NCBI RefSeq assembly: GCF_029238425.1
Contig: NZ_JAQWGB010000101.1
Coordinates: 1 to 64,000, forward strand
DNA length: 64,000 nucleotides
Direction of reading: 5' to 3'
From: Flavicella sp.
GTDB taxonomy: Bacteria; Bacteroidota; Bacteroidia; Flavobacteriales; Flavobacteriaceae
Every line of letters starts with the position of its first letter. Position 1 is the stretch's first letter. A program made the translations under genes and the position numbers. The notes under the pieces were generated by a model, which was not told the DNA's origin, did not search any database, and worked only from the letters and a program-made list of their open reading frames with translations. This document shows positions 1-64,000 of this stretch, piece after piece.

Positions 1-316
1 ACTTGGTTTAATTAGTTTAATCATTATTTGGTTTTTAAGTTTGTTGGTTGGTACTTATAATCTTATAAACAATTGAAGAGCTAAGTGGCTCCTATTTTGT
101 TTAAACTGATTTTAGAAAAACTACTTTCTGAAAAAAAGTGATTCAATTGATGTTTTTTAGTTTTAATCATATGGGGTAGGATTGAATATTCTAAATATAA
201 TCCCCATATAAAAAAGACATGTCCTTCGCAGTAAAAAAAGAATACTAAACCATAAAGCCTGAATTTACTACCATTTATACACAAAATGTAGTTCTCAGTC
301 TACTGGAAACAAAAAA

Positions 317-335
317 CCTCACCATAATGGTGAGG
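317..335 (-). terminator. Rho-independent terminator downstream of the GH110-like gene
   Basis: Inverted repeat cctcacc-ataat-ggtgagg, preceded on + by aaaaaa (T-tract on minus). Confidence 0.6.
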
Positions 336-389
336 CCTTCTTCTAATCTAACAAACTAATTAACTTACTAATCTTATTTATTTGCAATT

Positions 390-2198
390 CTATTTAAAAC
401 CTTTGTTTCTTTTTACAACAATATTTTCTTCGGACACAGCATCTGTTTTTACCATTATCGTGTTTTTAACTTTACCGATGTACTTGTTTTTATACAACTT
501 GACATCCTTACAATTTTCAAATTCAAACACAGGAGCATTTGGATATAAAGACTCAGCATCATTTGTTTTAGTTATTGTATTTCCTTCAATCAACAATCCT
601 TCTGCTCTGTCTGCCCAAACTACTCTCTTATCAAAGTTTTCAATGGTATTGTTTACAAACCTAATGTTTTTATCATAGGTTATACTTTGATCAAAAGATG
701 CACCTAACCTAGGGGTAACTCTTAATACTGCATGCTCAGATCCACTATAGGCGCAATATTTAAATCTGTTATTCTGAATCAATACATCACCCACTGCTCC
801 AGATTCATACCAGAAATAAGATTCCCCTCTTAATAGAATTGAAGACATCATTGATGATAAATCATTATCTTCTATCACAACTTTTAAGGGGGTTTTAAAA
901 ATAATATTTCTAGCTCTATGATTTCTTATTGTACACCCCCTCATAGTAAATTCTGGATTCCACGTTTTATTTTCAAGGATATCACCAACTGCCAAATTAT
1001 TCGGAATCGCATTTTTAAAAGTTATATCAGAATACCTATCATTCACATAAGTAACTTTTGCAACTGTATTTAAAGGTCCACGCGAAGGGTCTGGATTTTG
1101 AATAAACCAAACCTCATCATTAGCTTCGGTAAATTCAAATCCCATTTGTTCAAAATGCTGCAATTTTACTCTTACAGTTTTTGAATTGATTATTTTATCT
1201 ACGCTAACATAGGTTCCATGTACATTAGTACCATCATCTAACATATTTTCAAAACGACAGTTTTCTATTAAAATAGCCCCTTTACAATTTGCAAAATGCG
1301 TTGCATCCGCTATGGTAGAAACGACTCTATCTGAATTTTCAGGAAGTACTATATTTGAATTTAAAATTGAAATCCCATCAGTTCTCTCAAATAAAAACCC
1401 CATTCCCAAAGCATGATGGATGGTAATTTGATCAAATAATATATTTGAAGAAGTTGTTACTTGAAAGGCTGGCGCATATCTATTTTGACCATGTCCTCCT
1501 TTAGAATGTAAAATAGTTCCAACTTTTGGATATTGTTTTCTTTCTTCATGAATTCTTAATACTCCATTGGGTCTTTTTTCTACCCAACGAGGTCTGCTCC
1601 CAAAATCCCAAGCCCCATGTCCTACTGCTTTGCTTTTCTTATCAAATTCTAAAGTACTCCCTAATTCATCAAAATGAAAACCATCAATATTTGGAAACAT
1701 AATTCTCCCTTTCGCTAACTTCCAAGAAAACCCTTTTGTATAAGGTTTGATATCAATCCAATTTTCTTGTTTATTGACTTTCAAAACATCTCCTTGAAAA
1801 GAAAATGGCACGTCCCAATCTATCGTGATGTTTTTTACAGAGACATTTTTACATTTTTCAAACTGAAAAGGAGCTTCTTGACCATGAAAAATAAATTTAG
1901 CTCCATTTCCTTCTATTTCAACAGAGGTGAAATTTTCAAAACGAAAAATAATTTTTTTCAATCCATTCCCATGATTGGTAATAAAACAATATTTATCCAT
2001 CGCATAGGTAGGCATAAAAAGATAGGTGCCTTTTTCAAAGATAATTTTCACTTCCTTGTCTTGAATAGCATTCAATTTATCTCTCAATATTTGGGTCATA
2101 TCACCCTCGGCATTATTTATATGTATGATCTCTTTGGCTTCAGCTGTAAACGCTAAACAAAGGATAAAAATTATGGGTACTAAAAATTTAAGTCTCAT
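390..2198 (-). CDS. Secreted right-handed beta-helix glycosidase, GH110-like (alpha-1,3-galactosidase family)
   Basis: Signal peptide; repeated N-x-I / I-x-x-N beta-helix pattern; ADATHFANCKG...DDGTNVHGTY segment typical of GH110. Confidence 0.7.
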   Translation of the reverse strand: MRLKFLVPIIFILCLAFTAEAKEIIHINNAEGDMTQILRDKLNAIQDKEVKIIFEKGTYLFMPTYAMDKYCFITNHGNGLKKIIFRFENFTSVEIEGNGAKFIFHGQEAPFQFEKCKNVSVKNITIDWDVPFSFQGDVLKVNKQENWIDIKPYTKGFSWKLAKGRIMFPNIDGFHFDELGSTLEFDKKSKAVGHGAWDFGSRPRWVEKRPNGVLRIHEERKQYPKVGTILHSKGGHGQNRYAPAFQVTTSSNILFDQITIHHALGMGFLFERTDGISILNSNIVLPENSDRVVSTIADATHFANCKGAILIENCRFENMLDDGTNVHGTYVSVDKIINSKTVRVKLQHFEQMGFEFTEANDEVWFIQNPDPSRGPLNTVAKVTYVNDRYSDITFKNAIPNNLAVGDILENKTWNPEFTMRGCTIRNHRARNIIFKTPLKVVIEDNDLSSMMSSILLRGESYFWYESGAVGDVLIQNNRFKYCAYSGSEHAVLRVTPRLGASFDQSITYDKNIRFVNNTIENFDKRVVWADRAEGLLIEGNTITKTNDAESLYPNAPVFEFENCKDVKLYKNKYIGKVKNTIMVKTDAVSEENIVVKRNKGFK

Positions 2199-2352
2199 TT
2201 TCCTAAAATATTTATAATATAAAACTAAAGGCTTTTACTGAATCAAAATACATCAATTCTACCTCCGATTGAAAACAAATTAACCCATTCTTAAACTCTG
2301 AAATGTAGGTAAAGGTTCATTACTTGTTACTGCGAGTACAAAAAAACAAAAA

Positions 2353-3735
2353 TCACATTTCCGTAATTATCTTCATCATACGTTTTACCATCTTTGGATT
2401 TTTATCGGCAATATTATTTTCTTCAGAAATATCTTTTGACAAATCATACAACTCCAAAGGCATTTTTCTTTCAGGTGATTTCTTTGTTTTCTTATACCAA
2501 TTTAAAACACCTTTCCATTTTCCAATTCTTATGGCTTGATGGTAAATTTTATAAGATTCAATTCTCCAAAAAAGGTATTCATGTTCCTTTTGATCCTTAA
2601 TCTTTCCTCTAAGAGTTGGCAAAAATGAAATACCATCACATTGCTCAGGAGTTTCCACATTCAAAATATCGGCAGCGGTAGCCATCACATCCCAAAAAGC
2701 ACTTGGATGATTTGTTTCAGATCCAGGTTGTATCACCCCCGGCCAATAGGCCAACATTGGTGTTCTAATTCCTCCTTCATACATATCTCTTTTCATCCCT
2801 CTAAAAACTCCTGTAGAGTTCCAAAACTCAGGATCATGACCACCCACATTATGAGCCCCATTATCACTGGTAAATATGATCAATGTATTTTCTAATTGTC
2901 CGTTTTCCTTTAACAAGTCGATAATTTCTCCAACCTGATTGTCTAAATGTTCAACCATAGCGGCAAAGGCAGCTACTGGATTCACAACATCTGGACATGG
3001 TTCGTCTTTGGCACTATACGTACCAATGACATCTTCAAATTGAGGTAGTTTTTTTCTCCATTTATCATGTAAATCTTTTGGCGCATGCATCGCTGCATGG
3101 GGTATTGCCGTAGGAATATAACAGAAAAAAGGCTTGTTTTCACTTGCATTTTTTTCAATAAAATCAAAAGCATTTTTCATGATTTCATCATGAACATAAG
3201 TACCAGGTTTCATTTTAATTTTTTCTCCATTATGGACCATACTGGTTGGATAATAAGTATGTGCCGCATACTGTGTTTTCCACCCATAAAACTCATCAAA
3301 ACCATTGTGTAACGGGCTTGCTTCGGTATCTAAATAAGTATATCCTAATCCCCATTTTCCAAAAGCCCCGGTTGCGTATCCTTGTTTTTTAAACAACTCA
3401 GGTAATACAGTCATTTCAGATTTCAAAGGTATTTCTTGAGGTGAATTTCCAATAATATGGTTATGTCCTGGATGCTGACCTGACATTAGCACCGCTCTAG
3501 ACGGACTGCACACTGCATTCCCAGAATAATGATCTGTGAATTTTATTCCTTCATATCCTAATTTATCAATATTAGGTGTTTTCAATAATTTTTGACCATA
3601 AATACCTAAATCACCAATCCCCAAATCATCCGCCAATATGTAAATTACATTCGTTTTTTTTGATTGAGCGTATGCAAAGATGGAGGTGATTGCTAATAGT
3701 AAACACAGTATCGTTTTTTTGGGACTTAAATTCAT
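2353..3735 (-). CDS. Secreted S1-type sulfatase
   Basis: Signal peptide; NVIYILADDLGIGDLGIYG N-terminus; CSPSR formylglycine motif; SDNGAHNVGGH. Confidence 0.9.
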   Translation of the reverse strand: MNLSPKKTILCLLLAITSIFAYAQSKKTNVIYILADDLGIGDLGIYGQKLLKTPNIDKLGYEGIKFTDHYSGNAVCSPSRAVLMSGQHPGHNHIIGNSPQEIPLKSEMTVLPELFKKQGYATGAFGKWGLGYTYLDTEASPLHNGFDEFYGWKTQYAAHTYYPTSMVHNGEKIKMKPGTYVHDEIMKNAFDFIEKNASENKPFFCYIPTAIPHAAMHAPKDLHDKWRKKLPQFEDVIGTYSAKDEPCPDVVNPVAAFAAMVEHLDNQVGEIIDLLKENGQLENTLIIFTSDNGAHNVGGHDPEFWNSTGVFRGMKRDMYEGGIRTPMLAYWPGVIQPGSETNHPSAFWDVMATAADILNVETPEQCDGISFLPTLRGKIKDQKEHEYLFWRIESYKIYHQAIRIGKWKGVLNWYKKTKKSPERKMPLELYDLSKDISEENNIADKNPKMVKRMMKIITEM

Positions 3736-3768
3736 TTTGATAATTTACGAGTTCTTATTTCTATAAAC

Positions 3769-4641
3769 CTACAATTTTTTCTCGTAGGCAATTCTTTCTC
3801 TATATATTTTCGGTGTTTCACTTTGAACTATTTTAAACTGTTTGTTAAAATTAGTAATGGATGGAAAACCAACCTCCATAGCAATTTCTGAAATAGATTT
3901 ATTTGTAGATACCAAAAGTTTTGCTGCATTTCTAATACGCACCTCATTCAAAAATTTCACAAAAGATTTATTCGTCAAATTTTTAAAATACCTGCAAAAA
4001 GAATTCTCTGTCATACAGGCTATTTCTGCCACATCTTTTAATGAAATACTCGATGCATAATTGATAGATATAAACTTCATTACTTCATCTAACTTAGATC
4101 CATTTTCTGAAGAGTATTGTCTCATATCCAAAGTAGAAATTTGCTTTTCAATTTTTTCTTGAGATAATTCATGCAACAAAGAAAGCAGCTCAATTGATTT
4201 TTCTGGCGCATTCAAATTATCAAATCCCAACAACCTATCTTTAAATTCCTGAGAAGTTTCTTTAGAAAACAACACTCCTAAATCTGCCGATTTCAGCATA
4301 TCCTTTACAACATAAAATTCTGGATTTTCAAACACTCCTTTTCCAATAAAATCCTTCAAAAATTTAATTACTACTATTTTCACATTGGAATCAGCATCTA
4401 TTTTTGACGATAAATCATTCCTCCACAAATGTGGCAAATACGCACCTACCAAAACTAGCTCACCTTCATTAAACTCTTGAACACTATCTCCAACAAAACG
4501 AATTCCACTTCCCTTTGAAACATACAATAATTCGTACTCTTTATGATAATGCCAAGAAGCATCTAAGCACGGTTGATCATATTGATAGGATAAAAGTTTT
4601 TCACTAAAAAAACTTTTAGATTGTTTTAATTGTAATTTCAT
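3769..4641 (-). CDS. AraC-family regulator with N-terminal cupin-like domain
   Basis: C-terminal double HTH (ISLKDVAEIACMTENSFCRYFKN...SISEIAMEVGFPSITNFNKQFK). Confidence 0.9.
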   Translation of the reverse strand: MKLQLKQSKSFFSEKLLSYQYDQPCLDASWHYHKEYELLYVSKGSGIRFVGDSVQEFNEGELVLVGAYLPHLWRNDLSSKIDADSNVKIVVIKFLKDFIGKGVFENPEFYVVKDMLKSADLGVLFSKETSQEFKDRLLGFDNLNAPEKSIELLSLLHELSQEKIEKQISTLDMRQYSSENGSKLDEVMKFISINYASSISLKDVAEIACMTENSFCRYFKNLTNKSFVKFLNEVRIRNAAKLLVSTNKSISEIAMEVGFPSITNFNKQFKIVQSETPKIYRERIAYEKKL

Positions 4642-4664
4642 TTACTCACAGTTTACCTTTCCAT

Positions 4665-7598
4665 TTATAGAGCACTTGGAAGCTCTACATCAATAAAACG
4701 AAAAGTTCCACATGGAATATCAACTTCAATGGTAGTTGCATTCGCATCAAAAGATTTTCCGTCTAGTATATCTGTTACTTTAGTTGGGTTTATCGTATTA
4801 AAAGTAACTTTAGCGATTCGGTCATTTGGATTCAAATAACCTCCGTCAATAATTGTCAATCTCAAATGTGTTGGTGATGTTTGTGCAACAACCCAAGCTA
4901 CATCTCCTTCTACCGTAATTGGCAACAGACTTGATTTAGATTCAATTTCTGCTTTTACCGTAGTATAATAAGTATCCGCGGCATATGTTTGTGTGCCATC
5001 AGAAGAATAATAATGTCTTCCGTCAGTTATATATTCCGTCATCATATTCTCATATATCGGATGTAAATTATCTTTTAATTTCCCTCTCGTTGCAGTTTGA
5101 TTAGAGAAAACTCCTTCCTGGGGAGGCGTAATCAAAACCAACCCGTTTGGATAATTTGGCAAATAGTTTTGCCTCCTATCCTTTACATTTCCGGCATAAT
5201 TAGAGAAATCCCATGGATTCACTTTGGCTGCCATCCAAGTTGAATTTTGTCTACTGAATACAAATGGATTGTTTTCTTCAAATTCTTTATCATAAAAAAT
5301 AGACCATTTCAAACTACTCCCCTCTTCTATATAATGAGTGTCAGGATTCTGCATACTGACATGGACAGGAGAATAACTTAATATTTCATTTCTTTTTGGC
5401 ACATACAAAGCGCCTTTTGCAACCAACTCCCATAAAAAACTCATGTATTCAGGATATACAGGAAAATTATTGATGTACTGAGCTCCACTAGCCATGTGGT
5501 ACATCATATGACGTAAAAAGTGATTTGGAAAACGTTGATGTGAATGTTGTCGTGACCTATCAAAACTAGGGTTGTCTGGTACAGAACGTGTTCCCCAACT
5601 ATCCACAGCTCCACTGGCCCAAACTCCTGACCTACCTGCAATACTTATGTCCATTGCTTTGTCGGTTGTCTCCTCCATCGAAGGGACAAATATCTCTGCA
5701 TAATCACCATCAAGGGCTTTTTCCCACATGGGCATGTAAATATTTCCTTGCCAAAAATTATGCTTTGTTCTTACAAAAATATTTGTGTTTTTAGATTTCG
5801 AGTATTCTGCCAATGGATAAAACAAATCTTCAATTACCCATGCAAAATCTTCTGATTCATCTTCTAATTCAGGGTAAATTAAAACTGTTTTTTTACCGGC
5901 TGCATGATCGATTACTTTTTTGGTTGTTTCCAACTGAAACATATATGGGTCATTTCCATGACCTCCCCAATAGGCAACTCCTTCTTCTCCATCATACCAT
6001 GGAGTAATTAAACCTAAACATTGCTCTTGTGTATAGGTATACTGACGTCTTCCATCTATTTTATTCTTATATTTTTCATTCTCCATTCCAGATCTGTCCC
6101 AATCCTCAGCTTTGTTTGTATGATCTCCTCCTAAGAAAATTGGACTGTTATAATTTGCCTTGATGTTATCGGCTACCTGCTTTGCTACTCCTGACTCGAT
6201 ACTTTCCGTCATCATATAAACCGGAACGGGTTCTCTTTCATAATCTGGTCTTGAATAACTAGCTAAATTTGTTCTAGCGGATGCTGTATTATCAATGATA
6301 TCTTGAATTTTTCCTTCTGGAGAAATATTTTCATAGGCCGTTTTCCATCCAGAAATTTCTGTATTTAAAACATGAATACAGCTTCCTCCACTTTGTACAC
6401 TTGCCAATATCAACTTATCGCCATCTTTCCATAAATCATTAAAAGCGTAAAAACATTCTAACTCCTCTTTCCCGGAACCATCCAGAGCAGTATCTAATAA
6501 AAACATATGATTTCCGGAAATAGATACATATTTACCCACATTATCTTCCTGAATCATTTCTGTTTGAGTTACAAAATACCCAAACCCCATACCTGTATGA
6601 GTATACCTCACTAAATCATCCGCGGTTGCATCAATATCAACTCTAACAATCTCTGCACTTTTATAATGAGCAGAGGTACCCATTACTATTTCTTCAGATC
6701 CATCTTTATCTAAATCACTGACCTTTAAATCTCCTAAAACTGTATTGGCTGATAATTTGATGATTTTATAAGGAGTATCCTCAAAAGCATTGAACAAATA
6801 AATACTTCCTTTACCTTGCATATGGTTATTGCTTCCATGTACCGCCAAAACTTCATTTCCATCTTGTTTTTTAATGGGACGTAAAAAGTTTGCATAATGA
6901 AGGAATTTATACTTGGCATCCACTCCTCCCCATGGTTTCTCTTCACTATACGTTGAAGAATGAATATTTTTCAACATAGCACCGGTATTCGACAAATAAG
7001 ATATACTCAAGTCCATTCCACCGCATACTATATAAGTTGACCCGTTGCTTGTAACCGTACATACAGAGTACATTGGAGTATCATTTCTCTTGTATTCCCA
7101 TTTTGTTTCTCCAGTTACACCATCCAAACAATAAGCCGTTCCATCGGCATTGGCAACAAGCACTTCATCTTTTCCATCTGCATCAATATCATCACACCAT
7201 ATATCATGAATCATATAACCCGAGAGGTTATTTTTCCATAAGATATTTCCACCATATGATACCCCCATTACAATTCCGTCATAAGAAGCAGCGACCAAAT
7301 ATTTTTGTGAATCTTTCACAGCAGTTCTTACTTTCATGATAGTATGTCCCGTGTTGATACTATAGTAGGCTGATTTTTTATATTCAGAATAATTACTGAA
7401 TTTCATACTATAAGAACCGGATGCTGATTTTTCATCGGTTGGAGAGAAATTATCAGAATGGTCTGTATTCCATCCTTTTCCATTCTCTTCAAAATCATAA
7501 AGAGCTTCCGTATTTGATAGCGCTTTTTTCTGTTGCGCCGACACATTCATTAATCCAAAAACAAGAAGTACTACTCCTAAGATACATTTTATTTTCAT
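4665..7598 (-). CDS. Large secreted beta-propeller enzyme, candidate GH150 (lambda-carrageenase)-like; copy A
   Basis: Signal peptide; N-terminal propeller repeats (DIDADGKDEVLVANADGTAYCLDGVTGETKWEY); C-terminal half homologous to the 8897-11596 product (GHGNDPYMFQLET, DISIAGRSGVWASG). ORF opens at 7613; ATG at 7598 gives a better signal peptide. Confidence 0.55.
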   Translation of the reverse strand: MKIKCILGVVLLVFGLMNVSAQQKKALSNTEALYDFEENGKGWNTDHSDNFSPTDEKSASGSYSMKFSNYSEYKKSAYYSINTGHTIMKVRTAVKDSQKYLVAASYDGIVMGVSYGGNILWKNNLSGYMIHDIWCDDIDADGKDEVLVANADGTAYCLDGVTGETKWEYKRNDTPMYSVCTVTSNGSTYIVCGGMDLSISYLSNTGAMLKNIHSSTYSEEKPWGGVDAKYKFLHYANFLRPIKKQDGNEVLAVHGSNNHMQGKGSIYLFNAFEDTPYKIIKLSANTVLGDLKVSDLDKDGSEEIVMGTSAHYKSAEIVRVDIDATADDLVRYTHTGMGFGYFVTQTEMIQEDNVGKYVSISGNHMFLLDTALDGSGKEELECFYAFNDLWKDGDKLILASVQSGGSCIHVLNTEISGWKTAYENISPEGKIQDIIDNTASARTNLASYSRPDYEREPVPVYMMTESIESGVAKQVADNIKANYNSPIFLGGDHTNKAEDWDRSGMENEKYKNKIDGRRQYTYTQEQCLGLITPWYDGEEGVAYWGGHGNDPYMFQLETTKKVIDHAAGKKTVLIYPELEDESEDFAWVIEDLFYPLAEYSKSKNTNIFVRTKHNFWQGNIYMPMWEKALDGDYAEIFVPSMEETTDKAMDISIAGRSGVWASGAVDSWGTRSVPDNPSFDRSRQHSHQRFPNHFLRHMMYHMASGAQYINNFPVYPEYMSFLWELVAKGALYVPKRNEILSYSPVHVSMQNPDTHYIEEGSSLKWSIFYDKEFEENNPFVFSRQNSTWMAAKVNPWDFSNYAGNVKDRRQNYLPNYPNGLVLITPPQEGVFSNQTATRGKLKDNLHPIYENMMTEYITDGRHYYSSDGTQTYAADTYYTTVKAEIESKSSLLPITVEGDVAWVVAQTSPTHLRLTIIDGGYLNPNDRIAKVTFNTINPTKVTDILDGKSFDANATTIEVDIPCGTFRFIDVELPSAL

Positions 7599-7722
7599 TT
7601 CAGTATTTGTCATTTAGGTTGGGTTCAATGACAAATAACTACCAAACTAATAAAAAGGCTGTCTCCAATAGTTTTTAATATGTGCTTAACAGTAAATCTA
7701 AATTACTATAAGACACAAAAAA

Positions 7723-7753
7723 ATCCGGTAAGATCAATAAGACCTTACCGGAT
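7723..7753 (-). terminator. Terminator downstream of the ThuA-domain gene
   Basis: 10-bp perfect stem atccggtaag...cttaccggat with adjoining A-run on + (T-tract on minus). Confidence 0.7.
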
Positions 7754-7774
7754 ATATAGTGTTTTTTTAATGTT

Positions 7775-8728
7775 TTATTTTTTCAACTCAAAAGGGCGTC
7801 GAGAAGATTTTGACTCACTTGGAAAGTCAGCTGGAATCTTTTGAGTTACTTTTCCCGTAGCCGCCCACTCTACCCCACGTAAAAAAGAAACCTGAAAACC
7901 TACGCTCTCAAATGACAATGCATCATGTCCTAAAGTGGTATGAAAAATTTTTCCTTTTCCATAATCAAGCACCATTAAAACAGGTTCATGTCTATCGGTT
8001 GGTGCTTTTCCAGAAGCATCTTTTCCTGTGGCTAAAATAGTCATATTTTCCGCTGGACCTCTTAACTTAGCATAACATTCATCCTTTGTTGTCAGCCAAA
8101 CTTTAGGCATTCCTTTTGTAATGGGATGTTCTGCTCTTATCGTAACCGGAAATTCATTCTTTGGTCCATGAGCTCCAGATCCTCCAGGAGAATCATCACG
8201 TACCAACTCTCCATCATTTGTGTAATATACATAAGGACCATCTTTTTGATTTCTATTTCCCCAACCACCTAAACCAATCATTTGATTGTAAGCTGTCCAT
8301 TTTGGAAAAGAATTATCAGCGGCATGCACGGAGACAAATCCACCTCCTTTTTTCATGTATTTTTCAAATGCTTTCTGGGTTTTCTCAGGCCAATCTGCTG
8401 CTTTCCATCCAAAGTTAGAAACCACAACATCATACTTTTTAAATTTAGGCGCAAAATCTGGATCCGTTTTTGGGTTTTTAGAGCTTGTTCTTTCTCCAAT
8501 TCCAGCTAAAGGCAAATAGTCTTTTTTTCCTTCGGATTTCCACATAAAATTACTTCTTTCAATATCTACTTTAAACAAACCTGTTTCTTCTAGATATTGC
8601 TTCATCATAATCGTCGACATTGGCCAAACCCCATGGTTATTCTGTCCATCAACAATCAATACCTTTATTTGTGCTTGCAATAATGCTGTTGATAACAAAC
8701 ATACTAGGGCTATAATTACTCTATTCAT
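7775..8728 (-). CDS. Secreted ThuA-like domain protein
   Basis: Signal peptide; KVLIVDGQNNHGVWPMST, GGGFVSVHAADNSF, PVLMVLDYGKGKIFHTTLGHD. Confidence 0.85.
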   Translation of the reverse strand: MNRVIIALVCLLSTALLQAQIKVLIVDGQNNHGVWPMSTIMMKQYLEETGLFKVDIERSNFMWKSEGKKDYLPLAGIGERTSSKNPKTDPDFAPKFKKYDVVVSNFGWKAADWPEKTQKAFEKYMKKGGGFVSVHAADNSFPKWTAYNQMIGLGGWGNRNQKDGPYVYYTNDGELVRDDSPGGSGAHGPKNEFPVTIRAEHPITKGMPKVWLTTKDECYAKLRGPAENMTILATGKDASGKAPTDRHEPVLMVLDYGKGKIFHTTLGHDALSFESVGFQVSFLRGVEWAATGKVTQKIPADFPSESKSSRRPFELKK

Positions 8729-8850
8729 TTCTATATAATTTTACCTTGAAAATTCAAAAAGTGAAATTAAGATATTTATACGAGGAAACGTTTCAAATTA
8801 TTTCATAGTGGTATTTTGAACACCGTGTAGTTGATTCACCCCCCAAAAAA

Positions 8851-8877
8851 AAGCGCTCTACATAATTTAGAACGCTT
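8851..8877 (-). terminator. Terminator downstream of propeller-enzyme copy B
   Basis: Imperfect inverted repeat aagcgctct...agaacgctt preceded by an A-run on +. Confidence 0.5.
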
Positions 8878-8896
8878 TCGATAAATTTTAAAACAA

Positions 8897-11596
8897 CTAA
8901 TAACTAAAATCAATAAATCTTAAAGAACCTGCAGGAACTGTCAGTTCAATGTTGTTTTTGACTTTAATTTTTTCATTCGAAAGGATATCAACAGCTGTTT
9001 TTGGTTGCTCTCCTTGGAACGAAATAATAGCATTTCTTTTACGAGGTTCTATATATCCTTGATCCATCAAAATGACCCTCACATGGTTTTTATCAATTCT
9101 AATAGCACTCCACGCAGCACCTTTTACAAGAATTGGTAATTGTGCCGCTCCCTCTGCTACGGTATTTTTAAAATAAGGAGTAAAATCCCCTGCAGACACA
9201 AACTCATTGTTTAATTTCCCTTTAACCCCATCACTAACGGTATAAGGAATTCCTTTTGCTTTCAATTGTTCCTCCATTTCTATAGGAGCTACAGGTACCA
9301 TTCCATTAGGTAATTCAGGGATGTAATTCAACCATCTATATTGAACTCCCAAGGCTATTTGAGAATAATCAGACTCTGGAATATTCGTTCCAGCCCAATG
9401 CATTTGAGCCACCGAAAACACCGCTTTATCATCTGATTTTTTATATTGTTTTAAAGAATGATGGTTGTCTATAGAATGTACCAAATGAGTATCTACATTT
9501 TCAATCAAATGCCATGAACCGATAGACAAAATATTTTCTTTTTCTACTATGGGTAAAACACCCGATTTCATCAGACCAAATAAAACATTTAAGCCAGGTT
9601 CTTCAGTAAAACTATTATCTGCCACTACACCATATCTTGCTCCATAAGCAGCCATCATAACCCCTTGTCTTAAATAAGGAGAAATTGAACGTTGTCCTCC
9701 AGGAGTTAAAGGTCTCCAACTAGTTGGGTTATCATCAATCAATCTCATTGCAAAGTCGTCAATATAACCCGCAGATAACATTCCTACACGTCCTGCTAAA
9801 TTGATATCTTGGGTTCTTGAACTGGTATCCTCAGAAGCCGGAACTAGTATATCATTGTATTTATTAGAGAAGAATAACTCTTGCCACAAGGGCAGTTTAT
9901 TTGTCAAAGACCAGAAAGTATTTTTATATCTAAAATATAATTTCGCATTATTATTGACACGAATTGCCTTTGCCAATCTTGGTACATATTCTCTCACAAA
10001 ATGCTGTACTCTTGGATCATCTACATTATCCATCTCTGCATATACAAAGCCTAAACAAGTGTTTGGAGCTACTTTTAAAATCTCTTCTAAAGTCTCAATT
10101 TGAATATAAAAAGGATCATTTCCATGACCTGCCCATAAGGTAAATGCTTGTCCTTCCATCTCATATGCTCTCGCCTTATTGACGATAGAAGCCCTAGAAT
10201 CTTTGTACTTACCTCTTTTATCCTTCTTTAGCGCAACATCTCCCATAATAGCAACTAAATGAGATCTATCCGTACTTTCTTTTGGAGATCTTTGGATCAC
10301 ATATTTTATATTGTTCCCTTTAAGATTATTTACCTTAGCGTCTACTTTTTTACCGGTAATCATCACCCATTCCTTGTCCGAAGGTGTTTGATACGATGGC
10401 ATTTTAAACTTTAGTAATTGGGCATATAGTTCATTAATATTATTGGCTACTTCCTCCATGGTTCCAATTGATTTTGGTTTGGTAGCCACATTCCAGTTAT
10501 TCTTATTTAAATTGTAAAAACAAACCGTGTTTCCTCCGTCCACTTCACCAGCACCAATCAATTGTTTCGATTCAGTATCTACAACAAAATCACTAAAAAC
10601 TAACTCTCCTGATTTAGCATATCGAGTACCTGTTTTTTGAAGTAGTTTCCCAGTTAAATCTAATTTATACAAGAAACCCCCATATTGAAACATGATTTCA
10701 TCTCTCACAGGAGCAAGAACTGTTCCTTTGGCATTCGCATAGCGTTGCAATTCTTTTCTCGTTCCTTTGAATCGAGTGATTTCTTGAAAATTGCCATCCA
10801 AACCAATTACTACTGGAATCCAACTTAAATCTCCAAAAAATGTAATATCCGATAAACCATCTTTATTCAAATCGGCAATTACAATTTCTGTAACCATCAT
10901 TTTAGATAATTCCTTTACCGATGATTTTTTATAACTCAATTCTTTTACAACTTCTTTGGTTGTAGCGTCTAAAATCCCCATAAATTCCCAACGAAATTTA
11001 TCATGCGTATACGACATCACAAAAAGAGACTCTGTGTTTTTATCTACAAAATTCCCGGATTCAATTTTTCGCACAGTTCCTTTGATATCAGTAGTTCCTA
11101 CAAGTTTTCCCTTAGTATCAATTTCATATAATTTATAATCATTTCCTCCGGCAAAGACTTGCACTTTCTTTTCGTTTTTTACAACGGCTATTTCTGAAAA
11201 ACGAACCTTGTGATCCGGTGTAAATTCCCAAAGTAAATCTCCATTGCTTTTGTAACAAAAAATGCTACCATTACCACTAGCTACTAATAGCTCATCATTT
11301 CCATCATTGGTAATATCTTTTGCTAGAATTTCAAACAAAACTCCTGGAACCTCCAGTTTGTTTTCCCATACTTTTTTTCCTTCTAAAGTATAACAACCAA
11401 CAGCATCACTTAAGGAAGATATATATATAAACTGCTTCCCATTTATTTGAGCAGATGCTACATTTCTAATATTTGTTATTTCGGTTGAAAAATTTTCATA
11501 CGACTTTCCTTTTCTGGCAATTGCATTTTGACATAAGCCTAAAAAGACGAAGGCAACACAAAACATTTTTAACCTTAAGATTTTACTTTTTCCCAT
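8897..11596 (-). CDS. Large secreted beta-propeller enzyme, candidate GH150 (lambda-carrageenase)-like; copy B
   Basis: Signal peptide; propeller repeats (DITNDGNDELLVASGNGSIFCYKSNGDLLWEF, DLNKDGLSDITFFGDLS); GHGNDPFYIQIET and DINLAGRVGMLSAG shared with copy A. Confidence 0.55.
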   Translation of the reverse strand: MGKSKILRLKMFCVAFVFLGLCQNAIARKGKSYENFSTEITNIRNVASAQINGKQFIYISSLSDAVGCYTLEGKKVWENKLEVPGVLFEILAKDITNDGNDELLVASGNGSIFCYKSNGDLLWEFTPDHKVRFSEIAVVKNEKKVQVFAGGNDYKLYEIDTKGKLVGTTDIKGTVRKIESGNFVDKNTESLFVMSYTHDKFRWEFMGILDATTKEVVKELSYKKSSVKELSKMMVTEIVIADLNKDGLSDITFFGDLSWIPVVIGLDGNFQEITRFKGTRKELQRYANAKGTVLAPVRDEIMFQYGGFLYKLDLTGKLLQKTGTRYAKSGELVFSDFVVDTESKQLIGAGEVDGGNTVCFYNLNKNNWNVATKPKSIGTMEEVANNINELYAQLLKFKMPSYQTPSDKEWVMITGKKVDAKVNNLKGNNIKYVIQRSPKESTDRSHLVAIMGDVALKKDKRGKYKDSRASIVNKARAYEMEGQAFTLWAGHGNDPFYIQIETLEEILKVAPNTCLGFVYAEMDNVDDPRVQHFVREYVPRLAKAIRVNNNAKLYFRYKNTFWSLTNKLPLWQELFFSNKYNDILVPASEDTSSRTQDINLAGRVGMLSAGYIDDFAMRLIDDNPTSWRPLTPGGQRSISPYLRQGVMMAAYGARYGVVADNSFTEEPGLNVLFGLMKSGVLPIVEKENILSIGSWHLIENVDTHLVHSIDNHHSLKQYKKSDDKAVFSVAQMHWAGTNIPESDYSQIALGVQYRWLNYIPELPNGMVPVAPIEMEEQLKAKGIPYTVSDGVKGKLNNEFVSAGDFTPYFKNTVAEGAAQLPILVKGAAWSAIRIDKNHVRVILMDQGYIEPRKRNAIISFQGEQPKTAVDILSNEKIKVKNNIELTVPAGSLRFIDFSY

Positions 11597-11749
11597 TATT
11601 TAAATTTAAGAAGATTTAAGTTCACTCTCATGAGCTCTTCAAAATAAATAGAAATCAAAAATAAAAATGTATGTGTCCGTATATGTATTGTAGTTCTTGA
11701 AAAATTATTATTGATCACAAATAATTTCTAACAATGGATGCAAATAAAA

Positions 11750-11784
11750 AACCTGAATCAATTATCTAGGATAATGATTCAGGT
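11750..11784 (-). terminator. Terminator downstream of the second sulfatase gene
   Basis: acctgaatca-attat ... ataatgattcaggt inverted repeat with A/T flanks. Confidence 0.65.
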
Positions 11785-11849
11785 TTTTTATTAAGTATTT
11801 AATATGATATTACTTCAATAATAAAGTAATAGATCTGTTTCAATTTGTA

Positions 11850-13322
11850 CTACAAATCTACTCCTGTTCCTTGTAATGAATTGTCATGACCCCACATAAT
11901 CAACCACGGATCTTTTGTTTCCAACTGGAATGCTCTCAGTTTCTTTTGCAACCTTTCCAAAGTAGCCTTATGTTTTTTATGAGATGCTAAATTATTCAAC
12001 TCATTAGGATCTGCCTCTAAATCAAATAATTCAAACTCGGGTCTAAACAAATAATCTTTTACTTTTTTCTCTCCAAACATTTCTCCATGCTCACGATAAA
12101 TCCCTTGCCAAGTAGATGCTGCCCATAAATCAGATGCAAATGGATAATCCAAACGCCAGGCTATATTCCAAATCAGCTTAAAGTTACCATCTCTTACCAC
12201 TCTCATCGGGTAGTACATGGTGATCTCATGAAAATTATGGGATGCATATACTTCGTTCCATCCAGATGGTTTTTCCGTGTCCAATACATTTTTAAATGAG
12301 CGTCCATGAAAGTTATTTTCCCCTACATCTACCTTTGCCATTTCTAAAATTGTGGGAGTTAAATCTGCCCAAGAAATCATAGCATCATTGGCGATTCCTT
12401 TTTTCGAAGTTGTTGGATCTTTTACGATACAAGGCAATTTAATTCCCGGTTCGTATACTGTAGTTTTAGCCCCTGGAAATGCCATTCCATTATCCGAAAT
12501 ATAAAACACTATCGTATTATCGGCTTTACCGGTTTCCTTTAACATTTTCATCAACTTCCCAAAACCTTGATCTATACGTGATACACTTTGGTAATATTGA
12601 GCGATTTCTTCTCTACTTTGCTTGGTATCAGGTAAAAAATCTGGAACCAAAACATCCTTTGGATTGTACACAACTGTTTCAACACCCTTGTACCCTTCTT
12701 TTTTATTTCCAAAAGTGTTTGGATCACTCCAAACTTCAGGCATAAAAGGCGCTCCCCTATGTGGATCATCCGTACAAAAATATAAGAAAAATGGTTTCTC
12801 AGAATTCAACACATCACCACATTGCTCTGCCATTTCTACTGTATTTCTAGGATCAGCATTTAAAACCGTTTCAAAATGATAAACTTTTTCTGGAGCTACA
12901 TGATATTTTCCAATTCTCGCCGTGGCATAACCACCTTCTGCAAGCAAAACGGGTAAAGACTTCACATGATCATAAGTACTGAAATGATGATAATCATGTA
13001 CATGTCCGTACGAACCTGTTGCATGTCCGAATTGCCCTGTTAGAATAACGGATCTGCTGGCGGCACAACTGGCACTGGTGCAATAGGCATTGTTAAAACG
13101 AACACCTTCCTTGGCTAACTTATCTAGATTGGGTGTTTTTATTATTGGATTCCCGTAACATCCTAAGGCATCGGTTCCGTGATCATCCGCAACAAATAAA
13201 ATAATATTTGGCTGACTTTTATTCGATGCTTTTACTGTTTCTTTTTTTTCATTGCAACTCTGAAAAACACAGGTCAATAACAAGACATAGCTTAACAAAA
13301 GAAGGCTTTTGGTTTTTTTCAT
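11850..13322 (-). CDS. S1-type sulfatase, predicted lipoprotein
   Basis: NIILFVADDHGTDALGCYGNP; CAASR active-site motif; lipobox-like VFQSC. ORF opens at 13391 but ATG at 13322 (MKKTKSLLLLSYVLLLTCVFQSC) fits a lipoprotein start. Confidence 0.88.
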   Translation of the reverse strand: MKKTKSLLLLSYVLLLTCVFQSCNEKKETVKASNKSQPNIILFVADDHGTDALGCYGNPIIKTPNLDKLAKEGVRFNNAYCTSASCAASRSVILTGQFGHATGSYGHVHDYHHFSTYDHVKSLPVLLAEGGYATARIGKYHVAPEKVYHFETVLNADPRNTVEMAEQCGDVLNSEKPFFLYFCTDDPHRGAPFMPEVWSDPNTFGNKKEGYKGVETVVYNPKDVLVPDFLPDTKQSREEIAQYYQSVSRIDQGFGKLMKMLKETGKADNTIVFYISDNGMAFPGAKTTVYEPGIKLPCIVKDPTTSKKGIANDAMISWADLTPTILEMAKVDVGENNFHGRSFKNVLDTEKPSGWNEVYASHNFHEITMYYPMRVVRDGNFKLIWNIAWRLDYPFASDLWAASTWQGIYREHGEMFGEKKVKDYLFRPEFELFDLEADPNELNNLASHKKHKATLERLQKKLRAFQLETKDPWLIMWGHDNSLQGTGVDL

Positions 13323-13447
13323 TTTTGGTTTTATTAATTTGATTTGGAATACTCCAAAAGGGTATCTATCTGTAAAGTAAACACATTTCAAGCAACATCT
13401 TGTTTTTAAGAATTTATTTGGTGTCTTTATCAGTACATTAACTTTAC

Positions 13448-16400
13448 CTAAGCATTATTTTGCGTTCCGCCCTCATCAAATTTCTTTTTCATTTCAGCAG
13501 CATATTTCCCAGGGGTAATATTAAATTTCTCTTTAAAAAGCTTGGCAAAATGGGTCCTACTTTTAAAACCAGTCATCACATATACCTCGTTCACAGAAAG
13601 TTTTTTCTGAATTAAAAACTCACCTGCTTTTTTCAAACGATATTCTTTTAACAATTCAAAAGGAGTTTGATTTGTCAAGGCCTTCACTTTTTGATAAAAA
13701 TGAGTTCTATTCAAGTATAATTCTTTTGCGAACAGATTCAAATCTAATTCTTGATTGTCAAGATTTTCTGCCATCAAATTATATAATTTTTCTAAAAATG
13801 CATTGTCATTTCTATTGTTGCTATTGTTTTCTTTGGTAAGCGGAATTCCAATCTCAAAACGCTCTCTTAATGTTTTTCGGTTTTGCAATAAAGACTCTGT
13901 TCTAGTAAGCAAGTGTTCCATATTAAAAGGTTTTTTAATATAGGCATCCGCACCATCCCTAATCCCCTGAATACGATCATCCCCTGTAGTACAAGCAGTT
14001 AATAATATCAGTGGAATATGACTTGTTTTTACGTCAGACTTTACATTTTTACACAACTCCAAACCATTCATTTCTGGCATCAAAAGATCTGTAATAATAA
14101 TATCTGGCCACTCTTCTTCCAGGGCATCAAACAACTCTTGACCGTTGCTAAATATTTTTACCGTAAAAAATTTAGATAAATTTTCTGAGACAAACATTCG
14201 CATCTCTAAGTTATCCTCTGCATAAAAAATAACAGCTTCAGAAATTTCTCTATCCAATTTGATATTAGAAATATTTTCATTGTTGATCAATTGCACGTTG
14301 GATTCATGCTCTTTCTCTGCAATAAGAATTACCTCTTCTCTTTGAATCTCATCCTCAGATGGCAAAGCTTTTACTATCGGTAACTGAACATTGATGGTTG
14401 TTCCTTTCCCAAAAACACTTTCTGCTCCAATATAACCATAATGCATTTCTACAAGACGCTTAGAAAAGGCCAATCCGATTCCTGACCCTCCTGTATAAAA
14501 ACTATGTTTTTTCTGAGATTGATAAAAACGCTCAAAAATATGACCTAAATCTTCCTCATCAATTCCTTTACCGGTATCTATAACGGAGATAATTAAATCC
14601 TTATCCTCGATTTTATAGTTTACAGAAATCGTATCCTCTGCCTTTGTATACTTAAAAGCATTATTTAGTAAATTATTAAAAACCTTTTCTAACTTATTAC
14701 GATCTGCAGAAACATAAATATTTTGACCTTCATTTTCTGAGATTAATTTTTTCTTTTCAATTTTAGCTTTAAATGCAAAATCGCTAATCAACTCATCAAT
14801 AAAAGTATTGAAAGAAAAATGCGTGTAATTCATTTTTAATTCATTGGCATCCGCACGTTGAAAATCATGTACCTGATCGACCAATTGCAACATTTTTTTG
14901 GATTGCCTTTGGATGATTCCCAATTTTTCTTTGATATCAATATTATTTTTAAACTGACTCAAAAGCAAATCAACTGGACCAGATATTAAAGTCAATGGTG
15001 TTTTAATTTCGTGAGAAATATTTGAGAAAAATCTAAGTTTCGCAGCATTCACTTCCTTCACCGCGTCCACTTCTAATTGTTCTATTTCTACTTTATGATT
15101 TAAAGATTGAATTTTTAAAACAATTTTCACAATGGCAAATACAGCCAAAGTTAACAGCAAGAAATATACCACAAAAGCCAAAGGTGTTTTCCAATATGGT
15201 GGAGAAATTATAATCTCCAATTCCTTAGGTTTAGACCAGGTTCCCATGGAATTAGAAGCCATTACGGAAAGCTTATAATCTCCAGGTTGCAAACCACTAT
15301 ATTGAATTATTCTTTGATCAGAAGCCACCACGATCCACTCCTCATTGATAGGTGATAATTTATATTTTAATTGGTAATTATTTGGAATGGAATAATGTAG
15401 TGAATTCAATTCTACAGAGAATACATTCTCGTCAAAATTTAGGTTTACCGCCTTGACTTTATCCAAACTTTTATCCAATAACACTCTATTGGCTATAGAA
15501 TCTCCAGGGGCTATAATTCTGTTAAAAAGTTTAAACTTTCCAAATTCTAGTTTTGGTAATTGCTCGTTTCTTGGCAGTTCATTTGGGTTGAAATAACAAA
15601 TCCCACTCAAACCAGAAAAAACAAATCTATCTTTTTGTAAACGTACTGAGGAGTAGGTAAAATCTTCAAACGGAAGACCATTTTCTTTTCTGTAATTTGT
15701 AAATCTATTATCCTTAGTATCAAATTTATTCAATCCAATATTCGTAGAAATCCATAGGTTATATTCTTCGTCATAAATAATACTCTTTACTACATTATTA
15801 GTAAGTCCGTCTTTTTCTGTAAAAGGTAAAAATTCTGGTTCTGTATCACTATGAATCACCTTACAAATCCCACCACCTTCGGTACCAATCCACAATTCAT
15901 CATTGGGCAACCTTACAATCGAAGTCACAAAGTTACTTGAAATCGAATGCTTTTTAGATTTATCAACTTTGTATTGCGTTACAGGCGCGTCTTCCAAAGA
16001 TTTTCCTCCAGACATTTCCAAACGATACAAGCCTCCAGAATCAGATCCCACCCACATAAAATCATACTTTGGGTCTTGATATACTTTTCTCACTAAAGTG
16101 ATATGATTATCAATAAAAAAAGGATTCTTATTGATTTCTTCAACCGATTCTACTTCAGCTCTTTCATTTAAATTTAATTTATAAACGTTATTTGCACAAC
16201 CTGCCCAAATATTTTTATCCTTGTCTTCTGTCAAATAAACAGGCTTAAATGATCTAGCAAAATCATAACCCTCTACTTCAATATTTTGAAGTTTATGAGT
16301 TCCATTTTTCACAAACATAAAGCCCATGTCTCCAGTAAATTTAATCCATAGATTCTCGCTAGAATCTAGAAAAATATTTGCCACACGTAATTTAGTTCTA

Positions 16401-17617
16401 TCTTTAAAATCAAAAGTCAAAGGTTCAAAGGAATGAGTTTCTGTATTGAACAAACCTACCCCACCTTTGTTAGCACTTGCATAAAAGCGAATGGAATCAT
16501 ACCCCGTCATATGCAACACCTCGGTAGTAAAAAGTCCGTGTTTATAGTTCATTTCTTCATTGAACTTTTTAAAAGAATTTTCCTTTAAATTAAATCTATA
16601 GACACCTCTATTGAAAGTGGCAACCCAGCATCCAAAATTTTCTGAAGCATACGTATCACTCACACGAATCAATCTGTTTTTTGTACTAAATTTTGTGACT
16701 TTTACTTTACCTCCATCAATTAGGGTATTTACATTATTGATATGTATAACTCCATCACTGGTAGTCCCTACCCAAAGATTCTCTAATTTATCTACGGAAA
16801 TGGTAACGATGTCATTTTCCTTTAAAAGACGTTTTACAAGCTTAAAAGAAACTGATCCGTTGGTTGATTTATAGCTCATTACGCGCAAACCATCCCCATT
16901 GGCAGCAACAAGAATACTATCATTTACCACCTTGTGCACCAGACTATTTCTTATTTCCTTTGGCGCCACCTTCTTAAAGGCACCTGTTTCTATATTCAGC
17001 AATATCAATCCAATATTTGATGAAAATAAATAATTGGCTTTGTCAAATTCACTCCCACCATAAAATTCAATATGTCGGTTAGAGAATTCCCTGATAGGAA
17101 TATATCTATTGTAAAGGCTATAATCTTTATTGAAGACTAAAACGCCATTTCCTTCGGTTGCGCAAATAATAAAATTCTTATCCTTACTAAAAATAATTCT
17201 CCTAACAATAGGACCATTGACACCATTTTTCACCAGTTTATTGGAATAGATTACCCTAAATTTTTCAGTGGCATAATCAAAAAGACTAATTCCTTGATCT
17301 GTACCTATCCAAATATTCCCATTGAAATCTTCACTAACACAACGCACTCTATTGCTTACCAGGTATTCTTTTTCAATGGTGTTTTTAAAACGTTCAAACT
17401 CATAACCATTATAACGGTTCAAACCATCATAGGTTCCGAACCACATATACCCCTTGGAATCTTCCAAAATAGAAGTCACCCCGTTATGAGCCAATCCGTC
17501 AGAAATAGTCAAATTCTGAGAATACTCAAGGGTCGATTTTTGGGAAAACCCAATAAAAACAAAAATAAAGAGTAGTAATTGAAAAACTCTTTTAAAATAT
17601 TTGGAGTTTAATTTCAT
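13448..17617 (-). CDS. Hybrid two-component system regulator (HTCS): Reg_prop propeller, Y_Y_Y, histidine kinase, receiver, AraC HTH
   Basis: GYMWFGTYDGLNRYNG repeats; FFSNISHEIKTPLTLI H-box; GSGIGLAFSKRLVEMH; DIIITDLLMPEMNGLEL receiver; C-terminal AraC HTH. Confidence 0.95.
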   Translation of the reverse strand: MKLNSKYFKRVFQLLLFIFVFIGFSQKSTLEYSQNLTISDGLAHNGVTSILEDSKGYMWFGTYDGLNRYNGYEFERFKNTIEKEYLVSNRVRCVSEDFNGNIWIGTDQGISLFDYATEKFRVIYSNKLVKNGVNGPIVRRIIFSKDKNFIICATEGNGVLVFNKDYSLYNRYIPIREFSNRHIEFYGGSEFDKANYLFSSNIGLILLNIETGAFKKVAPKEIRNSLVHKVVNDSILVAANGDGLRVMSYKSTNGSVSFKLVKRLLKENDIVTISVDKLENLWVGTTSDGVIHINNVNTLIDGGKVKVTKFSTKNRLIRVSDTYASENFGCWVATFNRGVYRFNLKENSFKKFNEEMNYKHGLFTTEVLHMTGYDSIRFYASANKGGVGLFNTETHSFEPLTFDFKDRTKLRVANIFLDSSENLWIKFTGDMGFMFVKNGTHKLQNIEVEGYDFARSFKPVYLTEDKDKNIWAGCANNVYKLNLNERAEVESVEEINKNPFFIDNHITLVRKVYQDPKYDFMWVGSDSGGLYRLEMSGGKSLEDAPVTQYKVDKSKKHSISSNFVTSIVRLPNDELWIGTEGGGICKVIHSDTEPEFLPFTEKDGLTNNVVKSIIYDEEYNLWISTNIGLNKFDTKDNRFTNYRKENGLPFEDFTYSSVRLQKDRFVFSGLSGICYFNPNELPRNEQLPKLEFGKFKLFNRIIAPGDSIANRVLLDKSLDKVKAVNLNFDENVFSVELNSLHYSIPNNYQLKYKLSPINEEWIVVASDQRIIQYSGLQPGDYKLSVMASNSMGTWSKPKELEIIISPPYWKTPLAFVVYFLLLTLAVFAIVKIVLKIQSLNHKVEIEQLEVDAVKEVNAAKLRFFSNISHEIKTPLTLISGPVDLLLSQFKNNIDIKEKLGIIQRQSKKMLQLVDQVHDFQRADANELKMNYTHFSFNTFIDELISDFAFKAKIEKKKLISENEGQNIYVSADRNKLEKVFNNLLNNAFKYTKAEDTISVNYKIEDKDLIISVIDTGKGIDEEDLGHIFERFYQSQKKHSFYTGGSGIGLAFSKRLVEMHYGYIGAESVFGKGTTINVQLPIVKALPSEDEIQREEVILIAEKEHESNVQLINNENISNIKLDREISEAVIFYAEDNLEMRMFVSENLSKFFTVKIFSNGQELFDALEEEWPDIIITDLLMPEMNGLELCKNVKSDVKTSHIPLILLTACTTGDDRIQGIRDGADAYIKKPFNMEHLLTRTESLLQNRKTLRERFEIGIPLTKENNSNNRNDNAFLEKLYNLMAENLDNQELDLNLFAKELYLNRTHFYQKVKALTNQTPFELLKEYRLKKAGEFLIQKKLSVNEVYVMTGFKSRTHFAKLFKEKFNITPGKYAAEMKKKFDEGGTQNNA

Positions 17618-17803
17618 AAAAAATTGCGCCTTGGTTAGGACTGTAAAACGGTATAAGCTACAATATTAAAAATAAAAAATGATTCTAAATTAATTTCAAT
17701 TCCTAATCACCTAAACTAACTAATGTATCAGCATTTAAAATCAACTTAATTTATTATTTTTATTTAATAAGCTGTCTCCTAAAACGCAAAAACCAAACCA
17801 AAC

Positions 17804-19237
17804 ATGAAATTTGCACTAGTTCAATATTATCTTATATTTCTGATTTCTTTCGTTTCATTCGATAGTTTGGCTCAGGGAAATTACAAACAAGAAAATTATG
17901 GTAACCGCTCTATTCTATTAAATGGAAATGTAACAGGGAGTGTTTCTGATTTAGGGTTGACCTATTATAACCCAGCGCGACTTGCTTTAGTGGATAATGT
18001 TGCTTTTTCCATAAATGCAAAAACCTACGAATTAAAACAGTTAGAATTGACCAATACTTTTGGAGAAAATGAAAAGATAAAAAACTCCAGCTTTCAAGGA
18101 CTTCCTTCTATGGTTGCCGGTACTTTTAAAATTCCTAGATGGGAAAAAAGTCATTTTGCTTATGCTTTTATTTCTAAATCCAGAGAGAATTCCTCTTTAA
18201 GTTATGAAACGGGATTGGTGTTGGATGAAATTCTTCCTGAATTTCCTGGTGATGAAATATTCATCGGTCGGGTAACCTTAAACAACTCTATTCGGGACGA
18301 GTGGATTGGGGGCTCCTGGGCCAGATTGATTAATGAGAAATTTAGCATTGGGGTGTCTGGATTTTTCTCTACCTACAAAAACACCGGAATTAGCGAACTT
18401 AACTACAATGCTCTTCATAGTAGTGATCAGGTTGCCAATTACAATAAAGAAATTTCCTATGCTGTGGATTCTTATGGTTTCTTCTGGAAAATTGGAGGGG
18501 CCTATCAAACAGAAAATCTAGAATTAGGTGTAAATATCACCCTTCCCTATTTGGAGGTTTCTACTTCAGGGAGTTTTATTTATAATGAGTTTTTAGCAGG
18601 GATTGGCTCTGGTGATGATATTTTTATTTATAATAATTTTTCAAACCTAAACGCAGAAAGAAAAACACCTCTTTCCGTTTCTTTTGGAGCAGGAATCCCT
18701 ATTGGGAAGCATAAAATACACTTGAACACCGAATGGAATAATGCGATAAAAAGCTATATGCCTATTGAAATCCCTCTCTTGGAGAGCGAACTTGGAACAG
18801 CACCCACTTTCTCTTTTGAGGAAGAGAGAAAAGCTGTCATAAATTATGGGATCGGAATTGAATATTATATCAGCCCAAAATTTAGCGGATTCTTAAGTTA
18901 TTCCTCTGATTATTCTTCCTTTGAAAAAAATGCTAATATTTACGACTTACTCTCAAGAGAGGAAACAGATGTAAATTTTAAAACTGACTTCAATCATTTT
19001 GGATTCGGTATCGATATGTCTATCAAAACAATTCAACTTATTTTAGGCGCTACTTATTCTTATAGTTCTTCAGAATTTGAACAGCCTGTTGATTTCCCTG
19101 GTTCCGACATAGAAAATGTAGAAAATCAGGTTTCAGGTTTACAACAATCTAGATGGCAGTTTGTTGTAGGGATTGAAATTCCATTTCTTCAAGATGAAAT
19201 TGACAAACGATGGAACAATATGTTAAACAACAAATAA
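17804..19237 (+). CDS. Outer-membrane beta-barrel-like protein (uncharacterised)
   Basis: Signal peptide ending SLAQG; alternating beta-strand pattern; DLGLTYYNPARLA. Confidence 0.6.
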   Translation: MKFALVQYYLIFLISFVSFDSLAQGNYKQENYGNRSILLNGNVTGSVSDLGLTYYNPARLALVDNVAFSINAKTYELKQLELTNTFGENEKIKNSSFQGLPSMVAGTFKIPRWEKSHFAYAFISKSRENSSLSYETGLVLDEILPEFPGDEIFIGRVTLNNSIRDEWIGGSWARLINEKFSIGVSGFFSTYKNTGISELNYNALHSSDQVANYNKEISYAVDSYGFFWKIGGAYQTENLELGVNITLPYLEVSTSGSFIYNEFLAGIGSGDDIFIYNNFSNLNAERKTPLSVSFGAGIPIGKHKIHLNTEWNNAIKSYMPIEIPLLESELGTAPTFSFEEERKAVINYGIGIEYYISPKFSGFLSYSSDYSSFEKNANIYDLLSREETDVNFKTDFNHFGFGIDMSIKTIQLILGATYSYSSSEFEQPVDFPGSDIENVENQVSGLQQSRWQFVVGIEIPFLQDEIDKRWNNMLNNK

Positions 19238-19238
19238 G

Positions 19239-20015
19239 CTAAAAAGCATAACTAAAATAAACCCCATAAGAATCTGAATCAAATTGAGGCACTAAAGTTA
19301 CCCCCTCAGTTTCAATAAATGGATTGAAATATTTAAAAGGCTCAAAATAATACACCATTTCAGTCACAAAAATTCCTAAGCCGGCTCCAAACAACACATC
19401 AGAAACCCAATGTTTGTTATTTACCACCCTAAAGGCACCTGTAGTTGCTGCAAAAGCATAACCACTATAAGCAAAAACTGGAGAGGAATCTTCAAATTCC
19501 TTACTTAAAACCGCCGCATTGGTAAAGGCAAAACTAGTATGACCTGATGGGAAAGAATGCTCGGAACCTTCTGGCCTTGTTTTAGAAGTAGTTCTTTTTA
19601 AAACATAGGTAATCACAGCCGTAACTCCATTGGCAATAAATAAATTTTTGGATTGATCAAACCAGTGGTTCTTTGCTTCCACACCTAAAATATCGGCTCC
19701 ATACATTTGTAGTATTGGTAGGTACGGTAAATAGTCATCAATATCATTATAATAATCATTCCCAACATGATTTCTTATTTTTTCTTGCCATTGCTTTTCA
19801 AGTGCACTATGGTTTAACAGCAAACCAGCTCCCATCAAACTAACAGGTAAAATTGAGCGTTTTATCAACGAATATTTTTCTTTTTTAGTTTTATCCAATT
19901 TTGGAAAAATAAAAAATTCTTTTTTCTGAGAAGATGCTTTCTGTTGTGAGTAAACCCCGGAAGGAATTAAAAGGCACAACAAACAACAACAAAATAATAT
20001 TCTATTCTTTTTCAT
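19239..20015 (-). CDS. PAP2-superfamily phosphatase
   Basis: KRTTSKTRPEGSEHSFPSGHTSFAFTNA ... NNKHWVSDVLFGAGLG phosphatase motifs; ORF opens at 20063, likely start MKKNRILFCC at 20015. Confidence 0.85.
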   Translation of the reverse strand: MKKNRILFCCCLLCLLIPSGVYSQQKASSQKKEFFIFPKLDKTKKEKYSLIKRSILPVSLMGAGLLLNHSALEKQWQEKIRNHVGNDYYNDIDDYLPYLPILQMYGADILGVEAKNHWFDQSKNLFIANGVTAVITYVLKRTTSKTRPEGSEHSFPSGHTSFAFTNAAVLSKEFEDSSPVFAYSGYAFAATTGAFRVVNNKHWVSDVLFGAGLGIFVTEMVYYFEPFKYFNPFIETEGVTLVPQFDSDSYGVYFSYAF

Positions 20016-20111
20016 AATACCCAAAAGTATCAAATAAAAAGTAGTTTTCATGCAAAAGGTCATTTCTCTATTAGAAAAATGATCTTTGATTATATAATCC
20101 TTGTTATGATT

Positions 20112-20945
20112 TTAGGCTCTTAAAGAATTTAACTCCTTCAGCAATATTTGAATTTCTTTTTCTAACTCTTTTTCTGAAGTTAGATTAGTTTCTAAAGCTA
20201 GTAACCTTTGATATTCTTCAGATACTTTCTGTGTATTTCCCTGCTCTTTTGCAATCAAAGCTTTTACCCAAACAGCAGCTAATTGGTAATCCTTATTTTC
20301 ACTTAGCTCGCCCACCGTTGCCAAAGCCTCTGCTTTTTTATAGTTTCTATTCAATAAAGTTTCAATAGGTGCCACATTTTCCTTTCCATATGTTGCTTCC
20401 AATATTTCTTTCTCCGTTTTTTCTTCAGTATTTGCTTTAGTTCTCTCATCCAAATCTTTCAACATTTCGGTTTGTACAGCAATGGATTTCTGGTTGTTTT
20501 CCATACTATTAGTGTCTCCTATATATGAGGTTAACAAACCTGCAGAAGTTAATTGTCTATCTCCAGACAAAACACCTATTAAAGTCAATAATCCACCTGC
20601 TGCTCTGGTCGTTTCAATCCCTAATCTTTTGGACTGTAATTTTTCTAACTGCAAAGCATAGATATTTTCATCTCCAGTAAATTCGATTTCAATATGTTTG
20701 TATTTTTCTTTACCTAATTTTTTCATTGCTCGTTCATAGGCATCAAAAAAATCCGTACTGATTTTTTTGACATCTTCATAAGCTAATTTTTCTTTGGAAT
20801 TTAATTTGATACTTCTCGATCCAATTGTATAAGAATCATACGAAACTTTTTCAATACTGTTATCCTTTTTTAAAACTTCTATTTGTTGTGGGAAACCGCT
20901 AAAAGAAATCAGTGCCAATACTAGTGTAAAAATTTTAGTTTTCAT
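20112..20945 (-). CDS. Exported protein of unknown function
   Basis: Signal peptide MKTKIFTLVLALISFSGFPQQ; intact ORF. Confidence 0.7.
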   Translation of the reverse strand: MKTKIFTLVLALISFSGFPQQIEVLKKDNSIEKVSYDSYTIGSRSIKLNSKEKLAYEDVKKISTDFFDAYERAMKKLGKEKYKHIEIEFTGDENIYALQLEKLQSKRLGIETTRAAGGLLTLIGVLSGDRQLTSAGLLTSYIGDTNSMENNQKSIAVQTEMLKDLDERTKANTEEKTEKEILEATYGKENVAPIETLLNRNYKKAEALATVGELSENKDYQLAAVWVKALIAKEQGNTQKVSEEYQRLLALETNLTSEKELEKEIQILLKELNSLRA

Positions 20946-20985
20946 TTTAATAGATTTTAAGTTAATTCATCTTTCTATTGATAAT

Positions 20986-21010
20986 AGCGTATGAAGTTCC
21001 TTAAACCCCT
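20986..21010 (-). promoter_or_regulatory. Candidate ECF promoter motif site A (upstream of 20945)
   Basis: Minus strand AGGGGTTTAAGGAACTTCA-TACGCTATT; shared with three other local promoters. Confidence 0.5.
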
Positions 21011-21056
21011 AAAAAAAATTCTAGGATGTGATTTTAAAAAAAAATAAATTTGAATT

Positions 21057-21084
21057 TGGGTTTTCCATCAATCCTTACGCTATT
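21057..21084 (+). promoter_or_regulatory. Candidate ECF promoter motif site B (upstream of 21135)
   Basis: TGGGTTTTCCATCAATCCT-TACGCTATT, same 19-nt offset as sites A and C. Confidence 0.5.
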
Positions 21085-21134
21085 GTAAATGAAGGCACAA
21101 TTTAATGCCTCATTAAAATTAAAAATCTAACATC

Positions 21135-21893
21135 ATGAAAAAATTAATTTACCTAGCATTTATCTTAATCAGTGGTATCTCTTTTGCACAAAACACTGAA
21201 AACTAAGAAGCACAAATAGACGCTTCAAAGCCAACCAACTTTTATTCTTTTATAGACAACACACTTGAAGTTGCAGCCGGAGAGAATCAAAATATTATGG
21301 GATACCGAGGAAAACTGACTTTAGCTCCCTCAGAAGCTCATTTGGTATTGGCAGAAGTTCCTATTTTATACAACGACAAAACAAAAAAAGCTGGTTTTGG
21401 TGATATTAGAGCAAGATATTTTTATCTACCTTATAAAAACTATGATAAATTTGTGGGTGCCTTTGGTCCTTCCGTAGACATATTTGCTCCGACAGCTAGT
21501 TTTGAAGATGGCTTAGGATCTGGAAGATTTATAGTTTCTCCCGGTATCACTGTCGGTTTAATGGCTTCAGAAACCATTCAATTTTTCCCAATTTTATCGT
21601 ATCAATACTCTGGTAAACCTACATACGACAATCCAGCACCTGCCTTGGATACAGCTTTGCATGGAATCTCTTTTCAAGTAATTACACCTATTGTTTTTTC
21701 AGAAAAATTCTTTACACAGATCACTCCAATTTACAAAATGAACGACATCAATAATGAAAAAAATGATCGTTTTGAACAAGAAATATTTGCTGCATATTCT
21801 TTAACTCCAAAATTGCAGGTAACAGGATATTACAACGGAAAATTTGAAGATAAAATCCATACGGTAAGTGCTGGGTTAACAATGTTTTTCTAG
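21135..21893 (+). pseudogene. Outer-membrane/exported protein gene interrupted by in-frame TAA at 21204-21206 just after the signal peptide
   Basis: ATG 21135 encodes MKKLIYLAFILISGISFAQNTEN*EAQIDASKPTNFYSFIDNTLEVAAGENQNIMGYRGK..., the same frame as the listed 21297-21893 ORF. Confidence 0.75.
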
Positions 21894-21912
21894 TCAAAAA
21901 ATTACTTATTCT

Positions 21913-21944
21913 CAAACTCATTTGATATTTTTCAAATGAGTTTG
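21913..21944 (+). terminator. Terminator downstream of the interrupted gene
   Basis: caaactcatttga-tatttt-tcaaatgagtttg perfect 13-bp stem. Confidence 0.6.
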
Positions 21945-22006
21945 TTATTAATAGTATGTACATTTGATGAAGGTCAACAATTATCAATAAGAAACAACTA
22001 ATATTT

Positions 22007-22915
22007 ATGGACATTCAAAAAATTGAAAATAAAACTCTTTGGATTACTGTCATGGCAAATCTTGTATTCGCCATTGCCGGTTGGGTTACCTATCAATATA
22101 CCGGATCTGAAGCAATGTTAATGGATGGAAACTTTTCTTTTGCTTTGGGTTTTGCAACTCTTTTAGCTATTTATATTTCCAAACACAAACACAAAAAAAC
22201 AGCAGTTTTCCCTTATGGTCAATTTGTTTATGAAGCTGCCTTTGTGCTTTCTAAAGGATTATTAATCCTAGGAATCATCGTCATGGCGCTCTCTCAAAAC
22301 ACCCTAAAAATTATCAACTTTTTTCAAGGAGAAAAAATTACACCTATCGTAATGACACCCATTTATTATTATGTAGGATTTGTGTTGGTGATGACCTTTG
22401 CACTGTTATACTACTTTAAAAAGCAAAATCAGAAAACGAACCATAAAAGCAGCCTGTTACTTGTAGAAGCTGAAAGTGCAAAAGTTGATGGTATTCTAAC
22501 TTCAGTTACTGGATTTGCCTTTTTTTTACTCTCATTTATTTCTATTGGATCAAAAATTGATTTTATGATCTTCATAGGAGATTCCATCATCGTAATATTA
22601 ATGTGTTTGATTATGATTCAAAGCCCCTTAAAAATTATCAAAGATGCATTTATTGAATTAAGCGGGGGAACCCTACAAAACAAGGAGGACAAGATACTTA
22701 TTGAAACTACGATTGAAAAAGTTATTTCTAAAGGAATATCTTATGAAACGTATATTTCAAAGGTTGGCTCTGGGTATTTAATTGTTATCTATTTAAATCC
22801 AAACACAGAAACCATTTCACTAACCTCATTTGGTGGCATTCAAGAAAAACTTAAAAACCAACTAATTCCTGTTTTTAAATTTGTGGAGGTTGAAATGGTC
22901 ATCCGACCTAAATAA
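22007..22915 (+). CDS. Cation diffusion facilitator (CDF)-like transporter
   Basis: Multiple TM segments; MLMDGNFSFALGFATLLAIYISKHKHKKTAVFPYGQ, AESAKVDGILTS; C-terminal cytoplasmic domain. Confidence 0.75.
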   Translation: MDIQKIENKTLWITVMANLVFAIAGWVTYQYTGSEAMLMDGNFSFALGFATLLAIYISKHKHKKTAVFPYGQFVYEAAFVLSKGLLILGIIVMALSQNTLKIINFFQGEKITPIVMTPIYYYVGFVLVMTFALLYYFKKQNQKTNHKSSLLLVEAESAKVDGILTSVTGFAFFLLSFISIGSKIDFMIFIGDSIIVILMCLIMIQSPLKIIKDAFIELSGGTLQNKEDKILIETTIEKVISKGISYETYISKVGSGYLIVIYLNPNTETISLTSFGGIQEKLKNQLIPVFKFVEVEMVIRPK

Positions 22916-23633
22916 CGCATCGAATGATGGCTATATCATCCCCTGCAATAAATTTTTTATCGATAAGATCAGCATAACTTTCTTCAAAATAACGTTTGTT
23001 ATTTTTCGTTGATTTTTCATTTAAAAACAATTCTAAAGGATTTATTTTAGAAGTTTTATGCGTCAATTTCAAAAGTCCATCTGTAGCTATTGCAATATCC
23101 TCTACCTTATCAAAACACCAACTTTGGATATCGTTTTCTAACACATTCTCAAAAGAATCGGCCAAATGATAGCCTAAAAAATTAGGCACATTGTTTTGAT
23201 CTATCTCTGTGATTTTTCCATTCACTGAAAAAATCCCATCACCACTCATATGAATCGAAGCTGTTTTATTTTTTGTATCTAAAACCAGTAAATTAAGTGT
23301 TGCCAACACTTCTTCCAACTGAAGAAAAAATAATTTCTTAGCTTTTTTCAAATCTTGAAATAATTGACTTAGAATGTATTCCCCTATTTCATTTGGAGCC
23401 ATGGTCTCTAAATCAAAATCGTCTAAAATTTCTTTCATTTGAGGAAGTACTCGGCAGGTTTTATATATTGATTTTGCATACATCCCAGACACAAAATGAC
23501 TATCCCGTCCAGAAGAACAGCCATCCATAACCGCAAAGACAAGGATGTTTGGATTCAACTGATGTTGAAACAAAAAATCTTCGTTAAAATTAGCATGATA
23601 AATGCTTCGCTTTAAAAGTGATAATATTTCCAT
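22908..23633 (-). CDS. PP2C-like protein phosphatase
   Basis: VFAVMDGCSSGRDSHFVSGMYA, IHMSGDGIFSVNG, IAIATDGLLKL, AGDDIAII. ORF opens at TTG 23639; ATG 23633 preferred. Confidence 0.75.
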   Translation of the reverse strand: MEILSLLKRSIYHANFNEDFLFQHQLNPNILVFAVMDGCSSGRDSHFVSGMYAKSIYKTCRVLPQMKEILDDFDLETMAPNEIGEYILSQLFQDLKKAKKLFFLQLEEVLATLNLLVLDTKNKTASIHMSGDGIFSVNGKITEIDQNNVPNFLGYHLADSFENVLENDIQSWCFDKVEDIAIATDGLLKLTHKTSKINPLELFLNEKSTKNNKRYFEESYADLIDKKFIAGDDIAIIRCVI

Positions 23634-23661
23634 AGACAAAGAGTAAATTGTTGTTATTACT

Positions 23662-23689
23662 AACAGCGTAAATTTTGTGAAAAAACCCT
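23662..23689 (-). promoter_or_regulatory. Candidate ECF promoter motif site C (upstream of the phosphatase)
   Basis: Minus strand AGGGTTTTTTCACAAAATT-TACGCTGTT, 19-nt offset. Confidence 0.5.
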
Positions 23690-23691
23690 AA

Positions 23692-26022
23692 TTAAGAATA
23701 TACATCGTAGGTATTCCACCAGTTTTTAGCATCTTGTCTTGTCCATGGGTATTCTTTATTTTTTTCTTCAAAAAAAGCAATTAGTACATCAATAGATTCA
23801 GGTCGTTTGTTAGGATCAAATCGAATACATTCTCCTAAAAAATTACTCAAATCGGTAGGTATATCTTTTCTTTCTATCAATTGACTTCTAAAATCACCTT
23901 GCAACGTTTGTTCTCCCGACAACATTTTTTGAGAAATCAATTCTAACAAATACTGTCCACTAAACAAATACATTCCCAGTGCACCAATGGAATAAATATC
24001 GACACGTTGATCTGCATTAAAAGGGTCTCTAATACGTTCTGGGGCCATAAACATAGGTGTTCCTCCAATTCTGTTGATTTGAGTTTGTTGTGAAATTGAA
24101 GTATCTACTTCTTTCACCAAACCAAAATCTAACAATTTCACCAAATCAAAAGCACCTCCTTGATCGCATAGCATTACATTCATAGGTTTTATATCTCTAT
24201 GAACCAATCCTTTTTCATGGGCTTCTTTTAATGATAAACACAGATGATACAAAATATAAATTCCTCTTGCCAATGGAATATCAGCATTCATATTCACCAC
24301 TTTATCTAAAGAAATTCCATTTAAGTATTCCATGACATAATAAAAATTATTATCGTCAGTGGTTCCGTAATCGTAAACTTTTATCGTATTCGGATGCGAT
24401 AAAGAAGAGGTGATTTTTACTTCCTTTTCAAATCGCTCTAACATATCTGTATTGACAAATTCTGTTTTTAAAACTTTGATCGCAACAGGTGTTTTCAAAA
24501 ATGTATGTTCGGCTTTAAAAACTTGTCCAAAACCTCCTTCTCCCAATTTCTCTTTAAGCTTATATTGCCCCAACACACTAAAATCATCAACTTTTTTACC
24601 GATTCTAGCGATTCTTACATTTGAATTGAATAACAAAAATGATAATAGTAGTATCACAGTAAAAAATACAATAAATGTATATTTAAAATACATCAACGAA
24701 GCTAAAGCCTCCTCATAATCCTCCTCGGTAATGATTCCAAAATTATATTCAGGCAACCAAACATAAGCTCCAATAACCTCTATTCCTCTGTAATCTCTAT
24801 AAGGTTCCATAATTGCTCCAGTAAAGGTGCTGTCGTTTGCCTTGATACGATTGAGAGCCATTTCAACAATTTCAGTATAAGGTTGCGCTACTTTTTGAAG
24901 TCTGGGAGTTGCGCCTTTCATGACGTTTACTCCTGGGTCTCTTAAATCTATATTATAAATGGTTTCGGCATTGGCATCAAATTCCAACAAATGAGTGTTT
25001 CTTAATTGCTCCGTAAACCTGCTAGAAGACAGCATTTTACCATCTTCATTAAAAGCATAAGTTTCACTTGTTGCACCATGTTTAGAAACTTTTAAAATAT
25101 TTGAAAATCCCTTAATTGCTAAATAAGAACCACACAGTATGGTTTTAACTTCTCCATTTTCATCAAACACAGGGCACAAAAAATTAATCCAAGCTTGTTT
25201 CTCTACTCCCTTGTCATAATTATTTATCAAATCTAAATTATTGATAGGTGGTATAAACACCACCTCACCGGTACGAGCCCTCAAATAATCTTTATATATA
25301 ATCTCTCCCAAATCTGCACCAAACATCTTGGTAACACCTGTAGAATCTACAATGGAAGTACTTAACAAATCTTTAGGGCTGCTATTACTCAACAAGGAAA
25401 TAATTCCATATCCACTGGATTTTTTATTTTTTTTAAGCCACTTTGTTACTTCTACAGCTGTTTTAGAACCTCGAAGTAGTTGATAGCTTTCATCTAAATT
25501 TTCTAAACTATCGATTGATTTAGAAAAACGTACTATGGTTTCTTGCTCGGCAAAACTTTTGATTTTTTCTTTTTCATACTGCAACCAACGTTGAAATATT
25601 TCAGTGGTTGTATTGATAAGTGCTATTTTTTCTTCCTTTTCAGAAGCTAGGATATTATTTCGAATATACCCTCCAGATAAAATCCCTCCACTTAAAAGAA
25701 GAAGTAAAAAAAAGATGACTAAAATTAATCTATTTCTTTTGTTCCCAAATAAGTTTTTGGTCCAACTGCTTACAACCTTAGAACGAAAAACAGAGTCTTT
25801 CCTTCCGATTAATTTTGTTTTGGTAAAAGTCGTCTCGTCGGTGTTATTGTCTTTTTCTACTTCTTCTGCATAGATTTCATTATACAAGGCTAAGGTCTCT
25901 TTTCTTAGTTGTTCATCCGATTCAGATAGCTCATTAATTTTTTTGATCGCTTCTTGAAAGGGTAAATCTAAAACCTTCGCTAATATTTCTGATGATTTTT
26001 CATGTAAGCTTTGATCATTCAT
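23692..26022 (-). CDS. Transmembrane Ser/Thr protein kinase with extracytoplasmic Cache-like sensor domain
   Basis: Two TM segments flank a ~330-aa sensor region; kinase motifs LGEGGFGQVFKAE, AIKVLK, HRDIKPMNVM, DFGLVKE, APERIRDP. Confidence 0.9.
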   Translation of the reverse strand: MNDQSLHEKSSEILAKVLDLPFQEAIKKINELSESDEQLRKETLALYNEIYAEEVEKDNNTDETTFTKTKLIGRKDSVFRSKVVSSWTKNLFGNKRNRLILVIFFLLLLLSGGILSGGYIRNNILASEKEEKIALINTTTEIFQRWLQYEKEKIKSFAEQETIVRFSKSIDSLENLDESYQLLRGSKTAVEVTKWLKKNKKSSGYGIISLLSNSSPKDLLSTSIVDSTGVTKMFGADLGEIIYKDYLRARTGEVVFIPPINNLDLINNYDKGVEKQAWINFLCPVFDENGEVKTILCGSYLAIKGFSNILKVSKHGATSETYAFNEDGKMLSSSRFTEQLRNTHLLEFDANAETIYNIDLRDPGVNVMKGATPRLQKVAQPYTEIVEMALNRIKANDSTFTGAIMEPYRDYRGIEVIGAYVWLPEYNFGIITEEDYEEALASLMYFKYTFIVFFTVILLLSFLLFNSNVRIARIGKKVDDFSVLGQYKLKEKLGEGGFGQVFKAEHTFLKTPVAIKVLKTEFVNTDMLERFEKEVKITSSLSHPNTIKVYDYGTTDDNNFYYVMEYLNGISLDKVVNMNADIPLARGIYILYHLCLSLKEAHEKGLVHRDIKPMNVMLCDQGGAFDLVKLLDFGLVKEVDTSISQQTQINRIGGTPMFMAPERIRDPFNADQRVDIYSIGALGMYLFSGQYLLELISQKMLSGEQTLQGDFRSQLIERKDIPTDLSNFLGECIRFDPNKRPESIDVLIAFFEEKNKEYPWTRQDAKNWWNTYDVYS

Positions 26023-26576
26023 ATATCACTTTGCATAAATTTCTTTAACCAAGCTTTCGCAACTTTCCAGTCGATTTCAATTGTTTTTATTGAAACTCCC
26101 AATTCATCCGCGATCTCTTGCATTTTCATTCCTCCAAAAAATTTCAATTCTACTACTTTCGCTTGTCTTTCATGAACTCGTTCTAAATGCTCTAAAGCCT
26201 CATCGATATCCAAAAGATTGCCTTCCTTTTCTGGAGTATACGCAATTCCTTCCTCTAAATCAATACGCTGCGCCCCGGCACCACGTTTATTCGCATTTTT
26301 TTTACGCGCATGATCTACCAAAATCCTGCGAATTGCCTGCGCACCCACCGCAAAAAAATGAGAACGCCCTTTCCAATCTATATGATCCTGATCTACCAAA
26401 CTCATATAAGCTTCATTCACCAAAAGAGTCGGCTGTAAGGTGTGTCCTTTTTTTTCTCTTGCGTATAACTTTTCTGCAATCAAATGTAAATTGTCATACA
26501 CCAAAGGATATAATTGAGCATCTCTACGTTCTAAAGAACTATCATTTAAAATTTTAGTTACATTCTTTTTGTCCAT
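26019..26576 (-). CDS. ECF-type RNA polymerase sigma factor (kinase-associated type)
   Basis: KKGHTLQPTLLVNEAYMSLVDQ, RRILVDHARKKNANKRG, MKMQEIADELGVSIKTIEIDWKVAKAWL; 4-bp overlap with the kinase ORF. Confidence 0.9.
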   Translation of the reverse strand: MDKKNVTKILNDSSLERRDAQLYPLVYDNLHLIAEKLYAREKKGHTLQPTLLVNEAYMSLVDQDHIDWKGRSHFFAVGAQAIRRILVDHARKKNANKRGAGAQRIDLEEGIAYTPEKEGNLLDIDEALEHLERVHERQAKVVELKFFGGMKMQEIADELGVSIKTIEIDWKVAKAWLKKFMQSDI

Positions 26577-26628
26577 ATGTAAAGTGTATCGTTTATTTTA
26601 GCATATGCAATTTATTAAATAATTTTTT

Positions 26629-27396
26629 ATGACCTATTTATTGATCACATTGTTGATACAAATTTTTGGTTCTGATTCTGACGAGATTTTCATGGTTCCC
26701 GAAGTTATGGAACAAATAAAAAAACATGTTGAGGATGAAGATAGAAAAGACAAAGTGGTGGCATGGATGAAAGAGGGTAAAACGGAAATCAAAGCCAATA
26801 GAAAAACTCATAAAAAGTATTTAAAGTCTTTAAAAAAATCATTGAGCAAAGATCATATTTCTTCTGAAGAAGTGAAGTCTATTATTTTTAACGACTTCAA
26901 CGCTTCCAAAGAAATGCACACAAAATTAATTTCCTTGCGCTTAAAAATTCAAGAGGAGTTGAAACAAAACGAATGGGATAAAATCATATCCCTGGCTTTA
27001 GAACCCACTGAAAAAAGAACTAAAAAGAATAAAAAATCTCTCCAAAAAGAAAAAGAGGCTTTTGAAGATCTTTTGCAAAAAACTAAATTCAAAGTCGATG
27101 AAATCATTACCTCTTCAGAAAAAAAAGAAATTATCAAACAAGCTTTTGGTGTTTTTATGAAAGAGATCAAAGAACAATTTGAATACAATCAAGAATATAC
27201 GTATTCAAAAAATGCTGTGTTGAGGGATAAAAATGCTACCAAAGAAATGCTTGAAAATATAATCAACCAAAAAAACCAAGTCCGCTTAGAGGTTCATGAA
27301 TCTTTTCACTCCTTTTTTAAAATCGCAAAAGAAAACACTACCGATCAAGAATGGGAAGCCATTAGAAACGCTATCAAAAAAATGATATCCCATTAA
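26629..27396 (+). CDS. Lys-rich helical exported protein of unknown function; paralogue of 30689-31453
   Basis: Hydrophobic N-terminus; collinear similarity with the 254-aa product of 30689-31453. Confidence 0.65.
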   Translation: MTYLLITLLIQIFGSDSDEIFMVPEVMEQIKKHVEDEDRKDKVVAWMKEGKTEIKANRKTHKKYLKSLKKSLSKDHISSEEVKSIIFNDFNASKEMHTKLISLRLKIQEELKQNEWDKIISLALEPTEKRTKKNKKSLQKEKEAFEDLLQKTKFKVDEIITSSEKKEIIKQAFGVFMKEIKEQFEYNQEYTYSKNAVLRDKNATKEMLENIINQKNQVRLEVHESFHSFFKIAKENTTDQEWEAIRNAIKKMISH

Positions 27397-27460
27397 TCTT
27401 TCTTCAAATCATAACTGATCCTTAGTATACTTCCAACTGTAAAAATTTCATGATAAATTT

Positions 27461-27491
27461 AAAACCCTCTAAATAATATTTAGGGGGTTTT
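27461..27491 (+). terminator. Terminator downstream of 26629-27396
   Basis: aaaaccctctaaa-taata-tttagggggtttt followed by a T-run. Confidence 0.7.
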
Positions 27492-27508
27492 GTTTTTTTT
27501 ACGCTGTT
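27482..27508 (+). promoter_or_regulatory. Candidate ECF promoter motif site D (upstream of 27541)
   Basis: AGGGGGTTTTGTTTTTTT-TACGCTGTT, 18-nt offset; partly overlaps the terminator arm. Confidence 0.45.
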
Positions 27509-27540
27509 ATAAATGAACAGGAACATTAAAAACTCAACTC

Positions 27541-28740
27541 ATGAAAAATTCAAACATCACAAAAACTACTTTAATTGCCGTAATCGTTCTTTTGATTACA
27601 GGCTTTACAACAACAGTAAAAGAAGACATTAAAATTCCAGAAGTAACAAAACACGACGGAATATATTATCTAACTATTGATGGAAAAACACCATTTGCAA
27701 AAGGCTACCAACACGGAGTGGCTTTGAAAGAAGTAATTCAAAAATCAATGATAGATTTTGACACTTGGGTCATTTCTAATTCTGACTATAAAAACAGCAA
27801 AGAAATGGCTACTGACTTCATTCAAAAAACAAATTATTTACAAGATGTAAAAACCTTTACTCCTGATTTGTATTCAGAACTTACAGGAATGGCCGAAGGG
27901 TCAGATGTTGATTTAAAAACGTTGTTTCTTTACAATAGTTTTGATGAATACATTGCTTTTTTAATGGAACATAAACCAAGTATAGAACAAATAGCACACT
28001 GCACAACCACAGGAGTTTTTGGGAGAACAGACAAACCAAACTTTGTGACTCATAACAATGATTTGATGTTAATTTTTTCCAACAAAGTAGTCGTGTCAAA
28101 AATTATCGATACCGAAAAAAAGGTAGAAATCATGCAAACAAGTTTTGCAGGTATATTCGCACAAAACGGTGTGAATAATTATGGAGTAGCTGTTGGTTGT
28201 AATATTTTAGTGGACTTAGAAAGAAACCACAACGGACTTCCTGTAGCCTTTAACAACAGAAAAATTCTAGAAACAAAAAACATTCAAGAAGCTAAAGAAT
28301 ATTTACAAAGTGTTCCTTCTGCTCAAGCCATGAATTACATGATTGGCGATAGAGATAAAGTCATTTCATTTGAGGTTACCGGAAACGGAAATGTATATGA
28401 TGTATCGAACTTTCAAGAAGGGTACACCGTTCATACAAATCATACCCTAAACAAAAACGCAAACAAAGTAAGAGACATAACATCAACTCAGCCTTCAACA
28501 GCTAAAACAGTTGAAAGATTAGAAAAAGCAGCCAGTGTTTTAGCTGAAAACCATCAAACGATAACTACGCAAGGAATAAAAAATTTAAAAAGCACCAAGC
28601 CTATAAGGATCAATGAAGAAGGCTCCATTACGCAAACTATAGAAAGCGTTATTATGGAAATTCCAAAAACAGGAAAACCCATTTTATATGTAACCAATGG
28701 TTTGCCAAATGGTGATAACTACGTAAAATTTGAATTCTAA
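27541..28740 (+). CDS. Exported C45-family (acyl-CoA:6-APA acyltransferase-like) Ntn hydrolase
   Basis: PFAKGYQHGVALKEVI; HCTTTGVFG with candidate N-terminal nucleophile Cys; THNNDL; NNYGVAVGCN. Confidence 0.75.
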   Translation: MKNSNITKTTLIAVIVLLITGFTTTVKEDIKIPEVTKHDGIYYLTIDGKTPFAKGYQHGVALKEVIQKSMIDFDTWVISNSDYKNSKEMATDFIQKTNYLQDVKTFTPDLYSELTGMAEGSDVDLKTLFLYNSFDEYIAFLMEHKPSIEQIAHCTTTGVFGRTDKPNFVTHNNDLMLIFSNKVVVSKIIDTEKKVEIMQTSFAGIFAQNGVNNYGVAVGCNILVDLERNHNGLPVAFNNRKILETKNIQEAKEYLQSVPSAQAMNYMIGDRDKVISFEVTGNGNVYDVSNFQEGYTVHTNHTLNKNANKVRDITSTQPSTAKTVERLEKAASVLAENHQTITTQGIKNLKSTKPIRINEEGSITQTIESVIMEIPKTGKPILYVTNGLPNGDNYVKFEF

Positions 28741-28760
28741 AAAAAACATAAAACTTTTAA

Positions 28761-28786
28761 AATCCTCACAGGTCAATGTGAGGATT
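28761..28786 (+). terminator. Terminator downstream of the C45-like gene
   Basis: aatcctcaca-ggtcaa-tgtgaggatttttt. Confidence 0.75.
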
Positions 28787-28844
28787 TTTTAGTTTGAAAC
28801 AATTTTTATTTTTCGATATGCACATGTAATTTAGAAACACTAAA

Positions 28845-29771
28845 TTGTATAAAAAAAATGTTATGCCTAAAATCTGGCAATTTTCGGTGATTGAATTCTC
28901 AAAAGAAACTTGGATTTCTGGGACCATACTCTACTCAGATAAAAAACAAAAGCACGCCACCAAAGCCATTAAAAATGCAAAGTATGTTCTAAAATCATAT
29001 CAAAAAAAAACCTTTGCAAACAAACAAATAAAAGTTGTTTCTGATTCTAACGAATTTATCACCAAAACGGATGCACATGGATATTTCACATTGCTTACTA
29101 CACATAAAATCATTAAAACTCCCGTCATTATAAATTGTGACACCCTTCAAGAAATAACACCCCTCCAAACTTATCCAACTTATTTTCCTGATACCTCTAA
29201 AAGGCTCGCTATTATTTCTGATCTCGACGAGACTATTTTACATTCTCATACCAAATCGGCACCAAAAAGAATTTATACGACTTTATTCAAACCACCACAT
29301 AAAAGAGGAGTGGTAACTTTTACCCAAGAATTATTTCTAGCTTATAAAGACAAAAACCCAAGATATTTTTACGTTTCTAAAAGTGAAACAAACTTATTTA
29401 AAATAATCAGTGAATTTCTTATTTCCAATGATTTACCTAAAGGGATTCTATTGCTTACTCCTTATCTTAGCTTAAAAAAACTTATCAAAAACCAAAAGGA
29501 GCTTGATTTCAAAAAAAACACCATTGAAAAAATCATAACCCTTTCACCAAACAAAGAATTTATTTTAGTGGGAGACGATTCTCAAAAAGATGTAGAAATT
29601 TATACTGATGTAGCAAAAAAATTTCCAAACCAAATCTCTAGTATCTTTATCAGACAAACAAAAAAAACAGTAAATTCAGAAAAACTTAAAAACTGGCAGC
29701 TTCTCAAAAACACAGGAGTTAATGCACATTATTTCAAAAAGAACGAATCCTTTAACCCAAAGCTACTATGA
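28845..29771 (+). CDS. App1-type (DUF2183) phosphatase-domain protein
   Basis: AIISDLDETILHSHTKSAPKRIYTTLF; YFYVSKSETNLFKIISEFL; FILVGDDSQKDVEIY. Confidence 0.8.
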   Translation: MYKKNVMPKIWQFSVIEFSKETWISGTILYSDKKQKHATKAIKNAKYVLKSYQKKTFANKQIKVVSDSNEFITKTDAHGYFTLLTTHKIIKTPVIINCDTLQEITPLQTYPTYFPDTSKRLAIISDLDETILHSHTKSAPKRIYTTLFKPPHKRGVVTFTQELFLAYKDKNPRYFYVSKSETNLFKIISEFLISNDLPKGILLLTPYLSLKKLIKNQKELDFKKNTIEKIITLSPNKEFILVGDDSQKDVEIYTDVAKKFPNQISSIFIRQTKKTVNSEKLKNWQLLKNTGVNAHYFKKNESFNPKLL

Positions 29772-30667
29772 AACTATTATTTATTGTGAATCCAATCTCG
29801 GGTGATGTAGATAAGGAACCTTTTTTAGAGGAAGCAAAGGAACTGTGTTCTTTTTACGGGATTAATTTTCTTGTATTTAAAACCACGGGAGAACAGGATG
29901 CACTCAAACTAAGTAAAATCCTAGATGATTTTAAACCAGATAGGGTTGCCTCTGTTGGAGGCGATGGAACCACTTTGTTTACCGCAATCTCTCTTTTAAA
30001 TAAAAATATCCCAATGGGAATTATCCCACTAGGTTCTGCCAATGGTATGGCAACCGAACTTTATGTTCAGCCAGAACCGATCCAAGCTTTAAAAGATATC
30101 CTACTTTCTCAAATGATTTATGGCTTAGATCTTTTAAAGGTAAACAAGGAATATTATAGCATGCATATTGGTGATGTTGGTTTGAATGCTAACATAGTAA
30201 ATGCCTATGAAAAAGACCCCAACCGAGGCATGATTACCTATGCCAAATATTTTTTAGAAGAATTACAAAACTTTGAAAATTTTGATATTGAAGTAAGTAC
30301 TCCTAAAGAACACATAAAAGGTTCCGTTTTTATGGCAGCGATTTGCAATTCTAGAAAATATGGAACCGGAGTTCCTTTGAATTTAATTGGCAACCCGATG
30401 GATGGTAAATTCGAAATTGTTTTGATGGAACAATTAGACATGACCTCTCTGATCAAAGCCGGACTCTCTGCTTTTAATGAAAAGTTTTACACCTATCAAC
30501 AAAGTAAAACCCTCGTTACAGAAAGTGCCACTTTGAAATTTAAAGAACCTCGCTTGCTGCAATTGGACGGTGAAGTAATCGGGAAATTCAAAACCATCGA
30601 CATTGAGATTGTCAAAGGAGCTGTTCAACTAATAACTACCAAAGCAAACATGAATATCCAAAATTAA
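29768..30667 (+). CDS. Diacylglycerol kinase / sphingosine kinase-family lipid kinase
   Basis: LLFIVNPISGD; RVASVGGDGTTLFTAI; GIIPLGSANGMATEL. Confidence 0.9.
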   Translation: MKLLFIVNPISGDVDKEPFLEEAKELCSFYGINFLVFKTTGEQDALKLSKILDDFKPDRVASVGGDGTTLFTAISLLNKNIPMGIIPLGSANGMATELYVQPEPIQALKDILLSQMIYGLDLLKVNKEYYSMHIGDVGLNANIVNAYEKDPNRGMITYAKYFLEELQNFENFDIEVSTPKEHIKGSVFMAAICNSRKYGTGVPLNLIGNPMDGKFEIVLMEQLDMTSLIKAGLSAFNEKFYTYQQSKTLVTESATLKFKEPRLLQLDGEVIGKFKTIDIEIVKGAVQLITTKANMNIQN

Positions 30668-30688
30668 AAAAATCTAAAAATTGCTATT

Positions 30689-31453
30689 ATGATATTTATA
30701 CTAATTTCTCTTCTAAGCACTATATTGATCAATGGTCCCGAACAAATATTCATGGCCACGGATATCGTCAAAGAAATTAAACACAATGTAAAAGACAACA
30801 ACAGAAAAACCTATGTGTTGAAAATTATGAAGGAGGCGAAATCTGAGATCAAAGCTTATCAAAAAAATTATGAGAAAAATGAAAAGAAGGTAAAAAAACT
30901 ATTGAACAAAGACTTGGTCAGCTTAAATGACATAAAAATTATTGTAGATGAAAATCTAGTAACAAGAAAAAAACTACAGCGGTATATGGTAGCTAGCAGA
31001 CTCTTGGTTCAGGATTCCTTAACGGACAATGAATGGGTTTTGATTCTTGAAAAAAGCAACACAATTTCTGCAAAGAAAAAAAAGAAACAATTAAAAAAGC
31101 ATAAAAAAGATGTAGAAAAGCTAAAAGAGTTTGTCATTGCTTTTAAAGATGAAATTAATAAAACTAGGGCTACCCCAACTGCTAAAGAAAAAATAATATC
31201 CACATTTGATGCTTTTATCGAAGACTATAAAAACCAGTTAAAGGTTGCTCAAGAACTTTCTTTTTCTAAGAGTAAAACTTTAAACAACAAATATGCACCA
31301 CAGGCAGAGCTGATTGATATTTACACCCAACAAAATAACGTGAGAACACAAGTGAGAAATTCTTTTTACAAACTTTTTGAAATCACTCAAGAAAATACCA
31401 GTGAAAGAGAATGGGTACAAATAAGAAAGGAACTAAAAACACTATTCAAATAA
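30689..31453 (+). CDS. Lys-rich helical exported protein of unknown function; paralogue of 26629-27396
   Basis: Similar length and layout to 26629-27396 (EQIFMATDIVKEIK vs DEIFMVPEVMEQIK; conserved C-terminal KxENTSEREWVQIRKELK). Confidence 0.65.
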   Translation: MIFILISLLSTILINGPEQIFMATDIVKEIKHNVKDNNRKTYVLKIMKEAKSEIKAYQKNYEKNEKKVKKLLNKDLVSLNDIKIIVDENLVTRKKLQRYMVASRLLVQDSLTDNEWVLILEKSNTISAKKKKKQLKKHKKDVEKLKEFVIAFKDEINKTRATPTAKEKIISTFDAFIEDYKNQLKVAQELSFSKSKTLNNKYAPQAELIDIYTQQNNVRTQVRNSFYKLFEITQENTSEREWVQIRKELKTLFK

Positions 31454-31481
31454 GGTATGTCCTCCATGGTTATTTGAGCAA

Positions 31482-31518
31482 AAAACTCTCTAGATAACAA
31501 CATCTAGAGAGTTTTTTT
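31482..31518 (+). terminator. Terminator downstream of 30689-31453
   Basis: aaaactctctagat-aacaac-atctagagagttttttt. Confidence 0.75.
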
Positions 31519-31522
31519 TAAG

Positions 31523-31596
31523 TGACCGCGAAGGGATTCAAACCCCCAACCCTCAGAGCCGAAATCTGATGCGCTATTCAGTTGCGCCACGCGGCC
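31523..31596 (-). tRNA. tRNA-Arg (anticodon TCG)
   Basis: Folded by hand: acceptor GGCCGCG/CGCGGTC, D-stem GCGC/GCGC, anticodon stem TCAGA/TCTGA with loop TTTCGGC, T-loop TTTGAAT. Confidence 0.9.
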
Positions 31597-31605
31597 ATTA
31601 ATAAT

Positions 31606-32055
31606 TTATGACAACGACTGTTTGACCACCACAGAAATTGTTTTACCGTCTGCTTTTCCAGCCAATTGTTTTGAAGCCATTCCCATCACTTTACCCATAT
31701 CTTTCATACTAGAAGCACCCGTTTGAGAAATAATAGCTGCCACTGCTTCTTTTATCGCCTCCTCACTCATTTGCTCAGGTAAAAACTGACCAATCACCTC
31801 AGCTTGTGCCAATTCTGGAGCAGCTAAATCTTCTCTTCCTTGTTCTGAAAATAAAGCGGCGCTATCTTTACGTTGCTTTACTAATTTTTGAACCAGTTTT
31901 AATTCTTGATCCTGAGTCAACTCTTCTTTGGCTCCACTTTCTGTTTGTGCCAATAAAATTGCCGATTTAACAGCTCTTAACGATTCTAAAGCAACCGTAT
32001 CTTTTGATTTCATCGCTTCTTTTAACTTGACCATTAATTCTTTTTGTAAACTCAT
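31606..32055 (-). CDS. yqeY: GatB/YqeY domain-containing protein
   Basis: Typical YqeY length; LKEAMKSKDTVALESLRAVKSAI; MGKVMGMASKQLAGKADGKTISVVVK. Confidence 0.9.
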   Translation of the reverse strand: MSLQKELMVKLKEAMKSKDTVALESLRAVKSAILLAQTESGAKEELTQDQELKLVQKLVKQRKDSAALFSEQGREDLAAPELAQAEVIGQFLPEQMSEEAIKEAVAAIISQTGASSMKDMGKVMGMASKQLAGKADGKTISVVVKQSLS

Positions 32056-32140
32056 TTTCTATCTCTTTAATTATACTATTAAAACTTTTCTTAATGCGAC
32101 CGTAAATATAAACAATTCACATATCCAATAAAATAAAAAA

Positions 32141-32156
32141 CCCGCTATATAGCGGG
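32141..32156 (-). terminator. Terminator downstream of ftsZ
   Basis: cccgctatatagcggg preceded on + by an A-run (T-tract on minus). Confidence 0.65.
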
Positions 32157-32182
32157 CATTTTAATCTGTAGGGGTAAATTTC

Positions 32183-34321
32183 TTAATCTACATTATCATG
32201 TAGAAATGAATTATTAGACCTCAATTGAATTTCGTCATTATCATCGATACTTAATGTTGTTCTAGATTGAGTTGTATCAGAAGAATTCACATCATCCAAA
32301 TCCACACCATTTCTTTTATAAGCCGGTACTTTTTCTATATCCTCAATGTTTTGTGGAACATTGTTGTTAAACTTATAATTGAATTTTTTCATTTTTTCTC
32401 TCCTACTGTTTGCAGTTTGTTGAATTTCTGAAATTGTAGCATCCAAAGGACTTACCTCTTTCGCTCCAATTACTTCCATATCATCTACAACCACCTCTTC
32501 TTGTTTCTTAAGAGTTATTTCTAACTCTTCATCAACGGGAGCTTCAACAGCAACAGGTTTCACCTCTTCATGATCCACCACCTTTATATTATTAATATCA
32601 AAAGTAGAGGCATTTTTTATCGTTGGCTGAATGTCAAAATCCTCTAAACTATAACGAATCGTTTGTGGCTCTTCTGCCTTAACTTCAATATGACCATGAA
32701 CTTCAATTTCATTGATATCCAATGGCTTTTTTTCTTCTTCAATCGTATCCTCTAGCGTAAATCGTTTAATCTCCTCCTCTTTCGGAGTTTCAGCAACAAC
32801 AGGTTTTACCACCTCATGATCTACTACTTCAATTCCGTTGATAAAATCTTCTACACTGTCATCTAAACTAAAATAGACAGGTTCTTCTGTTGGCTTAGAT
32901 TCTTCTACTTCGGCCTTCACTTCCTCAGCCCCTACTACATCTATATCAAATAAAAGATCCATTTGAACTGGCTTTTCTTCAATATATTCTTCTTGCTTTG
33001 TTAATGCTGGTTCCTTTTCAGAAGTCACCTCCTTAATTTCAAAATCTTCTTCTGAAAAATCAGAAAGGTCATGTAAAATTTTATCTGATTTTATTTCTTC
33101 AAACTCAACATCTAAATTCTGAATAAGGTTTGTAGTTTTCACAATCTGATTTGGAACTTCTTCTTCTTCCTCACCTAGTTCATAAACAATTTTACTATCC
33201 TCTACAGGAACCTCTTTTTGTCTATTTAATATCTGATTTTTTAAAGAATTTTTCTCTTCAAAACTATAAATAGCTTTTTGTTCATCCTCTAAAGTGTGAA
33301 TCACTTTTTTAACTTCAATATCAGAAATTGTCCCTTGTTGATCTGCAGCAAAACCAGTAGCCACAACAGTTAAAGAAATTTCATCTTCTAAATCGTCATC
33401 CTCACCGACACCCATAATAATATTAGCATCATAACCAGCTTCCGTTTGAATAAAATCATTGATTTCTCCAATCTCATCCAAAGTAACTTCTACCTTACCA
33501 GAAATAATTAGTAGCAGAACATTTTTAGCTCCAGTAATTTTATTATCATTTAATAAAGGTGAATCTAAAGCTTTTACAATCGCATTTTTAGCTCTGTTTG
33601 TTCCCGCTTCTTTCGCTGACCCCATAATAGCAGTACCACTGTTAGATAAAACAGTTTTTGCATCATGTAAATCAATATTTTGCTTGTAGTGATGTGTAAT
33701 TACTTCAGCAATTCCTCTTGAAGCCGTTGACAGCACCTCGTCAGCTTTTGAGAACCCTGCTTTGAAACCTAAGTTTCCATATACTTCTCTAAGTTTGTTG
33801 TTATTGATAACAATTAAAGAATCTACATTCTGACGCAATTCGTCTACTCCTTTTTGAGCTTGCTGCGTACGCATTCTTCCCTCAAACTGAAAAGGCATTG
33901 TAACAATACCTACAGTAAGGATATCCATATCTTTTGCAATCTTAGCAATGATTGGAGCAGCTCCTGTACCAGTACCACCACCCATTCCAGCGGTAATGAA
34001 AACCATTTTTGTTTGCGTTGTAAGGATGCTTCTAATTTCCTCCAAACTTTCTTTGGCAGCCTCTTCTCCTACATCCGGATTGGCACCTGCACCAAGTCCA
34101 GAGGTTAAAGAAACTCCTAGTTGTATTTTATTTGGGATTGGACTATTTTCCAAGGCTTGTGCATCTGTGTTACAAATGACAAAATCCACCCCTTTTGTAT
34201 TTTGCTGAAACATGTGGTTTACAGCATTGCTTCCACCACCACCTACACCAATAACTTTTATTGTGTTAGATTGTGACTTTGGCATATCAAATGAAATGTT
34301 ATCGAATTCTGTGCTGCTCAT
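32183..34321 (-). CDS. ftsZ: Cell division GTPase FtsZ with long acidic C-terminal linker
   Basis: GVGGGGSNAVNHM, GMGGGTGTGAAPIIA, NADxQAL; C-terminal peptide EIQLRSNNSFLHDNVD. Confidence 0.98.
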   Translation of the reverse strand: MSSTEFDNISFDMPKSQSNTIKVIGVGGGGSNAVNHMFQQNTKGVDFVICNTDAQALENSPIPNKIQLGVSLTSGLGAGANPDVGEEAAKESLEEIRSILTTQTKMVFITAGMGGGTGTGAAPIIAKIAKDMDILTVGIVTMPFQFEGRMRTQQAQKGVDELRQNVDSLIVINNNKLREVYGNLGFKAGFSKADEVLSTASRGIAEVITHHYKQNIDLHDAKTVLSNSGTAIMGSAKEAGTNRAKNAIVKALDSPLLNDNKITGAKNVLLLIISGKVEVTLDEIGEINDFIQTEAGYDANIIMGVGEDDDLEDEISLTVVATGFAADQQGTISDIEVKKVIHTLEDEQKAIYSFEEKNSLKNQILNRQKEVPVEDSKIVYELGEEEEEVPNQIVKTTNLIQNLDVEFEEIKSDKILHDLSDFSEEDFEIKEVTSEKEPALTKQEEYIEEKPVQMDLLFDIDVVGAEEVKAEVEESKPTEEPVYFSLDDSVEDFINGIEVVDHEVVKPVVAETPKEEEIKRFTLEDTIEEEKKPLDINEIEVHGHIEVKAEEPQTIRYSLEDFDIQPTIKNASTFDINNIKVVDHEEVKPVAVEAPVDEELEITLKKQEEVVVDDMEVIGAKEVSPLDATISEIQQTANSRREKMKKFNYKFNNNVPQNIEDIEKVPAYKRNGVDLDDVNSSDTTQSRTTLSIDDNDEIQLRSNNSFLHDNVD

Positions 34322-34370
34322 AATAACGGGTTCTTTTTGACGATTAAATGGTTATTTTTTTCTTTTTCTG

Positions 34371-35741
34371 CTATTCTGCGTTATCTAAAAAATCTCTAAA
34401 TCTCTCAGAGAATTTCTCGAAAATTGACTTCTTTGGTGTTGGAGGTACTATTGGCTCCGCCTTAGGCTCCTCATTTTCTTGTTCTTGACTTTCCTCTGAA
34501 ACAACTTCTTCCTCAACATCGTCTTCTCCTCCTAAATTAAATTGCTCACGTTGCGGAACTTCTGCTCTCTCTTTCTTTTCTTGCTTTTCCAAACCTTCCA
34601 TAAGCAAACCAACTGCGGTTGCAAATGTTGGGCTACTTAAAGTTTCATCAGAACCTCCTGCCAAATGCTCGTTCGGATAACCAATTCTGGTATCCATTCC
34701 TGTAATATATTCTACCAACTGCTTTAAATGTTTTACCTGAGCGCCCCCGCCAGTCAAAACAATTCCTGCTATTAGTTTTCCTTTTTGAGTTTCATGTCCA
34801 TAGTTTTTAATCTCTAAGTACACTTGCTCTATTATCTCCGTTACTCTTGCATGAATAATTTTTGATAAATTCTTTAATGTTATTTCTTTTGGTTCTCTTC
34901 CTCTCAATCCAGGAATAGAAACAATTTCATTTTCTTTATTTTCTCCAGGCCATGCTGACCCAAACTTTACTTTCAAAAGTTCTGCTTGCTTTTCAATAAT
35001 CGCACATCCTTCTTTGATATCCTCTGTGATAACATTTCCTCCAAAAGGAATTACCGCTGTATGACGAATAATTCCATCTTTAAAAATGGCAAGATCTGTG
35101 GTACCACCACCTATATCAATCAAAGCTACTCCGGCTTCTTTTTCTTCCTGACTTAAAACTGCTGATGCCGATGCTAAAGGCTCTAAAGTAATCTCAGACA
35201 AATCTAAGCCAGCACTTTTAACACAACGACCAATATTTTTTATGGAAGAAACCTGTCCAACAACCACATGAAAATTTGCTTCCAATCTACCACCATACAT
35301 ACCAATTGTTTCTTTGATATGCTCTTGGCTATCTACTTTAAAATCTTGTGGCAATACATGAATAATCTCTTCCCCCGGTAACATCACCAATTTATGTACT
35401 TGGTTGATCAAATCATTAATATCAGACTCATCAATCACTCTATCTGCATCATCTCTTGTGATATAATCACTATGGTGTAAACTACGGATATGTTGTCCGG
35501 CAATTCCTACCACTACATCATTGATATCGTAACCAGAAACATTTTCTGCTTCTTCAACAGCTTGCTGGATAGATAAAATAGTTTGGGTGATATTGTTTAC
35601 AACACCTCTTTTTACCCCCAGACTTTTTGCCTTTCCAATTCCTAAAATCTCAAGTTTCCCATATTCATTCTTGCAACCGATAATGGCTACAATTTTTGTA
35701 GTTCCAATATCTAATCCAACTGAGAAAGTCTTTTTTTCCAT
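34371..35741 (-). CDS. ftsA: Cell division protein FtsA
   Basis: VGLDIGTTKIVAIIG; IDIGGGTTDLAIF; position in dcw cluster. Confidence 0.97.
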   Translation of the reverse strand: MEKKTFSVGLDIGTTKIVAIIGCKNEYGKLEILGIGKAKSLGVKRGVVNNITQTILSIQQAVEEAENVSGYDINDVVVGIAGQHIRSLHHSDYITRDDADRVIDESDINDLINQVHKLVMLPGEEIIHVLPQDFKVDSQEHIKETIGMYGGRLEANFHVVVGQVSSIKNIGRCVKSAGLDLSEITLEPLASASAVLSQEEKEAGVALIDIGGGTTDLAIFKDGIIRHTAVIPFGGNVITEDIKEGCAIIEKQAELLKVKFGSAWPGENKENEIVSIPGLRGREPKEITLKNLSKIIHARVTEIIEQVYLEIKNYGHETQKGKLIAGIVLTGGGAQVKHLKQLVEYITGMDTRIGYPNEHLAGGSDETLSSPTFATAVGLLMEGLEKQEKKERAEVPQREQFNLGGEDDVEEEVVSEESQEQENEEPKAEPIVPPTPKKSIFEKFSERFRDFLDNAE

Positions 35742-35744
35742 AAT

Positions 35745-36467
35745 TTAATTCTTTGTACAAACAACCTGGTTGTTGAATTTTAAATTAATCGATTTATATT
35801 TTTCCAACTCATTACTCTGAATTACTTCGTTGTAAAAAGCCTCTAATTTTTTAAACTTAACATTCAAATCTTCAATTTTTCCAATTTGAATCTCTTGATC
35901 ATATTTTCTAGTTCTTAGTACGTAATTGTTGACGGATTTTTTATGCACACCAACGATTAGATTTGACAAAAACCTATCGTCGTTTATTTTAGTCACAAGA
36001 CTATAAATAGACGCTAAATCCTCCTCAACAACATTACCTGAAACCAGCAAAACTCTAGCAGAATAATTCACAGATAAAGGCATTTTAACACCCTGCTTAT
36101 CAAGATAGTAAACATCCTCTCCGCTATGAATTCTCGCTATAGGGGTACGTTGTGTAATCACTGTTTTTACAACACCATCTATTGACATAAAGACTTTCAC
36201 CTTTTCAACAAGTGGATTCTGAAACACAACACTTTCCAACTCATGTAAATTTATTAAGGATTTTGGCTGGTTTTTAAGCTCCCCAATATTTTGTATTAAC
36301 AATTTATTAACCATTTCATGAGAAAGAAACAAATTTGCTCCGTTTGCAAATTCCACGATAGGTTCCTGCACCAACTTAGCTCCATTTCTCTGAGAACCAA
36401 ACCCGTACAAAAAAGCCACTATCACTAGCAAAACAAAGCTTTTTATGTAAACAATATATCTTTTCAT
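35745..36467 (-). CDS. ftsQ: Cell division protein FtsQ
   Basis: Single TM and POTRA-like region; position between murC and ftsA. Confidence 0.85.
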   Translation of the reverse strand: MKRYIVYIKSFVLLVIVAFLYGFGSQRNGAKLVQEPIVEFANGANLFLSHEMVNKLLIQNIGELKNQPKSLINLHELESVVFQNPLVEKVKVFMSIDGVVKTVITQRTPIARIHSGEDVYYLDKQGVKMPLSVNYSARVLLVSGNVVEEDLASIYSLVTKINDDRFLSNLIVGVHKKSVNNYVLRTRKYDQEIQIGKIEDLNVKFKKLEAFYNEVIQSNELEKYKSINLKFNNQVVCTKN

Positions 36468-36503
36468 TTCAAATTAATTAGGCCAACACTATACAAAAAC
36501 ACC

Positions 36504-37853
36504 TTATAACAACTCCAATTTAAACTGTTCAGAAACTTCCTCTATCAAAACACCAATATCCCCAGCACCCATCATGACTACCACATCGGCATTAGCTTTT
36601 TTCAGCTCCCTATAAACATTAGTTTTATCAACAATTTTTTTCTCCTTTTTCTCAATTTTTCCTAACAACCAATCAGAAGTAACTCCTTCCATCGGCAATT
36701 CTCTTGCAGGGTAAATATCCAACAACAACAGCTCGTCAAATCTAGCCAAACTTTTTGCAAATTCCTCAACAAAATCGCTCGTTCTGCTATATAAATGTGG
36801 CTGAAAAACGCCTACTACTTTTTTATTTGGATACATTTCAGAAACGGCATCTGCAACTGCGTCAATTTCAGTAGGATGATGCGCGTAATCGTCAATCAGC
36901 ACAAAGTCATTTGTTTTGATTTTATACGAAAATCTTCTTTTTACACCTCTAAAACTCTTCAAAGCTTCCGCGATAGCATCCAAAGGCAAACCATATTGTT
37001 CCGCCAATGCCACTGCTGCTAAAGCATTTGATAAATTATGTCTTCCTGGCAATGAAAACTCAATATTTTCTTGCATCGAAACAGGTGTTTTTATGGTAAA
37101 ACTGTAAGCTCCATTTTCAACTTTAATATCTGATATCTGATAATCCGCTTCTTCTCCCACAGCATAAGTCAACCCTTCCAAAGGCAATCCTTTGCACACA
37201 ATCAAACGGTCGGTAACTTTTTCTGTAAATTCTCTGAATGAATTTTCCAACACTTCCTTTTCACCATAGATATCCAAATGATCTGCATCCATTGAAGTCA
37301 CACAGGCTAAATTCGGAGACAACTGTAAAAAAGAACGATCAAATTCGTCTGCCTCTACCACAGACACTTTATCTGATCCTAGGATCAAATTAGAGCTATA
37401 ATTTTCTGTTATTCCGCCTAAAAATGATGTAGCCCCCGTACCCGTAGCTTTCATAATATGACCTAATATAGAAGAGGTTGTTGTTTTACCATGAGTACCT
37501 GCAACTCCCAAACAAAAGGTGTTTTTAGTAATTTCTCCTAAAACTTGTGCTCGTTTTAATGTCGTAAAACCAGCATCTAGAAAAAAGTTCAACTCGCTAT
37601 GGTCTTTTGGTACTGCTGGAGTATATACAATCAAAGTTCCAGCACTTTCCTTAAACACATCAGGAATCAACTCTAAAGAATCATCAAAATGGATTTCAGC
37701 ACCTATTTCAACCAAAGCATCTGTTATCTCTGTTGGCACCTTATCATAACCGGCCACTTGCTTTCCATTTGCACAAAAATACCTAGCAATAGCAGACATT
37801 CCAATCCCGCCAATTCCTATAAAATAAACCCTATGTATTTTTTCTAAATTCAA
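36504..37853 (-). CDS. murC: UDP-N-acetylmuramate--L-alanine ligase
   Basis: VYFIGIGGIGMSAIARYF; GVAGTHGKTTTSSIL; DDYAHHPTEI. Confidence 0.97.
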   Translation of the reverse strand: MNLEKIHRVYFIGIGGIGMSAIARYFCANGKQVAGYDKVPTEITDALVEIGAEIHFDDSLELIPDVFKESAGTLIVYTPAVPKDHSELNFFLDAGFTTLKRAQVLGEITKNTFCLGVAGTHGKTTTSSILGHIMKATGTGATSFLGGITENYSSNLILGSDKVSVVEADEFDRSFLQLSPNLACVTSMDADHLDIYGEKEVLENSFREFTEKVTDRLIVCKGLPLEGLTYAVGEEADYQISDIKVENGAYSFTIKTPVSMQENIEFSLPGRHNLSNALAAVALAEQYGLPLDAIAEALKSFRGVKRRFSYKIKTNDFVLIDDYAHHPTEIDAVADAVSEMYPNKKVVGVFQPHLYSRTSDFVEEFAKSLARFDELLLLDIYPARELPMEGVTSDWLLGKIEKKEKKIVDKTNVYRELKKANADVVVMMGAGDIGVLIEEVSEQFKLELL

Positions 37854-37854
37854 T

Positions 37855-38946
37855 TCAATTCTTTTTTAACTCAATAATTCTTTCAAGCTCATTCACTATG
37901 GTCTCTGTTGCATTTGGCAACGCCAAAGATTTGATATTCTCTGTTAACCTTTTCTGCAACTCTTCATCTTTTATCAACTCCTCAAAAACAGTTTCAAAAG
38001 AGGAAATATTAGATTCCTTTATCATCAATGCCGCATTTTCATGAACCAAGGCCAAAGCATTTTTTGTTTGATGATCCTCTGATACATTAGGAGACGGAAT
38101 AAAAACCGTAGGCTTCCCTACGATACATAACTCCGAAATAGAACTTGCTCCTGCACGACTGATGATAAAATCTGCCGCTGCATATGCCAAATCCATCTCT
38201 GCCAAAAACGCATGTGTCTGAACTCCATCTTTCGCATTGTATTTTTTATACTCATCGATATAAAACTTACCCGTTTGCCAAATAATCTGAACTCCACTTT
38301 CATCCAAAAACTCCAACGATTCAGCAATCAATTTATTTACGGCACGAGCCCCTAAACTTCCACCAATCACCAACAAGGTTTTTTTATTCGGATCTAGATT
38401 GAAAAAATCAATCCCTGCATCTCGTTTGGAATCTACTGTCAATAAATTTTGACGGACTGGGTTTCCTGTTTTTGTTATTTTTTCTTTTGGAAAAAACCGA
38501 TCCAAACCATCATAGGCCACACAAATAGAATTTGCCTTTTTAGACAATAATTTATTTGTAATCCCTGGGTATGAATTTTGTTCCTGAATCAAAGAAGGTA
38601 TGTTTTTATTCGATGCTACATACAAAACTGGACCACTAGCAAAACCTCCTGTCCCAACCACAACATCTGGCTGAAACTCTTTGACTATTTTTTTAGATTT
38701 CCAAACACTGCTTAACAACTTTAACGGAAAGGACAAATTATCTACTGTTAATTTTCTTTGTATTCCAGAAATCCACAAACCTTTTATTTTATAACCAGCG
38801 CTCGGAACCTTTTCCATCTCCATACGATCTTGTGCACCTACAAATAAAAATTCAGCCGACGGGTATCGCTTTTTTATTTCATTTGCAATTGCAATCGCGG
38901 GATAAATATGACCTCCAGTACCCCCACCACTGATTAATACTTTCAT
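37855..38946 (-). CDS. murG: UDP-GlcNAc--undecaprenyl-PP-MurNAc-pentapeptide transferase
   Basis: [38 protein letters not shown]. Confidence 0.97.
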
Positions 38947-38957
38947 TTTTTTATTTT

Positions 38958-40160
38958 TTAATCATGTATTGTTTCATGCAGTATCGACAAAGGATCTTCA
39001 TTCTCCTCTTCTAACTGCTCTTCTGTTACCTCATTCGCTGAAGAAACACTTAATATTATTCCTAACCCAAAACAGGTCATCCAAATAGACGTTCCACCAC
39101 TACTAATCAACGGTAACGTCTGACCCGTTACGGGCAATAAATTTGTTGCTACCGCCATATTAGTCATCGCTTGGAAAATAATTGGAATCCCAATAGAGAT
39201 CACCAACATGGTTCCAAAAACGGTTCCAGCTTTCTTTGCCGCAATCAAAATCCTCATCAACAACAGAAAATAAAACACCAATATGACCAATCCTCCAATC
39301 AAGCCATACTCTTCTATAATAATAGCATAAATAAAATCTGATGAAGATTGTGGCAAAAAATTCTTCTGAACACTTTTACCCGGACCTCTTCCTCCTACAC
39401 CACCAGTAGCTATAGCTATTTTCGCTTTTTCTACTTGATAACCTTCTGTCTCGTTTGGATCAGAAAAACTTTCAATTCTACTTTGCCAAGTATTTACCCT
39501 GTTTGGCATAGCATCTGGAAAAGCTTTGGCTATCAAAATAAAAACACTCAGCGCAGCAATCCCCATACCTAATATAAATAGTATATACTTCACGGGATAT
39601 CCACCCAGATACACTAAGATCAAAATCACAAAAAATATTATTGCCGTAGTGGAGAAGTTTGCTGGTAATATCAACACCAAGGCTAATCCTACTGGAAACC
39701 ATAGTTGTAACAAACTTTCCTTAAAAACAATCGCCTTATTTCTATTTCTCGAAATATACCTAGCAACATACACCATCAAAACCAACGCCGCCAAGGTAGA
39801 AGTCTGAAAACCAACTCCAACTATAGGAACCCGAATCCATCTACTCGCATTGGCTCCTCCAATTGTTTTCCCTTGTGAAAGCGTAAAAACAAGCAGCGCA
39901 ATAACCACAGGATACAATAAAACAGAACCTCCGCTAAAATACCTATAGGGTATTTTATGCACTCCAAACATGATTGCAAACCCCATCAAAAGAAGTGCAG
40001 CATGCTTGATCAAGTGTCCAAATGTTGATCCATTCCCAACAACATACACCAAGTTTGTACTAGCACTATAAACTGGCATAAACGAAAATATTGCCAACAT
40101 AGCCACTAAGGCCCAGATGACTCTATCTCCCTGAAGATGTTTGAATAAACTTTGGATCAT
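38958..40160 (-). CDS. ftsW: FtsW/RodA/SpoVE-family polymerase
   Basis: Multi-[39 protein letters not shown]. Confidence 0.95.
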
Positions 40161-40172
40161 TCTATATCTATT

Positions 40173-41510
40173 TTACAAGTGTCTTACAGCATTTTTAAAC
40201 TGCCTTCCTCTATCTTCATAACTCTCAAACAAATCAAAACTAGCACAAGCTGGTGACAACAACACATTATCTCCTTTTGACCCTAATTTGTAGGCCATTT
40301 TCACAGCCTCTTCTGCACTGGTCGTTTCAATCAACAAATCAACCATTCCGTCAAATGTTTGCATAATTTTTGCATTATCCACACCTAAACATATGATTGC
40401 TTTTACTTTCTCTCTTACCAACGGCATCAAATCTAAATAATCATTCCCTTTATCAACACCTCCAACAATCCACACCGTAGGAGCCTCCATACACTCCAAA
40501 GCGTAAAATGTTGCATTTACATTCGTAGCTTTGGAGTCATTTATATATTGAACCCCATTTATTTTTAAGACTTTTTCAAGACGATGCTCTGCTCCTTCAA
40601 AATCCTCCAAGCTCTCTTTGATTACTTGTTTACGCGCCTTCATCATTTGTGCTGCCAATGATGATGCCATCGCATTTTTCGTATTATGTTTTCCTTTCGT
40701 TGCTAGTTTAGAAATATCCATTGTTAAAATTTCTTTGTTTAGTTCTGTTTGTATTTTATTATCGTAAACATACGCTCCGGGTACCCCTTTATTTTCACTC
40801 AATGAAAATGGCACCAACTGCGCTTTTACTTCATGACCCTCAAGCCATTTTATTATTTCAATATCATCCGCATCATAAATCAAATAATCCTTTTCTGTTT
40901 GATTTTTTGTAATCAAGAACTTTGATGCGATATAGTTCTCGTATTTATAATCATATCTATCCAAATGATCTGGAGAGATATTTGTTATTACCGCAATATG
41001 TGGTGCAAAATCAACGATTCCATCTAACTGAAAACTACTCAACTCTAACACATAACTGTCATAATTTTCAGCAGCCACTTGCAAAGCAAAACTATCGCCG
41101 ATATTACCAGCCATTCCGCAATTCAAGCCAGCTTTTTTCAATATATGATGCAACATCATTGTTGTGGTCGTCTTTCCATTTGAACCAGTTATACCGATCA
41201 AAGTAGCCTCCGTAAACTGAGCGGCAAATTCTATTTCAGAAATAACAGAAATTCCTTTTTCTCTCAGACTTACAACCAAAGGAACCGTATCTGGAATCCC
41301 TGGACTTTTCATGACAACATCTGCATTTTCTATCTTATCCAGCGTATGAGCACCTGACTCATATCCTATCTCATATTTAGCAAGAACTTCTTTGTAGTTG
41401 TCTTTTATAACTCCTCTATCAGAAACAAAAACGTCATAGCCTTTTTCTTTAGCCAGCACAGCAGTTCCAACACCACTCTCTCCTCCACCAAGTACAACTA
41501 TTCTTTTCAT
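40173..41510 (-). CDS. murD: UDP-N-acetylmuramoyl-L-alanine--D-glutamate ligase
   Basis: GGGESGVGTAVLA; GITGSNGKTTTTMML; NDSKATNVNAT. Confidence 0.97.
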   Translation of the reverse strand: MKRIVVLGGGESGVGTAVLAKEKGYDVFVSDRGVIKDNYKEVLAKYEIGYESGAHTLDKIENADVVMKSPGIPDTVPLVVSLREKGISVISEIEFAAQFTEATLIGITGSNGKTTTTMMLHHILKKAGLNCGMAGNIGDSFALQVAAENYDSYVLELSSFQLDGIVDFAPHIAVITNISPDHLDRYDYKYENYIASKFLITKNQTEKDYLIYDADDIEIIKWLEGHEVKAQLVPFSLSENKGVPGAYVYDNKIQTELNKEILTMDISKLATKGKHNTKNAMASSLAAQMMKARKQVIKESLEDFEGAEHRLEKVLKINGVQYINDSKATNVNATFYALECMEAPTVWIVGGVDKGNDYLDLMPLVREKVKAIICLGVDNAKIMQTFDGMVDLLIETTSAEEAVKMAYKLGSKGDNVLLSPACASFDLFESYEDRGRQFKNAVRHL

Positions 41511-41523
41511 GCTTTTTCTATAC

Positions 41524-42753
41524 CTATCTTAATTTCAATGTCACAACAGTTACTACCGCCAACAACAAACCAATAATGATAAAACGTGCTACTATTTTCG
41601 ACTCATGGTAACCAGACTTTTGATAATGATGATGCAAAGGCGCCATCTTAAAAATCCTTCTACCCTCACCATATTTCTTACGTGTATATTTAAAATATCC
41701 AACCTGCAAAACCACGGAGAAATTCTCTATAAAAAAGATTCCAGCCAATACCGGAATCAATAATTCTTTACGCGTTGCTACTGCAATTACTGCTATAATT
41801 GCTCCTATCGTTAAACTCCCTGTATCCCCCATAAAAACTTGTGCTGGATAGGTATTGTACCATAAAAACCCTACTAATCCTCCAGAGAAAGCACTGATAA
41901 ACACCACCATCTCACCGGAATGAGGGATATACATAACATCCAAATAATTAGCAAAAATGATATTTCCAGAAACCCAAGCAAAAACCCCCAAAGTAAGGAC
42001 TATAATCACCGAAGTACCTGCCGCTAAACCGTCAATCCCATCGGTTAAATTAGCACCATTTGAAACTGCTGTTACGATAAAAATCACAATAGGAATAAAT
42101 ATCAGCCAACCCCATTTTTTAGAAGTATCTCCCATCCATTCTGTAACCACAGAATAATCAAGCTCATTATTTTTTAAGAAAGGAAGTGTCGTTTTAATTG
42201 CTTTTGTTTCCTCTCCAAACACTTTTGGAATTCCACTATCAGTAACCATTTGAATTTCTGCCGCAGGTAACTTTTCTTTCATAGTCACGTTTGGATTAAA
42301 AAACAACATTCCACCAACAATAACTCCTAATCCTACTTGCCCTAAAACCTTAAATTTTCCTTTTAGACCCTCTTTATCTTTTTTGAACACTTTAATATAA
42401 TCATCCAAAAAACCAATAGACCCCATCCAAAGTGTCGTTACCAATAGAATAATGATATAAATATTATCAACCTTTGCAAACAACAGCACTGGAATCAAGG
42501 TGGCAAAAATAATGATAAGACCTCCCATCGTTGGAGTACCAGCCTTTTGCACTTGCCCTTCTAATCCAAGATCACGAACAGACTCTCCAATCTGTTTTTT
42601 TCTTAAAAAATTAATCATTCGCTTCCCATAAATCGTAGAAAGCAACATTGAAAAAATAAACGCCATTGAAGCCCTAAACGAAATATACTGGAACACACCG
42701 GCTCCAATTAAATCGTAGTTTGCTTTTAGGTAATCAAATAAGTAATACAGCAT
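41524..42753 (-). CDS. mraY: Phospho-N-acetylmuramoyl-pentapeptide-transferase
   Basis: [48 protein letters not shown]. Confidence 0.97.
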
Positions 42754-42765
42754 GTGGTTATTTTT

Positions 42766-44229
42766 TTATTTTTCTAATGCTATTAATATTTCTTTTATAA
42801 TCTCTTTATCATCGAAGTGATGTTTCACTCCTTGAACATCTTGGTAATCTTCATGTCCTTTTCCAGCGACCAAAACAATATCACCCTGACTTGCCAATTT
42901 CAAAGCCGTTTTGATAGCTTGTTTTCTATCTAAAATAGAAAGCACTTTTTTATCATCTTCTTTAGAAACACCCTCCTCTATTTGATCAATAATTGATTGT
43001 GGATCTTCAAACCTAGGGTTATCAGATGTAAACACGACTTGATCACTCATAGCTGCAGCGATATTTCCCATTTTACTTCTTTTCGAGGTATCTCTATCAC
43101 CCCCACAACCTACGACAGAAATCAAATTTTCTTTTGTAGAACGAATCCCTTCAATAGTCCCTAAAACATTTTTCAAGGCATCAGGGGTATGTGCATAATC
43201 CACAATGGTTACAATTCCTGTTTTAGAAATGGCATATTGGAACCTTCCGTTAACACTTTCAAGCTGACTCATCAACAACAAAACTGAATCGTGTTCCATT
43301 CCCAACTCTACAGCAACTCCATATATCGCCAAAAGATTAGACACATTAAACTCTCCAATCAACTGCACCCACACTTCACTATTCTGAACCTGTAATAACA
43401 TTCCAGAAAAGCTTTTCTCCAAAACCCTAGCTTTATAATCAGCCATAGATTTTAGAGCATAACTTATTTTTTTAGCCTTTGTGTTCTGTAAAAGAATATT
43501 CCCATTCTTATCATCGGCATTAGTTAGAGCAAAAGCATCTTTAGATAAATCATCAAAAAATTTCTTTTTCACATCTCTATACTCAGCAAATGTTTTATGA
43601 TAATCCAAATGATCATGCGATAAATTTGTAAAAACTCCTCCATCAAACTGCAGGCCTTCCGTTCTACATTGATGAATCCCATGAGAACTCACCTCCATAA
43701 AACAATGGGTCACACCCGCATCCAACATCTTGCTTAAATAACTATTTATAGTTACCGAATCTGGTGTCGTATGTGTTGCATCAAAAGATTCTGATCCAAT
43801 TTTTATTTTTACCGTAGAAAGCAAACCAGCTTTTAAACCCGCTTTTTGAAATAAGTCATATAACAAAGTTGCAACTGTAGTTTTACCATTGGTACCGGTT
43901 ATACCAACTAATTTTAATTTCGAAGACGGGTTATCATAAAAATTAGAAGCTAGGTGTGCTAATGCAACATCACTATTGACTACTTTCACATAAGTTACTC
44001 CGTCCATTAATTCGTTTGGTAACTCTTGACAAACTATAACAGTAGCTCCAAGATCAATCGCTTTTCCAATAAACAAATGACCATCAAAAGCAGTTCCTTT
44101 TTGAGCTACAAAAAGAGCGTCAGCCACTATTTTTCTAGAATCAAAAACTATAGCCACAACAGACACATCTGCAACACCAATCTGATCCAAAACAGCAACT
44201 CCATCAAGTATTTCGCTCAATATCTTCAT
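42766..44229 (-). CDS. murE: UDP-N-acetylmuramoyl-tripeptide synthetase (MurE)
   Basis: GITGTNGKTTVATLL; THTTPD; VSSHGIHQCR; DYAHTPDAL; FTSDNPRFEDP. Confidence 0.96.
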   Translation of the reverse strand: MKILSEILDGVAVLDQIGVADVSVVAIVFDSRKIVADALFVAQKGTAFDGHLFIGKAIDLGATVIVCQELPNELMDGVTYVKVVNSDVALAHLASNFYDNPSSKLKLVGITGTNGKTTVATLLYDLFQKAGLKAGLLSTVKIKIGSESFDATHTTPDSVTINSYLSKMLDAGVTHCFMEVSSHGIHQCRTEGLQFDGGVFTNLSHDHLDYHKTFAEYRDVKKKFFDDLSKDAFALTNADDKNGNILLQNTKAKKISYALKSMADYKARVLEKSFSGMLLQVQNSEVWVQLIGEFNVSNLLAIYGVAVELGMEHDSVLLLMSQLESVNGRFQYAISKTGIVTIVDYAHTPDALKNVLGTIEGIRSTKENLISVVGCGGDRDTSKRSKMGNIAAAMSDQVVFTSDNPRFEDPQSIIDQIEEGVSKEDDKKVLSILDRKQAIKTALKLASQGDIVLVAGKGHEDYQDVQGVKHHFDDKEIIKEILIALEK

Positions 44230-46248
44230 TTAGCTTAATTTCAAAATTATTGTAGACCCTTTTACAAGTTTCTTCCCTTTTCTAATTGACTGACTCTTTA
44301 CCTTTCCAACACCTTCAAAAACAACCTTCATTCCTAAATTCTCAAGAACTGAAACAGCATCCATTCCCGCCATACCTCTAACATCAGGCATGATTTTCAA
44401 ATCTTTCTGCAACAATGCATAATACGATTCTGAATCAACCCCCAACTCTTCAATCTCTGGCGTTTTATTCTCTACTTCTTTTTTTATAGGAGCAGAAGCA
44501 TACATCTTTTGCGCAATTTTTTTGAAAACCGGAGCCGCAACAGTAGCACCATAATACCCTTTCTTTTTATCTGGATTATGCACCACTACGATACAAGAAT
44601 ATTTTGGAGCTTCAGCAGGAAAAAAACCTGCAAATGAAGCAGTATATTCTTTATTAGAATACCCCCCCGAATGATATTTACCGCTGGCATCAGTATAAGA
44701 TGGAACATATTTTTTTGCTGTTCCTGTTTTACCAGCCATCGAAAAGTTTGGTGTATAAATATTTGTAGCAGTCCCTTGCTCAACAACTTTTTCCAACACC
44801 CTTCTTAATTTCTTTACCGTCTCCATAGAAGCGATACTAGGGTTGATCACTTTTGGCTCAAACACCTTATCCACCTTCCCTTCTGTCCTAAGAGCACTTA
44901 CAAACCTAGGCTTCACCATAACCCCATCATTTGCAATAGCATTATAAAAAGTTAATGTTTGCAATGGCGTTAATGATATACCATAGCCCCAAGCCATCCA
45001 CTCTAGAGAAATACCATTCCAACGTTTTTTATCTTTAGGAGAAGGAATATAGGGAGCACCTTCACCTTTAATCTCTAGTCCAATTTTTGACCCAAGACCA
45101 ATTTCATGAACCGCATCTACAAATTTTTGCGGATCTTTTTTATAATGCTTCTGAATCAATTTCACTATTCCAACATTAGAAGAAACCTCAATTACCCTAC
45201 TAGCAGAAATCTCACCATACCCACCTCTATGAGAATCTTCAACTTTTTTTCTATGGATATAGATGCGTCCTTTTTCAGTATCGACAACTGTACTCGTATC
45301 AATAACTTTATCCTCTAAAGCAATCAACAAACTGGCAACTTTAAATGTTGAACCCGGTTCATGCGATTCCCAAACGGCATAATTCCTTTTTTCGTAATAC
45401 TTACCTTTTGAAGTCCTCCCTAAATTTGCAATCGCTTTTACAGAACCAGTCTTGGTCTCCATCACAATTACACAACCATGATCTGCCTCAAACTTTTCCA
45501 GCTGTTCTAACAAAGCATGATGAGCAATATCCTGAACATTGATATCAATAGTGGTAATCACATCACTCCCATCCTTAGGCTCTACCTCATTATTATCATT
45601 GATAGGTTTCCATTGATTTTTGGCGATTTTCTGTTTCATACGCCACCCCAAACTTCCTTCTAAATAATCCGTATACGCACCTTCGATACCTACTTCGCCA
45701 CGATAATCATCATAACCAATGGTACGCTCCGCTATTTTCCCGATAGGATGCTCGCGAACTGTTCTTTGTTCCGTAATGAAACCACCTTTATAAAGACCCA
45801 ATCTAAAAATCGGAAAACTCTTTACTTTTAAATAGTCCATATATCCAAGATTCCTAGCAACAAACAAATACCTATTTCTAGTTCTTCTCGCTTTTCTAAA
45901 ATAAGATTGATAATAAGAAGTGGATTTCCCAAACATTTCCGACATCGCTTCAGACAAACCGTGAATGTTTTTCTCAAAAACTTCATCTTTCACAGTAACA
46001 ACATCCATTCGGATATCATATTTTGACATTGAGGTTGCCAATAAACTCCCTCTAGCCGAAACAACATTTCCTCTATTGTAAAAAATAGTATCTTTTCTGA
46101 TAGTCCTATGGGCGGACATATCTCGATACTTATCACCCTCAAGATACTGAATACGAGCTATTTTAATAAAAATCACCAACAAAAAAAGAGTCATCAAGAC
46201 AACTACTATAGATAGTCTACTTAATATGCCTTTTTGTTCCGTACTCAC
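44230..46248 (-). CDS. ftsI: Penicillin-binding protein (FtsI-type transpeptidase) with C-terminal PASTA domain
   Basis: EPGSTFKVASLL; SSNVGIV; AGKTGTAKKY; PDVRGMAGMDAVSVLENLGMKVV. Confidence 0.95.
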   Translation of the reverse strand: MSTEQKGILSRLSIVVVLMTLFLLVIFIKIARIQYLEGDKYRDMSAHRTIRKDTIFYNRGNVVSARGSLLATSMSKYDIRMDVVTVKDEVFEKNIHGLSEAMSEMFGKSTSYYQSYFRKARRTRNRYLFVARNLGYMDYLKVKSFPIFRLGLYKGGFITEQRTVREHPIGKIAERTIGYDDYRGEVGIEGAYTDYLEGSLGWRMKQKIAKNQWKPINDNNEVEPKDGSDVITTIDINVQDIAHHALLEQLEKFEADHGCVIVMETKTGSVKAIANLGRTSKGKYYEKRNYAVWESHEPGSTFKVASLLIALEDKVIDTSTVVDTEKGRIYIHRKKVEDSHRGGYGEISASRVIEVSSNVGIVKLIQKHYKKDPQKFVDAVHEIGLGSKIGLEIKGEGAPYIPSPKDKKRWNGISLEWMAWGYGISLTPLQTLTFYNAIANDGVMVKPRFVSALRTEGKVDKVFEPKVINPSIASMETVKKLRRVLEKVVEQGTATNIYTPNFSMAGKTGTAKKYVPSYTDASGKYHSGGYSNKEYTASFAGFFPAEAPKYSCIVVVHNPDKKKGYYGATVAAPVFKKIAQKMYASAPIKKEVENKTPEIEELGVDSESYYALLQKDLKIMPDVRGMAGMDAVSVLENLGMKVVFEGVGKVKSQSIRKGKKLVKGSTIILKLS

Positions 46249-46249
46249 T

Positions 46250-46564
46250 TTAGTTAGATTTTGCTGTTACTTTGATTTTTATTGGCGGTGTTTTTGGAGA
46301 CGCCAAGCCTCTCTCTTTTAATTTCTCTCTTACCGAGGATTCCATCTTCATCCTTGTCAAATATGTTCCGGAATCTATATACAAGGATTTCAATTTTTTC
46401 ATTTCCTTATTCATACTGGCAATTTCCATTACTTTCCGATCAGCATTATGAGAACTTGTAATCATGAATAATAAGAGAAACACAACAAAGACGATGATTC
46501 TCCAGTTTTTAAAAGCACCTTCATCAACTAAAAACCCACCTTTTAAAACGTCGTAAATCTTCAT
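46250..46564 (-). CDS. ftsL: FtsL-like cell division protein
   Basis: Short single-TM protein between rsmH and ftsI. Confidence 0.75.
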   Translation of the reverse strand: MKIYDVLKGGFLVDEGAFKNWRIIVFVVFLLLFMITSSHNADRKVMEIASMNKEMKKLKSLYIDSGTYLTRMKMESSVREKLKERGLASPKTPPIKIKVTAKSN

Positions 46565-46565
46565 C

Positions 46566-47483
46566 TTACTTCTTTTTTTTCAAGGTAGCAATACGAAGCT
46601 TTGCACTTCTTGCTCTGTTGTTAATCTTAATCTCTTCGCGAGTAGGAACAATCATTTTCCCAACATTTTTTAAAGGAACATCTATATTTCCATAAAAATC
46701 TTTTTCTGGCTCCCCTTCAAACAAACCGTTTTTAATAAAACGCTTTACCAATCTGTCTTCTAGCGAATGGTAAGAAATTACACTTAACCTACCATTCACC
46801 TCCAACAACTTAGGGGTCTGTAGCAAAAATTCTTTCAAAACTTCCAATTCTTGATTGACCTCAATTCGAAACGCTTGAAAAATCTGTGCTAATATTTTAT
46901 GTTCTTTTGCTTTAGGTAAAAACTGCTGTAAAACTTCTTTCAACCTAAAACTAGTTACAATCTTTTCTTCTTCTCTTTGCTCCACTATTTTCGCTGCCAA
47001 CGCTCTAGCATTTCGCAACTCACCATATTGAAACAACACATTACTCAATTGCTCTTCTGTATACGTATTCACAATTGTATAAGCAGATAACTCATCTGAC
47101 TTGTTCATTCTCATATCTAACTCAGCATCAAAACGAGTTGAAAAACCACGTTCGGCTTCATTAAACTGATGCGATGAAACACCTAAATCACCAAGAATCC
47201 CATCCACTTTAGTCACTCCATAAAAACGAAGAAACCTAGATATATATCTAAAATTCTCTTGAATCAAAACAAAGCGCTCATCATCAATAATATTTCTTTG
47301 CGCATCTGGATCCTGATCAAAAGCAAATAACTTCCCATTTTCTCCTAAACGACTTAATATCTCTCTTGAATGACCTCCACCACCGAAAGTAACATCCACA
47401 TAAACACCATCTGGCTTGATTGCCAATGCATCTACGCTTTCTTTCAATAAAACTGGATTATGATATCCTTCCATCTCCTTCAT
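46566..47483 (-). CDS. rsmH: 16S rRNA (cytosine1402-N4)-methyltransferase
   Basis: YHNPVLLKESVDAL; DVTFGGGGHSREIL; LGDLGVSSHQFNEAERGFS; ISYHSLEDRLVKRF. Confidence 0.97.
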   Translation of the reverse strand: MKEMEGYHNPVLLKESVDALAIKPDGVYVDVTFGGGGHSREILSRLGENGKLFAFDQDPDAQRNIIDDERFVLIQENFRYISRFLRFYGVTKVDGILGDLGVSSHQFNEAERGFSTRFDAELDMRMNKSDELSAYTIVNTYTEEQLSNVLFQYGELRNARALAAKIVEQREEEKIVTSFRLKEVLQQFLPKAKEHKILAQIFQAFRIEVNQELEVLKEFLLQTPKLLEVNGRLSVISYHSLEDRLVKRFIKNGLFEGEPEKDFYGNIDVPLKNVGKMIVPTREEIKINNRARSAKLRIATLKKKK

Positions 47484-47934
47484 TATTTATCGTTCCCATC
47501 ACATCCTCTGCCAACTCCGCAAAATCAACAGCCGCCTCATCAATGGCTTGCTCATATTTATCTTTATCCCAAATTTCAATAATCGAAATTGCCGAAGACA
47601 TCACCACCTCTTTGGTAACCCCTGAAAAAGTCAATAAATCTTTTGGAATCAACAACCTTCCCGTTGCATCTAATTCAATCTTTTTAACCCCAGCAGTAAA
47701 ACGACGAATAAAATCATTATTCTTTTTCACAAAACGATTCAATCCATTCATCTGAGCCATCACAGCATTCCACTCCTTCATAGGATACAATTCTAAACAA
47801 GGCTGAAAAACCGATCTTTTCAACACAAAACCTTCATGCAAAACAGGATCCAACTGCTTCTTTAATGCAGATGGCAAAAGCATCCTCCCCTTAGAGTCTG
47901 CCTTACATTCATATGTTCCTACGATACTTTCCAA
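47458..47934 (-). CDS. mraZ: MraZ transcriptional regulator
   Basis: GTYECKADSKGRMLLPSALKKQL; DATGRLLIPKDLL. Confidence 0.95.
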   Translation of the reverse strand: MESIVGTYECKADSKGRMLLPSALKKQLDPVLHEGFVLKRSVFQPCLELYPMKEWNAVMAQMNGLNRFVKKNNDFIRRFTAGVKKIELDATGRLLIPKDLLTFSGVTKEVVMSSAISIIEIWDKDKYEQAIDEAAVDFAELAEDVMGTINNEGDGRIS

Positions 47935-47973
47935 GTCTTGAGATCTGAGATTATAGAATTCAAAAGTAAGAAT

Positions 47974-48003
47974 TATTTACCACAATTTCCCACAATCCTC
48001 CAC
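47974..48003 (-). promoter_or_regulatory. Candidate MraZ operator: three 10-bp direct repeats
   Basis: Minus strand GTGGAGGATT|GTGGGAAATT|GTGGTAAATA directly upstream of mraZ; a fourth GTGGGAGAAA lies at 48025-48034. Confidence 0.6.
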
Positions 48004-48127
48004 TTTGTTAATAAGTTCTGTTATTTTCTCCCACTTTGCATACTTATCTCATATCGTGGTGCTTAAAAATGGAATTCGCAAAAAAAAGTAGAAATATTGA
48101 ATGAATGTTTTTTTGTAAAAAAAAGAG

Positions 48128-48135
48128 TACATTTG
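48128..48135 (+). promoter_or_regulatory. Bacteroidetes-type -7 element (TAnnTTTG)
   Basis: TACATTTG ~22 bp upstream of ATG 48158. Confidence 0.45.
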
Positions 48136-48157
48136 TCAATCGTAAAAAAGATTATAA

Positions 48158-48922
48158 ATGATCGACAATATTATTACAGAAGGGGAATTCACTTACAAAG
48201 AAGCTGGCGAAGGAAAAGCCATCATTCTCCTACACGGTTTAATGGGAACAGCTAGTATGTTTGATGGTATTCTTGAATATTTTGCAGACAAAGGATATAA
48301 GGTTCTTGTACCTGAGTTACCTATTTATAGCTTACCGTTGATAAAAACAAATGTGAAACATTTTTCACTTTTTATAAAGAGATTTATTGAGCATAAAAAT
48401 CTAGAAAGACCCATTTTAGTTGGAAACTCTTTAGGTGGACATATTGCATTATACATTACAAAGCATTACCCTGAGCTTGTTAGTAACTTAGTCCTTACTG
48501 GAAGTTCTGGTTTATACGAAAGTGCGATGGGAGATAGTTACCCAAAACGAGGTGACCGAGTATATGTAAGAAAGAAAGTAGAAATGGTATTCTACGATCC
48601 AGCTACAGCTACTGAAGCTATGGTAGACGACTTATTTGAAGTTGTAAATGATAGAGGAAGTGTTTTAAGAATTTTATCTCTTGCGAAGAGTGCTATCCGT
48701 CATAATATGGCAAACGACTTGCCTGATATGAAAATGGAAACATGTTTGGTATGGGGAAAACAAGATACAGTTACACCACCGGAAGTTGCGCATGATTTTG
48801 ACAAATTAATGCCAAATTCTGAATTATTTTGGATCGACAAATGTGGTCACGCTCCAATGACTGAGCACCCTGATCAATTTAATAAAATCGTTCATGATTG
48901 GCTCATAAAGCACAATCTTTAA
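48158..48922 (+). CDS. Alpha/beta hydrolase
   Basis: IILLHGLMGTASMFD; LVGNSLGGHIALY; CGHAPMTEHP. Confidence 0.93.
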   Translation: MIDNIITEGEFTYKEAGEGKAIILLHGLMGTASMFDGILEYFADKGYKVLVPELPIYSLPLIKTNVKHFSLFIKRFIEHKNLERPILVGNSLGGHIALYITKHYPELVSNLVLTGSSGLYESAMGDSYPKRGDRVYVRKKVEMVFYDPATATEAMVDDLFEVVNDRGSVLRILSLAKSAIRHNMANDLPDMKMETCLVWGKQDTVTPPEVAHDFDKLMPNSELFWIDKCGHAPMTEHPDQFNKIVHDWLIKHNL

Positions 48923-48930
48923 TAACTCAT

Positions 48931-48968
48931 AAACAAACACAAATTTTTAAAAAAATTTGTGTTTGTTT
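48931..48968 (+). terminator. Terminator downstream of the alpha/beta hydrolase gene
   Basis: aaacaaacacaaattttt ... aaaaatttgtgtttgttttt. Confidence 0.65.
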
Positions 48969-48982
48969 TTTATAAGCATCCC

Positions 48983-49591
48983 ATGAAAATCAAAACGGCT
49001 TCTTTTGAAATTAGTAATTCTGATGTAAGCAAATGCCCAAAAGAACGTATTCCAGAATATGCTTTTATTGGTAGATCTAATGTAGGTAAATCCTCTTTGA
49101 TCAATATGCTAACAGGCCAAAGAAAACTTGCCAAAACATCGGGTACTCCTGGTAAAACTCAATTGATCAATCATTTTAAAATAAACGAAAGTTGGTTTTT
49201 AGTAGATTTACCTGGATATGGATACGCAAGAGTTTCAAAAAAAACCAAAAGAACGTTTCAGTCTTTTATTAAAAATTATTTTCTGCAAAGAGAACAGTTA
49301 ATTTGTTCTTTTGTATTGATTGACTCAAGACATGAGCCTCAAAGAATCGACATGGATTTCATGCAGTTCTTAGGAGAAAGTCAGATTCCATTTTGCATCA
49401 TTTTCACCAAAGCTGATAAATTAACACCAACAGTGTTAAAACGTAATATTGAAACCTACAAAGCAAAATTACTAGAAGACTCTTGGGATATTTTTCCAGA
49501 TTACTTTGTTACCTCATCCACTTCAAAAGAAGGTAGAGACTCGGTTTTAGAATTTATTGACAAGGTTAATTTACAACTGAAAGAATCATAA
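48983..49591 (+). CDS. engB: Ribosome biogenesis GTP-binding protein YihA/EngB
   Basis: FIGRSNVGKSSLINML; KTSGTPGKTQLINHF; VDLPGYGYA; ORF extends to GTG 48959 but ATG 48983 clears the terminator. Confidence 0.95.
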   Translation: MKIKTASFEISNSDVSKCPKERIPEYAFIGRSNVGKSSLINMLTGQRKLAKTSGTPGKTQLINHFKINESWFLVDLPGYGYARVSKKTKRTFQSFIKNYFLQREQLICSFVLIDSRHEPQRIDMDFMQFLGESQIPFCIIFTKADKLTPTVLKRNIETYKAKLLEDSWDIFPDYFVTSSTSKEGRDSVLEFIDKVNLQLKES

Positions 49592-49611
49592 CAAACATCT
49601 AAAAAATTCTT

Positions 49612-50298
49612 TTGAGATCCAATTCAAACAACATAGAGATCCTATTTGAAGACAACCACATCATTGTTGTCAACAAAAAAACGGGTGACCTAGTGCAAGG
49701 TGACAAAACAGGAGACGCACCCTTAAGTGATATTTTAAAAGAATACATAAAGAAGAAATACAACAAACCAGGAAACGTTTATTTAGGGGTTGTTCATCGT
49801 TTAGACAGACCCACTACTGGAATTGTCATTTTCGCTAAAACCTCGAAAGCCTTGGAACGACTAAATAAAATGCTTCGAGACAAAACCATTGACAAAACTT
49901 ACTGGGCAGTTGTAAAAAACAAACCCTCAAAACCTGCCGATACGCTTGTCAATTATTTAAGAAAAAACCCAAAGAATAATAAAGCAACGGTTTTTAACAA
50001 AGAAACAAAAGACACGAAACGAGCTGTATTACACTATAAAATCATCAAAAGCCTAGATAACTATCACTTGCTTGAAATTGATCTGGAAACCGGTAGACAT
50101 CATCAAATTAGAAGTCAATTGGCAAATATCAACTGCCCGATAAAAGGAGATTTAAAATACGGATTTAACAGAAGCAATAAAGATGCTGGCATCCATTTAC
50201 ATGCTAGAAAAATAAACTTTATGCATCCTGTAAAAAAAGAACCCATAGAAATTATTGCACCTACTCCCAAAGATCCAATTTGGGATGCTTGTCATTAA
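49612..50298 (+). CDS. RluA-family pseudouridine synthase
   Basis: VVHRLDRPTTGIVIFAKTSKA; DLETGRHHQIRSQLA; TTG start in the supplied ORF. Confidence 0.93.
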   Translation: MRSNSNNIEILFEDNHIIVVNKKTGDLVQGDKTGDAPLSDILKEYIKKKYNKPGNVYLGVVHRLDRPTTGIVIFAKTSKALERLNKMLRDKTIDKTYWAVVKNKPSKPADTLVNYLRKNPKNNKATVFNKETKDTKRAVLHYKIIKSLDNYHLLEIDLETGRHHQIRSQLANINCPIKGDLKYGFNRSNKDAGIHLHARKINFMHPVKKEPIEIIAPTPKDPIWDACH

Positions 50299-50349
50299 CT
50301 CATCAGTACTTTACATCTTAAAAATACTCTAAAACCTACTCGTTAATTT

Positions 50350-51591
50350 CTACACCAAAAACTGAAATAGCTCAGGACTCTCATTCAAATACTCTCCTAA
50401 AAAACCTTTTTCTTTCATTCTTATAAGTAACGGCTCAAAATCGTCTTTGCTTTTCAACTCTATTCCCACCACTGCAGGACCTTTATCTCTATTATTCTTT
50501 TTAGTATATTCAAAATAGGCTATATCATCATTGGGCCCAAGCACCTCTACAACAAACTCCTTTAATGCACCTGCACGTTGTGGGAAACGTATGATAAAAT
50601 AATGCTTCAACCCTTCGAACAACAAAGAACGCTCCTTCATCTCCTCCATCCTCGTAATATCATTATTACCTCCACTTACAATACAGACAACATTCTTTCC
50701 CTTGATTTCCTCTTTATACAAATCCAAAGCAGCTATAGAAAGAGCTCCTGCCGGTTCAACAACCAAGGCATTTTCATTATACACTTTTAAAATAGTAGAA
50801 CACACTGCTCCCTCTGAAACAACATTTGCTTTATACACTAGTTCTTTACAAATCTCAAAGGTTGTCTCCCCCATCCTCTTTACTGCAGCTCCATCAATAA
50901 ACTTCTCTACATGATCTAAAGTAGTATTCTCTCCTTTTTCCAATGAAACATTAAAAGACGGTGCCCCTTCAGGCTCAATACCAATAATTTTGGTAGTCGG
51001 ACTTAATATTTTAAAAACACTCGAAACCCCTGCAGCCAGTCCTCCTCCTCCAACTGGTAAAAACAAATAATCTATCGTTTCTTGAGACTGATCTACCAAC
51101 TCCAAGCCTACTGTCCCTTGCCCAGCCATGACATCTTCATCATCAAAAGGATGCACAAAGGTAGCACTATGCTCCTTGCAATAGACTGAAGCAGCAGCAT
51201 AACTAGCATCATAGGTATCCCCTTCTAACACTATCTCCACAAAGGATTGTCCAAACATCCTAACCTGACCAATTTTTTGATTTGGAGTTGTAGTAGGCAT
51301 AAAAATCACTCCTTTCACCTTTAACTTCTGACAAGCCAAAGCAACTCCCTGTGCATGATTTCCTGCACTAGCACAGACCACACCATTGACCAAATCTTCT
51401 TTAGATAAATTTACAATTCTATTGTATGCTCCTCTAATTTTATATGAACGAACCACCTGAAGATCCTCTCTTTTAAAGGAAATAGAAGCTTCATATTTTT
51501 TAGAGTAATTCTCCATTACATCCAAAGGAGTAACTTGAACTATATTCTTTATATTTTTTTGAGCCTTTAGTACGCTTTCTATTGGGATCAT
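50350..51591 (-). CDS. ilvA: Threonine ammonia-lyase (threonine deaminase)
   Basis: FKREDLQVVRSYKIRGAYN; SAGNHAQGVA; GGGGLAAGV; C-terminal ACT-like region; next to ilv genes. Confidence 0.95.
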   Translation of the reverse strand: MIPIESVLKAQKNIKNIVQVTPLDVMENYSKKYEASISFKREDLQVVRSYKIRGAYNRIVNLSKEDLVNGVVCASAGNHAQGVALACQKLKVKGVIFMPTTTPNQKIGQVRMFGQSFVEIVLEGDTYDASYAAASVYCKEHSATFVHPFDDEDVMAGQGTVGLELVDQSQETIDYLFLPVGGGGLAAGVSSVFKILSPTTKIIGIEPEGAPSFNVSLEKGENTTLDHVEKFIDGAAVKRMGETTFEICKELVYKANVVSEGAVCSTILKVYNENALVVEPAGALSIAALDLYKEEIKGKNVVCIVSGGNNDITRMEEMKERSLLFEGLKHYFIIRFPQRAGALKEFVVEVLGPNDDIAYFEYTKKNNRDKGPAVVGIELKSKDDFEPLLIRMKEKGFLGEYLNESPELFQFLV

Positions 51592-51684
51592 TGTTTATTA
51601 TTTTATGAATTGTTCTCGATACTATTTTCTACGTTTCACTTCTAAAATCACTCGAACTGACATCTTTCCCTTGATTAGTAAAAA

Positions 51685-51715
51685 AAAGCCTGATAAACTT
51701 TCGTCTATCAGGCTT
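51685..51715 (-). terminator. Terminator downstream of ilvC
   Basis: aaagcctgata-aactttcgt-ctatcaggcttt with A-run on +. Confidence 0.7.
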
Positions 51716-51735
51716 TGAATATAAATTGTATCTAA

Positions 51736-53208
51736 TTATACGATTTTTTTCATTGCAGTCATAGACTCTCTTAAGTACTCACCAATTTCCTCAACACCAT
51801 GCTCTCTAATAGCAGCGTTCACTTCAATAAGTTCTTTATTATCTACACCGTTATCACCATCGTTAAAAGGCTTTCCAATTAAATTCAATGGAGCATTTTT
51901 AACGTACTCAGCAATCAATGGCTTCGCAGCATGATCAAATAAGTAACATCCGTACTCTGCAGTATCAGAAATTACGCTATTCATTTCATATAATTTCTTT
52001 CTTGCAATTGTATTAGCAATTAAAGGAGTTTCATGTAAAGACTCGTAGTAAGCAGACTCATCAATGATTCCAGACTCAGTCATCGCCTCAAAAGCCAACT
52101 CAACACCAGCTTTTACCATAGCAACCATTAAAGTACCATTATCATAGTACTCTTGCTCAGAAATCTCAACATCACCTGCAGGAGTTTTCTCAAAGTTCGT
52201 TTCTCCAGTAGCAGCTCTCCAAGTTAATAAGTTTTTATCATCATTAGCCCAGTCTTCCATCATTGTTTTAGAGAAGTGACCAGAAATGATATCATCCATA
52301 TGCTTTTGGAATAACGGACGCATTAAGTCTTTTAAATCTTCAGAAGCTTTAAACGCAGCAATTTTAGCTGGGTTAGACAATCTGTCCATCATGTTTGTGA
52401 TTCCACCATACTTCATCCCTTCCGTGATAGTTTCCCATCCGTATTGAATTAATTTAGAAGCATATCCAGCATCAATTCCTTCAGCAACCATTTTATCGAA
52501 ACACAAGATAGATCCTGTTTGTAACAATCCACAAAGAATTGTTTGCTCTCCCATTAAATCAGACTTCACCTCAGCAACGAAAGAAGAATTTAATACTCCA
52601 GCAGTATGACCACCTGTACCAACAGCATACGCTTTAGCGTAATCCCATCCTTTTCCTTCTGGATCATTCTCTGGGTGTACTGCGATCAACGTAGGTACTC
52701 CAAATCCTCTTTTGAACTCTTCTCTTACCTCTGAACCTGGTGACTTAGGTGCAACCATGATTACAGTGATATCCTCTCTTACTTGCATTCCTTCTTCAAC
52801 AATGTTGAATCCATGAGAGTAAGATAAAGTAGCTCCTTTTTTCAGCAATGGCATCACAGCAGTTACAACAGCTGTGTGTTGCTTATCTGGAGTTAAGTTG
52901 ATTAACAAATCAGCCGCAGGAATCATCTCTTCGTATGTTCCAACTGCAAATCCATTTTCAGTTGCATTGATATAAGACTGTCTTTTTTCAGCAATTGCAG
53001 CTGGTCTTAAAGTGTAAGAAATATCCAATCCTGAATCTTTCATGTTCAACCCTTGGTTCAACCCTTGAGCTCCACATCCAATAATAACGATCTTTTTACC
53101 TTTCAATGCTTCTACACCTCCGTCAAATTCTGATCTATCCATGAACTCACATTGTCCCAATTGTTCCAATTGCTCACGTAAAGAAAGTGTGTTAAAATAA
53201 TTTGCCAT
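51736..53208 (-). CDS. ilvC: Ketol-acid reductoisomerase, long (class II) form
   Basis: 490 aa; [48 protein letters not shown] closely resembles enteric IlvC. Confidence 0.97.
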
Positions 53209-53402
53209 TTTTCTTTTGTTTGTTAATTTATTTAAAACTAATCGATTACCTGTTTTTACACGGTAATAACTTATTAGCTATGCTATTAATTTTTATTGCG
53301 ATTGCAAAAATATAAAAACCTTTGCTTATATCTTAATAATCTTATAATTATCTCTAAAAAAACCTATCTCATATAATAAGAAACAGATCTCTTGTTAAAA
53401 AA

Positions 53403-53921
53403 TTATAGATTTTTCAATTGTTCAGAGATTTTCATTTCTGTTTTTGACACAGAAATTCTACCCGTCCTAACGAATTGCATGATTCCATAAGGAGCTAATT
53501 CATCATACAAAGCTTCCGTTTCTTTTCTAAATCCTGTTTTTTCTATTACAAAAAAGTCCGGGTTTACCGTTACAATACTTGCATGACTATTTTTGATAAT
53601 ATTCTGAATCTCTCTTTTATCAAATAATAAATTGGAAGCAATTTTATACAAGGCAGTCTCATGAAAAATGATTTCATCATCTGTATGATAATAGGCCTTA
53701 ATTACTTCAATTTGTTTTTCTATCTGACCTACAAGTTTCTTTACAGCAACTTCTGTCATTCTTGCAACAATCGTAAAACGATGTACATTTTCAATTTCAG
53801 ACCTGGAAACATTCAAACTTTCAATGTTGATGTGTCTTTTCAAGAAAATAGTTGCAATTCTATTTAATAACCCTGGATTATTTTCTGTGTAAACAGAAAT
53901 TGTAAATAATTGTTTTTCCAT
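53403..53921 (-). CDS. ilvN: Acetolactate synthase small subunit
   Basis: N-terminal ACT domain FTISVYTENNPGLLNRIATIFLKRHINIESLNVS; adjacent to ilvB. Confidence 0.95.
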   Translation of the reverse strand: MEKQLFTISVYTENNPGLLNRIATIFLKRHINIESLNVSRSEIENVHRFTIVARMTEVAVKKLVGQIEKQIEVIKAYYHTDDEIIFHETALYKIASNLLFDKREIQNIIKNSHASIVTVNPDFFVIEKTGFRKETEALYDELAPYGIMQFVRTGRISVSKTEMKISEQLKNL

Positions 53922-53927
53922 TTTCTT

Positions 53928-55643
53928 TTATTTTAATCTTACATCTGAAACACTTGCTCCTGTAGGTACCATCGGGAAAACATTGTCTTCCTTCTCAATC
54001 ATTACTTCTAAGAAATACGATTCTTTTGAAGCAATCATTTCTTTCACAGCACCGGCCAAATCCTCACGTTTTACAACTTTTGTTGCTTTGATATCATAAG
54101 CCTCTGCAAGCTTGATAAAATCAGGATTCGTCATTACTGTTGAAGCATAACGCTTGTCGAAAAACAATTGTTGCCACTGACGTACCATCCCTAAGAACTC
54201 ATTGTTCAAAACAACGATCTTAACTGCAGCACCGGTTTGTAAAATAGTACCTAATTCTTGACAAGTCATTTGATAACCACCGTCTCCAATATAGGCCACT
54301 ACTTCTCTTTCTGGAGCTCCCATTTTAGCACCAATAGCTGCTGGCAATGCAAATCCCATTGTTCCTAAACCACCTGAAGTTACATTACTTCTAGTTGTTG
54401 TGAAATCAGCATAACGTACTGTAAACATTTGATGCTGACCTACATCAGAAACAATTACTGCGTCTCCGTTTGTTTCTTTATTTACTTGGTTGATTACCTC
54501 ACCCATAGTCAAACCTTCTTTGGTTGGTTCTAACTGTGGAATGATAACCGCCTCGTCTTCTATTTTTCTATATTCCTTAAATTCATTGTGCCAAGCTTCA
54601 TGCTTCGTCTCATTGATAAAAGGTAATATTTTTGCTAAAGTATCTTTTGAATTACCAATTACGGCAACATCCGTTTTTACATTTTTATCAATCTCAGCAG
54701 GATCAATATCAAAATGAATCACTTTTGCTTGTTTCGCATACGTATCTAACGTACCTGTTACACGGTCATCAAAACGCATCCCAATCGCAATTAACAAATC
54801 ACATTCGTTTGTCAGTTTATTCGGTCCATAATGTCCATGCATTCCAACCATCCCAACATTCAATGGGTGCTCAGTTGGCAAAGCCGACAAACCTAATACT
54901 GTCCATGCAGAAGGAATTCCACCTTTCTCAATCAAAGCTTTTAGTTCAGCTTCAGCCTCTCCTAAAATAACTCCTTGACCAAAAACAATAAATGGTTTTT
55001 TAGCCGCATTCATCAACTCAGCAGCTTCTTTTACCTTTTCAATATTTGTTTCAGGAACAGGCTTATAACTTCTTACTGCAGAACATTTCTCATAAGAGTA
55101 ATCCAATTCACCTAATTGCGCATCTTTAGTAATATCAATTAAAACTGGACCTGGTCTCCCTGATCTAGCTATAAAAAATGCTTTTGCAATGGCAGCAGGA
55201 ATATCTTGAGATTTTGTCACTTGGATATTCCACTTTGTTACAGGAGCAGAAATACTAATTACATCTGTCTCTTGAAACGCATCTGTACCTAACAAATGAG
55301 ATGCTACTTGCCCTGTAATACATACTAAAGGTGTAGAATCAATTTGTGCATCAGCAATTCCTGTAATAAGGTTTGTAGCCCCAGGACCCGAAGTTGCCAA
55401 ACAGACACCTACTTTACCAGAAACTCTTGCAAATCCTTGAGCAGCATGAATTGCACCTTGCTCATGACGTGTTAATACATGCTGTAGTTTATCTTGGTAC
55501 TTATATAACTCATCATAGATTGGCATAATTGCCCCTCCCGGATAACCATAAGCTAAATCTGCACCTTCCTCCAAAAGAGCTCTTACAACTGCCTCAGCAC
55601 CTATAATTCTTTCAGTTGACTTATTATTTGTTGAATTTCCCAT
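53928..55643 (-). CDS. ilvB: Acetolactate synthase large subunit
   Basis: GYPGGAIMPIYDEL; HEQGAIHAAQGFARVSGKVGVCLATSGPGATNLITGI; IGDGGYQMTCQEL. Confidence 0.97.
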   Translation of the reverse strand: MGNSTNNKSTERIIGAEAVVRALLEEGADLAYGYPGGAIMPIYDELYKYQDKLQHVLTRHEQGAIHAAQGFARVSGKVGVCLATSGPGATNLITGIADAQIDSTPLVCITGQVASHLLGTDAFQETDVISISAPVTKWNIQVTKSQDIPAAIAKAFFIARSGRPGPVLIDITKDAQLGELDYSYEKCSAVRSYKPVPETNIEKVKEAAELMNAAKKPFIVFGQGVILGEAEAELKALIEKGGIPSAWTVLGLSALPTEHPLNVGMVGMHGHYGPNKLTNECDLLIAIGMRFDDRVTGTLDTYAKQAKVIHFDIDPAEIDKNVKTDVAVIGNSKDTLAKILPFINETKHEAWHNEFKEYRKIEDEAVIIPQLEPTKEGLTMGEVINQVNKETNGDAVIVSDVGQHQMFTVRYADFTTTRSNVTSGGLGTMGFALPAAIGAKMGAPEREVVAYIGDGGYQMTCQELGTILQTGAAVKIVVLNNEFLGMVRQWQQLFFDKRYASTVMTNPDFIKLAEAYDIKATKVVKREDLAGAVKEMIASKESYFLEVMIEKEDNVFPMVPTGASVSDVRLK

Positions 55644-55694
55644 ATTCGAAAATTTAATATATCAATTGCGAACAATTGAAAATGTTTTTAGGAA

Positions 55695-57374
55695 TTAGTA
55701 TTTATCTGTAACACAACCTTCAGATGCAGTAGCAACTGATTTTGCGTATTTAAATAAAATTCCTTTGTTATGTTTTAATGCTGGTTGTACCCAGTTTTCT
55801 TTACGTTTTGCAATCTCCTCTTCAGAAACTTTCAACGTGATAGAATTGTCCTCTGCACTAATTAAGATTTTGTCTCCAGTCTCAACCAATCCGATCAATC
55901 CACCATCTTGCGCTTCTGGCGTTATGTGCCCAACAACAAAACCATGTGTACCACCAGAGAATCTTCCATCCGTAATCAAAGCAACAGATTTTCCTAAACC
56001 AGCTCCCATAATCAAAGAAGTCGGCTTTAACATTTCCGGCATACCAGGTCCTCCTTTAGGTCCTACATAACGGATAACGACGACGTCCCCTCTTTCTACT
56101 TCTCCATTAGAAATACCAGTATTTGCAGCTTGTTCACCGTCATAAACAACAGCTTTTCCTTCAAATACCAATCCTTCATTTCCAGAAATTTTAGCAACAG
56201 CTCCTTCTTCAGCAAGGTTACCATATAAAATCTGTAAGTTTCCTGAAGACTTCAATGCTTTATCCGTTGGAAAAACAACATCTTGATCTTCAAATTCCAT
56301 CGCTTCAACATCTGCTAAATTCTCAGCCAATGTTTTTCCTGTAATAGTCATACAGTCACCATGTAAAAATCCTTTTTCTAATAAATATTTCATAATTGCT
56401 GGAGTTCCACCAACACCATGAACATCTTCCATCAAGTATTTTCCAGAAGGTTTTAAATCTGCAATCAATGGAGTTCTATCAGAAACTCTTTGGAAGTCTT
56501 CTAATGTAAACTCAACATCAGCAGCATATGCAATTGCTAAATAGTGTAATACCGCATTTGTTGAACCTCCTAATGCATTTACAATAGCGATCGCGTTTTC
56601 AATAGATTTTTTTGTTACAATATCCTTTGGCTTTAAATCCAACTCCAATAAATTTTTCATTGCCTGAGCAGTACGCTCAGATTCTGATAATTTATTAGGA
56701 TTCTCAGCTGGAATTGAAGAGTTATAAGGCAACGCCATTCCCATACATTCAATAGACGAAGCCATTGTGTTTGCAGTATACATACCACCACAAGCTCCTG
56801 CTCCAGGAATAGATGCTTTGATAATCTCTCTGTATTCTTTATCATCAATTTCACCCGCTACTTTTTGACCTAATGCCTCAAAAGCAGATACGATGTTTAA
56901 TTTTTTTCCTTTGTGATTACCAGAACGAATTGTTCCACCGTAAACCATGATAGATGGACGGTTCAAACGCAACATTGCAATAATAGCACCTGGCATATTT
57001 TTATCACATCCAACAACACCAATAAGACCGTCATAACTCTGAGCGTTTACAACTGTCTCCATAGAATCTGCAATGATATCTCTAGAAGCTAATGAATAGT
57101 TCATTCCAGAAGTTCCCATTGAAATTCCATCACTCACACCAATAGTATTAAAAACCAATCCGACCTGCTCATTTTTATTTGCTTCTTTCTTGATTTCTGC
57201 AGCCAATGTATTCAAATGCATATTACATGGGTTTCCATCATAACCCGTACTTGCAATACCGATTTGAGGTTTTTTCATGTCTTCATCTGTTAAACCTACC
57301 GCATATAACATCGCTTGAGAAGCTGGTTGAGACTCGTCTTGTGTTAATCTACTACTGTGTTTATTTAATGCCAT
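55695..57374 (-). CDS. ilvD: Dihydroxy-acid dehydratase
   Basis: [76 protein letters not shown]. Confidence 0.97.
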
Positions 57375-57435
57375 TTTATAATTTTTTATATCCTCCTAAA
57401 AGGAATACGTTTCAATCCTAATTTGATTTCCTAAG

Positions 57436-57443
57436 CAAATATA
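57436..57443 (-). promoter_or_regulatory. Bacteroidetes-type -7 element upstream of ilvD
   Basis: Minus strand TATATTTG matches TAnnTTTG. Confidence 0.4.
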
Positions 57444-57677
57444 ATACTGCCTAATTATTTTTTTATTTTTTTCTACAATACACTACGTTATTCAAGCGCA
57501 CATTTAAAACCCCTAAACACTGTATACCAACAAGTTACATTTAAAAATCTACAACGATAAACTCAAAAAAAAGGATAATTTTCGTAAAAATCACCCTTTT
57601 CTTTAACGATGTGCAAATATCTGCATATAATTATTGAAATTCAAGATTTAAAAATAAATTTTCAAAACAAAAATGCT

Positions 57678-58460
57678 TTAATCAAAAGTGATAGAATCTA
57701 AGGTCAATCCCGATGAAGGTGCCAATTCTTTTAAAGTATCCGAGGAAGGATTCGCAAGAGTATCTTTGATAAATTCGATATCCACCAAACCTTTTCCTAA
57801 CTGAAACAAAACGCCCATCATCAATCTAATTTGATAACGCATAAAACCAGCTCCTTCGACTTTTAGCATAAATGTTTTTTTAGGAAAAAAATTAGCCACA
57901 AGCGTTGTGTTCTCAATAATTTCACAAGAAATAATTTCTCTTTCAAAAACGGTATGTTCTGAAGGTTTATATGCATATCGCTGAAAATTATGAAGTCCCT
58001 CAAAAAGTTTTGCTCCTTTCTGCATCAGTTCAATATCTAACTCTTCTAAAACACCTAACATAAATGGAGCACAAAAGGGATGTATCTTTTCACTACTCGA
58101 AAATAAATAACTGTATTTTTTTGTAGAAGAATTTTGAATAATATTAAAACTAGCATCTACTTCAGAAATTTCAATAATTCTTATGTCGTTTGGCAGACTT
58201 TTATTTAGCTTCTGGGTCAATACAGCTTCCTCTAATTTTTCATAAACAAACAGCTCAAAAGCAGACTGTTGAGCAGACACCATCATATCTGTCCTGCTAG
58301 CTCCCAAAACTTTAAAATTTGAATGTTTAAAAACGAATGACAGTGTTTTTTCAACCATCTTCTGTACCGTTTTCACATTAGGTTGCACTTGCCAACCATG
58401 ATAACGAAATCCTAGATATTGAAATTTAACTAGATAAAAATATTTTTGCTGCTGTGACAT
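57678..58460 (-). CDS. TruA-like tRNA pseudouridine synthase paralogue
   Basis: VKFQYLGFRYHGWQVQPNVKTVQKMVEKTL; GASRTDMMVSAQQSAFEL in place of the canonical GRTDAGVHA. Confidence 0.8.
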   Translation of the reverse strand: MSQQQKYFYLVKFQYLGFRYHGWQVQPNVKTVQKMVEKTLSFVFKHSNFKVLGASRTDMMVSAQQSAFELFVYEKLEEAVLTQKLNKSLPNDIRIIEISEVDASFNIIQNSSTKKYSYLFSSSEKIHPFCAPFMLGVLEELDIELMQKGAKLFEGLHNFQRYAYKPSEHTVFEREIISCEIIENTTLVANFFPKKTFMLKVEGAGFMRYQIRLMMGVLFQLGKGLVDIEFIKDTLANPSSDTLKELAPSSGLTLDSITFD

Positions 58461-58466
58461 GAACTT

Positions 58467-60008
58467 CTATACTCTAGAACGCATTTTTCTTTTCACTACC
58501 TCTTCCACCGGAATTCCTTCAATATTTGATTCCAACCAAGAAATAATATCTAAATACAAAAATGCCCTCTTTTCATAAGGATGGTCTTCAAATTCCTTCA
58601 GTTCTTTATGTAGTTTCTTGAAGGCATCTTTCAATTCATTTGGATACAAAGAAGTCAGATTTCTTAAGAATTTGATCATTTTTTTCTGAACCTCATACAA
58701 GTTATCCATTTTTAGTAAAAACTTATAGGTAGACTTGATCAGTTCGTCAATATTTTGGTCTTGTCCAGATTCATAATGCGCAACCAAGTCCAACACTCTT
58801 GTATAACAAAGCAGGTCTTCACGCATTTTTAGATCCTTATTTTGTATAATTTTATTTAGATAAATAATACAATTATCATAATCCCCAGCACCAAAATACA
58901 TACATCCTATTTTATAATAAAATAACATCACGTGATGTGCATCTATCTTTTTACCAAAAGCTTTGATCTGACTTAAAACATCGGGTACAAATTGAGTTCC
59001 TTTTTCAAATTCCCCTTCTAAATAATAAAGATTTATTTTATGTTGATACAGATATAAATTGGCCAATAACAAGGTGTTTTCGTTGACAAAAAACCTTCTA
59101 TATTCAATGGAATCTTCCAATGAAATTAAGGTTTCATTAAATTTATATGTCTGCTGCAAATAGAAAAGAGATTCTAAAGAATAATTTACCGCTTTCAAAT
59201 AAAACACCGGATGCAACTGTTTCATATCCGGATATTCATCAAACAACGCAACTAATTTTTGAGAATACCTGTAACAAGACAAAAAGTCTTGAATGATAAA
59301 AGCATACCACAACTTTGCTTGAAACAAAAACATTTTACCAGTAAAACCTTGTTCTGAAAAAACAAAATTTGGCAAACGAGCTTCGTAGTAATCGTTTACA
59401 ATCTTAAAGTCATTATCGTTTCTAACGTAGCCATATTTTAAAAACCAACTATATAATTGCAACGATAAATTGGAAAGCTTTGAAACCACCACATTTTTTG
59501 CACTTATATTTTTAGCTTCAACAGACAATATATCTGCGCGATCACTCATAGATCTCGTAATATACTGCGACTCTATAACTTTTTCCAGCTCAACCAATTC
59601 ATAAGCTAAGGTATATTCTTCTTTGCTAATGGCTACATTTTTGGTTTTATCCAAAATTTTCAAACTCTGTTTATACAAACCTTTATTGTATAATATTGTA
59701 GCAAAATCCAACTGCTCTCTAATTTGCGTTCTAGCATTTTGATGAATCGGACTCAAACGCAAACTAATTAAAATTTGCTTGTATAAATGTGCTTTTGAAT
59801 TTGAAATTTGCTGTTTCTTGATATTCGTTTTCTTCAATATCAATTGCTCATCATAGACTTCCATTTTATCCATAACACTAAAAAGCGCCATAAAATTAGC
59901 TTCAGCGTTTCCACCTAATCTCCCTGCATACAGTTTAAACTGCCTCTTCTCTGATTTCGACAAAGACTTGATTAATAAAAAAAGAGAATCTTTTTGATCC
60001 TGTGGCAT
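58467..60008 (-). CDS. Uncharacterised alpha-helical protein (TPR-like)
   Basis: 513-aa intact ORF; repeated helix-turn-helix layout; no recognised catalytic motif. Confidence 0.6.
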   Translation of the reverse strand: MPQDQKDSLFLLIKSLSKSEKRQFKLYAGRLGGNAEANFMALFSVMDKMEVYDEQLILKKTNIKKQQISNSKAHLYKQILISLRLSPIHQNARTQIREQLDFATILYNKGLYKQSLKILDKTKNVAISKEEYTLAYELVELEKVIESQYITRSMSDRADILSVEAKNISAKNVVVSKLSNLSLQLYSWFLKYGYVRNDNDFKIVNDYYEARLPNFVFSEQGFTGKMFLFQAKLWYAFIIQDFLSCYRYSQKLVALFDEYPDMKQLHPVFYLKAVNYSLESLFYLQQTYKFNETLISLEDSIEYRRFFVNENTLLLANLYLYQHKINLYYLEGEFEKGTQFVPDVLSQIKAFGKKIDAHHVMLFYYKIGCMYFGAGDYDNCIIYLNKIIQNKDLKMREDLLCYTRVLDLVAHYESGQDQNIDELIKSTYKFLLKMDNLYEVQKKMIKFLRNLTSLYPNELKDAFKKLHKELKEFEDHPYEKRAFLYLDIISWLESNIEGIPVEEVVKRKMRSRV

Positions 60009-60350
60009 AATGAAAGTTTATAATTTCCTAACTAGAAAAACAAACTTACTACATTTTTTACATTTTTCTGAAAAACTCATACAAATAGAAATCCACTTGT
60101 CAAATTCTACTAAAATCCCTGTTATTTATATAAACAAACTAAAAACAAATCCTATTTATTCTAAAATAAGAAATCCACCTACTCTAAAACAGACCAAAAA
60201 CCAGTCAATTTTGGTTTGCCAATTTTTCAATTAGCCATTGTAAAAAGAAAACACCTTAATTATTGATTTACAGTTCATTAACTCGTTCTTAGAAACAATT
60301 GAATACAGTAATCATTGTAGATATCGTAATAAAAAAGGCAATATATACGT

Positions 60351-60358
60351 TATTTTTG
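60351..60358 (+). promoter_or_regulatory. Bacteroidetes-type -7 element upstream of leuA
   Basis: TATTTTTG matches TAnnTTTG ~32 bp upstream of ATG 60390. Confidence 0.4.
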
Positions 60359-60389
60359 AAGTATAGTTAAAACACAAATACAAGGAAAG

Positions 60390-61550
60390 ATGAGTGATAA
60401 TCATGTTCAAATTTTTGACACAACCCTAAGAGATGGTGAGCAAGTACCTGGATGTAAACTGAATACTTCGCAAAAATTAGTTATTGCAGAGCAGTTAGAT
60501 TTATTAGGAGTTGATATCATTGAAGCTGGTTTCCCTGTTTCAAGTCCTGGTGATTTTAAATCAGTTGAAGAAATTTCTAGAATTGTAAAAAACGCTACGG
60601 TTTGTGGACTTACTAGAGCACATGAAAACGACATTAAAGTTGCTGCTGAAGCACTTAAGTTAGCAAAAAGACCAAGAATCCATACAGGGATTGGTACTTC
60701 TGAATCTCATATAAAATATAAATTCAACACAACTCCAGAAAAAATTATTGAAAGAGCTCAAGCAGCTGTGAAATATGCCAAAGGATTTGTTGAAGATATT
60801 GAATTTTATGCAGAGGATGCTGGTAGAACAGACAATGAGTATTTAGCTCGTGTTTGTGAAGCTGTAATTAAATCAGGTGCTACAGTATTAAATATACCCG
60901 ACACTACAGGATATTGTTTGCCTGAAGAATACGGTGCAAAAATAAAATACCTTAAAGAAAATGTAAAAGGTATTGAAAATGTAATTTTATCATGTCATTG
61001 CCATAATGATTTAGGATTGGCAACTGCTAATTCTATCGCAGGTATCGTTAATGGTGCTAGACAGATTGAATGTACCATCAATGGTATTGGAGAAAGAGCT
61101 GGAAATACTGCTTTAGAAGAGGTTGTTATGATTATGAAGCAACACCCTTATTTGGATCTTGACACAAATGTGAATACACAAATGCTGTTTGGTATCAGTC
61201 AATTGGTTCAAGAAAGCATGGGAATGGTTGTTCAACCAAATAAAGCTGTTGTCGGTGATAATGCCTTTGCTCATAGTTCTGGTATCCACCAAGATGGTGT
61301 TATCAAAAACAGAGAAACATATGAGATTATGGATCCAGCTGATGTTGGAGTAACAGAATCTTCAATTGTTTTAACAGCAAGAAGCGGTAGAGCTGCTTTA
61401 GCGTACAGATTAAAAAACAATGGATATGAGTTGACAAAACTTCAATTGGATGCTACATACCCTGAGTTCTTAAAATTTGCAGATACAAAGAAAGAAATCA
61501 ATGATGAAGATTTACATATTCTAATGGAAAGATGTGAAATCAAAGCATAA
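60390..61550 (+). CDS. leuA: 2-isopropylmalate synthase-type enzyme, short form
   Basis: [89 protein letters not shown]. Confidence 0.88.
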
Positions 61551-61567
61551 TTTATAAAAAACCATAC

Positions 61568-61596
61568 AAAAAGCCTTACTAATTTAGTAAGGCTTT
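61568..61596 (+). terminator. Terminator downstream of leuA
   Basis: aaaagccttactaa-tttagtaaggctttttttt. Confidence 0.8.
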
Positions 61597-61749
61597 TTTT
61601 TGTTTAAAACCGAACCATCTGTTTACTAAACCTCTCATTACAAGCAATAAATTTGGATAAACCCTAAAAAAAACGTAATATAATAAGGTAACTAAAAGTT
61701 TACAGCTTACATTTTTTCTATATAACTATAATACTTAAACCATATTGCT

Positions 61750-63906
61750 ATGAAATTACGTATTGCGTTGATGAATGTACATGGCCTTGTTCGAGGTGAA
61801 AATCTTGAAATAGGTAGAGATGCCGACAACGGCGGTCAAACTAGATATGTTTATGATCTAGCCATGCACCTATCAAAACACCCCAAAGTTAAATCAGTTC
61901 ACATTTTCACACGACTCATAGACGACCCAGAAGTGTCTAAATGTTATTCTATTCCAAAAGAAAGAATCAATTCTAAATTAGAAATACATCGAATTCCCTT
62001 TGCTGGTAAAAAGTACCAACCAAAGGAATACTTATGGGATTTTTTAGACGATTTTGTCTCAGGTACTATTGCTCATATGAAAAAAAATGAAATTTTACCT
62101 GATTGGATTCACAGTCATTATGGCGATGCGGGATATGCGGCTGTGGAATTATCCAAAATATTAAATATTCCTTTTTGCCATACTGGTCATTCGTTAGGAT
62201 TGCATAAAAAAATAAAACTTTTAGAAAAAGGACAATGCGAAGAGGAACTTGAGAAAAAATTCAACTTCAAAAAAAGAATTGATGCAGAAGAATTAGTTTT
62301 AGAAAATTCCGAATTTATAATTACATCTACGCATCAAGAAATTCAATCTTATGAACAATATAAAAACCATCAACAGGCAAAATTTCAAATAATTCCGCCT
62401 GGAATAAATATCGATAAATTTGAACCTTATTATTGTCACAAAGATGAAAACGAGAATAGCAAAAGACATCATTGGGTAGGAGAAAAAATAGAAAAATTTT
62501 TATCAAACCCTCATAAACCAGTTATTGTTGCGATTTCTAGACCAGACCGTCATAAAAACCTAAGAACTCTTATAGAAGTTTATGGTAAAAACAAAGAGCT
62601 TCAGAGCCTAGCAAATCTTGTGATTTTTGCCGGAATTAGGCAAGACATCAACGAAATGCCGGATAAAGAAAAATCCGTACTGACCGAGATTCTACTTTTA
62701 ATGGACAAATATGACCTTTATGGAAAACTTGCAATTCCTAAAAAACACGATGTAGAAAATGAAATTGCTACTATTTATTCTTATTGCGCAGAAAAAAAAG
62801 GAGTCTTTGCTAGCTTAACTCTGTATGAAAATTTTGGCCTCACTATTATTGAAGCAGCAAGTTCAGGCTTACCTGTTGTTGCAACTAAATTTGGTGGCCC
62901 TTCAGAGATCATCCCTAACTGTAGCAATGGAATTCTTGTAAATCCACTGAACGCAGATGAAATTAGCTCAGCTTTGATAAAAACCCTTACAAATAATGAC
63001 ATCTGGAGAAACCATTCTGAAAACGGTATCTCCAACGTAAGAAAAATCTACAATTGGGAAAGTCATGTAGAAACTTACTTAAAAAGAATTTGTGAAAATT
63101 TAAAAGCATCGTCTAGTAAAAATTATGATGCTACAGGAATCCCTATACAATTAAGACTTAAACAGAACATAGAAAAATTAATCGTATGTGATATAGATGG
63201 AACATTATTGCATCCCGAAACGAATAACCCAGGCTTAGAAAAACTTTTATTTCAACTAAACAAAAGACCAAAAAATGTAGCTTTTGCACTTGCTTCTGGT
63301 AGAAACTTAACTAAAACTATTGAGTTCTTAAAGGAATATGATGTTCCTACTCCAGATATTGTCATTTCTTCCGTTGGAACAGAAATTTACTATCCTTATC
63401 AAGATAGTTTTCACCTGGATAAAAAATGGCATAAATTTATTGGAGGAAGATGGAAACGCAACGAAATCTACAAGGCTTTAAGCTCTATCAAATGGCTTAA
63501 ATTACAAGCTGACCTTGGGTCTCAAAATATTTATAAAATCTCATACGATTACATAAAAGAAGATTTCAATTTAACTGAAATTAAAGATGCCCTAGGAGAC
63601 ATCTATCACTTGGTAAATATCATCGCGTCACAAGATCAATTTTTAGACATCATTCCTAGAAGAGCTTCCAAAGGAAACTCCGTAAAATATGTGTGTAGAA
63701 AATGGAATATTCCCAAAAAATCTACTTATACCGCTGGGGATTCTGGTAACGATAGCGATATGTTTATGCCTTTGGTAAAATCAATCATTGTAAAAAATCA
63801 CAGTAAAGAACTTATTCCTTTGCTCCATCTTCAAAACAATTACGCCTCTAAAGGAATTGCAGCGGAAGGAGTTTTAGAAGGATTAAGACACTATAAAGTT
63901 TTATAA
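61750..63906 (+). CDS. Sucrose-phosphate synthase (GT4) fused to HAD sucrose-6-phosphate phosphatase-like domain
   Basis: NVHGLVRGENLEIGRDADNGGQTRYVYDLA; ASLTLYENFGLTIIEAASSGLPVVATKFGGP; C-terminal VCDIDGTLLHPETNNPG and TAGDSGNDSDMF. Confidence 0.85.
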   Translation: MKLRIALMNVHGLVRGENLEIGRDADNGGQTRYVYDLAMHLSKHPKVKSVHIFTRLIDDPEVSKCYSIPKERINSKLEIHRIPFAGKKYQPKEYLWDFLDDFVSGTIAHMKKNEILPDWIHSHYGDAGYAAVELSKILNIPFCHTGHSLGLHKKIKLLEKGQCEEELEKKFNFKKRIDAEELVLENSEFIITSTHQEIQSYEQYKNHQQAKFQIIPPGINIDKFEPYYCHKDENENSKRHHWVGEKIEKFLSNPHKPVIVAISRPDRHKNLRTLIEVYGKNKELQSLANLVIFAGIRQDINEMPDKEKSVLTEILLLMDKYDLYGKLAIPKKHDVENEIATIYSYCAEKKGVFASLTLYENFGLTIIEAASSGLPVVATKFGGPSEIIPNCSNGILVNPLNADEISSALIKTLTNNDIWRNHSENGISNVRKIYNWESHVETYLKRICENLKASSSKNYDATGIPIQLRLKQNIEKLIVCDIDGTLLHPETNNPGLEKLLFQLNKRPKNVAFALASGRNLTKTIEFLKEYDVPTPDIVISSVGTEIYYPYQDSFHLDKKWHKFIGGRWKRNEIYKALSSIKWLKLQADLGSQNIYKISYDYIKEDFNLTEIKDALGDIYHLVNIIASQDQFLDIIPRRASKGNSVKYVCRKWNIPKKSTYTAGDSGNDSDMFMPLVKSIIVKNHSKELIPLLHLQNNYASKGIAAEGVLEGLRHYKVL

Positions 63907-63908
63907 TT

Positions 63909-64000
63909 ATGTATTCAGGAGGAGGATTTAGCAAATGGGAAATTGGTGATATAGATGTATTTATCCATAATGGTAAATACCATTTATTTCATCTTATTAT
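63909..64000 (+). CDS. 5' end of a possible beta-propeller glycoside hydrolase (truncated by window edge)
   Basis: ATG 63909 translates to MYSGGGFSKWEIGDIDVFIHNGKYHLFHLI..., DxxVF-HNGKYHLFH resembling GH32/GH43-type first blades; 3 bp after the SPS stop. Confidence 0.4.
   Translation, partial: MYSGGGFSKWEIGDIDVFIHNGKYHLFHLI

Follow-up and report, generated by a model that had tools for sequence, protein, structure and literature searches.

A putative kinase, sigma factor and phosphatase signalling module with a reversed-topology receptor kinase in Flavicella and other Bacteroidota

The window (the whole stretch of Flavicella sp. DNA analyzed here, 64,000 nucleotides) encodes an ECF sigma factor, a receptor Ser/Thr kinase, and a PP2C-type phosphatase that probably constitute one signalling module: a ligand would be sensed by the dCache kinase, the kinase would phosphorylate the sigma factor, the phospho-sigma would direct expression of exported hydrolases and beta-barrel proteins, and the PP2C would provide negative feedback. 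What the analysis showed is the anatomy of the locus, the conservation and co-occurrence of its components, and their association with a promoter motif. The core is a switch of a known kind; apparently new are the reversed layout of the sensor, the proposed feedback through a phosphatase, and a target-gene set that can be recovered. The three genes and their parts are as follows.

26019..26576, minus strand: ECF sigma factor, 185 aa (PF07638 Sigma70_ECF / TIGR02999 Sig-70_X6, 'LVNEA' subtype)
26424..26435, minus strand: uncharged quartet Q48-P49-T50-L51 in the DAED register; T50, the predicted phosphosite, at 26427-26429
26235..26237, minus strand: Thr114 in the linker, a candidate second phosphosite and possible counterpart of EcfK T106
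23692..26022, minus strand: receptor Ser/Thr kinase of reversed topology, 776 aa (Pkinase, 158.9 bits)
25867..26022, minus strand: kinase residues 1-52, N-terminal domain, candidate sigma-docking domain (hhalign)
25663..25734, minus strand: transmembrane segment 1, residues ~97-120 (hydropathy)
24727..25653, minus strand: double-Cache sensor domain, residues 124-432 (dCache_1, 26 bits, and structural model)
24616..24687, minus strand: transmembrane segment 2, residues ~446-469 (hydropathy)
23794..24564, minus strand: protein kinase domain, residues 487-743 (PF00069, E 2e-46)
22908..23633, minus strand: PP2C-type protein phosphatase, third operon gene, just downstream of the kinase (PF13672)

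The sigma factor belongs to both PF07638 and TIGR02999, exceeding the curated cut-off of each (171.6 bits against 21.1 in Pfam; 198.5 bits against 126.15 in NCBIfam). A PDB sequence search with it as the query gave no match, and its AlphaFold model was poor (pLDDT 59) and was set aside. The segment KKGHTLQPTLLVNEAYMSL was confirmed in the window sequence. The original prediction had LQPT replacing the acidic segment of ECF sigma factors; the segment is indeed uncharged, but the DAED register gives Q48-P49-T50-L51 as the quartet. According to PMC8999054 and PMC13147305, the activating phosphate of EcfP (STTA) and EcfK (Q49-A-T51-E) sits on the Thr at the third quartet position, and T50 aligns with EcfK T51 and the EcfP phospho-Thr (Q-x-T). 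Since QPTL falls in this published register, the earlier guess that the Thr of LQPT is a candidate site was right, and the window sigma shares with ECF43 an uncharged DAED replacement with Thr at the phosphorylated position (QPTL and T50; Q49, T51, and H55 in EcfK, PMC13147305). T50 was kept in 60/61 Bacteroidota TIGR02999 sigmas and in 19/19 members of the 'LVNEA' subtype, with equal conservation in the few TIGR02999 members without a nearby kinase. The following residue is acidic in about half of the Bacteroidota TIGR02999 relatives and is Leu in the window sigma. LQPT was ruled out as a peculiarity of the window sigma, as the segment was found across TIGR02999; because this family is known for kinase pairing and 56/60 of its sampled Bacteroidota loci had a kinase nearby, the LQPT-type uncharged segment reads as a signature of the whole family.

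The window kinase comprises a cytoplasmic N-terminal domain, a transmembrane segment, a dCache domain, a second transmembrane segment, and a C-terminal Hanks kinase domain. Its catalytic motifs (GEGGFG, K516, E534, HRDIKPMN, D632-F-G, and APE) are intact, as had been claimed, and were invariant in relatives. A Cache-like domain between two transmembrane segments had also been proposed, and here hydropathy and an AlphaFold2 model agreed. Pfam dCache_1 matched residues 124-432 weakly and below its cut-off (26 bits against 45); the dCache fold is indicated by the predicted structure of the sensor stretch (pLDDT 82), whose top PDB matches were dCache chemoreceptor sensor domains (E 4e-9). In the usual sigma-linked kinases of Bacteroidota, the catalytic domain starts at residue ~72-134, with one outlier, compared with residue 487 in the window type. 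In the dCache kinases, the first ~52 residues show homology to the stretch that lies ahead of the catalytic domain in the usual kinases (comparison of the two families by hhalign: probability 98.2, E 3.4e-14), and 15/15 dCache kinases matched the HMM of the usual kinases, the window's own match being the weakest (E 1.7e-5). The sharing of this domain by oppositely arranged kinases, together with the 83-aa N-terminal extension of PknS, for which its authors consider a functional role possible (PMC13147305), points to a sigma-docking domain; it probably docks the sigma.

In the open reading frames, the sigma stop and the kinase start overlap by 4 bp (ATGA, 26019-26022), and no anti-sigma family (Pfam, NCBIfam) matched among the neighbouring genes tested, both as originally described; the window thus also has the ECF43 trait of a kinase gene adjoining the sigma gene without an anti-sigma gene. 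Two related proteins of 254-255 aa are encoded near the sigma (26629-27396 and 30689-31453, plus strand), the former with no Pfam or NCBIfam match, and in Flavicella a homologue is a neighbour of the sigma gene (L102 9186-9947). Pairing of PF07638/TIGR02999 sigmas with Ser/Thr kinases is already known. We compared 60 other Bacteroidota TIGR02999 loci taken from whole genomes; 56 had a kinase match in the fetched stretch, counting any match and including a few that were convergent or otherwise not directly downstream, and the kinase nearly always adjoined the sigma. Judged from these sequences, TIGR02999-type sigma-kinase pairs are common in Bacteroidota and the window pair is no singular find.

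When a four-member alignment was searched against 85,462 species genomes, a subtype with an LVNEA mark (His to Asn) emerged. Counting the window and two plasmid loci of Persicobacter, it comprises 19 loci, from Flavicella, Carboxylicivirga, Prolixibacteraceae, Algibacter, Lutimonas, Flammeovirga, Persicobacter, and other Bacteroidia/Bacteroidales. Among the 19 fetched loci, which varied in gene order and orientation, 15 contained the dCache kinase, 8 contained PP2C, 6 a beta-barrel protein, and 5 a 277-aa exported protein. The dCache kinase was present in each of the 12 sigma-carrying genomes tested; it was on a separate contig from the sigma in Carboxylicivirga and Prolixibacteraceae and far from it in Persicobacter. 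Across the 201 genomes of the window's family, the sigma was found in two and the kinase in the same two, being absent from 199/199 sigma-less genomes. A sigma-less congener (G002) had no dCache kinase and retained the FtsZ-YqeY neighbourhood, with the module and its neighbours missing there. In two Persicobacter, the sigma-kinase module was plasmid-borne (L097, L098), and a promoter-like site there had ACCCAG at -10.

The PP2C gene likely starts at ATG 23633, two codons downstream of the listed TTG 23639. Its product scored 36 bits against PF13672 (cut-off 24), and the metal-binding motifs ED, MDG, GDG, DG, and DD were retained in 9/9 homologues; the score and the metal-binding Asp motifs place it in the PP2C family. 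The eight subtype loci with a linked PP2C showed several gene orders and orientations, with the motif described below upstream in most, and PP2C was unlinked in the other 11/19; in Carboxylicivirga it lay away from the sigma, yet with a weaker motif site. The usual TIGR02999 sigma-kinase pairs showed no neighbouring homologue of the window PP2C in 59 loci.

Upstream regions of the module-linked genes shared a motif of fixed spacing, TAGGGTTTT-N12-RCSCTRTT, which also occurred before homologous genes in several orders of Bacteroidota. The sites in the window and the other putative targets are as follows.

23655..23690, minus strand: putative sigma-dependent promoter of the PP2C gene (exact match to the motif)
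20976..21011, minus strand: putative sigma-dependent promoter of the 277-aa gene (1 mismatch, 31 bits)
20112..20945, minus strand: 277-aa exported protein, cluster c4, putative target (linked in 5/19 loci)
21056..21091, plus strand: putative sigma-dependent promoter of the beta-barrel gene (1 mismatch, 38 bits)
21135..21893, plus strand: outer-membrane beta-barrel-like protein, PF13557-like, cluster c3, putative target (linked in 6/19 loci)

These three sites compare with 0.41 expected, and 0/100 shuffles reached three. Genome motif counts were obtained by pattern searches, and a weight matrix was applied to loci. In the family-wide search, which covered 201 genomes as an unbiased sample, the strict motif (<=1 mismatch) was found at 5 and 6 sites in the two sigma carriers; among the 199 sigma-less genomes, 192 had none, five had one, G017 had two, and G171 had four. 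A reversed-pattern control matched once across all 201 genomes. The weight matrix, built from 13 seed sites (the last bases of one differ slightly from the true sequence), identified 49 unique sites of at least 20 bits in carrier loci, 48 of them intergenic and 46 facing a start, whereas other Bacteroidota loci, 573 kb in total, yielded none reaching 15 bits. Loci L146-L165 were picked for pattern matches, so the counts there are not an unbiased sample. Strict sites were few in the Flammeovirga and Persicobacter genomes. By association, the window sigma is the likely reader of this motif. G017 had regulon genes with sites, yet the sigma and kinase were not detected; either the sigma was lost or unassembled, or another regulator acts there. 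One G017 locus (L179, G017:C6:335000-350000) carried the 277-aa gene, amidohydrolases, and a beta-barrel gene with three motif sites. In sigma-less G171 (L180/L181), three of the four strict matches were copies of one sequence, and no regulon homologue lay nearby. A first, shorter promoter pattern allowing 2 mismatches had been dropped for the stricter one because of excess background.

Genes recurring behind these sites across genera encode the PP2C, two beta-barrels, the 277-aa protein, an amidase, a choloylglycine-hydrolase-like enzyme, a DDAH/arginine-deiminase-like enzyme, amidohydrolases, and a C45 acyltransferase-like enzyme; most site-downstream proteins had signal peptides, as judged by eye. 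The DDAH-like enzyme was present in 4/7 carriers, which did not include the genome of the window itself, and in 0/13 non-carriers tested. The window copy of a C45-family autoproteolytic acyltransferase/hydrolase (27541-28740, plus strand) had no site above threshold, and its homologues in Lutimonas and Algibacter bear the motif. The beta-barrel gene at 21135-21893 has an in-frame TAA at 21204-21206, just after the signal peptide, and its homologue is intact in Flavicella (L102 12341-13099); the interrupted copy is either a pseudogene or an assembly error. A further locus (L145 7569-11714, G000:C17) contained clustered genes for small exported proteins of 117-132 aa that are related to one another, along with a lipoprotein of 175 aa; two genes there had motif sites.

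For the module as a whole, we infer the ligand class, docking, phosphorylation, motif recognition, and phosphatase target as follows. A periplasmic small molecule would be bound by the dCache domain, as its fold suggests. The cytoplasmic kinase domain, with the N-terminal domain probably docking the sigma, would then phosphorylate the sigma, most likely at Thr50; by homology to EcfP and EcfK, phospho-Thr50 would give region 2.2 the negative charge of DAED and permit RNA polymerase binding. The activated sigma would transcribe from TAGGGTTTT-N12-RCSCTRTT promoters, the presumed targets being beta-barrel and other exported proteins in the window and, in relatives, exported amide/amidine hydrolases (amidase, choloylglycine-hydrolase-like, DDAH/arginine-deiminase-like, amidohydrolase, and C45). 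PP2C, itself presumably transcribed by the sigma, would remove the phosphate and close a negative feedback loop. The original prediction had not included the PP2C, had not noted that the kinase is of reversed topology and shares its N-terminal domain with the usual kinases, and had not followed the promoter sites into other genomes.

Thr50 need not be the sole switch, since EcfK T51A is still functional with linker T106 as a substitute (PMC13147305). This EcfK precedent, along with Ser/Thr at the T114 position in 17/19 subtype members, favours activating phosphorylation with its main switch in the sigma2-sigma4 linker (T114 region) and a minor role for T50. We consider this unlikely: both exceptions at 114 retain T50, L51 is uncharged as in EcfP, for which the region 2.2 Thr was the only phosphosite reported, and the T51A-tolerant EcfK retains Glu52 (PMC13147305).

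It is similarly doubtful that the kinase is mainly a membrane tether whose N-terminal domain, in the manner of an anti-sigma factor, retains the sigma until phosphorylation of either protein frees it, Thr50 being structural. In favour of a tether are the sharing of the N-terminal domain by topologically unlike sigma-linked kinases, the retention of T50 family-wide whatever the neighbouring genes, and the dispensability of EcfK T51 when T106 is present (PMC13147305). Against it, phosphorylation activates both EcfP and EcfK, the EcfK T51E mutant acts without the kinase (PMC13147305 and PMC8999054), and the window quartet has no acidic residue, unlike about half of its relatives. An ordinary ECF sigma set by its expression level, with the kinase and PP2C as mere neighbours serving other substrates, is very improbable; although the link between these proteins is drawn from sequence, the sigma and kinase genes overlap translationally and co-occur across species even when unlinked, and PP2C has a sigma-type promoter in most species where it lies nearby.

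With activation through Thr50 as the preferred reading, the window sigma probably works like EcfP and EcfK, a likeness of function only and no claim of ECF43 membership. The original prediction of a Bacteroidota counterpart of EcfP/PknT fits the T50 register, its conservation throughout the subtype, and the kinase in every carrier genome tested, but the pair is not singular. EcfP/PknT of Vibrio parahaemolyticus (ECF43) likewise lacks an acidic DAED, has Thr third in the quartet (STTA) and an adjacent Ser/Thr kinase, and has no anti-sigma, whereas the window has QPTL, Asn for the usual His at 54, a reversed kinase with a dCache sensor, PP2C in the module, and a different predicted regulon. EcfK/PknS of Xanthomonas citri (ECF43) resembles the window pair in having Thr at the matching quartet position (QATE, T51), Ser/Thr residues in the linker, and an N-terminal extension ahead of the kinase domain; the residue beside the Thr is Glu rather than the Leu of the window sigma, and PknS has an N-terminal kinase, a transmembrane segment, and a C-terminal periplasmic TPR, unlike the window kinase with its kinase domain (487-743) behind the dCache (124-432). 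The available sections of PMC13147305 describe no PP2C feedback for EcfK/PknS, and neither these nor those of PMC8999054 state how such a signal is switched off. TIGR02999/PF07638 pairs share the sigma family and the kinase N-terminal domain and differ in their early catalytic domain (from residue ~72-134) and in having no window-type PP2C beside them (59 loci). PP2C-partnered Ser/Thr kinase systems also combine kinase and phosphatase; here, the phosphatase gene is apparently a sigma target. To our knowledge, sigma phosphorylation by Hanks kinases has been demonstrated in very few systems. In this module, kinase, sigma, and phosphatase occur naturally as a set whose promoter motif can be recovered and whose regulon can be defined, and cultivated marine bacteria (Flavicella, Algibacter, Flammeovirga, and Persicobacter) carry it, so that its input, switch, output, and reset are all testable; from the common N-terminal domain comes a testable suggestion as to how such kinases recognize their sigma.

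We tentatively suggest a self-limiting switch in which the N-terminal docking domain, not the kinase architecture, may set the sigma partner, species may swap whole sensor kinases while keeping the sigma, motif, and PP2C brake, and the phosphatase may be a conserved phospho-sigma target. Phylogenetic analysis grouped the window sigma with the Flavicella sigma (95% identity, support 0.998). The window kinase grouped with those of Lutimonas and A. mikhailovii (support 1.00, dCache 61-64% identical), and the Flavicella kinase grouped with that of A. onchidii (support 1.00), its dCache being 30% identical to the window's. This apparent discordance between the trees would reflect either exchange of kinases or differential loss of paralogues. 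The -10 element ACGCT is common to the window and Flavicella and rare elsewhere, and the -10 variant therefore tracks the sigma, not the kinase.
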